From positions 62,001-126,000 of the forward strand of contig JALHNO010000014.1 in the NCBI GenBank assembly GCA_022843465.1: DNA of 64,000 bases. Direction: 5' to 3'. The notes beneath the pieces are model-generated. The model saw only the letters and a program-made list of their open reading frames with translations. It was not told the DNA's origin and searched no databases. Shown here piece after piece: positions 1 through 64,000 of this stretch. The position numbers and the translations under genes are program-made. The stretch's first letter is position 1; the number at the start of each line of letters is the position of its first letter. The DNA comes from Pseudomonadota bacterium (GTDB taxonomy: Bacteria; Pseudomonadota; Gammaproteobacteria; Xanthomonadales; Ahniellaceae).

Positions 1-266
1 TTGTGTTTCCCTATGAAGCCCGGCAGGCGTTCTGGATGAAGAACACGCGGATTCCGCTCGATATCATGTACTTCAATCGCGACCGCGCCTTTGTCAGTGC
101 CGCCTACCGCACCCCCGCCTGCAGCGCCGGCGATCGCTGTCCCAGTTATCCGAGCGAGGGTCCGGCTCTTTATGTGCTCGAACTCAATGCCGGCGTCGGT
201 GCCGCGCTGAATCTGAGTCCCGGCGACCGCATCGAATTGCCGAGCCAGATCGGACCGGTGCGCTGA
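1..266 (+). CDS. DUF192 family protein, 5' truncated by window edge
   Basis: The reading frame is open to the window edge, so the N-terminus is missing. The visible 87 residues match the DUF192 fold: the family hallmark FWMKNTRIPLDIMYF lies near the beginning, followed by the conserved stretch in which a hydrophobic strand and the motif YVLELNAG precede a final small beta domain (LSPGDRIEL). DUF192 proteins are small, often exported proteins of unknown function. Any signal peptide would lie upstream of this window. The gene stands alone, 65 bases before the next gene on the same strand. The family call is safe and the function is unknown. Confidence 0.85.
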   Translation, partial: VFPYEARQAFWMKNTRIPLDIMYFNRDRAFVSAAYRTPACSAGDRCPSYPSEGPALYVLELNAGVGAALNLSPGDRIELPSQIGPVR

Positions 267-331
267 ACCAGCGCTCAGCGCCTGCCCTTCTGCTACTTGA
301 TCTTTCGGCGTCCAGGCCTTATCAATCAGGC

Positions 332-1195
332 ATGGACAGCTCGATCAATGCACTGCCACTCGATGTGGAGCAGGGTTGGCGCTACCTGAAGGTGGCGCGC
401 GATGAGGATATCCCTCTGCTCTGGGCATCTCTGCTGATTGCGCGCGACGAATACGCCGAGCTCGATCTCGGCGCCGCGCTGGCGCCGGTCAAGGACTGGT
501 GCGATCGTCTGCGGCCCAGTCTCGCCGGGATTGCCCATCCGGTGCAGGCGGTGCATGCCCTGAATCGATTCGTCTTTGATGAACAGGGCTTCGCCGGCAA
601 CAACGACGATTATTACGATCCCCGCAACAGCTACCTCAACGAAGTGCTCAGCCGTCGGCTGGGCAATCCGATCTCGCTGGCCATCGTGCAGCTGGAGATT
701 GCCCATCAGCTCGGTCTGCCGATGGAAGGCGTTTCATTTCCGGGACACTTCCTGCTGCGGTTCCCGGTCGACGATGGTCTGCTGATTCTCGACCCTTACC
801 ATCGTGGACGCTCACTCGATCTCGATGAGCTGCGCAGCCGTGCCAGCCCACATCTGCCCGGCCGCCGGATCGGCGATGAGCAATTGGGCCGCATGCTCGA
901 GCCGGCGCCGCGACGGGTGATCCTGATGCGCATGCTGCGCAATCTCAAGCAGCTCTATATCGAGCGCGAGGATTTTGCCCGCGCGCTGCGTTGTGCCGAT
1001 CGCCTGCTGCTGCTGGATGACCGTGATCGCGACGAATTGCGCGAACGCGGCAAGCTGTACTGGCGCGTCGGTCATGTCCAGGCGGCGCGCGCCGACTTCA
1101 GTCATTACCTTGCCGAAGCGGTGCAGGCCGAGGATGCCGATCAGGTGCGGCAATGGTTGATCGAACTGGGCAGCGAGCGGCAGCGGCTGAACTGA
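332..1195 (+). CDS. SirB1-family protein (transglutaminase-like fold plus TPR)
   Basis: This 287-residue protein has the two-part SirB1/YchA architecture. The N-terminal half is a transglutaminase-like domain with the family motif NSYLNEVLSRRLGNPISLA around residues 100-118 and a following GVSFPGHFLLR. The C-terminal third (about residues 195-280) is helical and TPR-like (LYIEREDFARALRCADRLL). SirB1 proteins lack a proven enzymatic activity. The conserved core Cys of true transglutaminases is replaced by the NPISLA segment, so catalysis should not be assumed. The ATG at the called start is followed by family-like sequence. It shares its strand with thiE-hemL but is separated from them by the opposite-strand rubredoxin gene. 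Confidence 0.85.
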   Translation: MDSSINALPLDVEQGWRYLKVARDEDIPLLWASLLIARDEYAELDLGAALAPVKDWCDRLRPSLAGIAHPVQAVHALNRFVFDEQGFAGNNDDYYDPRNSYLNEVLSRRLGNPISLAIVQLEIAHQLGLPMEGVSFPGHFLLRFPVDDGLLILDPYHRGRSLDLDELRSRASPHLPGRRIGDEQLGRMLEPAPRRVILMRMLRNLKQLYIEREDFARALRCADRLLLLDDRDRDELRERGKLYWRVGHVQAARADFSHYLAEAVQAEDADQVRQWLIELGSERQRLN

Positions 1196-1230
1196 TCTGC
1201 ACAGCCGCGACTTCCCGGATGCGGAGCGGA

Positions 1231-1422
1231 TCAGGCGAGTTCGAAGTCTTCCTTGCCAACGCCGCAGTCCGGGCACATCCAGTCGGCCGGAATGTCCTCG
1301 AAACGGGTGCCCGGTGGAAAACCATCCTCGGGCAGACCCTTGGCCTCGTCGTAGACAAAGCCGCAAACCACGCAGACATACTGACGGAAGGGCGCTGAGG
1401 GCGCCGTGCTGGAGCTGGACAT
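1231..1422 (-). CDS. Rubredoxin
   Basis: A 63-residue one-iron rubredoxin, an electron carrier. The four iron ligands are visible as two CxxC knuckles: [11 protein letters not shown] (Cys17, Cys20) and [14 protein letters not shown] (Cys50, Cys53). The conserved aromatic core and the [13 protein letters not shown] segment lie between them. I chose the internal ATG because a longer in-frame start would add about 25 residues with no rubredoxin similarity. A short Ser-rich N-terminal tail remains. It is divergent from thiE with 75 bases between the starts, and this rubredoxin-thiE-hemL neighbourhood is familiar from Xanthomonadales. The electron partner (for instance an alkane hydroxylase) is not encoded nearby. 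Confidence 0.95.
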
Positions 1423-1497
1423 GGGGGATGACTCGGAAAAAGGGAAGCAGGGGCGTATTCTTGCAGGCTGGCCGCCAGACACCAAGCCTCGCAACAT

Positions 1498-2139
1498 ATG
1501 TCCAGTTCACCTTCCAGCAGGATTGCCGGTCTCTACCTGATCACGCGTGAAAGCGCGGACACTGCCGCACTGTTGCGTGTCGTCGGCGCCGCGATCAGTG
1601 GCGGCGCGCGGCTGATCCAGTATCGCGACAAGTCCGGCGACCCGCGGCGCCGGATGCAACAGGCGCAGGCATTGCGCGCGCTCTGCCGCGAGCAGGAATG
1701 CCTGCTGATCGTCAACGATGATGTCGCGCTGGCCGCAGCGGTCGATGCCGACGGCGTGCATCTGGGCGCCGACGACGGCAGTGTGGCCGAGGCACGTGCC
1801 GTGCTCGGACCCGAGCGGATCATCGGTGTCTCCTGCTACAACCGGCTCGAGCTCGCCACGGCAGCCGCAGGCGCCGGCGCCGATTACGTCGCCTTTGGCG
1901 CCTTCTTCAGCTCTGCTACCAAGCCTGGCGCCGTCACTGCCGCGCCGCAACTGCTGTGCGAGGCGCGCTCTCTGGGGGTTCCGCTGGTCGCAATCGGCGG
2001 CATCAACGCCGACAATGGTCGCGTGCTTGTTCGGGCTGGCGCCGATGCGCTCGCCGTGCTGGCGGCGGTCTGGGATGCTGAGGACAGCGCCGCCGCGGCC
2101 GCCCGCATCAAACAACTCTTCAATGAACAGGATCCTTGA
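1498..2139 (+). CDS. thiE: Thiamine-phosphate synthase
   Basis: ThiE joins HMP-pyrophosphate and HET-phosphate to make thiamine phosphate. The 213-residue protein is a complete TIM barrel with the expected active-site motifs: QYRDK (41-45), VNDD (72-75), DGVHLG (85-90), the GVSCYN loop (110-115), SATK (139-142), and a C-terminal phosphate-binding GGI. Length is normal for the family. Its stop codon lies one base before the hemL start, so the two are almost certainly cotranscribed. No TPP riboswitch is visible upstream, where only the divergent rubredoxin gene lies. Confidence 0.97.
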
Positions 2140-2140
2140 G

Positions 2141-3418
2141 ATGAGCAGCAACCAGGAACTCTTCAGCCGTGCCCGCAAGCTGATGCCCGGAGGCGTCAAC
2201 TCACCGGTGCGCGCCTTCAAATCGGTTGGTGGTGAGCCATTCTTCAGCGTGCGCGCCGAGGGTGCCTTTCTGTGGGATGCCGAGGGCAGGCGCTATATCG
2301 ACTATGTCGGATCCTGGGGTCCGATGATCCTCGGCCACGCGCATCCGGCCGTGATCGAGGCGGTGCTCAAGACTGCGCGCGACGGGCTCAGCTTTGGCAC
2401 GCCCAACCCGCTGGAAGTGGAAATGGCCGAGGTGCTGATCGACCTGGTGCCGGCGCTCGAGATGATCCGCATGGTCAACTCCGGTACCGAGGCCACGATG
2501 TCGGCGATCCGCCTGGCGCGCGGGCATACCGGGCGCAGTCGCGTGGTGAAGTTCGAGGGCTGCTATCACGGTCATGGCGATACCTTCCTGGTGAAGGCGG
2601 GCTCCGGCATGCTGACACTGGGCGTGCCGACATCGCCGGGCGTTCCGGCGGGACTCGCCGACCTGACACTGACCCTGCCGTTCAACGACTTCGATGCCGC
2701 CGACGCGCTGTTTGCGGCGCAGGGCAGCGAGATCGCCGCGCTGATCCTGGAACCGATCATCGGCAATGCCAACCTGATCCTGCCAAGCCCCGGCTTTCTC
2801 GCGCATCTGCGGGCGCTATGCAGCCAACACGGCGTCCTGCTGATCTTCGATGAGGTGATGACCGGTTTTCGGGTCGCTCCCGCGGGCGCCCAGCAGCTCT
2901 ACGGGATCGAGCCGGATCTGAGCACCTTCGGCAAGATCATCGGCGGTGGCATGCCGGTCGGCGCCTATGGCGGTCGCCGCGACCTGATGGAACAGATCGC
3001 GCCCTCGGGACCGATCTATCAGGCCGGTACCCTGAGCGGGAATCCGGTTGCGATGGCGGCCGGGCTTGCCACGCTCGCGCAATTGCGCGCACCCGACTTC
3101 TACTCGCGACTGCAAGCCAGTACGACACGACTCTGCGATGGTCTGCAGGCGGCGGCCGACGCGGCTGGTGTCGCCTTCAGCTGCAACGCGGTCTGCGGCA
3201 TGTTCGGCCTGTTCTTCAGTGATGAGCCGGTGCACAGCTATGCCGCCGCGATGCGTTCGGACGGCGCCCGCTTCAACCGCTTCTTCCACGGCATGCTGGA
3301 GCGCGGCATCTATTTCGCGCCCTCGGCCTATGAGGCAGGGTTTATCTCGGCTGCCCACAGCGATGCCCTGATCGACACCACGATCGAGGCGGCGCGCGAA
3401 GTGTTTGCGGGCTTGTAG
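2141..3418 (+). CDS. hemL: Glutamate-1-semialdehyde 2,1-aminomutase
   Basis: HemL converts glutamate-1-semialdehyde to 5-aminolevulinate in the C5 route to tetrapyrroles. The protein is 425 residues, as in E. coli, and begins with the diagnostic stretch [16 protein letters not shown]. The PLP-binding lysine is Lys265 in [18 protein letters not shown], and the cofactor-contacting [16 protein letters not shown] loop and FDEVMTGFR are intact. An in-frame ATG 18 bases upstream, inside thiE, is possible, but the called ATG fits family N-termini. It forms a two-gene unit with thiE. hemW, which acts in heme trafficking, lies about 9 kb away in a different operon. Confidence 0.97.
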
Positions 3419-3493
3419 CCCTTGGCAGACAGCGGCATGCGCGCTGCGTCGCGCGGGCATAATCGAACGGCACTGATGCATCAAGGAATCGAC

Positions 3494-4636
3494 ATGGCAA
3501 GTGAATCGATGAAGTTCTCCACCCTGGTGGTGCACGCAGGTGCCGAGCCGCAGCCGCACACCGCTGCGGTCGCCGACAGCATCCACCTGTCGACCACCTT
3601 CGTGCATGCGGCGGACGGCAAGCGTGCTCCCGCTGGCCTTGAGTATCAGCGCGAGGCACACCCCAATGCGCTGGCGCTGGAGCGCGCGCTCTGCAGTGTC
3701 GAGGGTGGCGCCGAATCGCTGTGCTTCGCCTCTGGCATGGCGGCGATCTCGGCGCTGATGCATGGCCTGGACGGCAACGGCGAGGTGTTGATCGGCACCG
3801 ATGTCTATCAGGGTACACGCACCCTGGCGCGCGAATTCCTGCAGCCCGCCGGATTCAATGTGCGCGAGGTCGACCACGCCGACAGCGATGCCTTCGAACG
3901 TGCGATCGGCCCGCTGACCCGGCTGGTCTGGCTGGAGACGCCCTCCAATCCGTTGCTGTCGGTGGGCGACATTGCACGCACCGCCCTGATCTGCAAGGCG
4001 CACTCGGCGCTACTGGCCGTCGACAACACCTTCGCGTCGCCGGCTCTGCAGAATCCCCTGCGACTGGGCGCCGATGTGGTGATGCATTCGACCACAAAGT
4101 ATCTTGGCGGTCACAGCGATGTGATGGGTGGTGCGCTTGTGTTCGCCCGCAACGACAGACTGTTCGAGCGCGTTGCCCACTATCGCCACCTGCATGGTGC
4201 CCTGCTGCCGCCGTTCAGCGCCTGGCTGACCCTGCGCGGTCTGCGTACCCTGTCGGTACGCATGGATCGGCATACCCGCAATGCCCTGGGCGTGGCCGAG
4301 TATCTGGCCACCCGCAGCGAGATCGAGCGGGTGAACTACCCGGGATTGGCAAGCCATCCGAACCATGCCGTGGCTGCCCGCCAGATGCGTGCCTTCGGCG
4401 GCATGCTGTCGTTTCAACTCAAGGGCGGTCGCGCGGCGGCATTGAGAGTGGCCGACGCACTCGACCTGTTCACCAATGCCACCTCACTTGGTGGCGTCGA
4501 GTCCCTGGTCGAGCATCGTGCCTCGGTCGAGGGCGCACAGCCGGTGACGGCCGACAATCTGCTGCGCCTGTCGATTGGTCTGGAAGATGTCGATGATCTG
4601 ATCGCCGATCTGGCGCAGGCGCTCGATACGCTCTGA
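3494..4636 (+). CDS. Trans-sulfuration PLP enzyme (cystathionine gamma-synthase/lyase family)
   Basis: A 380-residue Cys/Met-metabolism PLP-dependent enzyme. The Schiff-base lysine is Lys202 in MHSTTKYLGGHSD, the cofactor Asp is in AVDNTF, and the substrate loop ETPSNPLL and C-terminal SLGGVESLVEHRAS are all present. The usual YSRxxNPT motif near residue 50 appears as YQREAHPN. The family includes cystathionine gamma-synthase, cystathionine gamma-lyase, O-succinylhomoserine sulfhydrylase and methionine gamma-lyase, and I cannot separate these by eye. The start is fixed by an AAGGAA ribosome site before ATG. The next 394 bases hold only repeats. Confidence 0.85.
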   Translation: MASESMKFSTLVVHAGAEPQPHTAAVADSIHLSTTFVHAADGKRAPAGLEYQREAHPNALALERALCSVEGGAESLCFASGMAAISALMHGLDGNGEVLIGTDVYQGTRTLAREFLQPAGFNVREVDHADSDAFERAIGPLTRLVWLETPSNPLLSVGDIARTALICKAHSALLAVDNTFASPALQNPLRLGADVVMHSTTKYLGGHSDVMGGALVFARNDRLFERVAHYRHLHGALLPPFSAWLTLRGLRTLSVRMDRHTRNALGVAEYLATRSEIERVNYPGLASHPNHAVAARQMRAFGGMLSFQLKGGRAAALRVADALDLFTNATSLGGVESLVEHRASVEGAQPVTADNLLRLSIGLEDVDDLIADLAQALDTL

Positions 4637-4668
4637 GGCTCGATCATGCGAACTACGCGGCGATCGCT

Positions 4669-5035
4669 GATGCGGTTCGCTGGCGCTCACCACGTCCTAC
4701 GGCAGGCAGGCGGGTGAGCGTGATCGTAGGATGCGGTGAACGCAGTGAACCGCATCGATCTGCAACCGGGACGCGTTCTGCGCCGAGTCCGGGTGGCCAC
4801 CCATGATGCGGTTCGCTGGCGCTCACCACATCCTACGTGAGGGCGAAGGCGTCTCGCGTGAGGTTCTCCGGGTCGCCCGCGGTCGCCCGCACATTGTCCT
4901 CGATGCGGATGCCGCCATAGGATCGTAGGATGCGGTGAACGCAGTGAACCGCATCAATGTGCAATCTGAGTGCGCTCGGCGCCGATGGCATCGGACGTCA
5001 ATGATGCGGTTCGCTGGCGCTCACCACATCCTACG
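4669..5035. repeat. Cluster of five REP-like palindromic units between the PLP enzyme and pepQ
   Basis: This otherwise gene-free interval carries five copies of a 32-33-base repeat in alternating orientation. Forward units (GATGCGGTTCGCTGGCG..., ending CATCCTACG) lie at 4669-4701, 4805-4837 and 5003-5035. Inverted units (CGTAGGATGCGGTGAACG..., ending AACCGCATC) lie at 4725-4756 and 4924-4955. Each unit is itself partly palindromic (GATGCGGT...ACCGCATC), and neighbouring units can pair with one another, as in REP/BIME elements. The last forward unit contains the pepQ stop codon. The cluster could act as a transcription or mRNA-end structure between two genes that converge on it. Confidence 0.85.
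4833..4919 (-). pseudogene. Orphan second copy of the pepQ 3' end (last 28 codons plus stop)
   Basis: On the minus strand this segment reads the same 28 C-terminal residues and TAG stop as the intact pepQ downstream (YGGIRIEDNV...TRDAFALT). Only one residue changes (Ala for Thr in RATAGDPEN). At the DNA level the two copies differ at nine bases, and eight of these are synonymous third positions. It begins abruptly after the upstream REP-like unit and has no start codon. The repeat units on either side are duplicated with it at a period of about 198-199 bases. It is a gene relic, not an independent gene. Confidence 0.9.
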
Positions 5036-6347
5036 TGAGGGCGAAGGCGTCGCGGGTCAGATTTTCGGGGTCGCCCGTAGTGGCCCGCACATTGTCCTCG
5101 ATGCGGATGCCGCCATAGGGACGCAGACGTTCGATCTTTTCCCAGTTGACCGAACCGGCATGCGGTCCGCTGCGCAGCGTGGCCAGCAGGGAATCAATGA
5201 AATACAGCCCAGGCTCGATGGTCACCACGAAGTCCGGCTCCAGCGTGCGTGTCATCCGCAGATAGGGGTGACCGGCCGGGCGGGCAATGAAGCCGCCGGC
5301 AGCGCTCTCCATGAAGCCGGCCACGTCGTGCACCTGCAGCCCGATGGGATGGCCGACCCCGTGTGGCATGAAGGTGCTGGTGACCCCGGTCTCGACCAGC
5401 GACGCTGGCTCCATCCGCACGATGTCGTGATTGCGCAGGATGGTCGCGATGCGGGCATGGGTATCGAGATGGATTTCGGGATAGGGCTTGCCGGCCCGCA
5501 CCTGGGCGCAGAGTTGCAACTGATCCGCTTCCATCGCATCGATCAACGACTGGAATTCTTCATTGTCGTTGCAATAGGTGCGGGTAATGTCGGCAGCGTA
5601 ACCATTGACCTGGGCACCGGCATCGATCAGGAAGGATCGATGCGCATCCGGCTTGTCGTCGCGCTGGTACTGGTAGTGCAGAATCGCGGCATGTTCGTTC
5701 AATGCCACGATATTGCCGTAGGGCAGTTCGTTTTCGACATGTCCGGCGGCAGCACAGTAGGCGCGATGGATATCCAGCTCGGAGGCGCCCGCGCGAAACG
5801 CCGCCGCTGCGGCAACGTGGGCGCGTGTCGCGCGCCGAGAAGCCAGTCGCATATTGGCCAGCTCGTAACCGGTCTTGGCACTGCGCGCGAAGTGCAGCGC
5901 ATTGAGCACCGCCTCGGGATTGTTCGGCACCAGGCCGTCGAGCGCAGCGGATGCTTCAGCGATTACCGCGCAGCGGCCGGTCGCCGGCAGCAGTTTCACC
6001 GCCTGCGCTGGCTCGCTGATCACGCGGATGTCGAAATGTTCGACCCAGTAGCCGGCCGGCGCGGCCGGGGTTTCGTGCCAGTAGTCGTCGGGCTGGTAGT
6101 AGGCGAGGATGGGCTTGCTGCCGGGCGTATGGATGATCCAGCAGTCAGGATGGCGCAGCAGGGGCAGCCAGGCCTTGAACTGCGGGCTGACGAAGTAGGG
6201 GCTCGGCATATCGTCGAGAAAGCGATAGACCGCGCGCCCGGATCCGATGACCAGATGATCGTAGCCGCCGGCGAGGAGGGCGGCGTCCGCGCGTTGCATC
6301 ACCGTGCGCAAATGACTCGGATACAGATCGGCCAGTTCACTGGTCAT
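5031..6347 (-). CDS. pepQ: Xaa-Pro dipeptidase (prolidase)
   Basis: PepQ is a cytosolic dinuclear-metal peptidase that splits Xaa-Pro dipeptides. The 438-residue protein follows E. coli PepQ closely along its length: an N-terminal creatinase-like domain (FLDDMPSPYFVSPQFKAWLP), then the pita-bread M24B domain. Metal ligands are in place: Asp242 (FLIDAGAQVNGYAADITRT), Asp253, His333 (MPHGVGHPIGLQVHD), Glu378 (VTIEPGLYFI) and Glu417 (GGIRIEDN). The stop codon lies inside a REP-like unit, and a second version of its last 28 codons lies just beyond. No partner genes share the transcription unit. Confidence 0.95.
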   Translation of the reverse strand: MTSELADLYPSHLRTVMQRADAALLAGGYDHLVIGSGRAVYRFLDDMPSPYFVSPQFKAWLPLLRHPDCWIIHTPGSKPILAYYQPDDYWHETPAAPAGYWVEHFDIRVISEPAQAVKLLPATGRCAVIAEASAALDGLVPNNPEAVLNALHFARSAKTGYELANMRLASRRATRAHVAAAAAFRAGASELDIHRAYCAAAGHVENELPYGNIVALNEHAAILHYQYQRDDKPDAHRSFLIDAGAQVNGYAADITRTYCNDNEEFQSLIDAMEADQLQLCAQVRAGKPYPEIHLDTHARIATILRNHDIVRMEPASLVETGVTSTFMPHGVGHPIGLQVHDVAGFMESAAGGFIARPAGHPYLRMTRTLEPDFVVTIEPGLYFIDSLLATLRSGPHAGSVNWEKIERLRPYGGIRIEDNVRATTGDPENLTRDAFALT

Positions 6348-6483
6348 CAGCGTGCTCCCATGCAGAAGCTGCCATTGTATCGGGGTTTACCGGTTCCGCA
6401 GTGGACCGCAACCTGTCTCGCTCAGAATGGTGCAGACGGGCAGCGGCGCCACCATCGGGTGCTGGTACCGACCCGCGTGCGGA

Positions 6484-6825
6484 TCAGTCGCGGGCTTCGC
6501 GTTCGAGCCAGCCATCGATCACATCGAGATCGCGCGGCGCAATGTCGATGATGCGAAAGCCGGTCCAGAACTGACCCGGCAACGAGGAAGGTGCGGTCCA
6601 TTGTTCGTGCACGCCAATCTCGATCGGCACCGGCAGGCCACGGGTGTCGGGCAAGTGGAAACTGAGCTGATAGAGCGCATTGTCACGCATCCGGTTTTCG
6701 GCGATCAGCATCATGCCATCCACCGAAAGATCGCCAACGCGCCCGATCTGCTGACCGGTCATGGTATCGACTACCGGTAGCGCATCTTCGGCCTTGCGGC
6801 GCTTGTTGCGGCGGGTTTCGCTCAT
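6484..6825 (-). CDS. PilZ domain protein (putative c-di-GMP receptor)
   Basis: This 113-residue single-domain protein carries the PilZ c-di-GMP-binding signature: an Arg-rich N-terminal motif RRNKRR (residues 5-10, the RxxxR switch) and DLSVDG (32-37, the D/NxSxxG motif), followed by a beta barrel with GFRIIDI. Intact motifs suggest that it can bind c-di-GMP. Its ATG overlaps the stop of the preceding DUF1631 gene by four bases (ATGA), indicating translational coupling and shared function. An EAL-type protein with complete catalytic residues is encoded 30 kb away in this window. Direct targets are unknown. Confidence 0.85.
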   Translation of the reverse strand: MSETRRNKRRKAEDALPVVDTMTGQQIGRVGDLSVDGMMLIAENRMRDNALYQLSFHLPDTRGLPVPIEIGVHEQWTAPSSLPGQFWTGFRIIDIAPRDLDVIDGWLEREARD

Positions 6826-9536
6826 GGTCTTGCAGCTCCGGGGGCGGTATCGGCCTCGGGTGCCGAGATGTGCTTGAGGGTACGTACGATCGCGCCCCAG
6901 GCACGATCAATGATGCTCTCGCGCTTGTCTTCGAGCACCCGCGCCCGGCGTTCGTGCATTTCCAGCGCCAAGGATTCCAGCGACATCTCTTCGGCGCGCG
7001 CACCGCGCTGGTTGACGAACAGGCAGCGGCCACTGAGCGGACTGAACCAGCTGAGCTTGCGGGGTTGCCAGACTCCGCCCGAAGAAAGCATCTCGAACCA
7101 GGTGCCGTAGGGAATGCCCTTGAGGCGCTCGACGATCTTCATCGCATCTGCTGGCAGCGGCTCGCTGGGTTCGGCGCGCATCGGCACCTGGCGATCCTTG
7201 GTCTCGCCGGTCTCCTCGCCGAATCGGGCCTTGGCGCGCAGCTTGGCGGCGACCTCGGTCAGCGTGGCCGGGTCGTCATTCTGCGCGGCGTGCTCGTCAT
7301 CGAACAGTTTGCCGATGACCGACTGCACGTCTTCCAGATGGAAGCCGACCTGGGACAGGCCGGATTCCACTTCGCCGCGCAACTGGGGCGCTTCGGGTGG
7401 TCGCGGCAGATCGCCCTCGACCTGGCGACCAAGATCCGATTGCAGCAGGCGGTCGACGATCACCAGGCGGCGCTGGTAGGCCTCGGAGTGCTCCCCCGAA
7501 CGCAGGATCGTCAGCGCCAGCACATCGGCCCAGGCCTGCTCCAGCAAGGTCCGGATCAGTGCCCGCGGCTTATGACCCTTCAACTTCTCGGCGATCGCGG
7601 CGGCTGCGGTCTTGCGCGCCAGTTCAAGCTTCTCGCGGCCCTTGACCGCTTCCACATTGCGCTTCTCGGCGACTTCCGATTTGCGCACCAGGGTGTGCAG
7701 GTGCCGTGCGAAATCGCTGAGCAGATCCTCGAAGACGCCGACATCATTGTCGAACTCATTGCTGACACGATCGACGACGACCTGCATCTTCTCGACCAGG
7801 CCGCGGTCCTGCTCTTCCTCACCCATGTAATAGAAGCTGCCCTCGGCCAGGGCGTTGAGCAGCTGGCGGGCCGGATGCGAGCGCCGCGAGAAGAAGCTCT
7901 TGTCGCGCAGCGCCACCCGCATCACCGGCACCTGCAGCTTGCTCATCAACTGCTGCACCGGGGCCTGGGTACCGCCTTCCTTGGCCAGATTGTCGAACAG
8001 CATGCCGACCAGGTCGATGGTGTCGGCGTCTTCTTCCGGCAGACGCGGCAACTTGCCCAGCGGCGTGATCTGGCGGAGCTGATTGAGCATGTCCTGCTTG
8101 ATGTGGGTCGCCGTGCGCGGGATCAGCTTGCCGCCGGCCGCCAACGTGGTGCCAGGCTGGGTCTGCAGCATGCCGAGCACGGACTGGATATCGTCACTCT
8201 GCACGACATGGGCATCGCCGGCGGGAGTCGCCGCCGTCATGCCCAGAGCGGTGCGTCGGCCAGCCAGCAGCTCCCTGAGCGTGCTGAACATCTGCCGGTC
8301 CTGGACATCGTTTGCGGCTGGTTCTGCGGGCTGTCCGCCGGCTTGGGGCACGCCCGGCCAGCCGGTCATCGGACGGCCAAAACCACCGACCAGGAACTCC
8401 TCGTCGTGGGCGCCGCCCGAGCCTGCACTGCTGATGCCAAATGACTGCGTGGGTGCCGAGGTCATCGCGTTGTCGTGACCGGGGTGCGCGCCGCCGCGCG
8501 CGCCGGGGCCAGGACCCGGACCCTGTCCAGCGCCGCGCAACGGTGTTGCCGTCGGCATCTCGTTGGCGGCGCGGCCGTCCGCTGCAGCGTGGGCGCTGGG
8601 GCTTGCGCCGGCACCGGCCTGCATGCCGGGCACGCCCGGCGCGGCCGGCATGCCATGCGGCTGAGTCTGGCGGGGTCCGGCACCGGGTGGAGCGTGCGCA
8701 GGCGCTTCCGCTCCTGCGGGTTTCTCGGGCGTCGCTGGCGGTTTGGGCTCTTCGCCCGCAGCCTTCTGGGCAGCACCCGGTGTGGTCGCCGCGGGATGGT
8801 CACCGCGGCGCAGCCGTGGTGCGCTCATCACCAGGTTGGGCAGAATCCGGCCCTCGATCAGATAATTGTTGACGCCGTCGTAGACGCCCTCGATCTCGTG
8901 CATCACATGGCGGTCAAAGACCTTGAACAGCAGGTGGCGATGTTCCACCGGCAATTCAAAGCCGTCGATCGACAGGCGCAGGCACTCGCACAGGTGCTGC
9001 GGCCCGATCGGCAGCTCTTCCGGTTCGAATGCCGGCATCGCCACCAGCACCCCAAAGCGCTGACCGAGCGCGAACAGCTTCTGGCTGAGCTTGATCTCGC
9101 AGCGACTGGCCGCTTCCAGAAGGACCAGGGTCTCCTCGAATTCGTTGGTATTGACCAGACTCAGCGACTCGCGCTTGGGGCTGCGCGCCTTGCTGAACTC
9201 GGGTGCGGCGCGCGACTCGGCGCAGTTGGCAATGGCGGCTTCGAGAAAAACCAGAAACTGCGGTGCTACATCGGATCGGGTGCGCCGGATTTCACGCAGT
9301 GACTCGAAGCAGCGCTGCTGTTCCTCATTGCTGCGCGACTGTTCCGCCATCCGGAAGAGTGCCTGCTCGTACTCGTTCAGCGTATGCCGAAGCGAGCGCT
9401 CAAGCTCACCGGCGAGGTAGGCGAAGACGCCTTCAAGCACTGCCCGTGGCCGTGGCGCGAACGCGCGGTCCTTCAGAGACGGTGGGGCGTCTCTGGCGGC
9501 AGCTCGGTAAGGCGGGCCGGATCCCAGTACTTCCAT
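6822..9536 (-). CDS. DUF1631 family protein
   Basis: A 904-residue protein recognised as DUF1631, a family common in Xanthomonadales and pseudomonads with no settled function (it is sometimes misnamed thymidine phosphorylase). The N-terminal helical region (about 1-250) contains LEGVFAYLAGELERSLRHTL. A long Pro/Ala/Gly-rich, probably disordered linker follows at about 260-400. A conserved helical block then leads into a C-terminal segment (KLSWFSPLSGRCLFVNQRG) that looks like the PilZ-like tail described for this family. Coupling by a four-base overlap to a PilZ gene suggests a role in c-di-GMP signalling. It has no signal peptide and is probably cytosolic. Confidence 0.8.
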   Translation of the reverse strand: MEVLGSGPPYRAAARDAPPSLKDRAFAPRPRAVLEGVFAYLAGELERSLRHTLNEYEQALFRMAEQSRSNEEQQRCFESLREIRRTRSDVAPQFLVFLEAAIANCAESRAAPEFSKARSPKRESLSLVNTNEFEETLVLLEAASRCEIKLSQKLFALGQRFGVLVAMPAFEPEELPIGPQHLCECLRLSIDGFELPVEHRHLLFKVFDRHVMHEIEGVYDGVNNYLIEGRILPNLVMSAPRLRRGDHPAATTPGAAQKAAGEEPKPPATPEKPAGAEAPAHAPPGAGPRQTQPHGMPAAPGVPGMQAGAGASPSAHAAADGRAANEMPTATPLRGAGQGPGPGPGARGGAHPGHDNAMTSAPTQSFGISSAGSGGAHDEEFLVGGFGRPMTGWPGVPQAGGQPAEPAANDVQDRQMFSTLRELLAGRRTALGMTAATPAGDAHVVQSDDIQSVLGMLQTQPGTTLAAGGKLIPRTATHIKQDMLNQLRQITPLGKLPRLPEEDADTIDLVGMLFDNLAKEGGTQAPVQQLMSKLQVPVMRVALRDKSFFSRRSHPARQLLNALAEGSFYYMGEEEQDRGLVEKMQVVVDRVSNEFDNDVGVFEDLLSDFARHLHTLVRKSEVAEKRNVEAVKGREKLELARKTAAAAIAEKLKGHKPRALIRTLLEQAWADVLALTILRSGEHSEAYQRRLVIVDRLLQSDLGRQVEGDLPRPPEAPQLRGEVESGLSQVGFHLEDVQSVIGKLFDDEHAAQNDDPATLTEVAAKLRAKARFGEETGETKDRQVPMRAEPSEPLPADAMKIVERLKGIPYGTWFEMLSSGGVWQPRKLSWFSPLSGRCLFVNQRGARAEEMSLESLALEMHERRARVLEDKRESIIDRAWGAIVRTLKHISAPEADTAPGAARP

Positions 9537-9656
9537 GACTTCCCCTGGACTATTGCGCCGATTCTAGCCCGCATCATTCCCATGGAGGCAAGCCCCGACC
9601 GCGACGGCCGCTTTTATTTACATCTGGGCCGGCCGACCGCTCCGCCAGCCGGCGCT

Positions 9657-9685
9657 GGACGGGGCGCGGCCGCGGCGCCCCGTCC
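9657..9685 (-). terminator. Strong hairpin behind btuB
   Basis: A perfect 11-base inverted repeat (GGACGGGGCGC / GCGCCCCGTCC) with a 7-base loop lies 11 bases past the btuB stop codon. Further pairing extends it outward with a bulge. There is no U-tract on either strand, so intrinsic termination is plausible but not certain. It may instead protect the mRNA 3' end. The remaining intergenic sequence up to the DUF1631 start shows nothing else. Confidence 0.5.
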
Positions 9686-9696
9686 CGGCGCCTCGA

Positions 9697-11496
9697 TCAG
9701 TCTCCGGCGACCACGGCAATCGTCGCCGAACGGTCTGGCGTGTTGTAGCCACGGGCCAGTTCGTAGAACTTGTCGAAGACATTGTCGAGTCGCGCTTCCA
9801 GCCGCCAGCGCGGATTGATTTCATACACCGCGCGCAGATTCACCACGCCATAACCGGGCAGACGGGCGCCGAAATCGGCGCGCTCGGAAACCAGCAGAAG
9901 GTCGCCGCCGAGGCCGAAGCCGCTGTCGAACCGATAGTCGATGCTGCTGCTGGCTTTGCGGTCGGGACGGCGCAGCAGTTCGCTGTCCGTGCTCGCGTTT
10001 CTGGCGTCCTGCAGGGTGACCGCGTTGCGCCACTGCCAGCTGCCGAGGTCCAGTCGATGGCTCAGTTCCAGGCCCTGGATCTCGGCGCGGGCGATGTTCT
10101 CGGCGCGAAAGTTCGCTCCGCCACTGAACGAGATCAGATCGCGGATGCGCGAGGAATACAGCTGCACCTGGATCTGCTGAGTCGGCGACAGCTGCATCAC
10201 GACGCCGAGTTCGAAACTGCGCGAGCGCTCCGGCTCGAGCTCGGGATTGCCGGAAAACAGGCCACTGAAGCCCGGCGAGAACTGCTCGTTGAGGTTGGGC
10301 GCACGGAAGCCTTCGCCATAGTTGGCGAGCAGGCGCGCCGATTCGGTGATGCTCCAGCCCCAGCTGGCCTGGGCACTGGTGTCACTGCCGAACTCGCTGT
10401 TGCGATCATGGCGGACCGCCACTTCGGCCTGCTGACGACCGAAGTCGTGGCGATAGCCCAGGTGCAGGGCATTGTTGCGGCGGCGCTCGTCGATGTTGGC
10501 ACTGCCATCGAAGGTGGCCAGGTCGCGGCCGTGCTCCTGGACGTGATTGAAGCCGGCGTGCAGCAGGGACTGCTCCGAGAGCGCAATCTGGTTCTGCCAG
10601 TCCAGGGTGCGCCGGCGTGAATCGAAGATGCTGAAGTAGGCCGGCGTTTCCAGTCGATCGGACATGCTGCCGAAGGCGAGTCGATGCGACCAGATCGAAT
10701 TGATCGCGCCGCTGAGATTCAGGCCGATGGCGCTATCGTCGATGTCGCTGACGCCCTCGTCGAATTCCACCTCGGCGGCGCTGCCGAGCGCGCTCAGCGC
10801 CAGCAACTGACTACCCAGTTCGGCTTCAGCACGCAGGCTTGCGTGTTCATTGCGATAGGCATCGCGGTCGGGATCAAACGAGAAGCCGGCTTCATTCTGG
10901 GCCGAAATGCCGTCGGTCCGGACCTGGCCCGCAGTGATCGCGAGCATGCCGCGCTCGCCGCGCCAGGCCGCGCTGGCATTGCTGCTGATCGCGCCGTGAT
11001 TTCCGGCTGCTACACGCAGTGACCAGTGCTCGGGCTGACGGGTGAAGATCTGGATAACGCCGCCAATCGCCTCCGAGCCCCAGTACGCGGCCTGGGGTCC
11101 GCGCACGATCTCGATGCGCTCGATCTGAGCGATCGGCAGATGCGCATAGTCGTAGGCACCCGACAGCAGCGGTGATACCCGCACGCCATCGATCAGTACC
11201 AGGGTGTGGTTCGAGTTGGTCCCGCGCAGGAACAGGGCCGTGCTCTGGCCGCTGCCGCCAGTGCGGGCGATATCGATGCCGGGCTGCATCTTCAGCAGTT
11301 CCAGCAGATCAGGGGCCTGGCTGCGTTCGATGTCCTCGCGGCTGATGACGCTGACCGTAGCCAGGGTGTCATCCACGGTTTCGGCACTGCGCCGCGCGGT
11401 CACCAGGATCTGTTCGGCGGACGGCGGCTCGCTCGCGGCCACCGGAAGTGCGGCTGCGATCAAGGTACCGAGAAGGGAAGTTCGTATCGTATTCAT
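9697..11496 (-). CDS. btuB: TonB-dependent vitamin B12 receptor
   Basis: BtuB imports cobalamin across the outer membrane using TonB energy. The 599-residue precursor starts with a signal peptide (TSLLGTLIAAALPVAASE). It continues with a TonB-box-like AEQILVTA, a plug domain (VLIDGVRVSPLLSG, IERIEIVRGPQAAYWGSEAIGG) and a barrel ending in NVFDKFYELARGYN. I chose the ATG preceded by GGAG rather than a TTG four codons earlier. The B12 specificity comes mainly from the cobalamin riboswitch immediately upstream on the same strand. No btuFCD transport genes lie in the window. Confidence 0.93.
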   Translation of the reverse strand: MNTIRTSLLGTLIAAALPVAASEPPSAEQILVTARRSAETVDDTLATVSVISREDIERSQAPDLLELLKMQPGIDIARTGGSGQSTALFLRGTNSNHTLVLIDGVRVSPLLSGAYDYAHLPIAQIERIEIVRGPQAAYWGSEAIGGVIQIFTRQPEHWSLRVAAGNHGAISSNASAAWRGERGMLAITAGQVRTDGISAQNEAGFSFDPDRDAYRNEHASLRAEAELGSQLLALSALGSAAEVEFDEGVSDIDDSAIGLNLSGAINSIWSHRLAFGSMSDRLETPAYFSIFDSRRRTLDWQNQIALSEQSLLHAGFNHVQEHGRDLATFDGSANIDERRRNNALHLGYRHDFGRQQAEVAVRHDRNSEFGSDTSAQASWGWSITESARLLANYGEGFRAPNLNEQFSPGFSGLFSGNPELEPERSRSFELGVVMQLSPTQQIQVQLYSSRIRDLISFSGGANFRAENIARAEIQGLELSHRLDLGSWQWRNAVTLQDARNASTDSELLRRPDRKASSSIDYRFDSGFGLGGDLLLVSERADFGARLPGYGVVNLRAVYEINPRWRLEARLDNVFDKFYELARGYNTPDRSATIAVVAGD

Positions 11497-11604
11497 GCTG
11501 TACTCCAAAGCTCACCCGCTGACGGAAGAAGCTTCGGGCAGGCGATGAAGACGCATGGCAACGCAGGACGCGCAGCAGGGCGACCCCACCATCGCCCACC
11601 GCGA

Positions 11605-11793
11605 TGCTTCAAGGTTTCATCAGGCCGGTCTCCGGGCTCGACCTGGACAGCGCGGGCTGGTTGCCCTGACTGTCGCTCCCTCACCTTCCCGCGAATAGCA
11701 GTGGTGTACGAGGGATACTTCCGGTCTTACCGTTGCGGGGGCAGCGCTGGTTTTTCACCAGCTTCCCGTTTCACCCGCTGCGCGGGCACCTGA
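11605..11793 (-). promoter_or_regulatory. Cobalamin (AdoCbl) riboswitch controlling btuB
   Basis: Read on the minus strand, the leader contains the conserved cobalamin aptamer elements in order: GGGAAGCTGGTGAAAAACC, then CTGCCCCCGCAACGGTAA, a variable GC-rich arm (GTGAGGGAGCGACAGTC), and finally the B12 box GAGCCCGGAGACCGGCCT followed by GATGAAACC. All are correctly spaced for the class I aptamer. About 110 bases separate the B12 box from the btuB start, enough for an expression platform that blocks translation or terminates transcription when B12 is abundant. This occupies most of the otherwise gene-free interval between btuB and the next gene. Confidence 0.95.
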
Positions 11794-11850
11794 TCTGGGC
11801 AGTGTAGCAGAGCCAGGCGGTCGCGCCGCTTGCTGGTCAGCTGGCGCGGC

Positions 11851-12219
11851 TTACTCGAAACCCTGTGCGAACACGAGATCGGGCAGGTAGGGCGCGCACA
11901 CGATGTCGCCGTCAACGGTGGTGATCAGGTAACGGAATGGCACCAGTTCAATGGTGATGTCGACATCAGTGCTGATTTCCTCGCCCAGCAGCCCGTAACG
12001 AATGCGGGTGGCGCCGTTCAGCGAGGGGCTGGCGCCGTCGCGCGCGCGCTGGCAGTTGAACAGATGGGCGTCGACCAGATTGAACGGTCCGTCGCCGGGG
12101 ATGAAATCATGTGTCGTTGCCTCAATCGCAATGCCATAGGTCCTGCCATCGAGCTGGAGTTGGTAGGCGGAGCTGTCCGCGGCAAAAATCAGCAGCAACA
12201 GCAGCATTCCGAAACGCAT
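11851..12219 (-). CDS. Small secreted protein of unknown function
   Basis: A 122-residue precursor with a clear Sec signal peptide (MRFGMLLLLLIFAADSSA) and a mature region of about 100 residues with alternating hydrophobic strands. It has two cysteines (NCQRARDG and DIVCAPYLP) that could form a disulfide. It ends in VFAQGFE, an acidic Phe-Gly-Phe-Glu tail of the kind seen at the C-termini of other secreted Xanthomonadales proteins as I remember them. I do not recognise the family. It lies on the same strand upstream of the B12 riboswitch, but the riboswitch separates it functionally from btuB. Confidence 0.7.
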   Translation of the reverse strand: MRFGMLLLLLIFAADSSAYQLQLDGRTYGIAIEATTHDFIPGDGPFNLVDAHLFNCQRARDGASPSLNGATRIRYGLLGEEISTDVDITIELVPFRYLITTVDGDIVCAPYLPDLVFAQGFE

Positions 12220-12372
12220 TCGCAGGAGTCTCCTTGCACGATGCGCAGGACTCTATCGATGCCCTGGTTAACTTTGCGCAATCCACGCTACGCGCTGCCG
12301 GCTTGGTCGAGTGCCGTATTCAGCTGGCATTCCTGCGCCATTCACCTGCCCGACGTGATGCCCGCCGCTGCT

Positions 12373-13542
12373 TCAGGGCAGGAACAGTTCGATCAGATCA
12401 TTGAGATAGCGGCTGCCCAGGGCGGTGGCCTGCAAGCGCTCAGCGATCTCGGGTTCCAGCCAGCCGACGTCAATGCCGCGGCGCAGTGGTGCAACAATGG
12501 TGTCCAGATCGAGACCGGTGTGTGCCTGAAACAGCGCAGCCGGCACGCCCGCGTTCAGCCGCAGCGCATTGAGCATGAACTCGAAAGGCAATGCATCTTC
12601 GGCAATCGCCTCAAGACTGGCCAGTCGTCGCGCGCTGCCGGCATGCTCCTGATAGCCGCGCGGATGCTTGAGTTTCGCAGTTCTGAGGATGCGCTGGTTG
12701 GCGATATCGCTGAGCTTGCCATGGGCGCCGGCGCCGATCCCGATGTAGTCGCCAAAGCGCCAGTAGTTGAGGTTGTGCTGGCACGCGTGGCCAGGCTGTG
12801 CGTAGGCGGAGACTTCGTACTGCAGAAATCCCGCTGCCGCCAGTTGTTCCTGCGCCCGTTCCTGCATGTCCCAGGCCTGGTCCTCATCGGGTAGCTGGCG
12901 CGGTGGCCTGGCGGCAAACACGGTGTTCGGCTCCAGCGTCAACTGGTAATGCGACAGGTGGGTGGGCGCGAGTGCAACCGCGCGTTCGATGTCGAACAAG
13001 GCCTGCGCCAGATCCTGCCCGGGCAGGGCGTACATCAGGTCGATGTTGATCTCGCCGATGCCGGCGTCCTGCGCCTCGCACACGGCGCGGCTGGCCTCAT
13101 CGGCGTCATGAATGCGGCCGAGGCGCTTGAGGGCGGCATCGTTGAAGCTCTGCACACCGAAACTGATGCGGTTGACACCGGCGCGCAGATAGCCGTCGAA
13201 GCGGCCGTGTTCAACCGTGCCGGGGTTGGTTTCCAGCGTGACCTCGGCGCCGAGGGCCAAGCTCAGGCGTCGTCGTGCGCCATCCAGTATCCGTTCGATC
13301 GCGTCGGGCGCAAACAGGCTGGGGGTGCCGCCACCGAAGAACACGCTGTTGATGCGGCGATCGGCGAGCCAGGGCTGATCAACCAGATCGGCATCCAGGT
13401 CGGCGAGCAGGGACTCGACATACTCGGCTTCCTGCAGCGCGCCGCGTTGCTCATGCGAATTGAAATCGCAGTACGGACACTTCTTTACGCACCACGGTAT
13501 GTGCACATAGAGGGAGGTCGGTGGCGGCTGCAGCAGGGACAT
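12373..13542 (-). CDS. hemW: Radical SAM heme chaperone HemW
   Basis: HemW-type proteins resemble oxygen-independent coproporphyrinogen III oxidase but bind and deliver heme. The 389-residue protein has the radical SAM cluster motif CVKKCPYCDFNS (Cys18, Cys22, Cys25). The sequence after it is DFNS as in HemW, not the CGC of true HemN. GGGTPS, the RISFGVQSFND strand and a C-terminal HemN_C-like region follow. I took the ATG before SLLQPPPTSLYVHIPWC; a longer frame would run into rdgB. It starts 13 bases after the rdgB stop and is the last gene of rph-rdgB-hemW. Confidence 0.93.
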   Translation of the reverse strand: MSLLQPPPTSLYVHIPWCVKKCPYCDFNSHEQRGALQEAEYVESLLADLDADLVDQPWLADRRINSVFFGGGTPSLFAPDAIERILDGARRRLSLALGAEVTLETNPGTVEHGRFDGYLRAGVNRISFGVQSFNDAALKRLGRIHDADEASRAVCEAQDAGIGEINIDLMYALPGQDLAQALFDIERAVALAPTHLSHYQLTLEPNTVFAARPPRQLPDEDQAWDMQERAQEQLAAAGFLQYEVSAYAQPGHACQHNLNYWRFGDYIGIGAGAHGKLSDIANQRILRTAKLKHPRGYQEHAGSARRLASLEAIAEDALPFEFMLNALRLNAGVPAALFQAHTGLDLDTIVAPLRRGIDVGWLEPEIAERLQATALGSRYLNDLIELFLP

Positions 13543-13555
13543 GACGTGGGCCTGA

Positions 13556-14206
13556 TCAAACGCCCGGCAGCGGCGGTGGCGCAACCGGACCGTGGGTCGG
13601 ATCGATCGCCAGCCGGGCATCCGCAAGCAGGGTCTTCAGACGCGCCAGCGCCTGGCCGCGGTGGCTGATGCGGTTCTTCATGGCGCTATCCATCTGGGCG
13701 GCACTGCAGCCGAGGTCACTATCAAAGAAAACCGGGTCATAGCCGAAGCCGCCATCGCCCTGGCGGGCGCGCAGGATGCGTCCATGCCAGCGACCTTCGG
13801 CGATCAGCGGCTGCGGATCGTCGGCATGTCGCAGCAGCACGATGACCGAATAGAAGCAGGCGCCGCGGGCGGAATCCGGCACGTCTGCCAGTTCGCCCAG
13901 CAGGCGATCGATATTGCCCTTGCTGTCGCCGTGCACGCCGGCGTAGTGCGCGCTGATCAGGCCCGGCGCGCCGGCAAGGGCGTCGACCAGCAGACCGGAA
14001 TCATCCGCGAGTGCCGGCAAACCGGAGACGGCACTCGCGTTCCGGGCCTTGATCAACGCGTTCTCGACAAAGGTCTTGCCGGTCTCCTCTGCGTCTGCGA
14101 TCCCCAGTTCGGACTGGTTGACCCAGTCGATGCCGGTGGCGCCGAGGACGGCCGCAATCTCGGCAAGCTTGCCCCGGTTTGAACTGGCGACGACACAGCG
14201 TTTCAT
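13556..14206 (-). CDS. rdgB: Non-canonical purine NTP pyrophosphatase (RdgB/HAM1)
   Basis: RdgB removes dITP, XTP and related triphosphates from the nucleotide pool by cleaving to the monophosphate. The 216-residue protein has the substrate-binding SSNRGKLAEI at the N-terminus, the catalytic ALADDSGLLVDAL, and GFGYDPVFF and SHRGQALARL near the end. A short Pro-rich tail of about 15 residues extends beyond the usual length. It sits between rph and hemW with short spacers (21 and 13 bases), an order conserved in many gammaproteobacteria. Confidence 0.95.
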   Translation of the reverse strand: MKRCVVASSNRGKLAEIAAVLGATGIDWVNQSELGIADAEETGKTFVENALIKARNASAVSGLPALADDSGLLVDALAGAPGLISAHYAGVHGDSKGNIDRLLGELADVPDSARGACFYSVIVLLRHADDPQPLIAEGRWHGRILRARQGDGGFGYDPVFFDSDLGCSAAQMDSAMKNRISHRGQALARLKTLLADARLAIDPTHGPVAPPPLPGV

Positions 14207-14227
14207 TACGGACTCCGGGCAACCATT

Positions 14228-14956
14228 TCAGCGCGCAAGCGCTTCCAGTTGCAGACCCAGCAATTGCTGCACACCGGTCTCGGCCAGGCCCAGCATGGCA
14301 TCGAGCTCGCCACGACGGAATGCGTGGCCCTCGGCCGTGCCCTGCAGTTCAATGAAGCCGAGCCCATCATTCATCACCACGTTCATGTCGGTCTCGCAGG
14401 CCGAGTCCTCAGCGTAGTCGAGGTCCAGCACCGGCAGGTTCTGCCAGATGCCCACCGAGACGGCAGCGACCTGGCCGTGGATCGGATCGCGCTTGATCGC
14501 ACCGCGCTTCATCAGGGCGCGTACGGCATCGACCAGGGCGACGTAGGCGCCGGTGATTGCCGCCGTGCGGGTGCCGCCATCGGCCTGCAGGACATCGCAG
14601 TCGAGCGTGATGCTGCGCTCGCCGAGCGCGGCGCGATCGACCACGGCGCGCAGCGCACGGCCAATCAGTCGCTGGATTTCCAGGGTACGGCCGCCTTGCT
14701 TGCCGGATGCCGCCTCGCGATGCGATCGGGTATGAGTGGCGCGCGGCAACATGCCATATTCCGCAGTCACCCAGCCCTCGCCCTTGCCGCGGAGAAATCC
14801 GGGTACCTTTTCTTCGACACTCGCGGTGCAGAGCACGCGGGTATCGCCGAAACTGACCAGGACCGAGCCTTCGGCATGGCGGGTGTAGTGACGTTCAATG
14901 CGCACGGCGCGGAGCTGGTCGGGCAGTCGGCCGCTGGGTCGTAGAATGGAGTTCAT
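14228..14956 (-). CDS. rph: Ribonuclease PH
   Basis: RNase PH is a phosphate-dependent 3'-to-5' exoribonuclease that trims tRNA 3' ends as a hexameric ring. The 242-residue protein begins with the typical [11 protein letters not shown], followed by [20 protein letters not shown], the phosphate-site region [17 protein letters not shown], and [19 protein letters not shown]. It is full-length, unlike the frameshifted rph of E. coli K-12. It is the first gene of rph-rdgB-hemW and is divergent from yicC, the same arrangement as in enterobacteria. Confidence 0.97.
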
Positions 14957-15024
14957 CGGAAATCTTGGGAAAGCAGGGCGCGAGAGCGTACCATTGCCGA
15001 CCCTCCCGCGAAGGATACTGCCCG

Positions 15025-15888
15025 ATGATCCGCAGCATGACTGCCTATGCCAGTGCGGAAGGTCAGACAGCGCGTGGTCGCCTGGTCTGGGAACTGCGTT
15101 CGGTCAACCATCGCTATCTGGAACTGTCGTTCCGGATGCCCGAGGAGTTTCGCGCGCTCGAAGGCAAATTGCGCGAACTGATCGAGAAGCGCGTGTCGCG
15201 CGGCAAGCTCGATGTGAACCTGCGTTATCGCGGCACGCCGGTATCGGGCAAGTTGATGCTCGATGCCGGCCTGCTGGAGTCCCTGCGTCAGCTGGAGCAG
15301 GAGGTCGCGGTCGCGCTGCCGACAGCGACACCGGCCTCCCGCTTTGAGGTATTGGCCTATCCGGGTCTGGTGGTGGAGTCGGACATTGATCAGGCCAGCA
15401 TGTTCGAGTCCGCGCTGGCGTTGTTCGATGTGGCACTGGAAGATTTCATCCAGACCCGCAGCCGCGAAGGCGAGCGCCTGCGTGCCGTCATGCTCGATCG
15501 CCTTGATGCCATTGCAGCCGTGGTCGTGCAGGTGCGCGAATGGCTGCCGGATATTCGCCAGGCCCTGCGCACGCGGCTTGAAACCAAACTGGCTGATCTC
15601 AAGCAGCCGCTGGATCCGGGAAGGCTCGAGCAGGAGCTGCTGCTGTACCTGCAGAAGCTCGATGTCGATGAGGAGATCGAGCGTCTGGGCTCGCATATCG
15701 CCGAGGCGCGGCAACGTCTCAAGTCGTCCGAGGCCGTGGGTCGCCGACTGGACTTCCTGATGCAGGAATTCAATCGCGAGTCCAACACCCTGGGTTCAAA
15801 GTCGGTCGATACCCGCACCACCCAGGCGGCGGTCGAGCTGAAGGTATTGATCGAGCAACTGCGTGAGCAGGTCCAGAACATCGAATAG
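15025..15888 (+). CDS. yicC: YicC/YloC family endoribonuclease
   Basis: A 287-residue YicC-family protein. It starts [13 protein letters not shown], as family members do (MI.SMTA.A), has the conserved [13 protein letters not shown] and [10 protein letters not shown], and ends in the diagnostic domain [20 protein letters not shown]. coli YicC is reported to be a hexameric endoribonuclease acting on small RNAs such as RyhB. An AAGGA ribosome site precedes the ATG. The gmk start follows only 10 bases after the stop, so the pair is probably cotranscribed and leads on to rpoZ-spoT. Confidence 0.95.
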
Positions 15889-15898
15889 GAGGGGCGCC

Positions 15899-16510
15899 GT
15901 GTCGGGGAGTCTATACATCGTTGCAGCGCCCTCGGGTGCGGGGAAGTCGACCCTGGTCAACGCCCTGTTGAAGCGCGAGAGCGGCATCCGGTTGTCGGTG
16001 TCCTACACCTCGCGCGGGCCGCGACCGGGCGAGCAGGACGGCGTCCATTACCACTTCGTCAGCAGCGACACCTTCATGGAAATGGTCGAGCGCGGCGAGT
16101 TCTTCGAGTACGCCATCGTCCATGGTGATCTCAAGGGCACCGCGCGTTCGGCGGTGGAGCAGGAGTTGGCGCGTGGCATGGACGTATTGCTTGAAATCGA
16201 TTACCAGGGCGCCCGGCTGGTGCGGCACCTGATGCCCGAAGCGATCAGTGTGTTCATCCTGCCGCCATCGCGCGAGGAGCTTGAGCGTCGGCTGCGCAGT
16301 CGCGCGCAGGACAGCGAAGAGGTGATCCAGCGGCGTCTGGCCGGTTCGCGCGCCGAGATCAGCCACGCGCATGAGTTCGACTACATCCTGGTCAACGAAA
16401 ATTTTGATCGCGCGCTCGACGATCTGACCATGATCGTGCATGCCTCGCGCCTGCGTCAGCGCGTCCAGACCGAAAAGCTGAAATCCCTGGTCGACCGCCT
16501 GCTCGCGTGA
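15899..16510 (+). CDS. gmk: Guanylate kinase
   Basis: Gmk phosphorylates GMP or dGMP to the diphosphate. The 203-residue protein has the P-loop APSGAGKST near the N-terminus and the GMP-binding SVSYTSRGPRPGEQDG and EYAIVHGDLKG segments, then LEIDYQGARLV and the lid ILPPSREELERRLRSR. I placed the start at a GTG because AGGAGGGG lies at ideal distance and the protein then begins directly with the family's first strand. An upstream in-frame start inside yicC is possible. The context gmk-rpoZ-spoT links GTP supply with (p)ppGpp metabolism. Confidence 0.96.
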   Translation: MSGSLYIVAAPSGAGKSTLVNALLKRESGIRLSVSYTSRGPRPGEQDGVHYHFVSSDTFMEMVERGEFFEYAIVHGDLKGTARSAVEQELARGMDVLLEIDYQGARLVRHLMPEAISVFILPPSREELERRLRSRAQDSEEVIQRRLAGSRAEISHAHEFDYILVNENFDRALDDLTMIVHASRLRQRVQTEKLKSLVDRLLA

Positions 16511-16571
16511 ACTGCCGGCGGGGCAGGTCGGATCTCAGCAACCAGCTGCAAGTCCTTGATTCAAAGCAAAA

Positions 16572-16601
16572 TTGCGTCCAAGGGCGCGCGTCTGCTATCC
16601 T
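16572..16601 (+). promoter_or_regulatory. Possible sigma-70 promoter for rpoZ-spoT
   Basis: TTGCGT and TATCCT are separated by 18 bases in the 138-base gap between gmk and rpoZ, about 48 bases before the rpoZ ATG. Each hexamer matches four of six consensus positions, so this is a moderate candidate. Read-through from gmk is also possible. Confidence 0.4.
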
Positions 16602-16648
16602 GCACGACCAGCTAATCTGCTGATTTTCCACAAGATTCAGGAACTCCC

Positions 16649-16942
16649 ATGGCGCGCATTACCGTAGAAGACTGCCTCAAGGTGGTCGAGAACCGATTTG
16701 AACTGGTGTTGATGGCGACCAAGCGCGCACGTCAGCTCTCCAAGGGCGCGCCTTCCCTGGTCGATTCCGAGAACGACAAGCCGACCGTGACCGCCTTGCG
16801 CGAGATCGGCAGCGGTCAGATCACCCAGGAACTGCTGTCGCAGATTGATCGCCAGGAGCGCGAGCGCGCCGAACGCGAGGCACTCGAGTGGGCAGCCCAG
16901 GAAGTCGCCGACGACGACCTGTCCAAGGGCGACGATCTCTGA
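16649..16942 (+). CDS. rpoZ: RNA polymerase omega subunit
   Basis: Omega helps fold and assemble beta-prime and contributes to a ppGpp site on RNA polymerase. The 97-residue protein begins [20 protein letters not shown], followed by [14 protein letters not shown] and [13 protein letters not shown], the conserved omega core, and ends in an acidic tail. Length is typical. It is directly followed by spoT, the (p)ppGpp synthetase/hydrolase gene, in the widely conserved gmk-rpoZ-spoT order. Confidence 0.98.
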
Positions 16943-17002
16943 TGTGCCGCGCCTGCCGCTCCTGTGCCTGTGGTTCCGGTATCGCCTGATCCGGAGCCGA
17001 AG

Positions 17003-19165
17003 ATGGAAGCGGTGGCGACCTCTGTCGCGTTACCCGCATCCGGATATCCGGCAGAGTGGCATGCGCTTGATCTGAAACTCTCCGAGTATCTGCCGCTGGA
17101 AGCGCGGCAGATGGTTTTTCGTGCCTTCGAGTTGGGCGATCAAGCCCACCACGGCCAGACCCGCCGCAGTGGCGAGGCCTACATTACCCATCCGTTGTCG
17201 GTCGCCGGCATCCTGGCCGAGTTGCGCCTTGACGGCGAGGGCATCTGTGCGGCCATCCTGCACGATACCCTCGAGGACACCCAGGTCACCCGCGACCAGT
17301 TGGAGTCGTTGTTCAGTCCGGTAGTGGCCGATCTGGTCGATGGCGTCACCAAGCTCGACAAGGTCCAGTTCCAGACCCGCCAGGAAGCCAATGCGGAAAG
17401 CTTCCGCAAGATGGTCATGGCGATGTCGCGCGACCTGCGGGTGATCCTGATCAAGCTGGCCGACCGCCTGCACAATATGCGCACGATCGACTCGATGTCG
17501 GCCGATTCGCGGCGCCGGATTGCGCTCGAGACCCTCGACATCTATGCCCCGATCGCCCAGCGCCTGGGCATGAACCGGATCAAGGCGGAACTGCAGGATC
17601 TCGGGTTCGCCGCCCTGCATCCGATGCGCCACCGCGTCCTCGCCAAGCGCGTCGCAGCCAACTACGGAAGCCGGCAGGAGAGCGTCAATCGCCTGCACCA
17701 GCAGATCATTGCCAAACTCGAGCAGGAATCGATCAGTTGCCGCATCGTCAGCCGGATCAAGTCGCCCTACAGCATCTACGGCAAGATGCGCAGCGAGCAC
17801 AAGACCCTGGCCCAGGTAATGGATGTATTCGGTGTCCGCGTGGTGGTGAAGGAAACCATGCAGTGCTACATGGCCCTTGGCCTGGTGCACAGCCTGTACA
17901 AGCCACACGATGGGCGCTTCCGCGATTACATTGCGATCCCCAAGAACAACGGCTACCAAAGCCTGCATACCGTACTGTTCGGGCCGTCCAGTACGCCGGT
18001 CGAGGTGCAGATCCGCACCGAGGACATGGACCTGCTCGCAGAGCGCGGTATTGCCGCGCACTGGGCCTACAAATCGGATGCAACTTCCGGCAACGCGGCG
18101 CAGTCGCGCGCACGCGCCTGGGTCAGTGGTCTGGTCGATGCCAGCGGGCATAGCGGCTCGCCGCTGGAGTTCGTCGAGAGCGTCAAGGTCGACCTGTTTC
18201 CGGATGAGGTCTACCTGTTTTCGCCCAAGGGCGACATCCTGTCGCTGCCGCGCAACGCCACCGCGCTCGATTTCGCCTACGCCGTGCATACCCACGTCGG
18301 TGATCATGCGGTCGCGGCGCGTGTCGATCGCCGGCTGGTGCCGTTGCGGACCCGGCTGCTCAGTGGCCAGACGGTGGAGATCATCACGGCAGCGAGTGCC
18401 CAGCCGCAGATTGGTTGGCTCGATTTCGTCGTATCCAGTCGCGCCCGCACGGCCATCCGGCATTCGCTCAAGCAGATGCAGCATGAGGATGCCGTCGAGA
18501 TCGGGCACCGCCTGCTCGACCGCGCGCTCGAATCGATGGGCGCCTCGCTGGACAATCTGCCGGCCGGCGCGCTCGATGCCTTTCTGAGCGAGCAGCGTCT
18601 GCGTCGGCTTGAGGAATTGCTGGCCGAGATCGCGCTCGGCAATCGCATGCCCGAGCAGGTTGCGCGGGTGCTCTTGCACGACCAGTCGCGCCCGGAGTCC
18701 GACGCATCGCGACGGCCGCAGGAAAAGATCCTCGTATCGGGTGCCGAGCGCGGGGTGATCACCTTTGCCAATTGCTGCCATCCAGTGCCCGGCGACGATA
18801 TCTTCGGCTTTCTGTCGGCGGGCAAGGGAATTGTCGTCCACCAGCAGGAGTGTCCCAATGTACCGGAGCTGCGAAAGTCTCCGGAACGCTGCATCCAGAT
18901 CGCCTGGGACCGGCATATCAAGGGTGACTTCAAGGTTGCGCTGAAGGTGGTCGTCGACAACAAGCCCGGGGTGCTGGCAACCGTCGCGGCTGCGATTGCC
19001 GAGCGCGACTCCAACATCGATACCGTCGAGTACCAGGAGCGCGACATCAATACTGCGGCGATGCTGTTCGTCATCGAGGTCAAGAACCGCAAGCATCTGG
19101 CCGATGTCGTGCGCCGTGTACGGCGCGCGCCGGTGGTCCACGGAGTGAATCGCTTCATCGGGTGA
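17003..19165 (+). CDS. spoT: Bifunctional (p)ppGpp synthetase/hydrolase SpoT
   Basis: A 720-residue long RSH enzyme. The N-terminal HD domain has an intact hydrolase motif HDTLED (87-92). The synthetase domain contains [19 protein letters not shown] and the GTP-site region [23 protein letters not shown] domain ([13 protein letters not shown]), a helical region with the zinc-finger-like [11 protein letters not shown], and a C-terminal ACT domain follow. I chose the ATG preceded by GGAG; a GTG 13 codons upstream is the alternative. The hydrolase is expected to be active; synthetase strength cannot be judged here. It follows rpoZ and precedes ridA and recG. Confidence 0.95.
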
Positions 19166-19232
19166 GCGGTCTTGTCGCCGGGGCACGCTGGCAGCACAAT
19201 GCGGACTCAGCCACTTCGGAATGGATCCTGCC

Positions 19233-19616
19233 ATGTCGCGAACGGTCATTCATACCACCCTGGCCCCAGCCGCCATCGGTCCCTACTCGCAGGCCGTGCG
19301 CTGCGGCGCCACTGTTTATCTGTCCGGTCAGATTCCGCTCGATCCGGTCACCGGAAAGCTGGTTGAGGGCGCCTTCGACGTGCAGGTAAAGCGCGTATTC
19401 GACAATCTGCGCGCGGTCTGCCAGGCGGCGGGTGGCGATCTGCGTGATATCGCCAAGCTCAATATCTATCTGCTTGATCTCGGCCAGTTTGCCGAGGTCA
19501 ACCGGATCATGGTCGAGTACTTCCGGGAGCCCTATCCGGCCCGTGCTGCCGTCGGCGTAGCGGCCTTGCCGCGTGCTGCCGTAGTCGAGATGGATGCGGT
19601 GATGGTGCTCGACTGA
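19233..19616 (+). CDS. ridA: RidA-type enamine/imine deaminase
   Basis: RidA hydrolyses reactive enamines and imines such as 2-aminoacrylate to keto acids. The 127-residue protein matches the family: [12 protein letters not shown] at the N-terminus, [16 protein letters not shown], and the active-site arginine in [13 protein letters not shown] followed by VEMDAVMV. The catalytic Arg is retained, placing it in the active Rid subgroup. An in-frame ATG four codons upstream is an alternative start. It occupies the spoT-ridA-recG position conserved in many gammaproteobacteria. Confidence 0.93.
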
Positions 19617-19716
19617 GCCTGATCGTTGCTGACAGTGGCCGGGCTGAAGGGCATCCGGTCAATGCCCAGATGCCGTCCGCCGCGCAGGCGCTGCGCAGCG
19701 GTTCCGAGGGCAGCTC

Positions 19717-21840
19717 ATGAGCGGGTCGCGCAGGCTTCCTCCGGTTCCCGAGTCTGCGGTCGCAACGGCTGCGGTTGACGTCGGTACGCAGCCCGTCGAT
19801 GTGTTGCGCGGAGTCGGTCCGGCCAACGTCGAGGCGCTCGCCCGGCTCGGTATCCGGGTGCTGCAGGACCTCTGGTTTCATCTGCCGCTGCGCTACGAAG
19901 ATCGCACCCGGATCACCCGCATCCGCGATCTCGAGCCGGGTCGCGACGCCCTGGTCGAAGGCATCGTCAGTGGTGTGGAGCGCAGTTTCCGATTCCGGCC
20001 ATTGTTGCGTGTTGCGATCGACGACGAGTCGGGCGCCACGCTCACCCTGCGGTTCTTTCATTTCAGGTCCCAGCAGGTCGACGCGTTCGAACCGGGTGCG
20101 CGCTTCCGTGTCTTTGGCGAAGTGCGTCATGGTGCCCAGGGTCTGGAAATCATCCACCCCGAGTACAAGCGACTGGCCTTCGACGCGCCGCTCGATGCCG
20201 CCCTGACTCCGGTCTATCCGCTGACCGAGGGGCTCGGTCAGAAATCCCTGCTGCGTCTGGTCCGCGATGCCCTGCGCATGATGCCCGCGAGCGAGGCCTT
20301 CGACGTGTTGCCGGAATCCCTGCGCAGGCGTCTGCAACTGGGCGATCTGCGTTCCGCGTTGTGGAAGGTGCATGCGCCTGCCGCCGATGACGACGTCGCG
20401 GCCCTGCTCGCCGGTAGCCATCCCGCGCAACGCAGGCTGGCGGTGGACGAATTGCTGGCGCATCAACTCAGCATGCGGCGCGTGCGGCGTACGCTGCGAG
20501 GCCAACCGGCAGCGGTGTTGACGGGCGCGAGTTCGCGCCGGGATCGTCTGCTGCAGTCCCTGCCGTTCGCGCTGACCGGCGCGCAATCTCGTGTGCTCGG
20601 CGAAATCGATCAGGACCTGGTCAGTGGCGTGCCAATGCTGCGCCTGGTCCAGGGGGATGTCGGTTCGGGCAAGACCATCGTGGCGGTATTGGCGGCCCTG
20701 TCCGCCGTCGACGCCGGTTGCCAGGCCGCGGTGATGGCACCCACGGAGATTCTCGCCGAGCAGCATCTGAGAATTTTCAGCCAGTGGCTGGCACCGCTGG
20801 GCGTGCGTGTGGTCTGGCTGGCGGGCAAGGTGCAGGGCAAGGCACGCAATACGGCGCTGCAGGAAATCGCCGGAGATGCCGAGGTCGTTGTCGGCACCCA
20901 TGCGCTGATGCAGGACGGGGTCAATTTTCGTCGGCTGAGCCTGGTCGTGATCGACGAGCAGCACCGCTTTGGCGTGCATCAGCGTCTGGCGCTGCGCGAA
21001 AAAGGCATCGATGGCAGCACGGTGCCGCACCAGCTGGTGATGACCGCCACACCCATTCCGCGCACGCTGGCGATGGCGGCCTACGCCGATCTGGATACCT
21101 CGCTGATCGACGAACTGCCGCCAGGGCGCCAGCCGGTGCAGACGGTGGCGCTGCGCGCATCGCGACGCGATGAGGTGATCGAGCGTATCCGGATCGCCTG
21201 CAGCGAGGGGCGTCAGGCCTATTGGGTGTGTCCGCTGATCGAGGAATCCGACCAGTTGGAGGCGCAGGCCGCCGAGGCGACCTTCGATCACTTGCGCGCC
21301 GTGCTGGGCGGCATCCGAGTCGGTCTGATCCACGGTCGTCTGCGTCCGAAAGACAAGCAACGCGTGATGGATGAATTCAAGAACGGTGCGCTCGATCTGC
21401 TGGTCGCCACCACGGTCATCGAGGTCGGTGTCGATGTTCCGAATGCCAGCCTGATGGTGATCGAGAATGCCGAACGCATGGGCCTCGCCCAGCTGCATCA
21501 GTTGCGTGGCCGCGTCGGTCGCGGCAGTGCCCAGTCCAGCTGTGTACTGCTGTATCAGTCGATGTCGGATCTGGCGCGCGAACGCATCCGGGTGATGCGC
21601 GAAACCAATGACGGCTTCCGCATTGCCGAGAAGGACCTCGAATTGCGCGGTCCCGGCGAAATGCTCGGCACCCGCCAGACCGGTCTGATCGGATTCCGGG
21701 TTGCCGACCTCGCCCGTCATGGCCACGAACTGCCAGCGGTACGCGATGCCGCGGAATGGCTGCTCGAACATGCCCCGACGGCAGCGGATGTGCTGATCGC
21801 GCGCTGGATCGGCGCTGGGGTCCGCTTTGCCGAGGCCTGA
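19717..21840 (+). CDS. recG: ATP-dependent DNA helicase RecG
   Basis: RecG remodels stalled replication forks and branch-migrates recombination intermediates. The 707-residue protein has the N-terminal wedge/OB domain (LWFHLPLRYEDRTRITRI), a Walker A motif GDVGSGKTIVA, the DEQHRFG box, MTATPIPRTLAM, and in the second RecA lobe VATTVIEVGVDVPNAS and QLRGRVGRG. It ends with the typical RecG C-terminus. Length is close to E. coli RecG. It is last in the gmk-rpoZ-spoT-ridA-recG run, 101 bases after ridA. Confidence 0.97.
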   Translation: MSGSRRLPPVPESAVATAAVDVGTQPVDVLRGVGPANVEALARLGIRVLQDLWFHLPLRYEDRTRITRIRDLEPGRDALVEGIVSGVERSFRFRPLLRVAIDDESGATLTLRFFHFRSQQVDAFEPGARFRVFGEVRHGAQGLEIIHPEYKRLAFDAPLDAALTPVYPLTEGLGQKSLLRLVRDALRMMPASEAFDVLPESLRRRLQLGDLRSALWKVHAPAADDDVAALLAGSHPAQRRLAVDELLAHQLSMRRVRRTLRGQPAAVLTGASSRRDRLLQSLPFALTGAQSRVLGEIDQDLVSGVPMLRLVQGDVGSGKTIVAVLAALSAVDAGCQAAVMAPTEILAEQHLRIFSQWLAPLGVRVVWLAGKVQGKARNTALQEIAGDAEVVVGTHALMQDGVNFRRLSLVVIDEQHRFGVHQRLALREKGIDGSTVPHQLVMTATPIPRTLAMAAYADLDTSLIDELPPGRQPVQTVALRASRRDEVIERIRIACSEGRQAYWVCPLIEESDQLEAQAAEATFDHLRAVLGGIRVGLIHGRLRPKDKQRVMDEFKNGALDLLVATTVIEVGVDVPNASLMVIENAERMGLAQLHQLRGRVGRGSAQSSCVLLYQSMSDLARERIRVMRETNDGFRIAEKDLELRGPGEMLGTRQTGLIGFRVADLARHGHELPAVRDAAEWLLEHAPTAADVLIARWIGAGVRFAEA

Positions 21841-21920
21841 TCGCGTAGGTCGCTCGGGTCAAGACTTGGCGGGGTTTTGCCGCAGCGGTTATTGTTGCCG
21901 ATTCGACCGAGCGCCCGAAC

Positions 21921-22877
21921 ATGAGCAAAGTCCTGCCCCTGCTGATCGATACCGATCCCGGTGTCGACGATGCACTTGCGATCCTGATGGCGCATGCCCA
22001 GCCCAATGTTCGCGTACTCGCGTTGACGATTGCGGCGGGCAATGTCGGGCTTCGTCATACCGTCCGCAATGCGCTCAAGTTGCTCGAAGTCATTGGCGCC
22101 GACACGCCGGTGTTCGCTGGCGCAGCGGTGCCGCTGGTGCGGCCTGCCGACGACGCGGCCTTCGTCCATGGCCAGGACGGCTTTGGCGATATCGGCTATC
22201 TGGAGCCGACGCGCAGCGTCGAGCCCGAGCACGCGGCATCGGCGATGATCCGTCTGAGCCATCAGCATGCCGGCGAAGTCGTTTTCGTGATGCTCGGCCC
22301 GCTGACCAACCTGGCCATCGCGCTCAGTCTTGATCCCAGTCTGCCCGAGCGGGTAAGGCGCCTGGTGATCATGGGTGGCGCAGTGACCGGGCGCGGCAAC
22401 GTCGCCCGCATTCCCGTCGAGTTCAACACCGGCTTTGACCCCGAGGCTGCCCACATCGTCATGTCGCGCTGGCCACAATTCGATCTGGTCGACTGGGAGG
22501 CGACCCTGGCGCATTCGATCCCGGTCGCTGATTCCGACCCCTGGATGCAGTTCGATAGCGTCGCTGCGCATTTCTATCGGGCGATTTCGCGCAAGACCCG
22601 GGACTGGATGCGGCGTACCCGCGACGCCGACCGCTGGGCGGCAGCCGATGCGTTGGCGATGGCTGCGGTGCTGGCGCCCGACGCGGTGCAGGAATGGGCA
22701 GAACGACCGCTTTCGATCGAGCTGGATGGCGCGCTGACCCGTGGGACGACCGTGGTGGACTGGTGGCAGCGCAGTGGCGCGCCGGCACAGGCGCGGATCA
22801 TGATGCGCTTCGATCCGGCGCGCTTTGCCGACCTGATCAAATCCGGGCTCGGTCTGCCCCGGGACGCCAGCGGCTAG
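21921..22877 (+). CDS. Inosine/uridine-preferring nucleoside hydrolase
   Basis: A 318-residue nucleoside N-ribohydrolase that splits nucleosides into base and ribose. The calcium-binding cluster DTDPGVDDALAI (from residue 10) is complete. MLGPLTNLAIAL and VIMGGAVTGRGN follow, then a family segment reading EFNTGFDPEAAHIV and a late DALAMAAVL holding the final Asp. Substrate preference cannot be told from sequence alone. It is a single gene between recG and rpmE2, with no transporter beside it, suggesting intracellular salvage. Confidence 0.92.
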   Translation: MSKVLPLLIDTDPGVDDALAILMAHAQPNVRVLALTIAAGNVGLRHTVRNALKLLEVIGADTPVFAGAAVPLVRPADDAAFVHGQDGFGDIGYLEPTRSVEPEHAASAMIRLSHQHAGEVVFVMLGPLTNLAIALSLDPSLPERVRRLVIMGGAVTGRGNVARIPVEFNTGFDPEAAHIVMSRWPQFDLVDWEATLAHSIPVADSDPWMQFDSVAAHFYRAISRKTRDWMRRTRDADRWAAADALAMAAVLAPDAVQEWAERPLSIELDGALTRGTTVVDWWQRSGAPAQARIMMRFDPARFADLIKSGLGLPRDASG

Positions 22878-22946
22878 CCGGTCGGACTTGCCAGCGCGGC
22901 CAAGGTATGGCTAAAATGCCGCCCTTTTATCGGCCGGACCCTCGCC

Positions 22947-23189
22947 ATGAAGACCAATATTCATCCGAAGAACCATGACGTGGTGTTCCACGACATCTCC
23001 TGTGATTTCAAGTTCCTGACGCGCTCGACGATGACCAGCAAGGAAACGGTCAAGTGGGAAGACGGCAAGGAATACCCGGTAATCAAGGTGGAAACCTCGA
23101 GCCAGTCGCACCCGTTCTTCACCGGCAAGCACAAGGTCATGGACGTTGGCGGTCGCGTCGACAAGTTCCGCAAGCGCTACGCCAAGTAA
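22947..23189 (+). CDS. rpmE2: 50S ribosomal protein L31 type B
   Basis: An 80-residue L31. It begins [16 protein letters not shown] and has the HPFFTGKHK and [13 protein letters not shown] segments typical of the type B form. The CxxC zinc ribbon of type A L31 is absent: only one Cys is present (DISCDFKF). Type B paralogues replace the zinc form during zinc shortage in many bacteria. No Zur-like site is obvious upstream. It may be the only L31 or a paralogue; the window cannot tell. A good terminator follows. Confidence 0.96.
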
Positions 23190-23234
23190 TCACTCCGCCG
23201 TTCCGGCTGCCTTGCGGTGGCCGGCATAGAACAG

Positions 23235-23268
23235 CGCCGCTCCCGAGCAAGAAGGGGCGGCGTTTTTC
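23235..23268 (+). terminator. Rho-independent terminator after rpmE2
   Basis: CGCCGCTCC pairs with GGGGCGGCG (one G-T pair) across a short loop and is followed directly by TTTTT. It lies about 45 bases after the L31 stop. The following 200 bases up to gltA contain a short ACCGG/CCGGT hairpin and a lone GATAAT box but no convincing gene. Confidence 0.85.
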
Positions 23269-23474
23269 GTTTCCGCTGTCGAGCTCCGCAGCTGTGAAAC
23301 AAGGTGGCGGCGGCGGTCTCCTGCAATTTGATGGGCCGCAGGATGAACCGCAGCGCCTGCCCCATGCGATAATTGTGCAGTGCACCGCACCGGCAAGGAG
23401 CCGGTAGGGCCGCCCACTCAGCGCAGGCGACCGGGGCCAAGTCTGGTCCGAATGCCCCAATCAGGAGAAGGCCA

Positions 23475-24764
23475 GTGTCCTCGAACGTGATTCTGACCAG
23501 CAGCGATAGTGACAAGACCGCGACCTTGCCGGTGCTTTCCGGTTCGGTCGGGCCGTCGGCCATCGATATCGGCAAGCTGCATAAAGAAACGGGAATGTTT
23601 ACCTACGATCCCGGCTTCATGTCGACCGCAAGTTGCCGCAGCGCGATCACCTATATTGATGGCGATGCGGGCGTATTGCTGTACCGCGGTTACCCGATCG
23701 AGCAGCTCGCCAAGCATTCCAGCTTTCTGGAGACCTCGTACCTGCTGATCAACGGCGAGTTGCCGACGACGGACGAGTTTCGCAGCTTCGAACACGATGT
23801 TACCCATCACTCGATGATGCATGAGTCGCTGAAAACCTTTCTGCATGGCTTCCATTACGACGCGCATCCGATGGCCATGCTTTGCGGCACGATTGGTTCG
23901 CTGGCGGCGTTCTATCACGACACGCTGGATATCGAAGATCCGGCACAGCGCAAGCTGGCGGCGATCCGTCTGATCGCCAAGATCCCGACCATCGCAGCCG
24001 CCTGCTATCGCTACACCATCGGCTGGCCGATCCGCTATCCGCGCAACAACCTCGAGTACTGCACACGCTTCCTGCACATGATGTTCGAAGTCCCGTCGGA
24101 GCCGCTTGATCTGCCCGAGGTGGCGGCAAAGGCGCTCGACCTGCTGTTCATCCTGCATGCCGACCATGAGCAGAATGCATCGACCTCGACGGTACGCATG
24201 GTCGGTTCGACGGGTGCCAATCCCTACGCCTGCGTGGCGGCCGGCATTGCCGCGCTGTGGGGGCCGGCGCATGGCGGCGCCAACGAGGCGGTGCTGAAGA
24301 TGCTGGCCGAAATCGGCACGCCGGATCAGGTCGGCAAGGCCATCGAGCGTGCCAAGGACAAGAATTCCGGTTTCCGGCTGATGGGCTTCGGGCACCGCGT
24401 CTACAAGAACTTCGATCCGCGCGCGACCATCATCCGGGAGATGTGCCACAAGGTGCTCAATGCACTTGGCGTCCAGGACCCGCTGCTGGATGTCGCGATG
24501 AAACTTGAGGAAGCTGCGCTCAAGGATCCATATTTCATCGAACGCAAGCTCTACCCGAATGTGGATTTCTACTCTGGCCTGATCTACAAGGCGTTGAAGA
24601 TTCCTACCGAAATGTTCACCGTGATGTTTGCGATCGCGCGGACGTCCGGTTGGGTCGCGCACTGGCTCGAACAGAACACCACGCCAGACGCCAAGATCGG
24701 TCGCCCGCGGCAGATCTACACCGGTGCGCCGAGTCGCGACTACCGCCCCATCAGCGGGCGCTGA
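23475..24764 (+). CDS. gltA: Citrate synthase (type II)
   Basis: GltA condenses oxaloacetate and acetyl-CoA, the first step of the TCA cycle. The 429-residue length and N-terminal extension match the hexameric, NADH-regulated proteobacterial form. Catalytic regions are intact: [33 protein letters not shown] (catalytic His), [14 protein letters not shown] (His) and YPNVDFYSG (Asp). The start is a GTG with GGAG eight bases upstream; earlier in-frame codons have no family similarity. It is monocistronic and convergent with the gene pair from the minus strand. Confidence 0.96.
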
Positions 24765-24778
24765 AACAGCATGCTGGC

Positions 24779-24809
24779 GCGTGCCTGCATCCAACCGGAT
24801 GCGGCACGC
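24779..24809. terminator. Bidirectional hairpin between convergent genes
   Basis: GCGTGCC-T-GCATCC pairs with GGATGC-GGCACGC around an AACC loop, a 13-base stem with a single bulged T. It sits in the 70-base gap between the convergent gltA and the minus-strand unknown gene. No long U-tract follows on either strand, so termination efficiency is uncertain. Confidence 0.55.
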
Positions 24810-24834
24810 GAAGGTTCATCAAGTCAAGGGTCCT

Positions 24835-25500
24835 TCAAGACTCATGCGCCGCGTCCTCCGCCAGCAGTCGTAAAACATGCTCGAGCCCCGCGCGCTGCAT
24901 CGGTTTCTCGGTGATCCGGTCGAGCGGCGCCTGCCGGACCGCGTCGAGATCGAACAGGCTCACATCGAAGGCGATGTCGTCGGCGACCAGCCTGAGCACT
25001 GGCACGCTGGCGTCGCGTTCGGCATCGAGCCGGATTCGGCGTTCATCGGCTTCGAACGGGATGCGCCGGTCCAGCAGCCAGTTTTCGACGTCACTGCGAT
25101 GGCGGCAGAACAGGTGCAGACACACGGCCGAGTGCTGATCGGCGGAACCATCGAGCACGGCGCCCACCAGGCGCGGTTCGAACGCGGCGAAGAAGCGCAT
25201 GGCCTCGACGGCTGCGAGGCGACGCTCGCGCAGCCAGCGCGGTTGTTCGAGACTCTGGAAGAGCGACTGGTGCTGACGCAGTGCGCTATCGATTTCGCGA
25301 TTGGAAGGCAGCGCGAAATCATCCTGGATGCCCAGTCGCTCGGCCGCCTTGCGTTTGGCCAGTCCGAAATCGCGTATACCCTGTTCGCTGATGATCCGTG
25401 CCGCCTCCACAGCCAACTGCTGGCGCAGGCCAGTCTGCCGGCGCGCCGACGAGGTGGTGCGGCGTCGGTCAGAAGAGGTCAAGGGCCTGCTGCTCGGCAT
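24835..25500 (-). CDS. Conserved unknown protein overlapping the PBP1A gene
   Basis: A 221-residue protein starting at an ATG inside the 3' end of mrcA (32-base overlap in another frame). The first about 30 residues are Arg/Ser-rich. The conserved core starts at RQQLAVEAARIISEQGIRDF and continues with LAKRKAAERLGI, a run reminiscent of proteins found beside tRNA or peptidoglycan genes in Xanthomonadales and sometimes labelled nucleotidyltransferase. I see no nucleotidyltransferase GS...DxD motif. Later segments ADQHSAVCLHLFC and WLLDRRIPFEADERRIR look conserved. Its function is unknown. A later non-ATG start just after mrcA is possible. Confidence 0.75.
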   Translation of the reverse strand: MPSSRPLTSSDRRRTTSSARRQTGLRQQLAVEAARIISEQGIRDFGLAKRKAAERLGIQDDFALPSNREIDSALRQHQSLFQSLEQPRWLRERRLAAVEAMRFFAAFEPRLVGAVLDGSADQHSAVCLHLFCRHRSDVENWLLDRRIPFEADERRIRLDAERDASVPVLRLVADDIAFDVSLFDLDAVRQAPLDRITEKPMQRAGLEHVLRLLAEDAAHES

Positions 25501-27982
25501 TCTGGCCGGCGCGCTGTTCCTGCTCGCTCGCCGACAGCTTGAGCAGATCTTCACTCTTGAAGTATTCGACCAGCCCGCCTTCCTGCTCGCCTTGCAGCAA
25601 CTGGCCACCGGCCGTGATCCGCGCCTTGCTGATTCCCGGTGGTATCTCCAGCGGGGTTTCCGGCACGTTTTCGAGGGCCACGCGCATGAAGTCGATCCAG
25701 ATCGGAAGGGCAGTGCGCCAGGCAAATTCACCCGCGCCAAGTGGCGTGAAATCATCGTGACCCATCCACACCGTGGTGACGACGCGATCATTGAAACCGG
25801 AAAACCAGGCGTCCCGATAGCCATTGGTCGTGCCGGTCTTGCCGCCCAGATCCTGGCGTTCCAGTGCCATCGCGGTGCGCCCGGTGCCGCGCAAGACCAC
25901 GTCACGCAACAAGCTGGTGATCAGAAAGGCATTGCGTTCATCGACCTTGCGGGGGGCCAGCAAGGGCCCGCTGGCGGGTTCGGTGCCCGCCGCTGCCGGC
26001 ATGCCGGCCGTGGTCACTGCCGGCATAGCGGTGGGACTGGCGCCGTCAGCGAGCAGGGCGGAAAGATCCTGGGCGGAGGCATCACCGGGGCGCGACTCGG
26101 ATGACAGCCGTTCCGGGCAGCGCCGGCAGGCGCGCTGCGCCTGATGCTGGTACAGCGGCTGACCGCGATCATCATCGATGCGGGCAACCAGGTACGGCGT
26201 GACCTGATAACCGCCATTGGCGAATACGGCATAGCCGCGTGCCAGCGTCAGTGGCGACACCGAACTGCTCCCCAGTGCCATCGACAGATTGGGCGGCAGT
26301 GATTCCTCCGCGAATCCAAAACGCTGGATGTACTCGCGGGCGAAGCGCACACCGATGGCGTCGAGCAGGCGTACCGAAATCAGATTGCGCGAACTGACCA
26401 TGGCTTCACGCAGGCGCATGGGCCCATTGAAGTCCTCATTGTCGTTCTGTGGCTTCCAGACGCCGCCCGGTGCGCTCGGATCGGGAAACGACAGCGGTGC
26501 ATCATTGACGATCGAGGCTGGCGTAAACCCGCGTTCGAATGCAGCCGAGTAGACGAAAGGCTTGAAGCTCGAGCCAGGCTGGCGATTGCTCTGGGTCGCG
26601 CGATTGAACTTGGACAGGGAAAAATTGAATCCGCCGACCAGGGCACGGATGGCGCCGTCCTCGGGATCGAGCGCCGTAAGCGCTGCCTGCGCGGCCGGAA
26701 TCTGACTGAGTTGCCAGCCGCCCTCGTCGGTGCGGACGACCCGGATGACGTCACCCGGTTTCAGTACCTGGTCGACTTTGCTGGGCTTGGCGCCGACGCC
26801 GCTTTCACCGACGCGGGGCCTGGCCCAGGCTACGGCCGCGAGGTCCAGATTGATGTTTTGCCCATCCGCAAGGATGGCGGTGGCCGCTGTCGCACTGGTT
26901 TCGGTGACGAGGGCGGGGATCAGTCCGGCGACCACATTGATCGTGGCCAGGGTCTGCCGTGCCCGCTCCGGGTCGACCGCCAGTTCAGCTTCGACGCGTG
27001 TCTCGGGGCCACGGTAGCCATGGCGCTGATCAAAGCTCATGAGTTGCGCGCGCACCGCCGAATTGGCGGCTTCCTGCAGTCTCGAATCGATCGATGTATA
27101 GGCCTGGTAGCCGTTGTTCAGCGCGTCGGCACCCAGCCGTTCGATCGCCTCCACACGGACCATCTCGGCAACGTAGGGGGCATCCAGTTCGATGGCGGGT
27201 TCATGCGGGTGGGAGTGATCGGGTTCGTTCTGCGCGGCCCGCATGGCCTGCTCGCTGATCCAGCCCAGCTCGAACATCCGTTGCAGGGTGTAGTCGCGAC
27301 GGATCTTGGCACGTTCCGGATTGGCCAGCGGATTGCTGGTCGACGGAAACTTCGGGATCGACGCCAGCATGGCGCTTTCGGCCAGGGTCAGCTGGTCCAG
27401 CGTCTTGCCGTAGTAGAACTCGGCGGCGGCGCCGACGCCGTAGCAGCGGTACCCGAAAAATATCTTGTTGAGGTAGAGGCTGAGGATTTCGTCCTTGCTC
27501 AGATCACGCTCCATCCTCAGCGCAAGAAACATCTCGGAGGCCTTGCGGGACAGGGAGTATTCGTTGCTCAGGAAGAAGTTTCTGGCAACCTGCTGAGTGA
27601 TCGTGCTGCCGCCCGGGACGCGATCACGATCCGTGGTGGTCATCAGCCAGACTGCGCGTCCGATGCCCCGGAAATCGATGCCATGATGGTCCTCGAAGCG
27701 CGCATCTTCGATCGCCATGACCGCCTGGCGCAGCTGCAGCGGGATCTCCTCGATGCGCACCGGGATGCGTTTCGTCTCACCAAATAGTGCGATGAGCTTG
27801 CCGTCGGCGCTGTAGACACGCAGCGGAACCTGCAGTCGGATGTCCCGAATCTGCGACGTGTCCGGCAGACTCGGAGCCAGCAACCAGTACGCTACGGCGA
27901 CGGCCAGCACGCCCAGCAGGCCCGTACCCAGCCCCAGAAAGAGCGTCCAGCGCAAGAGTCTTCGTTTCCAGGATGCAGCCAT
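25469..27982 (-). CDS. mrcA: Penicillin-binding protein 1A
   Basis: A class A PBP that polymerises and cross-links peptidoglycan from the periplasmic face of the inner membrane. The 837-residue protein has one N-terminal membrane anchor (LFLGLGTGLLGVLAVAVAYW). The GT51 domain carries EDARFEDHHGIDFRGI and GGSTITQQVARNFFLS. An OB-like insert and a transpeptidase domain follow, with the nucleophile in PGSSFKPF (near residue 470), SSRNL, and KTGTTNGYRD (near 714). I used the ATG just before AASWKRRLLRW; upstream in-frame codons lack a plausible ribosome site. It is divergent from pilMNOPQ, a conserved arrangement. Confidence 0.95.
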   Translation of the reverse strand: MAASWKRRLLRWTLFLGLGTGLLGVLAVAVAYWLLAPSLPDTSQIRDIRLQVPLRVYSADGKLIALFGETKRIPVRIEEIPLQLRQAVMAIEDARFEDHHGIDFRGIGRAVWLMTTTDRDRVPGGSTITQQVARNFFLSNEYSLSRKASEMFLALRMERDLSKDEILSLYLNKIFFGYRCYGVGAAAEFYYGKTLDQLTLAESAMLASIPKFPSTSNPLANPERAKIRRDYTLQRMFELGWISEQAMRAAQNEPDHSHPHEPAIELDAPYVAEMVRVEAIERLGADALNNGYQAYTSIDSRLQEAANSAVRAQLMSFDQRHGYRGPETRVEAELAVDPERARQTLATINVVAGLIPALVTETSATAATAILADGQNINLDLAAVAWARPRVGESGVGAKPSKVDQVLKPGDVIRVVRTDEGGWQLSQIPAAQAALTALDPEDGAIRALVGGFNFSLSKFNRATQSNRQPGSSFKPFVYSAAFERGFTPASIVNDAPLSFPDPSAPGGVWKPQNDNEDFNGPMRLREAMVSSRNLISVRLLDAIGVRFAREYIQRFGFAEESLPPNLSMALGSSSVSPLTLARGYAVFANGGYQVTPYLVARIDDDRGQPLYQHQAQRACRRCPERLSSESRPGDASAQDLSALLADGASPTAMPAVTTAGMPAAAGTEPASGPLLAPRKVDERNAFLITSLLRDVVLRGTGRTAMALERQDLGGKTGTTNGYRDAWFSGFNDRVVTTVWMGHDDFTPLGAGEFAWRTALPIWIDFMRVALENVPETPLEIPPGISKARITAGGQLLQGEQEGGLVEYFKSEDLLKLSASEQEQRAGQNAEQQALDLF

Positions 27983-28103
27983 CGTGACCGGGCAAGCTGT
28001 TGGGAGCCGTGGAGTATAGGGGCCCGCAAGACCAATTAGGTGGTTTGACCCGGGCCTCGGGTGCCCCCGCAGGGGAGGCGATCCGAGGCAGAAAACGCGG
28101 GTG

Positions 28104-28132
28104 TTGAACTGCACTTAAGTTTGATATTTAAT
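28104..28132 (+). promoter_or_regulatory. Sigma-70 promoter for pilMNOPQ
   Basis: TTGAAC and TTTAAT with a 17-base spacer lie in an AT-rich patch of the 199-base gap between mrcA and pilM, about 50 bases before the pilM GTG. The -10 matches five of six and the -35 four of six consensus bases. It is the best promoter candidate in the gap. Confidence 0.6.
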
Positions 28133-28157
28133 GTGGCAACGCACATATCGCTCGTAA

Positions 28158-29239
<1,082 letters not shown>

Positions 29240-29240
<1 letters not shown>

Positions 29241-29863
29241 TGGCCAAGATCAATCTATTGCCCTGGCGCGCCGAGCGCCGCAAGCAGAGGGAACGCGAGT
29301 TTGGCGCCATCATGGGCGCCGCACTCATCTTGGGCGGCCTGCTCGTGTTCGCCGGCGTCTGGTACATGAACCAGCGCCTGGAGGGGCAGAAGTCGCGCAA
29401 CGATCTGCTCGGTCGCGAGATTGCCGCGCTCGAAATCAAGATCAAGGAGATCGAGGATCTGAAGGAAAAGCGCGACAAGCTGCTGCAGCGCAAGGAAGTG
29501 ATCGAGACCCTGCGGGCCAGCGGATCTGCGACCGTACGAATGCTCGATGACCTGGTGCGGACCATTCCCGACGGTGTGCGCCTTACCAATATCAAGCAGA
29601 ACGGTGAGACCCTGATCCTCGAGGGTCTGGCGCAGTCGCAGGCGCGGATTTCCAGTTACATGCGCAACCTGGAGACGTCGCGCTGGCTCTCCAAGCCGGA
29701 TCTGCAGAAGAGCGAGGCATCCGGCCCGGACAAGACCGCCCGCTACAAGTTCAGCATGATGGTGACGCTGCGCAAGTCCAAGGAAGAGATCGAGGCCGCC
29801 GAAGCCGCAGGATCCAGCCTGGATACCAGCGGAACAACGCCGCCACCGGCAAAGGGAGGCTGA
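29240..29863 (+). CDS. pilN: Type IV pilus assembly protein PilN
   Basis: PilN links cytoplasmic PilM to periplasmic PilO. The 207-residue protein begins MAKINLLPWRAERRKQRE, containing the conserved INLLPWR motif that docks into PilM. One transmembrane helix follows (GAALILGGLLVFAGVWYM), then a coiled coil (LLGREIAALEIKIKEIEDLK) and a ferredoxin-like periplasmic domain. The start overlaps the pilM stop by one base, and the stop is one base before pilO. Length is as expected. Confidence 0.96.
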
Positions 29864-29864
29864 G

Positions 29865-30563
29865 ATGGCTTCGTTCGATCTATCGAAACTTGACCGCAAC
29901 AACTACGGCAGCTGGCCGATGCCGGTCAAGATGGCGGCTGCCTTCCTGCTCCTGGTGGTTGTCCTTGGCGTAGGCTGGTGGTTCATGATCAAGCCGAAGT
30001 CCGAGCAGCTGACCAAGGACGAGGCCAAGGAACAGCAGTTGATGCGTGACTTCGTCGAGAAGCAGGGGCGCGTCGTCAATCTCGAGGAATACAAACAGCA
30101 ACTGGCCGACGTCGAAGACCTGCTCAAGCAGATGGTGCGCCAGTTGCCCACCAAGACCGAGATGCCGGATCTGCTGGTCGACGTCTCGCAGACTGCGCTT
30201 TCCGCGGGTATCGACAACGATCTTTTTGAACCAGGTCCGGAAGTCCCGCAGCAGTTCTACGCAGAACGACCCATCACCCTGCGCATGATCGGTACCTATC
30301 ACCAGTTTGGTGCTTTTGTCGGCGGAGTGGCGGCCTTGCCACGCGTCGTCATCCTGACCATGCATGATGTTTCGCTCAAACCGGTCGCCGGGGCTGCCGG
30401 CAAGGGCAAGTCGGCGGTGCCGACTGGACAGCTGGTCCTCGAGGGCACGGTCAAGACCTATCGCGCCCTGGACGAAGAAGAAATTGCTGCCGAAGCGGCT
30501 GCAGCAGCGCCGGCACCATCGGGCCAGGGTCCGGCGGCTGCCAAGCCACCTGGCGGCAAATGA
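29865..30563 (+). CDS. pilO: Type IV pilus assembly protein PilO
   Basis: PilO pairs with PilN in the periplasm to form the alignment complex. The 232-residue protein has the family N-terminus DRNNYGSWPMPVKMAAA, one membrane helix (FLLLVVVLGVGWWFMI) and a coiled coil. The periplasmic core follows (LLKQMVRQLPTKTEMPDLL, then PITLRMIGTYHQFGAFVGG). The C-terminal about 30 residues are Ala/Pro-rich and probably unstructured. It is tightly packed between pilN and pilP. Confidence 0.95.
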   Translation: MASFDLSKLDRNNYGSWPMPVKMAAAFLLLVVVLGVGWWFMIKPKSEQLTKDEAKEQQLMRDFVEKQGRVVNLEEYKQQLADVEDLLKQMVRQLPTKTEMPDLLVDVSQTALSAGIDNDLFEPGPEVPQQFYAERPITLRMIGTYHQFGAFVGGVAALPRVVILTMHDVSLKPVAGAAGKGKSAVPTGQLVLEGTVKTYRALDEEEIAAEAAAAAPAPSGQGPAAAKPPGGK

Positions 30564-30576
30564 GGAGCGAGCGACG

Positions 30577-31110
30577 ATGAATTCATACTCGGCAAAGTCG
30601 AATCGCCTGATCTGGCGCTCAGCTGTAGTGCTGACGGTCGTATTTGCGAGTGCCTGCGTCAAGGGCACGCGCGATCTGGAGCAGGAAGTGGCACGCGTCA
30701 AGGCGCAGAAGGGCGCGCCGGTAGATCCGCTTCCGGCCATGAAGGACTACGAGCCATACCCCTACACCGCGTACAGCATGCGCGACCCGTTCGCACCTTT
30801 CGCCGGCGATGACGGCAGCAATGCCGAGGGCCTGTCGCCCGAGCCGGATCGAGTGAAGGACGCACTCGAGGCATTTCCGCTGGACGCGCTCGACATGGTG
30901 GGCACCATGGGCACGGATGAAAGCATGGTGGCGCTGATAAAGGACCCCGATGGTGTGGTGCACCGGGTGAACGTCGACAACTACATGGGGCAGAGCGAAG
31001 GCAGGATCACGGCGATCTACGAAGACCGCATCGATCTGGTTGAGCTGATCCCGAACGGCACCGGCGGATGGATGGAGCGTCCGGCCTCCATTGCCCTGGA
31101 CGAAGGTTAA
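30577..31110 (+). CDS. pilP: Type IV pilus lipoprotein PilP
   Basis: PilP is an inner-membrane lipoprotein whose C-terminal domain contacts the N0 region of PilQ. The 177-residue precursor has a signal peptide with lipobox ASAC near residue 26, a flexible region (YEPYPYTAYSMRDPFAPF), and the HR domain with LDMVGTMGTDESMVALIKD. The ATG follows GAGGAGCGAGCG. It lies 13 bases after pilO and 17 bases before the called pilQ start. Confidence 0.95.
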   Translation: MNSYSAKSNRLIWRSAVVLTVVFASACVKGTRDLEQEVARVKAQKGAPVDPLPAMKDYEPYPYTAYSMRDPFAPFAGDDGSNAEGLSPEPDRVKDALEAFPLDALDMVGTMGTDESMVALIKDPDGVVHRVNVDNYMGQSEGRITAIYEDRIDLVELIPNGTGGWMERPASIALDEG

Positions 31111-31127
31111 CTCAGAGGGTGGCTTGT

Positions 31128-33407
31128 ATGACTACCAACCAAGTTTCATCCATCGAGATCTGCGCCACGAAAGCGGGATTCATCATGACCAATCGAATTG
31201 CGAAGTTGCTCTCCCTGTTGGTGCTCTCCCTGGGCAGTACGGCGTTGTACGCCGCCAATGCCATCCAGAGCATCGACTACTCGACTGCCCATAACGGCAC
31301 CACCGAGATCGTCCTCACCTTTGATGCGGCACCCGGCACGCCGGCCGCGTTTGCGACGGAATCTCCGCCGCGGATCGCGCTGGATTTCCCGGAGACCCGC
31401 AACGAGCTGAGCGAACGCCGGATCAGTGTCGGCGCGGGTTCCACGGCGGCTGTTTCCGCGGTGGAAGCCGGCGGCAAGACACGCGTTGTGGTGGAGCTCT
31501 ACCGCAGGGCCGCCTACACGACCCGGACCGAGGGCAACAAGTTTTACGTGGCCATCGCGGACGAGAGCCGAGTGGGTGCGCAGTCGATGGCGCCGACCAC
31601 CGGTCAGAGCGCGTTGAGCCATGCCTCGGCAACGGTCACCAATGTCGATTTTCGCCGCGGTCCCAATGGCGAAGGGCGCGTACTGGTGTCCTTCAACAAG
31701 GACAATATCGGTACCGATCTGCGCAAGGAGGGCAACAAGATCGTCGTCGACATCTTTGATGTGACGGTGGCCGAAACGCTGCCAAAGCGGCTTGATGTCA
31801 CCGACTTTGCGACTTCAGTCAATGCGATCGAGACGATCGAACGCGCCGGCGGTGTCCGCATGGAGATCGTCACCACTGGCGCTGTGGATCACATGGCGTA
31901 CCAGACTGGCACCGACTATGTGGTGGAAGTGACCGAGGTCAAGCCGCTGGAAGAAGAGCGCCGCAAGCTGGGTCAGCCCGTCGAGTACGTCGGTACGCCG
32001 CTGACCTTCAACTTCCAGGACATTCCGGTGCGCTCGGTGCTGCAGTTGATCGCCGATGTGTCCGAACTCAATATTGTGGTTGCCGACAGTGTCCAGGGTA
32101 GTGTCACCACCCGTCTGGTGAACGTTCCCTGGGATCAGGCGCTCGATATCGTGCTGCAGGCCAAGGGCCTGGACAAGCGCCGCCAGGGTGGTGTGATCTG
32201 GGTCGCGCCCACCGAGGAAATCGCTGCGCGTGAACAGGCGCTCGAAGACGCCCGCATTGCCATCGAGGACCGCCAGCCCCTGGTGTCCGAATACATTGCC
32301 ATCAATTACGGCAATGCCAAGGACATCGCGGCGCTGCTGACCGACGACGCGAAGAAATCCAAGGGCGGTGGAGCAGCGGCAGCCTCCGCCGGTGGCGCGT
32401 CAAAGGGTGCCGAGCAGTCGGGTGGCTTCCTCTCGCAGCGCGGCAGCGTGACCTTCGATACGCGCACCAATACGCTCTTGATCAACGATATCCGGCCCAA
32501 GATTGACGAGATCAAGGAGCTGATTGCCCTGCTTGACCGGCCGGTCGACCAGGTGCTGATCGAATCGCGGATTGTCATTGCCACCGAATCGTTCGCCCGC
32601 GATCTCGGCGCCCGCTTCGGGGTCAGCGGGGCCTACTCTGATTCCGATGGCAACGTGACCGGCGTTTCCGGTAGCGCCCAGGGTTCGGATCGCATCATCA
32701 ACCAGGCGCTTGCCAATCGCCTGTCGGGTCGCGGCACGGGCTTCCCGATCGGCGTGCCGAGCATCCCTGAGGACGGCCTCGGCGTGCTGGTGCCTTCGCT
32801 CAATGATCGGCTGAATGTCAATCTTCCCGTGACCGGCGCCGCTGGCTCCATCGGCTGGGCGGTGCTCGGTGCCAACTACATTCTGGATCTCGAACTCTCG
32901 GCACTGGAAAGCGAGGGGCGCGGCGAAGTCGTCGCCAATCCGCGCGTGATTACCGCCAACCAGCGCGAGGCGGTGATTCGTCAGGGCAGCGAAGTCGGCT
33001 ACACCACCATCACCGCCACCACCACGGGTAGCACCACCACCGTGGCGTTCAAGCCGATCGTGATGGAGCTCAAGGCGACCCCGACGATCACTCAGGATGA
33101 CCGGATCTTCCTGACCTTGAACGTGAAAAAGGACGAACTGGCCGGATTCGTCTCGGTTGGACTGAGCGACGTGCCCTTGATTGACACACGAGAGCTGAAT
33201 ACTGCTGTCCTGGTCGAGAATGGTCAGACCGTGGTGCTTGGCGGCGTTTACGAATTCAAGAGCCGGGAGGACCTGACCAAGGTGCCCTTCCTGGCCGACA
33301 TCCCCGGTTTGGGCAATCTGTTCAAGAGAAAGTCGCGAAGCAATGAAAAGGCTGAATTGCTGATTTTCGTGACACCGAAGATCCTGCGGCAGAGAGGCAA
33401 GTCATAA
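31128..33407 (+). CDS. pilQ: Type IV pilus secretin PilQ
   Basis: PilQ forms the outer-membrane channel for the pilus. The 759-residue precursor contains a signal sequence (LLSLLVLSLGSTALYAA), two AMIN domains that bind peptidoglycan, and an STN/N0 domain (FNFQDIPVRSVLQLIADV, about 285-355). An N1 domain, a Gly/Ala-rich linker near residue 410, and a secretin core ending in ADIPGLGNLFKR and LLIFVTPKIL follow. The called ATG follows AGAGGG and leaves a long n-region; a second ATG 19 codons later would give a standard signal peptide and may be the real start. Confidence 0.95.
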   Translation: MTTNQVSSIEICATKAGFIMTNRIAKLLSLLVLSLGSTALYAANAIQSIDYSTAHNGTTEIVLTFDAAPGTPAAFATESPPRIALDFPETRNELSERRISVGAGSTAAVSAVEAGGKTRVVVELYRRAAYTTRTEGNKFYVAIADESRVGAQSMAPTTGQSALSHASATVTNVDFRRGPNGEGRVLVSFNKDNIGTDLRKEGNKIVVDIFDVTVAETLPKRLDVTDFATSVNAIETIERAGGVRMEIVTTGAVDHMAYQTGTDYVVEVTEVKPLEEERRKLGQPVEYVGTPLTFNFQDIPVRSVLQLIADVSELNIVVADSVQGSVTTRLVNVPWDQALDIVLQAKGLDKRRQGGVIWVAPTEEIAAREQALEDARIAIEDRQPLVSEYIAINYGNAKDIAALLTDDAKKSKGGGAAAASAGGASKGAEQSGGFLSQRGSVTFDTRTNTLLINDIRPKIDEIKELIALLDRPVDQVLIESRIVIATESFARDLGARFGVSGAYSDSDGNVTGVSGSAQGSDRIINQALANRLSGRGTGFPIGVPSIPEDGLGVLVPSLNDRLNVNLPVTGAAGSIGWAVLGANYILDLELSALESEGRGEVVANPRVITANQREAVIRQGSEVGYTTITATTTGSTTTVAFKPIVMELKATPTITQDDRIFLTLNVKKDELAGFVSVGLSDVPLIDTRELNTAVLVENGQTVVLGGVYEFKSREDLTKVPFLADIPGLGNLFKRKSRSNEKAELLIFVTPKILRQRGKS

Positions 33408-33472
33408 GCACTAACCAGTCGGCTCAGCCGGTTTTGGTCGCGATTTCAGGCAACAGTTTTCGGAGGTTTCCA

Positions 33473-36430
33473 ATGGGTATCAAGTTCAAGATGTCGGCCG
33501 CTGCGATGTTGGCGGCGCTCTTGGTGGGATGTGGTGGCGGTGGCGGTGGTGGCTCGGATGGCGGATTCCAGCCCCCCAGCCTGATCGTCACCATGACGAC
33601 CGGACAGACACAGACGACACCACGTTCGCTGGTGGATGTCATGGTCAGTGCGCGCAATTCCAATGGCGCTCCGTTGCCCAATGGCAGCACGCTTACCGTT
33701 CAGGTGAGTCCGCCCAGCGTGGGCGTGGTCTCCTTCATCTCGGACGGCGGTACGACCGGGTCCCAGGGCGGACCCATCGTGATCGGTGATCGAGTAAACG
33801 CGACGGTTGTCGGCGGTACAGCCAACCTCCGCTTTCACAGCCGCAGCGTGGGTACAGCAGTCCTTACGGTGTCGATGAATGATCCCAATGCGCCAGCAAG
33901 GGTTGTCACCGCAACTGCGAATATCTCGGTGGTTGCCGGTCCGGCCTCGGATCCCCGCCTGCGCATCGTCGCTACCACGGCGACCTTGCCGGCCAACACG
34001 TTCAACGTCGGGCCGTTTCTCGGTTCTCCGTATCTCTCTGAAGCCACGGTTACCTGGCGCCGGCTGAATGGTGAGCTGGTCACCGTATTCCCGCAGGGAC
34101 GCGACAACAACGTAAACGTCAGTGTCAGCCCGGTGCTCAATACCGGTGGCTTCTGCCTGCCGGATGACCCCGCTACCACGGACATCAACGAGTTCCTGCT
34201 GCGCCTTGCGCAGGCACCGGTGCCCACCGTCGCCGGCAAGGCGACCATCTTCTTCCGCTCGCTGGATATTCCGACAACCTCGGTGATGACGGTGACGGCG
34301 CAGGATCCGGATACCGACGAGACGGTCGAAGCCTCCTTTACCTTCAACGTGGTCAATGGTTCTCCGCGTCTGCCCGCCACACTGGTGCCCTCGCGCACCG
34401 GACGCGCGCTGTATATCCAGGGCTCCGGCGGCAATACCGCCGAGCAGGTCACGGTCGAAGTGCTCGATGGTGCCAGCGGTCCGGTGCCAGATCCGATTTC
34501 GGGCTCGTTCGCCTACAACAATGTCCGCGCCGAACTGGTCGGCGGTTCGCTGGGCGGTGATCGCCTGCGCGCAGCCAATGCCCAGGGTGGTACCGAGTCA
34601 GGTCCGGATATCCGCTTCCGCAGCATCAACGGCATCTCGGCATTCACCTACGAGAGTGGCAACCAGACGCGTCTGGCGCAGATCCGGATCAGCGCTGACC
34701 GTGCCGACAACAATGTCGACAACGGCATTTCCGACCCGGTCACGGCAACGCTGACCCTGACAGTCAGTGATGGCCGCCTGTTCGACCTGGATCTGACCTC
34801 ACCGAACTTCCGCGCCCTGCTGGTCAACCCGGTTGCCGACGAGGCCTACCTCAACGTACTGGGCGATCAGGAAGACGATTTCCCGGATTCTGGCGTGCCG
34901 CCCAATCCCGATGGCACCTACAGCCTGACGATCTCTGCGATCGCGACCGATCGTGGTGGCAACCCGGTGGTGCCGGGTACCGAAATCCGCTTCGGCTCGA
35001 TTGATGCGCCGCTTTTGAACAATCAGTTCATCATTGCCGATGACGACGGCGACCCGCAGGAAGGCGGCACCGGCTTCACGGATGTCGATGGGGCATTCAC
35101 CACCCTCGGCGGTGGCGTTGGTCCCGGCGACACCCTGCTGGTCTTCGGCGAAGACCTGATTGGCAACCGTGATCTCGAAAGCGCCCGCACGGTGGCGGCT
35201 GTCAACAGCGCCTCATCACTGCGCGTGGATCGCCGGTTCAACTTCAACGATGACACCGGCACCAGTGTCAACAACGGCCCGGTACTGCCGTATGTGATCG
35301 GCCGTTCGGTTGATGGCAACATCACCGCGGTTGCCTTCACCGACGCCAATGGCGTCGCCCGCACCCGCCTGAACTATCCGGTATCCAAGCTCGGCAAGCT
35401 CGCTGCGGTCTATGCGCAGGGCAATGGCGATCTGGTGGCGGGTACGCCGGAACTGGTGACGGACGTCGAGACACTGCGCTTCCCCGGCGTGTCCGGTGGC
35501 GCACTGGTTGCGTCCCCCTCGAGCATCCCGGGCAACCGCACGGTTGTCGTCGAAGTCTGTCATCGTGATGCCTTGCTGGCTCCGATCGCCGGCACCCTGC
35601 TCAACTTCCAGTTTGTCGAACTCGGTGGTGGTACCGGTCGGGTCAACAGCATCCTGACTTCGGGTACCGTCGATGAACCCACCGGCGCGGATGGTTGCGT
35701 CGACCTCGATGTGAACACTCAGGGCATGGTGTCCACCGGTGGCGAGGCCATGGTGGTGTTCTCCGCAGGCAGCAGCACCGCTGAGGTCGAGATCGTGACC
35801 GGCCAGGCCCTGTTGTCGGCAGCGCCCAATACCTTCACCGGTGATGGCGGACGCCAAGTGCAGTTGACGCTGACGGGTGCTGACGGCGTGCCGATCCAGG
35901 GTGCGATCATCACCGGCACCTGCACGGTCACTGGCACCGGCGGCACCTTGAACGTGACCACGCAGCCGGGACCGACCAACCAGTTCGGCCAGACCATCGC
36001 CATCGTGACGGCAACCGGCTTCAGCCCGATCGGCGGAATGGGGCCGACCGGCACCTGCACGTTCACCACCGCAGGCACGGGTGGTCCGATGGCGACGATC
36101 AACTGGTCCAGTGACGATCGCTGCACACTGTTCAGTCCGCAGGTGCCCGCCGGCTGTCCGGCTGCCAACCTGTTCCTGAGCATCCCGGTTGGTATCGGTA
36201 ACGCTGTCAGCAACCCGTCCGGCCTCAACTGCACAGGCCCGACGGTAGGTGCCTGCTCCGCCGTATTCGCGCCGAATACGCCGGTGTTCATTACCCTGAC
36301 GCCCAACGCAGCCAATCCGACCATCACCTGGGGTGGCGACTGCGCAGGCTTCGGCAATGCCCAGTCCGCCACCATCGTGATGGGCTTGGCGGGAAGCACC
36401 ACCAACTGCTCGGTGACCTTCACGCCCTGA
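33473..36430 (+). CDS. Large Ig-like repeat lipoprotein downstream of pilQ
   Basis: A 985-residue predicted lipoprotein with lipobox LVGC (Cys20) followed by seven glycines and a flexible spacer, so it is exported and lipid-anchored. The rest is beta-rich with recurring invasin/Big-1-like patterns. One example (about residues 490-570) pairs DRGGNPVVPGTEIRFG with FTDVDGAFTTL, the usual pairing of allowed-variation and scheduled-change phrases in such domains. The last about 80 residues contain several cysteines and resemble the bacterial repeat domain of the InlB-B/Flg_new_2 type. It starts after CGGAGG, 65 bases behind pilQ, and ends at a strong terminator, so it probably belongs to the pil transcript. 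Its function is unknown; surface adhesion is an inference. Confidence 0.8.
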   Translation: MGIKFKMSAAAMLAALLVGCGGGGGGGSDGGFQPPSLIVTMTTGQTQTTPRSLVDVMVSARNSNGAPLPNGSTLTVQVSPPSVGVVSFISDGGTTGSQGGPIVIGDRVNATVVGGTANLRFHSRSVGTAVLTVSMNDPNAPARVVTATANISVVAGPASDPRLRIVATTATLPANTFNVGPFLGSPYLSEATVTWRRLNGELVTVFPQGRDNNVNVSVSPVLNTGGFCLPDDPATTDINEFLLRLAQAPVPTVAGKATIFFRSLDIPTTSVMTVTAQDPDTDETVEASFTFNVVNGSPRLPATLVPSRTGRALYIQGSGGNTAEQVTVEVLDGASGPVPDPISGSFAYNNVRAELVGGSLGGDRLRAANAQGGTESGPDIRFRSINGISAFTYESGNQTRLAQIRISADRADNNVDNGISDPVTATLTLTVSDGRLFDLDLTSPNFRALLVNPVADEAYLNVLGDQEDDFPDSGVPPNPDGTYSLTISAIATDRGGNPVVPGTEIRFGSIDAPLLNNQFIIADDDGDPQEGGTGFTDVDGAFTTLGGGVGPGDTLLVFGEDLIGNRDLESARTVAAVNSASSLRVDRRFNFNDDTGTSVNNGPVLPYVIGRSVDGNITAVAFTDANGVARTRLNYPVSKLGKLAAVYAQGNGDLVAGTPELVTDVETLRFPGVSGGALVASPSSIPGNRTVVVEVCHRDALLAPIAGTLLNFQFVELGGGTGRVNSILTSGTVDEPTGADGCVDLDVNTQGMVSTGGEAMVVFSAGSSTAEVEIVTGQALLSAAPNTFTGDGGRQVQLTLTGADGVPIQGAIITGTCTVTGTGGTLNVTTQPGPTNQFGQTIAIVTATGFSPIGGMGPTGTCTFTTAGTGGPMATINWSSDDRCTLFSPQVPAGCPAANLFLSIPVGIGNAVSNPSGLNCTGPTVGACSAVFAPNTPVFITLTPNAANPTITWGGDCAGFGNAQSATIVMGLAGSTTNCSVTFTP

Positions 36431-36455
36431 GCAGGCCCGCTGTCAGGCAAGTAAA

Positions 36456-36484
36456 CGAGGGGGCCTGCGGGCCCCCTTCGTTTT
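36456..36484 (+). terminator. Rho-independent terminator closing the pil region
   Basis: GGGGGCC pairs with a GGCCCCC-type arm around a TGC-containing loop and is followed by TTCGTTTT. It lies about 28 bases after the lipoprotein stop and separates the pil region from the EAL gene. Confidence 0.85.
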
Positions 36485-36547
36485 CGGTGAACGTCAGGCT
36501 GGACGCTGTTAGCATCGGAACCTGAAGACGGCGACCGGTGGGCGACG

Positions 36548-37753
36548 ATGGCTGATTCGCGACTTGAGTTGAGAGCGGGCGAACGGGTATTCAGCGAGGG
36601 CGACCCGCCAACTTGCGCGTACCTGATCGAGTCCGGCCACATCGAGATCGTGACGCTGCAGGATGGCGCGCCGCTTGTGCTCAGTGTGCTGGGCGAGGGT
36701 GATCTACTGGGCGAGATGGCCATCATTGACGCCGCCCCGCGCACCGCAACTGCACGCGCGCTGACGGATTCCGTGCTGATTCCCGTCGATGGCAAGCAGC
36801 TTTCCGAGCGCATCGAGAGCAGCGATCCGATTGTGCGCGCCCTGTTGAAGGGCCAGCTGACGCGCTACCGCCAGGCTCTGCTGAGCCTGCGCGCCGGCCA
36901 TCCGGGCGCTCTGGAGCTCAGCGGCAAGGGCAAGCGCTTTGTTGATGGCGATGGCTATGATGATGGTGCAGTCGCCAAGATCCGCCTGGAAACCCAGCTC
37001 CGCGATGCGCTGAGCACGGGCACCCTGGAAGTGCGCTTTCAGCCCATCTATGACATCGCGGCAGAGCGCATTGCCGGGTACGAAGCACTGGTCCGCTGGA
37101 CCCATCCCGTGCGCGGACCGATCTCGCCGGCAGAGTTCATCTCATTGGCCGAGGAAACTTCACTGATCCTGCCGGTCGGCCAGTACGTATTGGACCGCGT
37201 GGCCGAGGGGCTGGCCGAGTTGCAGCGGCTGGGCGTGCGGCCACTCCCCTTTGTTGCGGTCAATATGTCGGGACGGCAATTGGGTGAACTCGACATGCTT
37301 TCGGCCATCCGGGAATCCTCCCAGCGCAATGGCATCGACCCGCGCCTGATCAAGATCGAGGTCACCGAGAGTCTGACCCTCGATGTCGAACGCGTCGGCG
37401 AGTTGATCCGCCGCGCCGAGGCCGAGGGCATGATGGTAGCGCTCGATGATTTTGGTACCGGTCACTCGAATCTCGGCCATCTGCACAAGTTGCGCTTCAA
37501 CACCATCAAGCTGGACCAGGGCTTTGTCCGTCAGATGCTGGAAGCGCCGCGCTGTCACGCGGTGGTGCGCGCGATCGTCGCCATGGTGCACGCGCTCGAA
37601 GCAGATCTCGTCGCAGAAGGCGTCGAGACGAGGGCGCAACTGGACGCCCTGGCGGCAATGAAATGCAAATATGCACAGGGTTACCTGATCGGGCGTCCGC
37701 AGACGTTCAGCGAAATGCTCGCCAATCATCCGCTGGAGCAGACATCCGGATAG
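36548..37753 (+). CDS. Cyclic-nucleotide-binding/EAL c-di-GMP phosphodiesterase
   Basis: A 401-residue cytosolic protein with two domains. Residues 1-120 form a Crp-type cyclic-nucleotide-binding domain with an intact phosphate-binding cassette, GEMAII (55-60) and the Arg of PRTATARAL. Residues 145-395 form an EAL domain with EALVRW (179), VNMSGRQL, EVTES (271), DDFGTGHSNLGHL (300), KLDQGFV, AEGVET (356) and QGYLIGRP. All metal and catalytic positions are present, so it should hydrolyse c-di-GMP. There is no DNA-binding helix-turn-helix. The pairing suggests that cAMP or cGMP controls c-di-GMP breakdown. It stands alone after the pil terminator, near pilus genes that are often c-di-GMP-responsive. 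Confidence 0.92.
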   Translation: MADSRLELRAGERVFSEGDPPTCAYLIESGHIEIVTLQDGAPLVLSVLGEGDLLGEMAIIDAAPRTATARALTDSVLIPVDGKQLSERIESSDPIVRALLKGQLTRYRQALLSLRAGHPGALELSGKGKRFVDGDGYDDGAVAKIRLETQLRDALSTGTLEVRFQPIYDIAAERIAGYEALVRWTHPVRGPISPAEFISLAEETSLILPVGQYVLDRVAEGLAELQRLGVRPLPFVAVNMSGRQLGELDMLSAIRESSQRNGIDPRLIKIEVTESLTLDVERVGELIRRAEAEGMMVALDDFGTGHSNLGHLHKLRFNTIKLDQGFVRQMLEAPRCHAVVRAIVAMVHALEADLVAEGVETRAQLDALAAMKCKYAQGYLIGRPQTFSEMLANHPLEQTSG

Positions 37754-37929
37754 CGGCCGCGATTCGATCCCGCTCGATTCCGCAAGCTTGACCTCAGCGG
37801 CAGCTCGCGATAGCGCGTGCGCGGAGCCCGGGCGCAGGTGCACGCAGGTGGCCACCGTGCAAGGCACCGTCGGATTCGCGATCAGCCCTGCGAACCCCAC
37901 TACACTGGCGCCTTTGACAGGAGCCGTAG

Positions 37930-39492
37930 ATGCATGCACCCGGGGAACGTGGAGTCTGGATTCGACGCATGGCGATGATCGCGCTGGCGACACCCATGGC
38001 CGCAGCCGCAGCCGGGATCGACCAGACCATCGAGGCCCTGGTTGCGCCGGTTACGGCGCGGGTTTCGCAGCTGGTGTTCTACCCCCTGCGCATCGGCGAC
38101 GCCGAACTCCCCTTGATCGTGCTCTGGCTGATGGCGGCAGCGATATTCTGCACCTTCTATTTCCGCTTCATCAATCTGCGTGGTTTCGTGCAGGGCTTTC
38201 GCATTCTGCGCGGCGACTATTCCGATCCACAGGCTGCCGGCCAGGTTACCCATTTCCAGGCCTTGACGACCGCGATCTCGGGTACCGTTGGCCTGGGCAA
38301 TATTGCCGGTGTAGCCATCGCGGTGTCGATCGGTGGGCCGGGCGCGACCTTCTGGATGATTCTTGCCGGCCTGCTCGGAATGTCCTCCAAGTTCTGTGAA
38401 TGCACGCTCGGCGTGATGTATCGCCGCGAAAACCCGGATGGCAGCATCTCCGGTGGTCCGATGTACTACATAAGCCAGGCAATCCCGCTGCGATTTCCCG
38501 CGCTTGCAGGCTTCGCCAAGGTGCTCGCGGCCGTCTTCGCGGTCTGCTGCATTGCCGGGGCCGCGGGCGGTGGCAACATGTTCCAGGCCAACCAGACCTT
38601 CGCCCAACTGGTGAACGTCACCGGCGGCGAATCGAGCTGGTTCGCCGACAAGGCCTGGCTGGTCGGTCTGGCCATGGCGGTGATGGTGGGTGCGGTCATC
38701 ATCGGTGGTATCCGCTCGATCGCGCGCGTCACCAACAAGCTGGTGCCCCTGATGGCGGCGTTTTACGTTGGCGTCAGCCTGACCATCCTGTTCACGAATT
38801 TCGACCGGATCGACGATGCGTTTCTGGCCATCTGGGATGGCGCCTTTTCGCCGAGCGGCGTGCAGGGTGGATTCCTCGGGGTCATGATTGCCGGCTTCCG
38901 TCGCGCCACATTCTCCAACGAGGCGGGCGTTGGTTCGTCCGCGATCGCGCATGCTGCCGTGCGCACGCGCGAGCCTGTCACGGAGGGCCTGGTGGCGCTC
39001 TGGGAGCCCTTCATCGACACCGTGGTGATCTGCACCATGACGGCCCTGGTCATCATCATTACCGGATTTGCGCATGATCCCGCTGGCTTGAGCGGCGTCC
39101 AGCTGGCCTCCAAGGCCTATGCCTCGGTTTACAGCTGGTTCCCCATCCTGCTGGCGATCGCGGTATTCCTGTTTGCGTTTTCCACAATGGTCTCGTGGAG
39201 CTACTACGGGCTGAAGGCAGCGACCTATCTGTTTGGCGAGAATCGCTGGGTGGATGTCGGCTACAAGCTGGTCTATCTTCTGCTGACCGTGGTCGGTTGC
39301 ACCATGCAGCTCGCGGCCGTCACCGATCTTGCCGATGCCCTGATCTTCATCATGGCGGTGCCCAATGTGATCGCCATCTATCTGCTGGCGCCCCTGGTCA
39401 AGCGCGAACTGGAGTCCTACCTCGCGCGACTGCACTCTGGTGAGATCGTCAACATCCGGGAGCAGGCCAAGGTGCTCGATGCGACTGCCTAG
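37930..39492 (+). CDS. Alanine/glycine:cation symporter (AGCS family)
   Basis: A 520-residue polytopic inner-membrane transporter of the AlsT/DagA type that takes up alanine or glycine with sodium or protons. Family signatures include FQALTTAISGTVGLGNIAGV, GGPGATFWMILAGLLGMSSK and CTLGVMYRRENPDGSISGGP, and later NEAGVGSSAIAHAA. About ten to eleven hydrophobic spans are visible. The ATG follows CAGGAG. The first 28 residues look like a signal-type helix. The 176-base gap before it holds nothing I can assign beyond the ribosome site. Confidence 0.92.
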   Translation: MHAPGERGVWIRRMAMIALATPMAAAAAGIDQTIEALVAPVTARVSQLVFYPLRIGDAELPLIVLWLMAAAIFCTFYFRFINLRGFVQGFRILRGDYSDPQAAGQVTHFQALTTAISGTVGLGNIAGVAIAVSIGGPGATFWMILAGLLGMSSKFCECTLGVMYRRENPDGSISGGPMYYISQAIPLRFPALAGFAKVLAAVFAVCCIAGAAGGGNMFQANQTFAQLVNVTGGESSWFADKAWLVGLAMAVMVGAVIIGGIRSIARVTNKLVPLMAAFYVGVSLTILFTNFDRIDDAFLAIWDGAFSPSGVQGGFLGVMIAGFRRATFSNEAGVGSSAIAHAAVRTREPVTEGLVALWEPFIDTVVICTMTALVIIITGFAHDPAGLSGVQLASKAYASVYSWFPILLAIAVFLFAFSTMVSWSYYGLKAATYLFGENRWVDVGYKLVYLLLTVVGCTMQLAAVTDLADALIFIMAVPNVIAIYLLAPLVKRELESYLARLHSGEIVNIREQAKVLDATA

Positions 39493-39659
39493 CCTGTCAT
39501 CGAGTCGCTTTGGCCAACGCAACAGCGTCAACTTCATCGACCGGCAGGCGCAGTTTCGTTGCGGGTTGCCATTGGACTTGGGGGAGCCGCTGCCGTAGTG
39601 TTTGCGCAGCCGGCGCCGATCAGGTTTCGCGCCTCAGCGGCAAAGGAGATCGCCGTTAA

Positions 39660-40562
39660 ATGTCGGACCCGCGAAGCGCGCAGATCGAGGCCTTTCTGCA
39701 GCAACTGACGGCAGTGCGTGGACTGTCGGCCTACACCGCGCGCGCCTATCGCGAAGACCTGGAGGCGCTCGACCGCTGGTTGCTTGACACCATGCCGGCG
39801 ATTGCGTGGTCCGAATTGGGCGTGGCGTCGGTGCGTGCCTACGTTGCGGCAGCGCATCGACAAGGCTTGGCCGGCAAGTCGATCGCGCGTCGCCTGTCGG
39901 CCATCCGCAGCTTCTACCGCCATCTGATACGTGAAGGTCGCGCGACTTTCAATCCTGCCGATGGCGTGCGTGCCCCGAAGTCGCCACGCAAGCTGCCCAA
40001 TGTGCTGGATGCCGACGAGATGCACGCCTTCCTCGATTTTCCCGAGGATGCGCCGCTGAGCCGGCGTGACAAGGCCATGTTCGAGTTGTTCTATTCCTCG
40101 GCATTGCGGCTGTCGGAACTGTGCGCCCTGCGCTGGCAAGCGTATGACCGCACGGATGGACTGCTGCGGGTACTTGGCAAGGGCGCGCGCACGCGGGTGG
40201 TGCCGGTTGGCTCCAAGGCGGCAGATGCGCTGGCGGACTGGCAGGCAGAGAGCGGCGGCGGTCCCAACGACCCGGTGTTCCCAGGACGCGCTGGTGCCTG
40301 CATATCGCCGCGCAGCGTCCAGGCACGGCTCAAGCACTGGGCACAGCGTCAGGGCGTCTGGAAGCGCATGCATCCGCATCTGCTGCGGCATTCCTGTGCC
40401 AGCCACCTGCTTGAGTCCAGTGGCGATCTGCGCGGTGTCCAGGAAATGCTGGGGCACTCCGATATCGCCACGACCCAGATCTATACGCATCTGGACTATC
40501 AGCATCTGGCGCGGGTCTATGACGGCGCGCATCCGCGTGCCAAGAGTCGCAGCAAGTCCTGA
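39660..40562 (+). CDS. xerC: Tyrosine recombinase XerC
   Basis: XerC with XerD resolves chromosome dimers at dif. The 300-residue protein has the SAM-like core-binding domain ([17 protein letters not shown]) and a catalytic domain with all six active-site residues: Arg150 ([14 protein letters not shown]), Lys174 (GKGARTR), His240 and Arg243 ([14 protein letters not shown]), His266 ([15 protein letters not shown]) and Tyr275. The position directly upstream of hslV favours XerC over XerD. The start follows AGGAGATCG. The preceding 167-base gap shows nothing else. Confidence 0.93.
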
Positions 40563-40632
40563 GAAACCCGGCTCGGGTGCTTGTATTCGCCATGATGGAA
40601 CCCCAGATAGCCTGCTCCACTGGAGAAACCCC

Positions 40633-41187
40633 ATGTCGACGCATCGCCCGGACACCATGTACGCAACCACCATCCTGTCGGTGCGGAAGGACGGCAAGGT
40701 CGTGGTCGGCGGCGACGGCCAGGTGACCCTCGGCAATACCGTGATGAAATCCAACGCGCGCAAGGTGCGCCGACTGGGCAAGGGCGATGTGCTGGCCGGT
40801 TTTGCCGGTGCCACCGCCGATGCCTTTACCCTGTTCGAGTTGTTCGAGGCCAAGCTGGAGAAGCATGGCGGCCAACTCACCCGCGCCGCGGTGGAAATGG
40901 CCAAGGAATGGCGCACCGAGCGTCGCTATGGACGACTTGAGGCCTTGCTGGCTGTGGCCGATCGTTCGACCTCGCTGCTGATCAGCGGCACCGGCGATGT
41001 ACTCGAACCGGAAAACGGCCTGATCGCGATTGGCTCCGGCGGTCCGTTCGCGCAGGCAGCGGCCAAGGCCCTGTTGGAAAGCACCGAACTGAGCGCAGAA
41101 GAGATTGTCCGGCGGGCGCTGAAGATCGCGGGCGATATCTGCATCTACACCAACCACAGCGTGACCATCGAATCGCTGGATTCCTGA
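40633..41187 (+). CDS. hslV: HslV, proteolytic subunit of the HslUV protease
   Basis: HslV is the threonine peptidase of the bacterial proteasome-like HslUV complex. The 184-residue protein matches E. coli HslV from [19 protein letters not shown] onward ([47 protein letters not shown]). The catalytic N-terminal threonine is Thr12, so an 11-residue propeptide must be removed. Such a propeptide is known from Xanthomonadales and some other groups. It lies 70 bases after xerC. The ATPase partner hslU is not downstream, where the next gene faces the other way. Confidence 0.95.
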
Positions 41188-41236
41188 AGCGGAAGCGCGA
41201 AGCCGGCACGCGCGGCTCAGGCGATGTGTTCCGCAC

Positions 41237-41692
41237 TCAGCCCAGCGCGGCAAGCTTCTGCTTGATGGTCTCGGAGAGTTTGCCCATATCGGCCTTGCCG
41301 GCAACCTGGGGTTTGACCAGGGCAATCACCTTGCCCATGTCGCGGGCACTTGCGGCGCCTGACTGTGCAATGGCGGCATCGATGATCGCGGCGATCTCGC
41401 TGTCCGCGAGCTGCGCCGGCAGGTAGGTCTGGATCACACCGACCTCGAACTTCTCGACATCGGCCAGATCGGCACGACCGGCCGCTTCGTACTGGGTGAT
41501 CGAGTCCTTGCGCTGCTTGAGCATCTTCTCGAGTGCGGCGAGCACCTGGTCGTCGTTCAGCACGATCCGCTCATCGACCTCGCGCTGCTTGATCGCGGCA
41601 TTGATCAATCGGATGACACCGAGTTTGTCCTTCTCGCCGCTCTTCATCGCGGCTTTCATGTCCTCGGTCAGGCGGGTCTTGAGGGTACTCAT
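41237..41692 (-). CDS. yqeY: GatB/YqeY domain protein
   Basis: A 151-residue YqeY protein, the all-helical domain also found at the end of GatB. It carries STLKTRLTEDMKAAMKSGEK, the LGVIRLINAAIKQREVDER segment, YLPAQLADSEI and the C-terminal MGKVIALVKPQVAGKADMG. It may help tRNA-dependent amidation, but no activity is proven. GGAG precedes the called ATG; the frame upstream is unrelated. It follows rpsU on the same strand, the usual rpsU-yqeY pair. dnaG, which often comes next, is absent because hslV converges on it. Confidence 0.93.
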   Translation of the reverse strand: MSTLKTRLTEDMKAAMKSGEKDKLGVIRLINAAIKQREVDERIVLNDDQVLAALEKMLKQRKDSITQYEAAGRADLADVEKFEVGVIQTYLPAQLADSEIAAIIDAAIAQSGAASARDMGKVIALVKPQVAGKADMGKLSETIKQKLAALG

Positions 41693-41736
41693 CGGGAACT
41701 CCACACTAGGGAATCGGGCAGAAAGCGGGCAGAACA

Positions 41737-41771
41737 CAAAAAGCCGGCGCTGCGAGGCAAGGCCGGCTTTC
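41737..41771 (-). terminator. Rho-independent terminator after rpsU
   Basis: On the minus strand AAAGCCGGC pairs with GCCGGCTTTTT across an 11-13-base loop, with the U-tract in the correct direction for rpsU. It lies about 40 bases past the rpsU stop and before yqeY, so yqeY expression would depend on read-through or its own promoter. Confidence 0.85.
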
Positions 41772-41810
41772 GGAGAGAGTGCAGTGCAGGCGGGCCTTGC
41801 GGCCGCCGGA

Positions 41811-42026
41811 TCAATACAGACGCTGACGCTTGGTAACGTCGCGCATGGTGCGACGGTGGTTGCGCTTCACGGCTGCAGCGGCTTTGCGCTTGCGCTCCAT
41901 GGTCGGCTTTTCGTAGAACTCGCGCTTGCGGGTTTCGGCCAGGATGCCGGCCTTCTCACAGGTACGCTTGAAACGGCGCAGAGCAAACTCGAATGGTTCG
42001 TTCTCGCGGACTTTTACGTTGGGCAT
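41811..42026 (-). CDS. rpsU: 30S ribosomal protein S21
   Basis: S21 assists initiation on mRNA near the anti-Shine-Dalgarno end of 16S rRNA. The 71-residue protein is complete: [39 protein letters not shown] and a basic C-terminus ending RQRLY. GGAGAG lies just upstream of the ATG. It is divergent from tsaD, a gene arrangement widely conserved in proteobacteria. Confidence 0.98.
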
Positions 42027-42198
42027 GATCTCTCCGTGCTTAAATTGCTTCCCCTGCCAGGGGAGCGAGCCGCGCATTCTGCCAAGCCTTGATCGAGTTT
42101 GCAAAGATCGCGTTAAGGTCGCTGCCCGGAAATCCCTCTGGATATTCCTGGCCGGGCCCATGTTGTTCTAAAATAGTCCCTATTTTCAAAGGCTTGAA

Positions 42199-43233
42199 GT
42201 GCGCGTACTGGGAATCGAAAGTTCTTGTGACGAAACCGGGCTGGCGCTGTATGACACCGCCTCGGGTCTGCGCGCGCACGCCCTGTTCAGCCAGATCGAC
42301 CTCCATCAGGCGTACGGCGGCGTGGTGCCCGAGCTGGCTTCGCGCGATCACGTGCATCGCTTGCTACCGCTGATCCGGCAAACGCTGGCGCGCGCAGGAC
42401 TCGGAATTGCCGACATCGACGGGATCGCCTACACCGCGGGCCCTGGGCTGATCGGCGCCCTGCTGGTGGGTGCTGCCACCGCGCGTGCGCTGGCCTGGTC
42501 GCTGGATGTGCCATCGATCGGCGTCCATCACATGGAGGGCCATCTGCTGGCACCTCTGCTGGAAAACGACGCGCCTGCGCCGCCCTTTGTCGCCTTGCTG
42601 GTTTCTGGCGGTCACAGCCAGTTGATTGAAGTGGCGGCGATCGGCGCCTACCGCATGCTCGGCGATACGCTCGACGACGCCGCCGGCGAGGCGTTTGACA
42701 AGAGTGCAAAGCTGATGGGCCTGCCCTATCCCGGCGGACCTGAACTTGCGCGCGTGGCCGCTGCCGGTCGGCCCGGACAGCATCGTTTCTCGCGGCCGAT
42801 GTGTGATCGTCCCGGTCTCGACTTCAGCTTCAGCGGCCTGAAGACCCAGGTGATGTTGGCCTGGAAGGCATCGGATCACAGCGAACAGGCACGCGCCGAT
42901 ATTGCGCTCGCATTTGAAGACGCGGTGACCGAGACGCTGGCGATCAAGTGTCTGCGCGCGCTGCAGCAGACCGGACTGCGCAGTCTGATCGTCGCGGGCG
43001 GAGTCGGTGCCAATCGACAATTGCGCGCCCGACTGGGTGAAGCAGCCCGACGCGATGGCTTCAAGCTGGCGTTTCCGCGACCGGAGTTCTGTACCGACAA
43101 TGGCGCCATGATTGCCTTCGCCGGCGCCAAGCGCCTGCAGGCGGGATTGCACGATGGCGCCAGTATCGATGTGCGCCCGCGCTGGCCGCTGGAAGAATTG
43201 GTGGCGGTGGCCGCAGTGCGCACAACAAGCTGA
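42199..43233 (+). CDS. tsaD: tRNA N6-threonylcarbamoyladenosine synthase subunit TsaD
   Basis: TsaD transfers threonylcarbamoyl to A37 of ANN-decoding tRNAs, working with TsaB, TsaC and TsaE. The 344-residue protein has the Kae1/TsaD ASKHA fold with [19 protein letters not shown] at the start, the iron ligands in HHMEGH (His111, His115), [37 protein letters not shown] and the late [15 protein letters not shown]. It starts at GTG. It is divergent from rpsU with a 172-base gap that includes a TAAAAT box close to tsaD. Confidence 0.96.
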
Positions 43234-43316
43234 CCGGCAGGAGTCCGTGCGCGCGCCAGTCGCACGGACAAGTTGCCTCGTACCTAAAATGATGGGCTCT
43301 GAACAGGATACTGTGC

Positions 43317-43676
43317 ATGGATATCGTCTTCATCGAAGCATTGCGCATAGACGCACTGATCGGCATCTACGACTGGGAGCGCCGAGCGCGTCAACCCGTG
43401 GTTCTTGATCTGGAGATGGCCTTCGACAACCGCGTGCCGGCGGCTACTGATCGCATCGAGTCGACGCTCGACTACAAGGCGGTCAGCAAGCGGCTGATCG
43501 GTTTTGTCGGTGCCAGTGATTTTGCCCTGGTCGAGACCTTGGCCGAGCGTTGCGCCGAAATCGTGATGAAGGAGTTCGCGGTAACCTGGTTGCGGCTGCG
43601 CATCGCCAAGCCGGGTGCGGTGCGCGGGGCACAGTCGGTGGGCGTGCAGATCGAGCGTGGCAGGCGTGACGATTGA
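43317..43676 (+). CDS. folB: Dihydroneopterin aldolase
   Basis: FolB cleaves or epimerises 7,8-dihydroneopterin in folate synthesis. The 119-residue protein has FIEALRIDALIGIYDWER (Glu21 in the pterin site), TLDYKAVSKRL, VETLAERCAEIV and the catalytic Lys98 in IAKPGAV. Length is typical. folK starts inside its final codons (about 11-base overlap), so the two are translationally coupled. Confidence 0.95.
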   Translation: MDIVFIEALRIDALIGIYDWERRARQPVVLDLEMAFDNRVPAATDRIESTLDYKAVSKRLIGFVGASDFALVETLAERCAEIVMKEFAVTWLRLRIAKPGAVRGAQSVGVQIERGRRDD

Positions 43677-44175
43677 CCGGCACCGCGTTTTGCTGAGCCT
43701 CGGCAGCAACATCGACGCCGAGGCCAACCTGCGTTCGGCGCTGCGCCATCTGGGCGCCCGTTTTGCCGGACTGCGCGTTTCGCCGGTCTACCAGACGCCT
43801 GCGATCGGCTTCGCCGGTGATGATTTCCTCAATCTTGCGGTAGCCATCGAATCCGACCTCGAGCCGGAGCCATTGAACGACTGGCTGCATGCGCTCGAAG
43901 ATGATCACGGCCGGCGTCGCGATCAGCCGCGGTTTTCCGCGCGGACGCTCGATATCGATATCGTGCTGTTCGACGATCTGCAACTGCGGGCCGGCGGCAA
44001 TCTGCAGATCCCGCGACCCGAACTGCAGCATGCCTTTGTACTCAAGCCCTTGTTCGACCTGGAACCGGAACGCATCGTCCCCGGCATCGAAAGCAGCCTC
44101 GGCGACCTGTGGCGCCGGCATCCGGAAGTCGATGCAGCGCGCTGGAACGCGGACGCGCGCTACCTGACGGCGTAG
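43666..44175 (+). CDS. folK: HPPK, 2-amino-4-hydroxy-6-hydroxymethyldihydropteridine pyrophosphokinase
   Basis: FolK pyrophosphorylates hydroxymethyl-dihydropterin before DHPS. The 169-residue protein begins with a strand and LLSLGSNIDAEANLRSAL, then VSPVYQTPAIGF, FLNLAVAIESDL and the metal-binding SARTLDIDIVLFDD (Asp96 and Asp98) followed by IPRPELQHAFVLKPL. Of two nearby GTG codons I took the second, which gives a family-like N-terminus; the first would add three residues. It overlaps folB, and the pteridine reductase gene converges on it. Confidence 0.94.
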   Translation: MTIDRHRVLLSLGSNIDAEANLRSALRHLGARFAGLRVSPVYQTPAIGFAGDDFLNLAVAIESDLEPEPLNDWLHALEDDHGRRRDQPRFSARTLDIDIVLFDDLQLRAGGNLQIPRPELQHAFVLKPLFDLEPERIVPGIESSLGDLWRRHPEVDAARWNADARYLTA

Positions 44176-44200
44176 GGCGACCGCCAATTCGGCATGGCAG

Positions 44201-44935
44201 TCATATCGATCGACCGCCATCAATGGCGAGGATCTGGCCGGTGACGAAGGGCGCGTCGCGCAGCAGGAAAACAGCGGCCTGTGCAATGTCCCCGGCGTTG
44301 CCTGCGCGCGCCAGCGGGGTGGCATCGATCAACGCCTGCCTGGCCGTGGCGGACTTGCCACGCTCCGGCCACAGGATGGCGCCGGGGGCGATCGCATTCA
44401 CCCGGACTTCCGGCGCCAGCTCCAGGGCCAGCGAACGCGTCATCATCGCCAGCGCGGCCTTGGCCATGCAGTAGACCGGATGTCCGGCCAGCGGCGAGCT
44501 CGCATATAGATCGACCAGGTTGAGGATCGTGCCGCGCTGCCTGCGCAGATGCGGGGCCGCCGCCTGCGACAGGAAATAGGGCCCCTTGGCATTGCTGGCA
44601 AACAGCTCATCCCAGTGTGCGGGCGTGGTGGCGCCCACTGCCGTGGGATAGAAGCTGGAGGCATTGTTGATCACGGCGTCGAGGCGACCGAATCGCGCGA
44701 TCACCGATTCCACCAGCGCAGGCAGCGCATCCATATCCGCCAACTCGGCCTGCACACTGAAGGCACTGTCGCTACGCTGCCTGAGCAATTCCGCGACCAG
44801 TGCCTGGGCTTCACCCGCGGTGTTCCGGTAGTGCAGCGCAATGTCATAGCCGCCGGCATGCAGGGCGCGCGCGATTGCGGCGCCTATACGCCGCGCACCG
44901 CCGGTTATCAGGGCCACGGGCGCCACTGCGTTCAT
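44201..44935 (-). CDS. Pteridine reductase (short-chain dehydrogenase family)
   Basis: A 244-residue SDR with the Arg-containing TGGARRIG cofactor loop (11-18) that marks PTR1/FolM-type pteridine reductases instead of the ordinary TGxxxGxG. Other SDR hallmarks are NNASSFYP, the YCMAK catalytic pair and VNAIAPGAILWPE. The expected reaction is NADPH-dependent reduction of dihydropterin or dihydrofolate. Its neighbours folB-folK support a pterin role. It is monocistronic and tail-to-tail with folK. A broader SDR specificity cannot be excluded. Confidence 0.85.
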   Translation of the reverse strand: MNAVAPVALITGGARRIGAAIARALHAGGYDIALHYRNTAGEAQALVAELLRQRSDSAFSVQAELADMDALPALVESVIARFGRLDAVINNASSFYPTAVGATTPAHWDELFASNAKGPYFLSQAAAPHLRRQRGTILNLVDLYASSPLAGHPVYCMAKAALAMMTRSLALELAPEVRVNAIAPGAILWPERGKSATARQALIDATPLARAGNAGDIAQAAVFLLRDAPFVTGQILAIDGGRSI

Positions 44936-45008
44936 TGCGATGCCTCAAAAATTACCGAAGTCGCGCCATTGTCGCCGATAACATGTGATGGAATTGCAGG
45001 AACCGCAC

Positions 45009-46211
45009 ATGATCAGCTCTGATTTCCACCACGCCAGGCCAGCGCTGCCGGCACCCAGTGCCGAGGAACTCGCCCATAGCGAGCGTCTGCGTGCGCTGAT
45101 CTGCGCCGACATCCGGGCGCATGGTTCGATACCGTTCTGGCATTACATGGAGCTGGCGCTGTATGCCCCTGGCCTCGGCTACTACAGCGCCGGCAAGACC
45201 AAGTTTGGCGCCAGTGGCGATTTTGTCACGGCGCCCGAACTCGGCGATCTGTACGCCCGTTCGATGGCGCGGGCGGTCAGCAATGTGCTGCGGGCAGCCA
45301 CCGACTCGTCGTTTCTCGAAGTCGGCGGTGGCAGCGGAAAGTTTGCCGCCGCCGCGTTGGCCGAGTGGGAACAGCTCGGCTGTCTGCCACGCCAGTATCG
45401 CATTCTTGATCGCAGCGCCGAATTGCGCGAGCGCCAGCGCGCCAGCATCGCGGCACGGGTGCCGCATCTGCTGCATCGCGTGCAGTGGCTGGATACACCG
45501 CCCGAACAGGGCTGGCGTGGTGTGCTGTTTGCCAATGAAGTGATTGATGCGCTGCCGGCGCACCGCTTCGTGATGCGGGACGGCGAGGTGCGCGAAATCC
45601 ACGTGGCGCTCGACGATCAGGATCGCTTCTGTCTGGTCGAGCGCGAGGCCGATACCATGCTGATCGCCGCCACCCGCCATGTCGCCGGCGATCTCGATGC
45701 CGCCATCGCCGACGGCTATCGCTCGGAGATCCTGCCGCAATTGCCGTACTGGATCGATGCCATCTGCGGCACCGTCGAGGCCGGGCTCGTCGTCTTCGTC
45801 GACTACGGCTACCCGCGTCACGAGTACTACCATCCGGATCGTCGCGACGGCACATTGAGCTGCCATTACCATCATCGTGCCCACGATGATGCCCTGCTCT
45901 GGCCGGGATTGCAGGACATCACCGCCTGGGTCGATTTCACGGCGCTCGCCGAGGCCGGCACCCATGCGCGCTGGCCACTGGCGGGTTTCACGTCGCAGGC
46001 GCAGTTTCTGCTCGCGACCGGGCTGCTCGATCTGGTCCAGGTCGAGCAACTCAGTCTTGATGACATCGGTCGCTATGCTCTGGCCCAGGAAGTGAAGCGA
46101 CTGACGTTGCCGGGCGAGATGGGCGAGCGCTTCAAGGTCATGTGTTTTGCCCGCGGCATCGACGCGGTGCCGCCGGCCTTCACCGCCTACGATCAGAGCC
46201 GCCGGCTATGA
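45009..46211 (+). CDS. MidA/NDUFAF7-family SAM-dependent methyltransferase
   Basis: A 400-residue member of the DUF185 family, homologous to mitochondrial NDUFAF7/MidA, which methylates an arginine of the complex I NDUFS2 subunit. Key segments are IPFWHYMELALYAPGLGYYS, KFGASGDFVTAPELG, the SAM loop EVGGGSGKFAAA, and GVLFANEVIDALP followed later by FVDYGYPRHEYYHPDR. The role in bacteria is not established. I took the ATG after CAGGAA; two start codons about eight codons upstream are weaker. The downstream gene overlaps by four bases. Confidence 0.88.
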   Translation: MISSDFHHARPALPAPSAEELAHSERLRALICADIRAHGSIPFWHYMELALYAPGLGYYSAGKTKFGASGDFVTAPELGDLYARSMARAVSNVLRAATDSSFLEVGGGSGKFAAAALAEWEQLGCLPRQYRILDRSAELRERQRASIAARVPHLLHRVQWLDTPPEQGWRGVLFANEVIDALPAHRFVMRDGEVREIHVALDDQDRFCLVEREADTMLIAATRHVAGDLDAAIADGYRSEILPQLPYWIDAICGTVEAGLVVFVDYGYPRHEYYHPDRRDGTLSCHYHHRAHDDALLWPGLQDITAWVDFTALAEAGTHARWPLAGFTSQAQFLLATGLLDLVQVEQLSLDDIGRYALAQEVKRLTLPGEMGERFKVMCFARGIDAVPPAFTAYDQSRRL

Positions 46212-46609
46212 GTCTGCGTCCGTTCAGACGGCCGCTGCTGTGGCGGTCGATCGGCTGGTTGATCGTTGCCGGCATTGTCGTGCTCTCGCTGATGCCGCCG
46301 CTGCAGCTGGAATCGCTGGGCGCACCCAGCTGGAACGACAAGCTCGGTCATTTCATCGCCTACTTCGTGCTCAGTGCCTGGTATGCCCAGCTCTGCGCGA
46401 GCCGACGCAGCCTGCAGATCCGTGTCGTGTTCTGCCTACTGCTGGGGTTGGCGATGGAGGGTCTGCAAAGCCTCACTGATACGCGCTCCGCCGACTGGCG
46501 GGACGTTCTCGCGAACACTGCCGGCGTCCTCGGTGGCGCAGCGCTCTGGTTCACGCCAGTGGGCAGTGCATTGCAGCGATGGGAGCAACTGCGCTTCGCC
46601 GCACGCTGA
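46208..46609 (+). CDS. VanZ-like family membrane protein
   Basis: A 133-residue membrane protein with four hydrophobic spans and the VanZ-like sequence PSWNDKLGHFIAYFVLSAWY, followed by GLAMEGLQSLTDTRSADWRDVLANTAGVL with its conserved charged residues. Its function is unknown; VanZ confers low-level teicoplanin resistance in enterococci, but most members have no link to resistance. Its ATG overlaps the MidA-type stop (ATGA), so expression is coupled. Confidence 0.88.
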   Translation: MSLRPFRRPLLWRSIGWLIVAGIVVLSLMPPLQLESLGAPSWNDKLGHFIAYFVLSAWYAQLCASRRSLQIRVVFCLLLGLAMEGLQSLTDTRSADWRDVLANTAGVLGGAALWFTPVGSALQRWEQLRFAAR

Positions 46610-46638
46610 GTCCGCTGGCTGTTTCAATTGCGCCCTGG

Positions 46639-47352
46639 TCAGCCGATAGCCGCTGGCCCCGTGGCAAATCGTTGCGGCAGCAGACCGCGTAATTCCTCGA
46701 TGCCCAGATCACGCCAGCGTCCGGGCTTCAGCGCACCGAGCCGGATATTGACGATGCGGATGCGTTGCAGGCGGCGCACCCGATAGCCGAACACCTCGCA
46801 CATCCGCCGGATCTGCCGGTTCAGGCCCTGGGTCAGCACGATGCGGAACTGATTGCGTCCCAGCCGCGACACTATGCAGGGCTTGGTGATGGTGTCGAGT
46901 ATGGCAACACCCGCTGACATTCCCTGCAGGAACTCCTCACTGACCGGTCGATCCACCGTTACCAGGTATTCCTTCTCGTGATTGTTCTCCGAGCGCAGGA
47001 TCTCGTTGACGATATCGCCGTTGTTGGTCAGCAGGATCAGTCCATCGGAGTCCTTGTCGAGACGGCCGATCGGAAAGATCCGCTGCGGATGACCGATGTA
47101 GTCGATGATGTTGCCCTGGATGTGACGTTCGGTGGTGCAGGTGATGCCCACCGGCTTGTTGAAGGCGATATAGGTGTCCTTCTTCTTCGCACCCACCACC
47201 ACGCCACGCACACGTACCTCGTCGCTGTCGCAGACCTGGCTGCCCAGGCCGGCAGGCATGCCGTTGACACTTACCAGGCCCTGCTCGATCCAGCTGTCGG
47301 CTTCGCGTCGCGAGCACATGCCGGTCTCGCTGATGAACTTGTTCAGGCGCAT
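46639..47352 (-). CDS. rluF: 23S rRNA pseudouridine synthase RluF-type
   Basis: RluF makes pseudouridine at 23S position 2604 (and 2605 at low level). The 237-residue protein has an N-terminal S4 RNA-binding domain (RLNKFISETGMCSRREADSW) and a RsuA/RluB-type catalytic domain with IFPIGRLDKDSDGL (catalytic Asp99), HEKEYLVTVD, GMSAGVAILDT and LTQGLNRQIRRMCE. Similarity to E. coli RluF runs throughout. The Lys/Pro-rich tail of the E. coli protein is missing. It starts three bases after the DUF4286 gene ends. Confidence 0.92.
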   Translation of the reverse strand: MRLNKFISETGMCSRREADSWIEQGLVSVNGMPAGLGSQVCDSDEVRVRGVVVGAKKKDTYIAFNKPVGITCTTERHIQGNIIDYIGHPQRIFPIGRLDKDSDGLILLTNNGDIVNEILRSENNHEKEYLVTVDRPVSEEFLQGMSAGVAILDTITKPCIVSRLGRNQFRIVLTQGLNRQIRRMCEVFGYRVRRLQRIRIVNIRLGALKPGRWRDLGIEELRGLLPQRFATGPAAIG

Positions 47353-47355
47353 GCT

Positions 47356-47667
47356 TCAACGACCCCCGATGCGCCGTTCCAGTTCCAGCACACGCCGTTC
47401 GGCGCTGAAGCGGTCGCCGAACCGGGCGATGCCGTCGGCACGCAGGCGCGGCGCATGCTCGCGCAGATAATGCTCGAGTGCGTCACGTCCCTCCAGCCAG
47501 TAATGGCAGACGAAGACCGCGCGGCCAGCGTCGGCCGGCTCGCGCAGCATCTCGGCAAATTCAAAGCCGGGCAGGGCGACGATCTCGTGCATGTGGGCGT
47601 CCAGCCAGACGCGGTATTCGTCGGTGAGCGACTGGTCAATGGTGATGCGGACTTCGTAGAGGATCAT
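47356..47667 (-). CDS. DUF4286 family protein
   Basis: A 103-residue protein recognised as DUF4286: a ferredoxin-like alpha/beta fold with MILYEVRITIDQSLTDEYRV at the N-terminus, then HMHEIVALPGF and VCHYWLEGRDALEHYL. Its function is unknown; the fold resembles small antibiotic-biosynthesis-monooxygenase-like domains. The start overlaps the DUF3667 stop by four bases and the stop lies three bases before rluF, so all three are likely one transcript. Confidence 0.85.
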   Translation of the reverse strand: MILYEVRITIDQSLTDEYRVWLDAHMHEIVALPGFEFAEMLREPADAGRAVFVCHYWLEGRDALEHYLREHAPRLRADGIARFGDRFSAERRVLELERRIGGR

Positions 47668-48950
47668 AGCCAGGCCAGGCTCAGCATCATGTTGATGGCC
47701 ATGCCCAAGGAGATCAGCACGCTGTATGCGGTGCCAATCAGCAGGTAGTTGAACAGGGTGAAAAACCAGCCTTGCCGGTAGATCCGTTTCTGCGCCAGCA
47801 GCAGGTAAAGCGGTATCCAGCACAGCAGCAGAACCTTCACCGTGCCCAGCACGGGTTGCCAGAACGAGCCTGCATCCAGGCTGTCGCGCAGCGCACTCAG
47901 ACCGGCCAGCAGCAGGATGGACAGGCACAGGAAGCTATGGCTGTGCAGCGCCACGATCAGGTGTTCCATGTACAACCTGCGCTTGAACAGGTAGACCAGC
48001 TTCAGCAGGATGGCAAATATCGGCAGCAGGAAAAACAGGGTCTGCGGCGCCAGGCTGAAGGCCTGCGCAAAGAACCGGCCGGGGTCTTCCTTCGCCCGTT
48101 TGGCATTGCGCACCATCTGTCGTGCCTGCCGGGTCACCCACTCGTTGCCGGCCTGATTGAGCCAGCTGATACTGGCGTTGTCCTTGCTCGGGTCCCAGGG
48201 CTCTTCGCCGGCAATGGTGATTTTCAGGCCGTCCAGATCATCGTTGTCGCTGCGACTCACCTTGCTGTCGGGCACGCTGCCGGGCGCGGCTGGCGCTGAC
48301 GATGGGCTGGGCATGCCGTCACTGGCTGGAGTCGTGGTCGCTGCCCTGGGGTCAGCCTTCGGCGGCTTCGCGGACGGGTCTGCGCGCCTGGTCGCACGTT
48401 CGTTCGCGGCCACCAGGGCACGGTCAAAGCGCTGATTGATCGCGCTCTGTGCGCTCAGAAAGCCGGCTTCTCCCATGTGCGCCCTGGCAAGTTCCAGCCC
48501 ATCCAATGCCTCGCGTCGCTGCTGCTCGATACTGTCGGGGTCGCGCACTTCGTCCGCCACTGTGCCGCTGGCGCCGCCGCTCGCCCCGGCATCGGTGCCG
48601 ATATGGGTGACCCAGGAAACTGCAAGAAAGGCGAGGACGCTGATGAAGAAATACAGCCGCAGCGGCGTCACATAGCGCACGCGGCGACCCTCAAAATACT
48701 CGATGCTGAGAAATCCGGGCCGGAAGAACAGCGGAAACAGCGTCTGAAACGTACGCGAATCGATATTGAAGATGGTGTCGAGGAAGTCGGCGACGATGCC
48801 CGACAGATGCCGGATAAAGCCCTTTCTCGGCTGACCGCAGGCATAGCAGAACTCGCCCAGCAATGGCTCGCGACAATTGGGACAGCGCGCCGGAGCGGCG
48901 GCCGCGACGGGCGCTTGCGGTGCCTCGGTGGTCTGGGCTGGAGCATTCAT
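47664..48950 (-). CDS. DUF3667 family membrane protein with N-terminal zinc ribbon
   Basis: A 428-residue protein. The N-terminus carries a zinc ribbon with two CxxC knuckles (CPNCREPLLGEFCYACGQ), followed by GFIRHLSGIVADFLDTIFNI, a DUF3667 hallmark, and a first membrane span (YFFISVLAFLAVSWV). A long hydrophilic, Ala/Pro/Ser-rich stretch (about 125-260) precedes four more membrane helices. Its function is unknown. I took the second ATG; one eight codons upstream is possible. It is divergent from the MATE gene and coupled to DUF4286. Confidence 0.82.
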   Translation of the reverse strand: MNAPAQTTEAPQAPVAAAAPARCPNCREPLLGEFCYACGQPRKGFIRHLSGIVADFLDTIFNIDSRTFQTLFPLFFRPGFLSIEYFEGRRVRYVTPLRLYFFISVLAFLAVSWVTHIGTDAGASGGASGTVADEVRDPDSIEQQRREALDGLELARAHMGEAGFLSAQSAINQRFDRALVAANERATRRADPSAKPPKADPRAATTTPASDGMPSPSSAPAAPGSVPDSKVSRSDNDDLDGLKITIAGEEPWDPSKDNASISWLNQAGNEWVTRQARQMVRNAKRAKEDPGRFFAQAFSLAPQTLFFLLPIFAILLKLVYLFKRRLYMEHLIVALHSHSFLCLSILLLAGLSALRDSLDAGSFWQPVLGTVKVLLLCWIPLYLLLAQKRIYRQGWFFTLFNYLLIGTAYSVLISLGMAINMMLSLAWL

Positions 48951-49007
48951 GGGCAGTCGGTACGGCGGGGACATCGCTAAGATACGCGGCCCTGAACGGA
49001 TTTCACA

Positions 49008-50402
49008 ATGAGTACCCTGTTTCAAGGCGCGCTCAGGCGCGAGTTTCCAGTACTGGTGCGCCTCGCCTGGCCGGTCGTGCTTGGCCAGCTGTTTGCGATG
49101 GGCATGAACGTCGCCGACACCATGCTGGCCGGTCGGCATTCGGCGCACACGCTCGGCGTTGTCGCGGTGGGCAGTGCGGTCTGGTCGCTTGTGATCATCG
49201 TTGTGCTCGGCTTTCTGTTCGCCGTGCCGCCCCTGGTGGCCGAACTCGATGGCGCCGGCCGTCGCGAAAGGATTGCCGCGGTGGTCAGTCAGGCACTTTG
49301 GCTGGCGCTGCTGCTCGGGGCCCTGCTGTTTTTCGGCGTCCGTTCGGCCGAGCCGCTGCTGCGGTTGATGGAAGTCGACCCGCTGCTGGTGCCCGATGTC
49401 GTCGCTTTTTTGCGCATTCTTTCGATCGGTGCGCCCGCGCTCGCGCTGTTCTTTGCGCTGCGCTATTTCAGCGAGGGCATCGGCTATACGCGCGCGGCGC
49501 TGTATTTCTCGGTGCTCGGGATTGCGCTGTTCCTGCCCATTGGCAACGTTCTGGTGTTCGGTCGCCTGGGGTTCCCCGAAATGGGCGCGCGCGGCTGCGC
49601 CATCGCGATGGCGACCAGCCTCTGGTTGCAGGTCATTGCGTTTGCCGTTTTCGTGCTGCGCCATCCGGTCTACCGGGACATTGATCTGGTCGCTCGCTTC
49701 GAGCGGCCGCGCTGGAGCGAGATGCGGCAGCTGCTCGCGCTCGGGCTGCCGATCGGGTTCATGGTACTGATGGAGGGCTCGCTGTTCGTGGTGGCGGCAC
49801 TGATGATCGCCAGCCTCGGCACCCAAGCCGTGGCCGGTCACCAGATCGCCATCAATCTCGGTAGCGTCGCCTTCATGATCCCTCTGGGCATCGGCGCCGC
49901 GACCACCGTGCGCGTGGGCAACGCACTGGGTTCGGCCGATCCGCTGCGGCTGCGCGCCGCGGCCAGTGCCGGTCTGCTGCTGGCCCTGCTCAGCCAGTTG
50001 TTGCTGGCGTTCTCGATGGCGCTGTTCGCCGAACCGCTGGCGCAGCTTTATACCCGCGATGCGGCGCTCGCTGCACTGGCGGCGCAACTGTTGATCATCT
50101 GTGCGATCTTCCAGTTTTCCGATGGCCTGCAGGCGGTCGCGGCTTCGGCCTTGCGCGGGCTTCAGGACGTGCGCGTGCCGGCCCTGCTGACCTTGCTGGC
50201 GTACTGGGGCGTCGGCATGAGTACCGGCTACTGGCTGGCGTTTGGCCGCGGCCTGGGCGTGCATGGCATGTGGTGGGGCCTGGCTGCGGGTCTGTCGGCA
50301 GCCGCCCTGTTCCTGCTGCTGCGGCTCAGCTGGCGACTTCGTCAGCCGAACCCGGAACCGGCGCCTACCCCTACCTTTGGCAGCGGACAGGAGCATGCTT
50401 AG
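49008..50402 (+). CDS. MATE family efflux transporter
   Basis: A 464-residue multidrug/toxin extrusion transporter driven by sodium or proton gradients. About twelve membrane helices are visible in two homologous halves: LAWPVVLGQLFAMGMNVADT opens the first and LALGLPIGFMVLMEGSLFVV the second, with GHQIAINLGSVAFMIPLGIG, a common MATE signature, following. The NorM-like length fits. The substrate cannot be inferred. It is divergent from DUF3667, and sppA follows after 146 bases. Confidence 0.93.
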   Translation: MSTLFQGALRREFPVLVRLAWPVVLGQLFAMGMNVADTMLAGRHSAHTLGVVAVGSAVWSLVIIVVLGFLFAVPPLVAELDGAGRRERIAAVVSQALWLALLLGALLFFGVRSAEPLLRLMEVDPLLVPDVVAFLRILSIGAPALALFFALRYFSEGIGYTRAALYFSVLGIALFLPIGNVLVFGRLGFPEMGARGCAIAMATSLWLQVIAFAVFVLRHPVYRDIDLVARFERPRWSEMRQLLALGLPIGFMVLMEGSLFVVAALMIASLGTQAVAGHQIAINLGSVAFMIPLGIGAATTVRVGNALGSADPLRLRAAASAGLLLALLSQLLLAFSMALFAEPLAQLYTRDAALAALAAQLLIICAIFQFSDGLQAVAASALRGLQDVRVPALLTLLAYWGVGMSTGYWLAFGRGLGVHGMWWGLAAGLSAAALFLLLRLSWRLRQPNPEPAPTPTFGSGQEHA

Positions 50403-50548
50403 CCAGTATTCTAGCCGCCGACAGCTTCTCGCGATCCGTTCGCGCCACCCACGCACCGGATCTGCCCCTCGATGTGAAGTCCTGGCGGCTGCCCGCAGCG
50501 CGCCCGGATTCCGATTTCGAACTCACCCTCCTGACTGAACGAGCGCCC

Positions 50549-52423
50549 ATGACCGCCACCACTACCCCCGCACGTCGTCCAACCGCCTTCTGGCGATTTC
50601 TTACCGGCTCCTGGCAGGCGCTGGAGTTCTCGCGCAATCTGGCGCTGAATCTGCTGTTCCTGTTCATCGTGGTGTTCTTGCTGATCGCGATCTTCAGCGG
50701 TGGCCAGAAAAAAATCCTGCCGAAGACCGCATTGGTGCTCAATCCCTCGGGAATGATCGTCGAGCAGTTCTCGTCCAGCCCGATCGATCGCGCCATTGCC
50801 TCGGCGACCGGAGAGGAGCAGCCGGAGACCCAACTGCGCGACATCATCAAGGCGCTGGAATCTGCTGCCGAAGATCCCAACATCGATCGGGTGCTGTTGA
50901 TTCCGCACAACATCACCGGGATGGGTCCGGCAACCGGGCGCGAGTTTGCTGCTGCCCTTGCGCGCTTCAAGGAGAGCAAGAAGCCGCTGTACGCGATGGC
51001 CGACGCCTACTCCCAGCAGACCTATCTGCTGGCGGCACAGGCGGACAAGGTGTTCATGGATCCGGAAGGTGCGGTTCTGCTGGAAGGCATGGCGCGTTAC
51101 CGGACCTACTTCAAGGGCGCGTTCGACAAGTTCGGTATCGAGCCGCATCTGTTCCGTGTAGGCGAATTCAAGTCCGCCGGTGAGCCCTATATCCGCAGCG
51201 ATGCCTCGCCGGAAGCCAAGGAAGCCGATCTGTTCTGGATGGGCGACATCTGGCAGCGCATGCTGACCGATATTGCGACGGCGCGCGGTACCACGCCGGA
51301 GGCCCTGGCCGCGATGATCGACGGCTACGTCGATTCGATCAGTGCCGTCGGCGGTGATCTGGGCAAGCTTGCACTCGACCAGAAGCTGGTCGATGGGCTG
51401 CTGACGCGGCAACAACTGCGCGACATGATGATCAAGGAAGGTATCGAGGACGAGGACGAGCATACCTTCCGCCAGATCGGCTTCACCAACTACGTGGCAC
51501 GGCAGAATGCGCTGCCGAAGTTTCCCGGCAGCAACCAGGTGGCTATCGTCATCGCCGAAGGTTCGATCGTGGATGGCGACCAGTCCCCGGGCACCGTGGG
51601 CGGCGACTCGACCAGTCGTCTGCTGCGCAATGCCCGCGAGGATGAGGATGTCAAGGCCGTCGTGCTGCGCGTCGACTCACCCGGTGGCGGTGTGTTTCCG
51701 TCGGAACTGATTCGCCGCGAAGTCGAATTGATCCAGGCTGCCGGCAAGCCGGTGGTGGTCTCGATGGGCGATCTCGCTGCTTCCGGCGGTTACTGGATCA
51801 GCATGAATGCCGACGAGATCGTTGCCGACCCCAGCACGATCACCGGCTCGATCGGAATCTTCGGTCTGTTCATGAATGTTCCCGAGGCGATGGGCAAGGT
51901 CGGTCTGAACACCGATGGCGTTGCCACCACCTGGCTGGCCGGTGCCTTCGATCCCACCCGTGAACTTGATCCGCGTATCGGCGCGATGATCCAGCAGGTC
52001 ATCAACAACGGCTATGCCAACTTCATCGGTCGTGTCGCCGAAGCCCGCGAGCAGGACGTCGACGCCATCGACAAGATTGCCCGTGGCCGGGTCTGGAGCG
52101 GAGCGCAGGCGATGGAGCGCGGACTGGTGGATCGGCTGGGCTCGTTCGATGATGCGATCCGCAGCGCCGCCAAGCGCGCCAAGCTTGACGACTATGAGAC
52201 GCGCTATATCGAGAAGGAGCCGACGCCGTTCGAAGCCTTCATGGCCGGCATGTCGCAGTCACATCTGGGTGCCTTCCTGGGCGCGCGCGGCTGGCTCAGT
52301 CCGATCTCGACACTTAGCGATCGGCCCGATGCCGAACTGGCCCAGCTGAAGGCCCTGCTGCAGAACCCGCACCCGGGCCTGCCGGTGTCGGTGCAGGCGC
52401 ATTGCGAGTGCGGTGTTCAGTAG
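50549..52423 (+). CDS. sppA: Signal peptide peptidase SppA, 67K type
   Basis: SppA is a membrane-anchored serine protease that degrades cleaved signal peptides. The 624-residue protein has one N-terminal span (LALNLLFLFIVVFLLIAIF) and two tandem S49 domains. The catalytic dyad is split as in E. coli: Lys208 in RVGEFKSAGEPYIR and Ser412 in GDLAASGGYWISM. VDSPGGGVFPSELIRREVE and PSTITGSIGIFG are typical. The C-terminus has extra Cys and His residues (HCECGVQ). Confidence 0.95.
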   Translation: MTATTTPARRPTAFWRFLTGSWQALEFSRNLALNLLFLFIVVFLLIAIFSGGQKKILPKTALVLNPSGMIVEQFSSSPIDRAIASATGEEQPETQLRDIIKALESAAEDPNIDRVLLIPHNITGMGPATGREFAAALARFKESKKPLYAMADAYSQQTYLLAAQADKVFMDPEGAVLLEGMARYRTYFKGAFDKFGIEPHLFRVGEFKSAGEPYIRSDASPEAKEADLFWMGDIWQRMLTDIATARGTTPEALAAMIDGYVDSISAVGGDLGKLALDQKLVDGLLTRQQLRDMMIKEGIEDEDEHTFRQIGFTNYVARQNALPKFPGSNQVAIVIAEGSIVDGDQSPGTVGGDSTSRLLRNAREDEDVKAVVLRVDSPGGGVFPSELIRREVELIQAAGKPVVVSMGDLAASGGYWISMNADEIVADPSTITGSIGIFGLFMNVPEAMGKVGLNTDGVATTWLAGAFDPTRELDPRIGAMIQQVINNGYANFIGRVAEAREQDVDAIDKIARGRVWSGAQAMERGLVDRLGSFDDAIRSAAKRAKLDDYETRYIEKEPTPFEAFMAGMSQSHLGAFLGARGWLSPISTLSDRPDAELAQLKALLQNPHPGLPVSVQAHCECGVQ

Positions 52424-52459
52424 ACCAGATGATGCGGGCCTTCGCCTGATCGCCTGATC

Positions 52460-52485
52460 GCGACCATCCCGGCTGGGGTGGTCGC
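52460..52485 (+). terminator. Hairpin after sppA
   Basis: GCGACCATCCC pairs with GGGGTGGTCGC (one G-T wobble) around a four-base GGCT loop, 37 bases past the sppA stop. There is no U-tract, so it may be a weak terminator or an mRNA-end structure. It insulates sppA from the next operon. Confidence 0.5.
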
Positions 52486-52519
52486 ATCAACGGCCGTTGC
52501 AAGCGCCCGCCCAGGCGCA

Positions 52520-52559
52520 CTGTCCGGAGCGGACAGCAGACCGCTACGGACACTGTCCG
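52520..52559 (+). promoter_or_regulatory. Two TGTCCG/CGGACA dyads, candidate enhancer sites for the NtrC-type regulator
   Basis: CTGTCCG-GAG-CGGACAG (52520-52536) is a perfect palindrome with 7-base arms. CGGACA-C-TGTCCG (52547-52559) repeats the same half-sites in the opposite order. They are centred roughly 95 and 70 bases before the start inferred for the downstream sigma-54 promoter, a normal position for bacterial enhancer-binding proteins. The operon itself encodes such a protein, so autoregulation is the likely meaning. Confidence 0.65.
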
Positions 52560-52596
52560 AAATCCGGTAAATCATTAAAAAACAATGGTTTATATG

Positions 52597-52613
52597 TTGG
52601 CATGAATGCTGCG
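52597..52613 (+). promoter_or_regulatory. Sigma-54 (-24/-12) promoter of the ABC exporter-two-component operon
   Basis: TTGGCATGAATGCTGCG matches the sigma-54 consensus (TGGCACG-N4-TTGC) with the invariant GG at 52599-52600 and GC at 52611-52612, exactly 10 bases apart. Initiation about 12 bases past the GC would fall near 52623, leaving a short leader with an AGGTGAT ribosome site before the 42-codon gene. A sigma-54 activator is encoded in the same operon. Confidence 0.75.
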
Positions 52614-52640
52614 GTGCTGAGGCATCCAGCAGGTGATGCC

Positions 52641-52769
52641 ATGAACACAGTTGCTACTTCAGTCGAATACAACGACGCACCCCGGGGCAGCGCGCGGCGC
52701 CTGCTGTTCAAGATCGGCGGCGCTCTTCTGTTCTCCCTGGCGATGGTCGTGGTCGGGAGTCTGCTGTGA
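52641..52769 (+). CDS. 42-residue single-span membrane protein, first gene of the operon
   Basis: A short reading frame with a good AGGTGAT ribosome site at proper spacing. The predicted peptide has a hydrophilic N-terminus (MNTVATSVEYNDAPRGSARR) and one hydrophobic helix from about residue 24 to the end (KIGGALLFSLAMVVVGSLL), with positive-inside Arg/Lys residues before it. Its stop overlaps the GTG start of the adaptor gene (GTGA), coupling the two. I recognise no family. A small accessory subunit or regulator of the exporter is possible, or a leader that couples translation. Confidence 0.65.
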   Translation: MNTVATSVEYNDAPRGSARRLLFKIGGALLFSLAMVVVGSLL

Positions 52770-54034
52770 TCCGCGACACCTCGGGGCAGGACCGCAGCAT
52801 GGAACTGCCAGCTGTCGCTGGTCAGTCCGTGCGCCGCTATGCCCGCTGGCTCGTGTTGCTGGCCGTGTTGGCGATACCGGTGTTTCTGCTGATCGGCTGG
52901 ATGTCGAGCGAGCGCTCGATCAGTGCCGAACGATTGCGCATTGCCGAAGTCAGCCGGGGCACGCTCATTCGCGATGCTTCGGTGAATGGCCGCATCGTGG
53001 CCGCGGTCAGCCCGACCCTTGCGGCACCAGCGCCGGCGACGGTGAGTCTGCGCATCAGTGCCGGCGATGCGGTGAACAAGGGCGATCTGCTGGCTGTGCT
53101 CGATTCCAAGGAGCTGAGCAACCAGATGCAGCGCGAACGCGCGGCACTGGATGAGCTGCAGGCCCAGGTCGACCGTGCCGCGATCCTCACCGACAAGCAG
53201 AAACTGCTGGCGCGTCGCGATGCTGACGAGGCCGAAGTGACGCGACTCGGCGCCGAGCGCGAATTGCAGCGCAGTGCTGCCGGATTCAAGCGTGGTGCCA
53301 TCGCCGAGGTCGACTATCTGCGCGCCCAGGATGCGCTCAAGAGTGCCGAAATTCGTGCCCGTCATGCTGCCGCTGCGGCCGAGTTGGAAGGCCGCGATGT
53401 CGTGCTCGACCTGCGTTCGCGACAGCAGCAGCTGGCGCGCCAGCGCCTGGTTTTCGAAGACGCCAGACGACGCGTCGAAGAGCTGCAGGTTCGCTCGCCA
53501 GTGGACGGTGTGGTGGGTACGCTGGCGGTTGCCGATCGCGCTGTGGTGACCACCGGCGCAGCGCTGATGACCGTGGTTGACCTTTCCCGCCTCGAGGTTG
53601 AAATCGAAGTGCCCGAGAGCTACGCCGATGATCTCGGGATCGGCATGACGGTGGAAGTCACCATCGCCGGCCAACTGCACGTGGCCAGCCTCTCGGCAAT
53701 TTCCCCTGAAGTGGTGGCCAACCAGGTGCTCGGTCGTGCCCGCTTCAGCAACGCGCAGCCGGACGGCCTGAGGCAGAACCAGCGGGTCACCGCGCGCGTG
53801 CTGATCGAAGAGAAGCCCGATGTGCTGATGCTGGCGCGTGGTCCCTTCCTGGAGGCGGGTGGTGGCCGCAAGGCCTGGGTCATCAAGGGCGGCATTGCCG
53901 AGCAGCGCGATATCCGGATCGGCTCCACCAGTGTCGCGGCCGTGGAAATTCTGGAAGGACTCGTCGTAGGCGATCAGGTAGTGATCGCCGGCGCGGATCT
54001 TTTTGGCGAGGCCACACGGGTCCAGATCAATTGA
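52766..54034 (+). CDS. HlyD/MacA-type periplasmic adaptor (efflux membrane fusion protein)
   Basis: A 422-residue membrane fusion protein that would bridge the inner-membrane ABC exporter to an outer-membrane channel. It has a cytoplasmic tail, one membrane helix (RWLVLLAVLAIPVFLLIGWM), a split lipoyl domain (VSLRISAGDAVNKGDLLAVLD and ELQVRSPVDGVVGTLAV), a long coiled-coil hairpin between them (about 105-220), then beta-barrel and membrane-proximal domains. The start is a GTG overlapping the small gene. It is first of the structural genes and is followed by the ATPase after 79 bases. Confidence 0.92.
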   Translation: MIRDTSGQDRSMELPAVAGQSVRRYARWLVLLAVLAIPVFLLIGWMSSERSISAERLRIAEVSRGTLIRDASVNGRIVAAVSPTLAAPAPATVSLRISAGDAVNKGDLLAVLDSKELSNQMQRERAALDELQAQVDRAAILTDKQKLLARRDADEAEVTRLGAERELQRSAAGFKRGAIAEVDYLRAQDALKSAEIRARHAAAAAELEGRDVVLDLRSRQQQLARQRLVFEDARRRVEELQVRSPVDGVVGTLAVADRAVVTTGAALMTVVDLSRLEVEIEVPESYADDLGIGMTVEVTIAGQLHVASLSAISPEVVANQVLGRARFSNAQPDGLRQNQRVTARVLIEEKPDVLMLARGPFLEAGGGRKAWVIKGGIAEQRDIRIGSTSVAAVEILEGLVVGDQVVIAGADLFGEATRVQIN

Positions 54035-54113
54035 GTTTCAGCTGGCAAGGGTCAGCGAGTGATGGCAAGTCAGATCGCTTTGCAACGAACACATCCCATC
54101 AACGGAGAGCCTC

Positions 54114-54833
54114 ATGCTCAAGATGCAGAACCTCAGCAAGGTCTATCGAACGCACATGATTGAAACCCAGGCCCTGCGCGGCTTTGACATCCATGTGCGT
54201 GAGGGCGAGTTCGTGGCGGTCACCGGGCCGTCTGGCTCTGGCAAGACGACGTTTCTCAACATTGCCGGATTGCTGGAGGAGTTTTCCTCGGGCGAGTATC
54301 TGATCGATGGCGTGAATGTGGCGGGTCTCGACGACAATGCCCGTTCGCGGCTGCGCAACGAAAAGATCGGCTTCATCTTTCAGGGCTTCAATCTGATTCC
54401 GGATCTGAACCTGTTCGACAACGTCGACGTACCCCTGCGCTACCGCGGCTTCGACAGTGCCGAGCGCAGACGCCGGATCGAACAGTCGCTGACCCAGGTC
54501 GGGCTTGCTTCGAGACAGCGCCACTACCCGGCCGAACTCTCGGGCGGCCAGCAACAGCGTGTTGCCATCGCGCGTGCGCTGGCCGGCTCGCCCAAGCTGC
54601 TGCTTGCCGATGAGCCAACCGGAAATCTCGACTCCAATATGGCGCGCGGCGTGATGGAGCTGCTGGAAGAGATCAATGCAGCAGGCACCACCATTTTGAT
54701 GGTGACCCACGATCCCGAGCTTGCGGCGCGCGCACAGCGCAACGTGCACATCATCGATGGCCAGGTGTCCGATCTGGAGCACGAGACGCGCCGTGCACTG
54801 GCTTCGTTGTCGACCACGCCGGAAGCCGTCTGA
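54114..54833 (+). CDS. MacB/LolD-type ABC transporter ATPase
   Basis: A 239-residue nucleotide-binding protein of the MacB/LolD subfamily. It has Walker A GPSGSGKTTFL (from residue 38), Q-loop FIFQGFNLIPDLNLFDNV, signature LSGGQQQRVAIARAL, Walker B LLLADEPTGNLD and the switch His in MVTHDPELA. Such ATPases drive mechanotransmission-type exporters rather than classical transport. The two FtsX-like permeases directly downstream are its partners. The C-terminal about 25 residues extend past the ATPase core. Confidence 0.94.
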   Translation: MLKMQNLSKVYRTHMIETQALRGFDIHVREGEFVAVTGPSGSGKTTFLNIAGLLEEFSSGEYLIDGVNVAGLDDNARSRLRNEKIGFIFQGFNLIPDLNLFDNVDVPLRYRGFDSAERRRRIEQSLTQVGLASRQRHYPAELSGGQQQRVAIARALAGSPKLLLADEPTGNLDSNMARGVMELLEEINAAGTTILMVTHDPELAARAQRNVHIIDGQVSDLEHETRRALASLSTTPEAV

Positions 54834-54843
54834 GGAGTTCAGC

Positions 54844-56157
54844 ATGTTCCGCTACTACCTGAGTCTCGGATTTCGCAGCCTGCGCCGCAATCCCGTGCTT
54901 ACCGCGCTGATGGTACTGACGCTGTCGGTGGGCGTTGCCGCCAGCATCACCACGCTGACCATTCTGCACGCGATGTCGGGCAATCCGCTGCCGCACAAGA
55001 ACGAACAGCTGCTGGTGCCCCTGCTGGACAATCTTCCGGCCGACAACGGCAACGACGATGGTGAGCCGCCCGAACAGCTGACCTTCATGGATGCCATGAA
55101 GCTGTGGGAGCAGAAGGCAGCATCCAGGCAGACTCCGCTGTATGGGCTGTCGCCGGCAATCGACTCCGGTCGCGCCGACCTGCCGCCCTTTTTTACCGAG
55201 GGCGTTGCCATTGGCCGTGACTTCTTCGCCATGTTCGAAGCCCCGTTCCTGTACGGTGACGCGTGGTCGGCCGAAGAGGATGCACGCGCGGCCAAGGTGG
55301 CGGTGATCAGCCGAAGCCTTGCCGATCGGCTCTTCGACAGCGGCAGCAATCCGGTCGGCAAGACGGTTCGCATCAGCGACAACGATTTCTCCATCGTCGG
55401 AGTGCTCGACAGCTGGAACCCGGTGCCCAAGGTCTATCGCCTGATCGGCAGCGAACGCTTCGACACCAGCGAAGATGTGTTTGTGCCCATCCGTACCGCG
55501 GTTGCGCTCGAGTTCGACCGCAATGGCAGCATGGACTGCAGCAGCGAGCCGCCAGCGCCCGGTTTTCAGGGTTACCTGCAGTCCGAGTGCAACTGGGTGC
55601 AGTACTGGGCCGAGTTGGACGCCGCGTCGTCGCGTTCCCGCTATGCCGACTATCTGCTCGCCTATGTCAACGAGCAGAAGGCGCTCGGCCGGTTTGTCAG
55701 GCCGCCCAACAACCGGCTGTACAACGTCGGCGAATGGCTGGATTCGCGCGGCGTGGTCGATGACGACACGCGGACTTCGACCTGGCTTTCGTTCGCTTTC
55801 CTGCTGGTCTGCCTGGTCAATACCGTGGGCCTGCTGCTGGCCAAATTCAGCGCTCGACCGGGTGAGATCGGCGTGCGCCGCGCGCTCGGGGCGACGCGCG
55901 CGGATGTGTTCCGCCAGTACCTGACCGAGGCGGCGGTCATCGGTGTGGTGGGCGCCTTGATCGGCCTGGTGCTGACCTGGAGCGCACTCGCCTACATCCG
56001 GAGTCTCGATGCCAGCCTCGCCCTGGTCACCCGTCTGGACGGCACCATGCTGGTGACTGCGGTAGCAGTCTCGATCGCAGCCAGCCTGCTGGCCGGACTG
56101 CTGCCGACCTGGCGGGCCTGCCAGGTGGTACCGGCGTTGCAACTCAAGAGCCAGTAG
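54844..56157 (+). CDS. MacB/FtsX-type ABC permease, first of two
   Basis: A 437-residue permease with the MacB topology: one N-terminal helix (NPVLTALMVLTLSVGVAASI), a large periplasmic domain (about 45-310) with MacB_PCD elements such as VISRSLADRLFDSGSNPVGK, then three helices of the FtsX domain. The coupling segment GEIGVRRALGATRADVFRQYL sits in the last part. The start is 10 bases after the ATPase stop. It probably forms a heterodimer with the next permease. Confidence 0.9.
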   Translation: MFRYYLSLGFRSLRRNPVLTALMVLTLSVGVAASITTLTILHAMSGNPLPHKNEQLLVPLLDNLPADNGNDDGEPPEQLTFMDAMKLWEQKAASRQTPLYGLSPAIDSGRADLPPFFTEGVAIGRDFFAMFEAPFLYGDAWSAEEDARAAKVAVISRSLADRLFDSGSNPVGKTVRISDNDFSIVGVLDSWNPVPKVYRLIGSERFDTSEDVFVPIRTAVALEFDRNGSMDCSSEPPAPGFQGYLQSECNWVQYWAELDAASSRSRYADYLLAYVNEQKALGRFVRPPNNRLYNVGEWLDSRGVVDDDTRTSTWLSFAFLLVCLVNTVGLLLAKFSARPGEIGVRRALGATRADVFRQYLTEAAVIGVVGALIGLVLTWSALAYIRSLDASLALVTRLDGTMLVTAVAVSIAASLLAGLLPTWRACQVVPALQLKSQ

Positions 56158-56222
56158 GAAACGCACAACGGGCGCGCTCGTTTACGCCCCATTGCCATCC
56201 AATCCAGCCAACGGGATATCCC

Positions 56223-57449
56223 ATGGAAGTTCGACCGATTCTGTCTGCCATGCTGCGCAACAAGACCGCGCCCCTGCTGATTGCCGCCCAGGTTGCCCTG
56301 ACTCTGGCGATCATCTGCAATGCGCTCTACATCATCCGCGACCGCCTGAGTACAGCGGCGCGTCCGACCGGTGCCGATGAGACGAATCTGTTCGAGATCC
56401 GCTTCTATCCGCATCGCCCGATTGCCGATATCCGCGGCATGCAGATCCGCGATCTGGAGGCGTTGCGGGCGATTCCGGGTGTGCGTTCAGTCGCCTGGGT
56501 AAATCAGATTCCGCTCGGGCAATCAAGCTGGAACATCGGCGGGCTCACTACCGAGCCGGGCAAGCGCGACAGCAACATCCAGGCGACCTATTATTTCAGC
56601 GGTGGCTCGCTGATCGATACCTTCGGACTCAGGCTGATCGAGGGGCGCGACTTCCAGTCGTCCGAGGTGGTCGAAAGTGATCCGCGCAAGGAGCGCGCGG
56701 AGCCACAGGTGATGATCATCACGCGGGCGCTGGCCGAGCTGCTTTTTCCCGGTGCGGCCTCGGTCGTCGGCAAGTCCTTCTATCTGGGTGGCAGCGACGA
56801 TGCCAAGCCGGTCCGCATCGTCGGTGTCGTCGAGCGCCTGCAGAGCCCCAGCGCACCCGCAGGTGCCCGTGCCGAGCTGAGCATGATTGCGCCGATCACC
56901 TATCTTGATGGCTATACGCGCTATGCCGTGCGCGCCGAGCCAGGCCAGCGCGAGCGCGTGATGGCGGAAGCTGAGAAAGCCTTGCTGGCGCTGAGCAATG
57001 ATCGCGTCCTGCTCGGCAAGGGCGGATTCGATGAATTGCGCGCGCGGCGTTATTCGGGAGAACGCATCATGGCCGGCTTGCTGATTGCAGTGACCGGCTT
57101 TCTGCTGCTGATCACGGCCAGCGGTATCGTCGGTATCGCCAGTCTCTGGGTCAATCAACGGCGCAAGCAGATCGGTGTCCGCCGCGCGCTGGGTGGCCGC
57201 CGCGTCGACATCCTGCGCTACTTCGTCACCGAGAACGCAATCATCACGACGGCTGGTGTTCTGGTCGGCCTGAGTCTCGCGTTGGCGCTGAATCACGTTC
57301 TGGTCGGCGCCATCGAGCTGCCACGGCTGCCGCTGATCTATCTGGGTCTTGGCGCCCTCGTGATGTGGTTGCTGGGGCTGCTGGCGGTCTCCGGGCCGGC
57401 CTGGCGTGCCGCCCAGGTTTCGCCGGCGATCGCGACGCGCAGCGTCTGA
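56223..57449 (+). CDS. MacB/FtsX-type ABC permease, second of two
   Basis: A 408-residue permease with the same layout as its neighbour: a first helix (PLLIAAQVALTLAIICNALY), a periplasmic domain with GLRLIEGRDF and LFPGAASVVGKSFYLGG, and three C-terminal helices with QIGVRRALGGRRVDILRYFV. The periplasmic domain is shorter and differs from the first permease, so the pair is not a recent duplication. It lies 65 bases after that gene and 87 bases before the response regulator. Confidence 0.9.
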   Translation: MEVRPILSAMLRNKTAPLLIAAQVALTLAIICNALYIIRDRLSTAARPTGADETNLFEIRFYPHRPIADIRGMQIRDLEALRAIPGVRSVAWVNQIPLGQSSWNIGGLTTEPGKRDSNIQATYYFSGGSLIDTFGLRLIEGRDFQSSEVVESDPRKERAEPQVMIITRALAELLFPGAASVVGKSFYLGGSDDAKPVRIVGVVERLQSPSAPAGARAELSMIAPITYLDGYTRYAVRAEPGQRERVMAEAEKALLALSNDRVLLGKGGFDELRARRYSGERIMAGLLIAVTGFLLLITASGIVGIASLWVNQRRKQIGVRRALGGRRVDILRYFVTENAIITTAGVLVGLSLALALNHVLVGAIELPRLPLIYLGLGALVMWLLGLLAVSGPAWRAAQVSPAIATRSV

Positions 57450-57536
57450 TGGCACCGCGGCCGACTGCCCCTCGGCGTGGATGCCATCCGCGCTGGCGCC
57501 TGATGCATCTTCGCCACAGCCCCGTACAATTCCGCC

Positions 57537-58886
57537 ATGCCCACTCTGCTTCTGATCGATGACAACCCGAGCGTGCTGAAAGCGCTGTCGATCCTGTTCT
57601 CGCTGCAGGATTATCGGGTGTTGACGGCAGAAGATCCCGAGGCGGGGCTGGCGAAGCTTGCGAATGACGAAGTCGACCTGGTGATCCAGGACATGAATTT
57701 CGCCGCTGACACCACGTCGGGCGCGGAAGGCGAAGCTCTGTTCCGCTCGATCCGGGCGCGCCATCCCGATCTGCCGGTCATCCTGCTGACCGCTTGGACC
57801 CATCTCGATGCTGCCGTGCAACTGGTGAAGGCAGGTGCCGCCGATTATCTGTCCAAGCCCTGGGATGATCGCCGGCTGACGGCGAGTGTGCAGAATCTGC
57901 TGGAACTCGGCCAGGTGCAGCGCGAACTGACACAGCGCGTGCAAGCGGACCAGGCCCAGCGACGTGCCTTGGAGCGGCAGTTCGATCTGCGTGGCTATGT
58001 CTGGGCCGATCCGCTCACCGAGCGTGTGCTGAATCTGGCCTGCCAGGTGGCTCGAGCCGATGTGCCGGTGCTGATCCGTGGCCCCAATGGTGCCGGCAAG
58101 GAAGGGATAGCCGCGATCATCCAGGCCAATTCGGCGGTCAAGACCGGCCCGATGATCACGCTCAACTGTGGTGCGCTGCCGGCTGAGCTGATCGAGGCCG
58201 AATTGTTTGGCGCCGATGCGGGGGCCTATACCGGCGCCAGCAAGGCGCGCGAAGGCAAATTCGAGGCGGCCGACGGTGGCACGCTTTTTCTCGATGAAAT
58301 CGGCAATCTGCCCCTGGCCGGTCAGATGAAATTGCTGCGCGTGCTGGAAACCGGTCGCTTCGAGCGATTGGGTTCCAACCGTGAGCGCCAGGTGCGCGTG
58401 CGTGTGATCAGTGCCACCAATGCCGACCTTCCGGCAATGATCAAGCGCGGACAGTTTCGCGAAGACCTTTACTACCGGCTGAACCTCATCGAGATCCAAC
58501 TGCCGGCGTTGTGCGAGCGGCCTCGCGATATCCTGCCACTGGCCCGCCACTTTCTACGCGCCGATCAGGTGCTCAGCGAGTCGGCCGAACAGGCGCTGCG
58601 GCAATACCCATGGCCGGGCAATGTGCGTGAGTTGAAGAACGCGATCACCCGCGCCTCATTGCTGGCGCGAGATATCACCATCACCGCCGAAGATCTGCAT
58701 CTGCCTGCGCGCGAGCCGGTGGTCGCCAGTGTGCCGCGGGATGATCTGGAGCCAGACCGCGAGGCGATCGAGACTGCCATCGCCCGCCACAGCGGCGTCA
58801 TCGCACAGGCTGCAGCCGAACTGGGATTGAGCCGGCAGGCGCTCTATCGGCGCATGGACCGGCTTGGCATCGGCCGGGCACCATGA
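57537..58886 (+). CDS. NtrC-family sigma-54-dependent response regulator
   Basis: A 449-residue regulator with three domains. The receiver has phospho-acceptor Asp52 (LVIQDMNF) and Lys107 (LSKPWD). The AAA+ domain carries Walker A GPNGAGKE (182-189), the sigma-54 contact loop GAYTGA (229-234) and Walker B GGTLFLDEIG. The C-terminus is a Fis-type helix-turn-helix (AQAAAELGLSRQALYRRM). All elements for sigma-54 activation are present. It probably activates its own operon through the upstream dyads. The kinase start overlaps its stop by four bases. Confidence 0.95.
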   Translation: MPTLLLIDDNPSVLKALSILFSLQDYRVLTAEDPEAGLAKLANDEVDLVIQDMNFAADTTSGAEGEALFRSIRARHPDLPVILLTAWTHLDAAVQLVKAGAADYLSKPWDDRRLTASVQNLLELGQVQRELTQRVQADQAQRRALERQFDLRGYVWADPLTERVLNLACQVARADVPVLIRGPNGAGKEGIAAIIQANSAVKTGPMITLNCGALPAELIEAELFGADAGAYTGASKAREGKFEAADGGTLFLDEIGNLPLAGQMKLLRVLETGRFERLGSNRERQVRVRVISATNADLPAMIKRGQFREDLYYRLNLIEIQLPALCERPRDILPLARHFLRADQVLSESAEQALRQYPWPGNVRELKNAITRASLLARDITITAEDLHLPAREPVVASVPRDDLEPDREAIETAIARHSGVIAQAAAELGLSRQALYRRMDRLGIGRAP

Positions 58887-60205
58887 CGCTATCCCATTGG
58901 CAGCGCAGATCGCTGTCGGGCCGGGTTGCCGGGCTGGCATTTCTTGTCGCGGTCCTCAGCGTATTGCTGATGATCCTGTTGCCACGATGGCTGGAGAGTC
59001 AGGCGGCGGTGGCCGTGCTGAGTCTGGCTGGCGCGCTGTTGCTGTCGCTGTGGTGGGGTAGACGTCTGCTGCGTGATCATCTCTCGATGTTCCGCGCGCT
59101 GGCCGGAACGGTGAACAGCTTTCGCGACGGCGATTTCAGTTTTGCCCTGCGCTGGCAACGTGACGACGAGTTGGCGGAGCTGGTGTCGGCGCACAATGAA
59201 CTCGGCCAAGTGCTGCGTGCGCAGCGGCTCGGCCTGGTGCAGCGCGAGTTGCTGCTCGATACGATGGTACAGAACACGCCAGTGGCGATGCTGCTGCTGG
59301 CCAAGGGCGGCGTCGTGGTCTATGGCAATCTGACCGCGCGCCAGTTGCTCAACAAGGGTCGCCCGTTGAACGGCCTGCGTCTGGGCGAGATTCTCGACGG
59401 CAATGACGGTGCGTTGCGCGAAGCGGTTGACCGGGGTGGCGATGGCCTGTTCTCCATCGGCGAGCAGGAGCAGGAGGAAATCTATCACCTGGCGCGGCGT
59501 GCCTTCCTGCTGAACGGACGCCAGCACGAGTTGCTGATGCTGCGCCGGTTTACCCAGGAGCTGCGCCGTCAGGAGGTACAGACCTGGAAGAAAGTGATCC
59601 GCGTGATCAGCCATGAGTTGAACAATTCGCTGGCGCCAGTGGCGTCGCTGGCGCATTCCGGTCGTGAGCTGCTGCGGCGGGGCAGGGCGGAGCAACTGGA
59701 TGAAATTTTCGAGACCATCGAGGAGCGCGCCCGCCATCTGGAGTCCTTCATCCAGGGCTACGCGCGCTTCGCAAAACTGCCGACCCCGCGACTGGAATCG
59801 GTTACCTGGAGCGATTTCATCAAGCGTCTGGCGGCACAGGTGGGCTTTGTGCTCGATGGCGAACTTCCGGATGTTCCGGCGCGCTTCGATGCCGGGCAGC
59901 TGGAGCAGGCCCTGATCAACCTGCTGCGCAATGCCCACGAATCTGGTTCGCCTGCCGGTGAGGTGCGTCTGCGGGTCGAACTGCTGCGCAACAGCTTCCG
60001 ACTGTTGATCCTGGATCGTGGTCCGGGCATGACCGCGACCGTGCTCGCCAACGCCCTGGTGCCGTTCTATTCGACCAAGCGTGCCGGCACCGGCCTGGGG
60101 CTGGCCCTGGCGCGCGAGATCATCGAGGCGCATGGCGGCAGCATCAGTCTCAACAATCGTACCGACGGTGGCTTGCAGGTCAGTCTGCTGCTGCCGGTTG
60201 GGTAG
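58883..60205 (+). CDS. Sensor histidine kinase partner of the NtrC-type regulator
   Basis: A 440-residue membrane kinase: two N-terminal helices (LAFLVAVLSVLLMILL and AVAVLSLAGALLLSLWW) with almost no periplasmic loop, a HAMP-like segment, a PAS-like domain (about 120-215), the H box VISHELNNSLAPVASL with His244, N box LINLLRNAHE, and DRGPGM and FYSTKRAGTGLGL ATP-binding boxes. The minimal periplasmic part suggests it senses a membrane or cytosolic cue, or the exporter itself. It is the last gene of the operon. Confidence 0.94.
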   Translation: MTLSHWQRRSLSGRVAGLAFLVAVLSVLLMILLPRWLESQAAVAVLSLAGALLLSLWWGRRLLRDHLSMFRALAGTVNSFRDGDFSFALRWQRDDELAELVSAHNELGQVLRAQRLGLVQRELLLDTMVQNTPVAMLLLAKGGVVVYGNLTARQLLNKGRPLNGLRLGEILDGNDGALREAVDRGGDGLFSIGEQEQEEIYHLARRAFLLNGRQHELLMLRRFTQELRRQEVQTWKKVIRVISHELNNSLAPVASLAHSGRELLRRGRAEQLDEIFETIEERARHLESFIQGYARFAKLPTPRLESVTWSDFIKRLAAQVGFVLDGELPDVPARFDAGQLEQALINLLRNAHESGSPAGEVRLRVELLRNSFRLLILDRGPGMTATVLANALVPFYSTKRAGTGLGLALAREIIEAHGGSISLNNRTDGGLQVSLLLPVG

Positions 60206-60434
60206 TGGTCTAGTTTGAAAATTGGTTGCGGCATGAACCAATCTGCCCCGCGAGGCGTCTTAGTCAAGTGAGGGCTAGGCAACAGACGCTTAACGCCAGT
60301 GGGGGGCGCAGACTTGAGCTATGTGCCTTCATCCCAATGTTGTATTACGCAAGACATTGTTTTTACAAATGTTTTAGTTCTTGCGGTATGGAATTCTCGA
60401 TGTAAGCTAAGGCGGGGACGATCAGGTGAAGCCA

Positions 60435-60650
60435 ATGAAGACTTTCGATGCAACCGAGGTCCGAAAAATTAGGGTCTCCGCAAAGGGTCTCGTGCGTCTG
60501 ATAGATGATCCGCACAAGGCTGGATCAATCAAGTCCATTCGATTCGTACTCCCGCGTAGAGGATGCTCTAGTCTTGGGCAGTTCGAAGTCGAAAGCTCTG
60601 ATGGGGTTTGGGCTGTCCGCATAGACGATAAAGCCATAAAGCATGGCTAA
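60435..60650 (+). CDS. Small unknown protein in accessory region
   Basis: A 71-residue frame starting at an ATG with AGGTGA five bases upstream (a GTG three codons earlier overlaps that site). The product is basic in its first half (VRKIRVSAKGLVRLI) and strand-rich (IKSIRFVLPRRG, QFEVESSDGVWAVRID). I recognise no family. Base composition is clearly more AT-rich than the core genes to the left. The next gene begins inside its last codons (8-base overlap), so they form a coupled pair. The 229-base gap upstream has an AT-rich imperfect palindrome but no clear promoter. Confidence 0.6.
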   Translation: MKTFDATEVRKIRVSAKGLVRLIDDPHKAGSIKSIRFVLPRRGCSSLGQFEVESSDGVWAVRIDDKAIKHG

Positions 60651-61065
60651 GCAAAACAACGGACTGACCAAGATTCCGGAGCTTTCGGAAGAGACCGTCA
60701 GTCAGATGATTGCGAATCAAGCGGCGGAGCTTCAACTTCGCAGCCAGCAGCTCGCTGTTCAGAAGGAAAGCTTGGCGCACAATCGCGATCTTGCTTTGCA
60801 TTCAATTGCCGCAGAAAAAGAAGACCGAGCTGATAGCAGAAATCACGATCGCTGCATTCAAAGAAACCGCTACATTTTTGGCGGGGTGATTATTTTCTTG
60901 GCGATTGCTTCGGTTTGCGTTCTTGCCGGGCTTGGCAAAGATGCTTTGGCGGCAGAGTGCGTGAAGATGGCTGCGTTCTTGGGGACTGGCTTTCTTGGTG
61001 GTTACGCGGTTGGAAAGCGAAGGCCCGATTCTGCTCCGGCCGAACACGAAAGCGACGACTCGTAG
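60643..61065 (+). CDS. Small membrane protein with N-terminal coiled coil, unknown
   Basis: A 140-residue protein. Residues 15-75 are strongly helical and charged (SQMIANQAAELQLRSQQLAV), likely a coiled coil. Two hydrophobic spans follow, YIFGGVIIFLAIASVCVLAG and a second containing MAAFLGTGFLGGYAVG, and then a short acidic tail. I recognise no family. The overlap with the preceding small gene suggests they act together. An IS1-like element begins 21 bases past its stop, so a once-continuous gene group may have been interrupted. Confidence 0.6.
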   Translation: MAKQNNGLTKIPELSEETVSQMIANQAAELQLRSQQLAVQKESLAHNRDLALHSIAAEKEDRADSRNHDRCIQRNRYIFGGVIIFLAIASVCVLAGLGKDALAAECVKMAAFLGTGFLGGYAVGKRRPDSAPAEHESDDS

Positions 61066-61085
61066 TCGAGTCGGCATATGTCAAG

Positions 61086-62012
61086 CGCATCACGGTGAAT
61101 CGCTAGACTGATAGGCAGCCTGTTTTTTCTTGTAGGTACCGCGCTTCTTGACTTCCGGCTCCGGCACAAGCGCCGCGATCTCTTTCAGTGACCAGACGTG
61201 ATCCGAGATGCCTGCTTCCATGGCTGGCGTAACGCGCAGAGTCTTATGGATGCGGCCGAAGTTGTAGTGCATGAAGTGCAGCGCGATGGCGTGAACGTGG
61301 TTCTCAACCTTCTTTGAGAAGCCATTGGTCGGGCGGGTAAAGCGGCGCATGCCCATGCGCTTGGTCAGGTTCTGGAGCTCTAAGTAGCTCGTGGAAACGT
61401 GCTTCATGTCCGGGGTGCCCTCAATCACCGTTCGCTCTTCGCCGATGATCTGGGGTGGGCTGTAGCGGCGCTGTCCTTCCGGGGCTTCGCCGAACACCTT
61501 AACCAGGGTCGCATAGTCCACATCGCTGCCGAACGCGCTTTCTATGGCGTTCACGTAGACCTTGAGACCGTCCGTAGTGATCTGAACGCGGTTGCTCAGA
61601 CGGCCGGCCAGATCGCCGATAAAGTCGTGTGCTGCGTCAGCATTGCGACGGCCGACCATCCAAGCTGCGATCAGCTTGGTATCCGCATCAATCGCGGTCC
61701 ACGTCCAGACATCGCCGAAGCCAAACACGCCGCGCTTTTCTTCCGGCACGTTGCGCTGCTTGGCGTTCACGAACGACCAGATTTCATCGAGCTGCAAGCG
61801 CTTGCAGGTCAGGTTACGCAATGCCTTGTCTTGGTACTCAGCACAGGCTGCGCCAACGTCAGACAAAAGCTTGAGTACCGTAGCCTTTGCGGCTCCGGAC
61901 ACTCGGCAGGTTGCATTGATGCTCATGCCTTTAACGAGAAGGCCGAGGATTTGGGCGCGCTTGGTGATCGGCATCTGATTCATGCTGAACAGTATGCTTG
62001 AGCGGTCATGCA
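61086..62012 (-). mobile_element. IS1-like insertion sequence (927 bp) with 8-bp direct repeats
   Basis: The transposase gene is bracketed by identical 8-base direct repeats ATGTCAAG at 61078-61085 and 62013-62020, the size IS1-family elements generate. Immediately inside, the ends are imperfect inverted repeats: CGCATCACGG on the left and, read from the right, TGCATGACCG, with further loose matches (TAGACTG / CATACTG). The transposase stop codon falls within the left end, so the element is minimal. The ends are my reading and should be compared with known IS1-group ends. Confidence 0.65.
61090..61983 (-). CDS. IS1-family-like DDE transposase
   Basis: A 297-residue single-frame transposase. 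The N-terminal helix-turn-helix (ILGLLVKGMSINATCRVSG) is followed by an RNase H-like core with Asp66 (LQLDEIWSFV), Asp138 (QITTDGLKVY) and Glu227 (GFSKKVENHVHAIALHF), the expected DDE spacing for IS1-type enzymes. Unlike classical IS1, no InsA/InsB frameshift is needed. The frame looks intact, so it may still be active. The ATG before NQMPITKRAQ is preferred to upstream codons that lie outside the element's coding logic. Confidence 0.85.
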   Translation of the reverse strand: MNQMPITKRAQILGLLVKGMSINATCRVSGAAKATVLKLLSDVGAACAEYQDKALRNLTCKRLQLDEIWSFVNAKQRNVPEEKRGVFGFGDVWTWTAIDADTKLIAAWMVGRRNADAAHDFIGDLAGRLSNRVQITTDGLKVYVNAIESAFGSDVDYATLVKVFGEAPEGQRRYSPPQIIGEERTVIEGTPDMKHVSTSYLELQNLTKRMGMRRFTRPTNGFSKKVENHVHAIALHFMHYNFGRIHKTLRVTPAMEAGISDHVWSLKEIAALVPEPEVKKRGTYKKKQAAYQSSDSP

Positions 62013-62066
62013 ATGTCAAGAGATAGGAATAGAATAGGAATATTTTTGTTGACTAAAGAAGTCTAC

Positions 62067-62708
62067 ATGATAAAGTTCAATCCCCCGCAGCGACGGATCA
62101 TCCAGATGCTCGTCAACCAGCAACAAGCTCTTGTCGATCTCGATCCACATGTCGACACGATCCATTCGATGGTTAGCTCCGCAGTCCGTCTCTACGAAAG
62201 CCTTCCCGCTGGCGTGAAGCTCCTGTTCACCCAAAGAACAAAAGCTTCATCGATTCACGATTTCTTCTTTGGCGAGGCGGTGAGGTTTTGCGAGAACCGG
62301 GCAGATGCTCGCGTTCACGTCCAAAACCAGATGCGCTTACTGGTTCTCGACGAACGTTATGTTTTCAGGTTCAAACTGGTTGACGAAGACGACTTACCGA
62401 GGAACCAGCTCACTGCGCAGGTTCGTGACTTTCGAGGGCAGCAAGACATAGAAGGACTTGGAACCTTCTATCACTTGGAGATTGGTTACGGCCTCTCGGA
62501 AATTGGGCAGTTGGATAGAGTCCTTCTTGTGTGCCCTTCGTCAGCGAAAGCTAACGCATGGGTCTCAAAGATAGTTGGCGGCGAACAGAAACCTGTTGTG
62601 GTTCCGCTCTTCCCTGATGCACCAGAACCTCAAGAGACCAAAGTCCGTGGAAAGTACGACATCGAAAAGCCAGAATCCGAACCCGGAGATGCTGATCCTG
62701 GCGCGTGA
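62067..62708 (+). CDS. Unknown protein paired with an XRE-ImmA/IrrE gene (possible toxin)
   Basis: A 213-residue soluble protein preceded by AAAGAAG. It begins MIKFNPPQRRIIQMLVNQQQ and has helical and strand segments (VQNQMRLLVLDERYVFRFKL, GTFYHLEIGYGLSEIGQLDR) and an acidic, Pro-rich tail. I recognise no catalytic motif. Its 3' end overlaps the start region of the HTH-metallopeptidase gene in another frame. Pairs of an unknown protein and an XRE-ImmA/IrrE protein often behave as toxin and antitoxin or as phage-defence modules, so a toxin role is a reasonable guess, not a demonstration. Confidence 0.6.
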   Translation: MIKFNPPQRRIIQMLVNQQQALVDLDPHVDTIHSMVSSAVRLYESLPAGVKLLFTQRTKASSIHDFFFGEAVRFCENRADARVHVQNQMRLLVLDERYVFRFKLVDEDDLPRNQLTAQVRDFRGQQDIEGLGTFYHLEIGYGLSEIGQLDRVLLVCPSSAKANAWVSKIVGGEQKPVVVPLFPDAPEPQETKVRGKYDIEKPESEPGDADPGA

Positions 62709-63735
62709 GCTTCGCGGGGTGTCTCAAACCGATCTGGCTGAGCGGGTCGGTTTGAAGCAGCCGCGTATCGCAAAGCTCGAAATCGGCCATGGCGCAGAAA
62801 TCTCTGAAGAAGAGATGTCCAAGATCGCGCAAGTGCTGCGTATGCCAGTAAAATTTTTCTACCAATCAGGTGATCGCGTCGGCTTTGGCACGAGCGAGAT
62901 GTACACGAGAACCCGCCAGATGGTGGCTTCCGAGAAGAAGCGCATATCTGGCGTGGTCAACGTCCTGCGTCTGCAGTTAAAAAAGATGCTCGACTTCGTA
63001 GAGATTGGGGCCACGCGGCAACTACCCAGAATGTCCGTTGCCGAATACGGAAGTGCTGGCACCGTCGCACTTGCTGTTCGCTCAGCTTGGGGAATACCAA
63101 GCGGACCAGTGAAGAATGTGACAAAACTTCTTGAAGCGGCCGGCGTGATCGTTGTTGAGTGCGATTTTGGAACCAGCCCTATCGACGCGACGAGCATTGT
63201 TACGGCCGACATGCCACCCTGCATCTTCATGAACAAAAACGTTCCTGGCGACCGGTGGAGATTCACGCTGGCCCACGAACTTGCTCACATCGTGATGCAT
63301 AGTGCTCCGCATCCGGCGATGGAGGAAGAGGCTGATGAGTTCGCTTCGGAATTCCTGATGCCCTCTGAGGACATCGCTCCAATGCTTGCCTTTGGTGAAC
63401 GATTGGGCCTCGAAAAGCTCGTCGTTCTTAAAGAGATATGGAACGTATCGATTGCTGCGCTTGTGATGAAGGCAGAGGCGCTAAGAAAGATCACGCCGAA
63501 TCAGAAAAAATGGATCTATGCGCTAATGAACAAGCAGGGAATTCGGATCTCTGAGCCCGCACCATTGGCTCGGGAACGAGCGTCAGTTTTCGAAGGGATT
63601 CTTGGGTATTTTCGGGAGACCGCGAAGTTCTCTGATGAGGTTTTCGCCGATATGGTCATGCATCTTCCGGAAGAACTAAGCGAGCTTTACGACTACGCCC
63701 CGCGTCCGAACCGTGTCCGGCTTCGGGTTGTTTAG
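62617..63735 (+). CDS. XRE-type HTH plus ImmA/IrrE-family metallopeptidase
   Basis: A 372-residue protein with an N-terminal Xre helix-turn-helix (MLILARELRGVSQTDLAERVG, split here as MLILARELRG and VSQTDLAERVG) and a COG2856/ImmA-type zinc peptidase whose HELAH lies at residues 220-224, with EEEADEFASEFLMP supplying the third ligand region. Such proteins cleave or neutralise a regulator or partner (ImmA cleaves the ImmR repressor). Start choice is uncertain: this ATG overlaps the upstream gene by 92 bases, a GTG lies ten codons later, and an ATG at 62689 begins the HTH directly. It lies in the AT-richer region. Confidence 0.8.
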   Translation: MHQNLKRPKSVESTTSKSQNPNPEMLILARELRGVSQTDLAERVGLKQPRIAKLEIGHGAEISEEEMSKIAQVLRMPVKFFYQSGDRVGFGTSEMYTRTRQMVASEKKRISGVVNVLRLQLKKMLDFVEIGATRQLPRMSVAEYGSAGTVALAVRSAWGIPSGPVKNVTKLLEAAGVIVVECDFGTSPIDATSIVTADMPPCIFMNKNVPGDRWRFTLAHELAHIVMHSAPHPAMEEEADEFASEFLMPSEDIAPMLAFGERLGLEKLVVLKEIWNVSIAALVMKAEALRKITPNQKKWIYALMNKQGIRISEPAPLARERASVFEGILGYFRETAKFSDEVFADMVMHLPEELSELYDYAPRPNRVRLRVV

Positions 63736-63961
63736 ACCATCGCTTCGACGCCGCCTTCTTCGCAATCTCTGACCGCTGCTTGGCGGTCAGAGACTCTGCG
63801 CGCGCTTTCCCGCCCTTGAGACCGCCCTTGCGCCCCAGGGAAACCGCAGCGGCATTCTTGCCCTCGTCGGTCTTGATATCCTCGATCTCGCCAGCGGCGA
63901 TGCCTGCGATCAGGTGCGCAAGCTGGTTTGTGTCGCGCGGTCTTTTCGGTTTTGTGGCCAT
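63656..63961 (-). CDS. Small Lys/Ala-rich protein of unknown function
   Basis: A 101-residue basic protein. The core GRKGGLKGGKARAESLTAKQ followed by RSEIAKKAASKRWSK is a sequence I recall from many short proteobacterial proteins of unknown, possibly nucleic-acid-binding, function; the N-terminal NQLAHLIAGIAAGEIEDI also belongs to that group. The last about 26 codons run antisense to the end of the metallopeptidase gene, an 80-base tail-to-tail overlap, and the extra C-terminal residues may not be conserved. The remaining 39 bases of the window show nothing. Confidence 0.65.
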   Translation of the reverse strand: MATKPKRPRDTNQLAHLIAGIAAGEIEDIKTDEGKNAAAVSLGRKGGLKGGKARAESLTAKQRSEIAKKAASKRWSKQPEAGHGSDAGRSRKARLVLPEDA

Positions 63962-64000
63962 GCAACAAGCCTAGCAACCCGTGCTTGAACGCTCAAGCAA

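Follow-up and report, generated by a model that had tools for sequence, protein, structure and literature searches.

An ABC exporter operon preceded by a predicted sigma-54-type promoter and TGTCCG half-site arrays that track its response regulator

What switches on an ABC exporter operon that carries its own NtrC-type response regulator (RR) and histidine kinase? This question is raised by a locus in a 64,000-nucleotide stretch of DNA, referred to here as the window, from a member of the Ahniellaceae (order Xanthomonadales). All operon features lie on the forward strand. The first gene encodes an HlyD/MacA-like periplasmic adaptor that scores above the RND_mfp (TIGR01730) cut-off (positions 52766 to 54034). 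It is followed by genes for an ABC ATPase that is DarD/LolD/MacB-like, under the cut-offs of those models (54114 to 54833), and for two permeases with MacB_PCD and FtsX domains, permease A (54841 to 56157) and permease B (56223 to 57449), which align with the first and second halves, respectively, of the ADOP model (TIGR03434). The last two genes encode the RR (57537 to 58886) and a histidine kinase with N-terminal hydrophobic segments (58883 to 60205), both assigned from Pfam and NCBIfam domains. This content agrees with the initial annotation, which described an exporter operon ending in an NtrC-type activator with a GAYTGA motif and its kinase.

The RR has the Pfam architecture Response_reg-Sigma54_activat-HTH_8 and all the features of an NtrC-type RR (bEBP): the receiver aspartate, the AAA+ Walker motifs, the GAYTGA loop, and a Fis-type HTH. 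D52 of the receiver and Walker A and B were kept in all 81 aligned RRs, with one variable position in Walker A, and the tyrosine of GAYTGA was kept in 80 of the 81. The recognition helix, SRQ(A/S)LYRR, was identical in nearly all RRs among the matches listed. The kinase has an SHELNN motif, whose histidine was kept in 71/72 aligned sequences. Behind the operon, inspection by eye found an IS1-like transposase frame (61090 to 62019, reverse strand) and a frame that begins with an HTH and carries a HELAH metalloprotease-like motif (62575 to 63735, forward strand), possibly marking the edge of a mobile element.

Upstream of the adaptor gene is a -24/-12 sigma-54-type promoter element, TTGGCATGAATGCTGCG, at 52597 to 52613, assigned by its spacing and by comparable sites in relatives. 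On inspection of the sequence, GG (52599 to 52600) and GC (52611 to 52612) are separated by ten bases, which upholds the exact GG-N10-GC spacing claimed initially. Set against a TGGCAY-N5-TTGC context, the window has TGGCAT and CTGC, and it scores 20 of 23. Transcription would start near 52624. Two TGTCCG/CGGACA dyads had been placed 70 to 95 bases upstream of the start, and their centers are indeed about 96 and 71 bases 5' of it. Dyad 1, TGTCCGgagCGGACA (52521 to 52535), is a TGTCCG/CGGACA palindrome. Dyad 2, CGGACAcTGTCCG (52547 to 52559), has the arrangement CGGACA-N1-TGTCCG, so that compared with dyad 1 the order of the arms is reversed, as in a mirror, and the spacer is a single base. The two dyads therefore do not repeat a single design; together they amount to four half-sites. 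The TGTCCG of dyad 1 sits at -77 and the CGGACA of dyad 2 at -51, both of which are conserved distances from the -24 element. Between the half-sites and the promoter is an IHF-like word, AAACAATGGTTTA (52580 to 52592), with one mismatch to the consensus WATCAANNNNTTR; relative to the T of TGGCA, it lies at -18.

The initial annotation did not include a 42-amino-acid open frame with one hydrophobic segment (52641 to 52769), which lies between the promoter and the adaptor gene and overlaps the adaptor's GTG start. It had no Pfam or NCBIfam match, and no counterpart was seen in relatives, where promoters sit nearer the adaptor gene. Because of this frame, the promoter-to-adaptor distance in the window (152) is the longest of the 75 compared below.

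The palindromes might instead terminate transcription of the upstream gene or belong to a scattered repeat, with the -24/-12 match arising by chance. They do lie about 100 bases behind the preceding gene. TGTCCG-N0-8-CGGACA occurred once in the window, compared with 0.05 occurrences expected. However, TGTCCG-N1-6-CGGACA occurred in four places in the 5.18-Mb genome and its reversed control in two, so that the dyad alone is weak evidence. Loose sigma-54 patterns were also hardly distinguishable from background: TTGGCAYN6TGC had 27 sites in the genome versus 15 for the reversed control, and TGGCACGN5TGC had 29 versus 33. For this reason, interpretation was limited to sites with half-sites. At least two exact half-sites within 140 bases upstream were found at the window site and at one other of the 27 TTGGCAYN6TGC sites. 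Unlike a lone dyad, the combination of promoter and half-sites is not weak evidence. No terminator-like site was predicted at 52500 to 52600, and the comparison with relatives, described next, contradicts this explanation. A similar promoter and half-sites recurred in front of the same adaptor gene, at characteristic distances, in two orders and were absent from operons in RR-less genomes. We therefore consider a terminator or chance origin extremely improbable.

Relatives of permease A at an E value of up to 1e-40 were found in 144 of 250 genomes of the order. The gene order adaptor-ATPase-permease A-permease B-RR-kinase recurred among 100 loci compared, in Xanthomonadales (Arenimonas, Lysobacter, Luteimonas, Stenotrophomonas, Xanthomonas, Pseudoxanthomonas, Dyella, and Rhodanobacter, among others) and in Burkholderiales (Massilia, Duganella, and Janthinobacterium, among others). 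Among the matches listed, RR identity to the window's RR was 62 to 76%, whereas permease identity fell to about 45% and below. The window and the 100 loci (20 plus 80) made 101 sources, and adaptor starts were mapped in 84. Setting aside four duplicates (L068, L077, L079, and L084) and three loci from genomes without the RR (L129, L146, and L161) left 77. With a threshold of at least 19 of 23, a sigma-54-like site was found before 75 of these 77 adaptor genes, at a median of 35 nt from the adaptor start. L133, in an RR-containing genome, had neither a good site nor half-sites, and L114 had half-sites without a good site within 300 bases. The site at L132 was poor.

The 115-base regions upstream of the 75 sites contained 265 exact half-sites, whereas 200 mononucleotide shuffles gave 5.6 on average and never more than 12. 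At least one half-site was present in 74 regions and at least two were present in 68. After clustering at 75% identity, the corresponding numbers were 69 and 63 of 70 clusters. The half-sites peaked at particular positions relative to the -24 element: TGTCCG at -79 to -76 and CGGACA at -62 to -59 and -52 to -50. Thus, the proposal of a sigma-54-type promoter with TGTCCG half-sites before an exporter operon ending in RR and kinase genes held up in both Xanthomonadales and Burkholderiales, and the arrangement tracks the RR (see below).

What was conserved is not the dyad. TGTCCG-N3-CGGACA had been put forward as a concrete binding motif. It was present in 1 of the 75 operons, the window itself, and we rejected it as a conserved dyad. 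A scan for it in relatives, as had been suggested, would miss the orthologues. Its half-site is conserved, and that part of the proposal stands, with binding a prediction. The dyad 2 arrangement, CGGACA-N1-TGTCCG, was found in 7/75 operons, TGTCCG-N12-CGGACA in 18/75, and TGTCCG followed by CGGACA with a start-to-start distance of 26 or 27 in 20/75, including the window. Frequent start-to-start offsets between half-sites were 6, 8, 9, 12, 18, and 26. No single spacing was fixed across the 75 regions and one dimer site could not be defined, which is unusual for a simple dimer operator. As judged from these regions, the conserved unit is the predicted half-site, in arrays of variable spacing.

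The IHF-like word, allowing at most one mismatch, occurred in 59/75 regions, compared with 2.7 in shuffles. In 48 of the 59 its position relative to the T of TGGCA was -17 to -19, as in the window (-18). It was weak at two other targets in the same genome (3 and 4 mismatches; see below). An IHF site between the enhancer and a sigma-54 promoter is frequent but not obligatory, and classical IHF sites lie farther from the -24 element than this word does. Therefore, although the word is a putative IHF site, it may be another element.

If the RR acts through the half-sites, then genomes that have the exporter and not the RR are informative. We fetched 15 such controls from the order, chosen by available permease coordinates among the listed matches rather than at random. 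Two were too short, and in 5 of the remaining 13 the adaptor start was only roughly placed and the upstream region was partly coding. None of the 13 adaptors had a sigma-54-like site scoring at least 19, and a single half-site was found among them, downstream of the best site. The three loci set aside above (L129, L146, and L161) had no half-site; at L146, a sigma-54-like site scoring 20 lay 189 bases from the start. Together, 0/16 adaptors from RR-less genomes had a site with half-sites. Conversely, two genomes with the RR far from the exporter (G003 and G053) kept both the site and the half-sites at their exporter promoters (L070 and L080). In one genome without a detected RR (G246 C44:48549-51930; L214), we observed what looks like an intact operator and promoter in front of a shortened adaptor frame close to the end of a contig. 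The same genome also keeps the promoter linked to trmL that is described below, a picture that suggests recent loss or an assembly gap.

An alternative keeps the sigma-54 promoter and assigns the TGTCCG array mainly to a different regulator, for instance a paralogous RR or a repressor, with the operon's RR acting elsewhere. The variable half-site spacing would suit this. So would a second, distantly similar exporter operon in the same genome (L242; G000 C4:213000-228000). This operon includes an NtrC-type RR (40% identical) and a kinase of its own, and CGGACA half-sites precede its TTGGCACG-N5-TGC site. The second RR could bind the same sites. However, a second regulator does not explain why the site and half-sites were missing from the 13 RR-less controls and from L129, L146, and L161, and why they were kept where the RR lies elsewhere in the genome. 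We consider this alternative unlikely. The anatomy of the promoter region, its conservation, and its co-occurrence with the RR are established at the level of sequence and comparison, and we think it likely that the exporter operon is switched on by the RR encoded in it.

Whether the RR also activates its own production is a separate question. The initial annotation had described a complete positive feedback circuit. In the window, an 87-base gap precedes the RR gene and no terminator-like site was predicted in it, so that read-through from the sigma-54 promoter into the RR and kinase genes is plausible. Over 82 loci, the gap between permease B and the RR had a median of 89 bases; it was at most 150 in 55 loci and more than 400 in 16. 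However, a -10-like box, TACAAT (57525 to 57530), lies six bases before the RR start in the window (TACAAT-N6-ATG). No -35-like partner for it scored in a consensus scan, and it is a possible leaderless basal promoter for the RR. A TANNNT box starting 9 to 16 bases before the RR start was present in 42/81 loci, compared with 3.3 in shuffles; a set of Burkholderiales loci had one in 27 of 27. It is probable that the RR often has its own basal promoter, perhaps leaderless. We also looked at four genomes in which the RR and kinase genes are detached from the exporter, picked since their coordinates differed from the exporter's (G003, G053, G226, and G188; in G188 the two are on different contigs). 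None of the four RRs had a sigma-54-like site scoring at least 20 within 2.5 kb upstream.

These observations raise the alternative that the regulation is as proposed but without meaningful feedback: the RR and kinase would have a separate promoter, and their position in the operon would serve linkage only. The -10-like boxes and the detached RRs favor it, whereas the closeness of the RR gene to permease B at most loci and the lack of a predicted terminator-like site in the window's gap speak against it. We regard it as somewhat doubtful, though a serious possibility. A complete feedback circuit is more than the comparison bears out: with a -10-like box before many RRs and no sigma-54-like site at the detached ones, autoactivation is at most one layer of control, dependent on lineage and not universal.

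Our working model is as follows. The kinase would sense a signal, probably related to the envelope, and phosphorylate the RR. The RR would then bind the TGTCCG half-site array about 40 to 100 bases upstream of the -24 element, and DNA bending at the IHF-like word beside that element would bring it to sigma-54 RNA polymerase. Its AAA+ domain, with the GAYTGA loop, would open the promoter. The output would be the adaptor, the ATPase, and the two permeases, and read-through would raise the amount of RR and kinase, with a weak promoter just before the RR gene probably supplying basal RR. The same switch would also drive a small regulon, which in this genome would consist of a 73-amino-acid exported peptide encoded upstream of trmL and the second exporter operon.

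The predicted regulon came from searching for half-sites with a sigma-54-like site. This pattern was matched in 103 of the 250 genomes searched in the order, and many Xanthomonadaceae had a second site. It missed the trmL-linked site of the window's own genome, where its gap limit was too short; that site was reached via trmL. We examined 20 of the places. Ten were before a short protein with a signal-peptide-like start, upstream of trmL; these proteins carry repeats such as VDLPAVTVRPDA or TLxTVQVRPSA. Four, in Arenimonas relatives, were before other short exported-looking proteins upstream of trmL, and three were before a second exporter operon. The others were a short protein adjoining an ABC ATPase gene, the exporter itself, and one unassigned place. 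Seven of the short proteins were compared with NCBIfam NF052303 (XAC0231 family): one was above the cut-off, three were below it, and three had no match. None of the seven had a Pfam match above the cut-off.

We extended the trmL analysis to 96 genomes, asking for a sigma-54-like site scoring at least 20 plus at least two half-sites upstream of trmL. The genomes were not a random sample (30 with the best trmL matches, 6 from the window's own family, and 40 with and 20 without the RR that were picked), and they cover 74 of the 118 RR-containing genomes. The trmL-linked promoter was found in 53/74 genomes with the RR, counting one poor match (G109) and three without an open frame of the wanted kind, and in 2/22 genomes without it (G033 and G246). 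By group, it was present in 29/40 Xanthomonadaceae, 21/25 Rhodanobacteraceae, 3/6 of the window's own family, and 0/3 others, with family names resting on identity or similarity to named loci. The 21 RR-containing genomes without it include three of the window's own family (G003, G015, and G048). The environmental relative Arenimonas caeni has both promoters in one genome, that of the exporter (L085) and the trmL-linked one (L282). In several trmL-linked loci (L195 to L197 and L202 to L207), a stretch about 80 to 130 bases behind the promoter was alike in many genomes and gave repeated chance translations such as IRCTTLLPHH. Could this be a conserved 5' leader element?

In the window's own genome, the trmL-linked gene encodes the 73-amino-acid protein, with CTGGCACGAACACTGC 90 bases upstream and CGGACA 67 bases upstream. 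Among the 27 TTGGCAYN6TGC and 29 TGGCACGN5TGC sites of this genome, three places had at least two exact half-sites: the window, the trmL-linked gene, and the second exporter on contig C4. In Burkholderiales, a pattern scan of 19 genomes found the same arrangement, with five or six half-sites, before a TldD-family gene in seven (G335 to G341). The product of this gene has a twin-arginine-like start, and further tldD/tldE-like genes lay behind it in both regions that were read gene by gene (L402 and L403). In these regions (L402:3772-17701 and L403:6065-12710), we observed two TldD/TldE-like pairs in a row behind the same type of promoter, followed at L402 by MoxR-like ATPase, DUF58, and BatA-like genes.

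These putative targets bear on what the exporter does. It had been called an efflux-type transporter, and the family resemblance stands; the function as efflux was not borne out. The co-regulated genes are just as suggestive of exported peptides. MacB-type exporters take their substrates from the periplasm. Together with a regulon of a small exported protein and exported TldD-type proteases, this makes a peptide, as substrate or as signal, no worse a fit than drug efflux. The alternative is that the exporter is an efflux pump for antibiotics or peptides from outside, induced via the kinase, rather than a system for secreting the cell's own peptide. Its resemblance to MacAB-type pumps favors this, periplasmic peptidase-like genes among the targets would fit detoxification, and a 2025 study files such permeases under antimicrobial peptide transport (PMC12316311). 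However, a pure efflux role leaves little room for a co-regulated small exported protein. We give the efflux pump close to an even chance. A more specific reading is that the RR is the master switch of a peptide secretion and processing pathway, comprising the exporter, its own substrate or helper, and, in Burkholderiales, exported TldD-type proteases; we hold this only tentatively and think it rather unlikely as a whole. The substrate or helper would then be the fast-evolving small exported protein upstream of trmL (the XAC0231 family and unlike-looking short proteins in the same place).

A side observation concerns the permeases. Tandem arrays of permease A-B pairs were seen at L120 and L121 (at least seven pairs each, cut at the locus ends) and also at L109, L115, L134, L136, L152, L153, and L162. 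In several of these loci the array is visibly flanked by a single adaptor-ATPase pair and a single RR-kinase pair. Rhodanobacteraceae have as many as seven permease pairs, or more, behind one adaptor-ATPase pair, as though a single motor worked with many channels, each specific for its substrate.

The operon resembles several known systems. Its adaptor, ATPase, and MacB_PCD/FtsX permease parts are like those of the MacAB-TolC and DarBCD exporters. Unlike in those exporters, the ATPase and permeases are separate genes, there are two permeases, and there is no outer membrane channel gene in the operon. Scores were under the cut-offs for MacA (69.5 of 342), DarC (35.5 of 450), and DarD (264 of 375). 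The ATPase gene scored 216.2 of 966 for MacB, and with separate genes and no fusion, we rejected membership in the MacAB (macrolide) family. The ADOP family, a single duplicated permease, was also rejected: its two halves are in two genes here, with permease A aligning to positions 7 to 401 (177 bits) and permease B to positions 412 to 801 (180 bits) of the 803-position model (cut-off, 622).

SmaCDEF of Stenotrophomonas maltophilia is likewise a four-gene ABC efflux pump in related bacteria; it is linked to levofloxacin, and the mechanism of its over-production is said to be unexplained (PMC12189255, PMC11356428). The operon is not SmaCDEF, because the published forward primer, by which alone the locus was matched, lies in another gene (G085 C1:1.54 Mb, versus about 3.93 Mb for the operon).

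The closest NCBIfam model for the RR is PrsR (TIGR02915). PrsK/PrsR is a sigma-54 control system of PEP-CTERM genes, and it too has an NtrC-type RR and a kinase (Haft et al. 2006, PMC1569441). By comparison alone, that paper described an enhancer motif, sometimes repeated, followed by a -24/-12 motif at about 63 nt. However, the window's RR scored 335.8 against a cut-off of 502.6, and its kinase 70.7 against 300 for TIGR02916. The half-site here is CGGACA/TGTCCG, whereas the enhancer described for PrsR ends in TTTACA, and the targets are the exporter and other exported proteins, unlike the PEP-CTERM genes of PrsR (PMC1569441). With the TIGR02915 cut-off missed and a different half-site, we rejected membership in the PrsR family.

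A general link between sigma-54 and FtsX-type exporters has been in print since 2025, which limits the novelty of our findings: sigma-54 promoters were reported to be enriched before FtsX-like ABC permeases (COG0577) in Gammaproteobacteria, and this was called the first evidence (PMC12316311). The passages of that paper on this enrichment do not give an enhancer motif, a regulator, an operon-encoded RR, or a regulon like these. In the open-licence literature that was searched, taken mostly at the level of titles and the beginnings of abstracts, we recognized neither this operon, nor the motif with its regulator, nor XAC0231/XAC1346; the regulator, the half-site array, the link to the RR, and the regulon did not turn up there.

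Comparison of sequences alone has thus yielded a predicted circuit for this exporter family, conserved in two orders: a regulator and its half-site, the architecture of the promoter, and a short list of targets. The circuit is thereby made testable, and the small exported protein linked to trmL offers a direct way into the question of what is exported. With three predicted targets in the window's own genome, the regulon is small enough to test whole.
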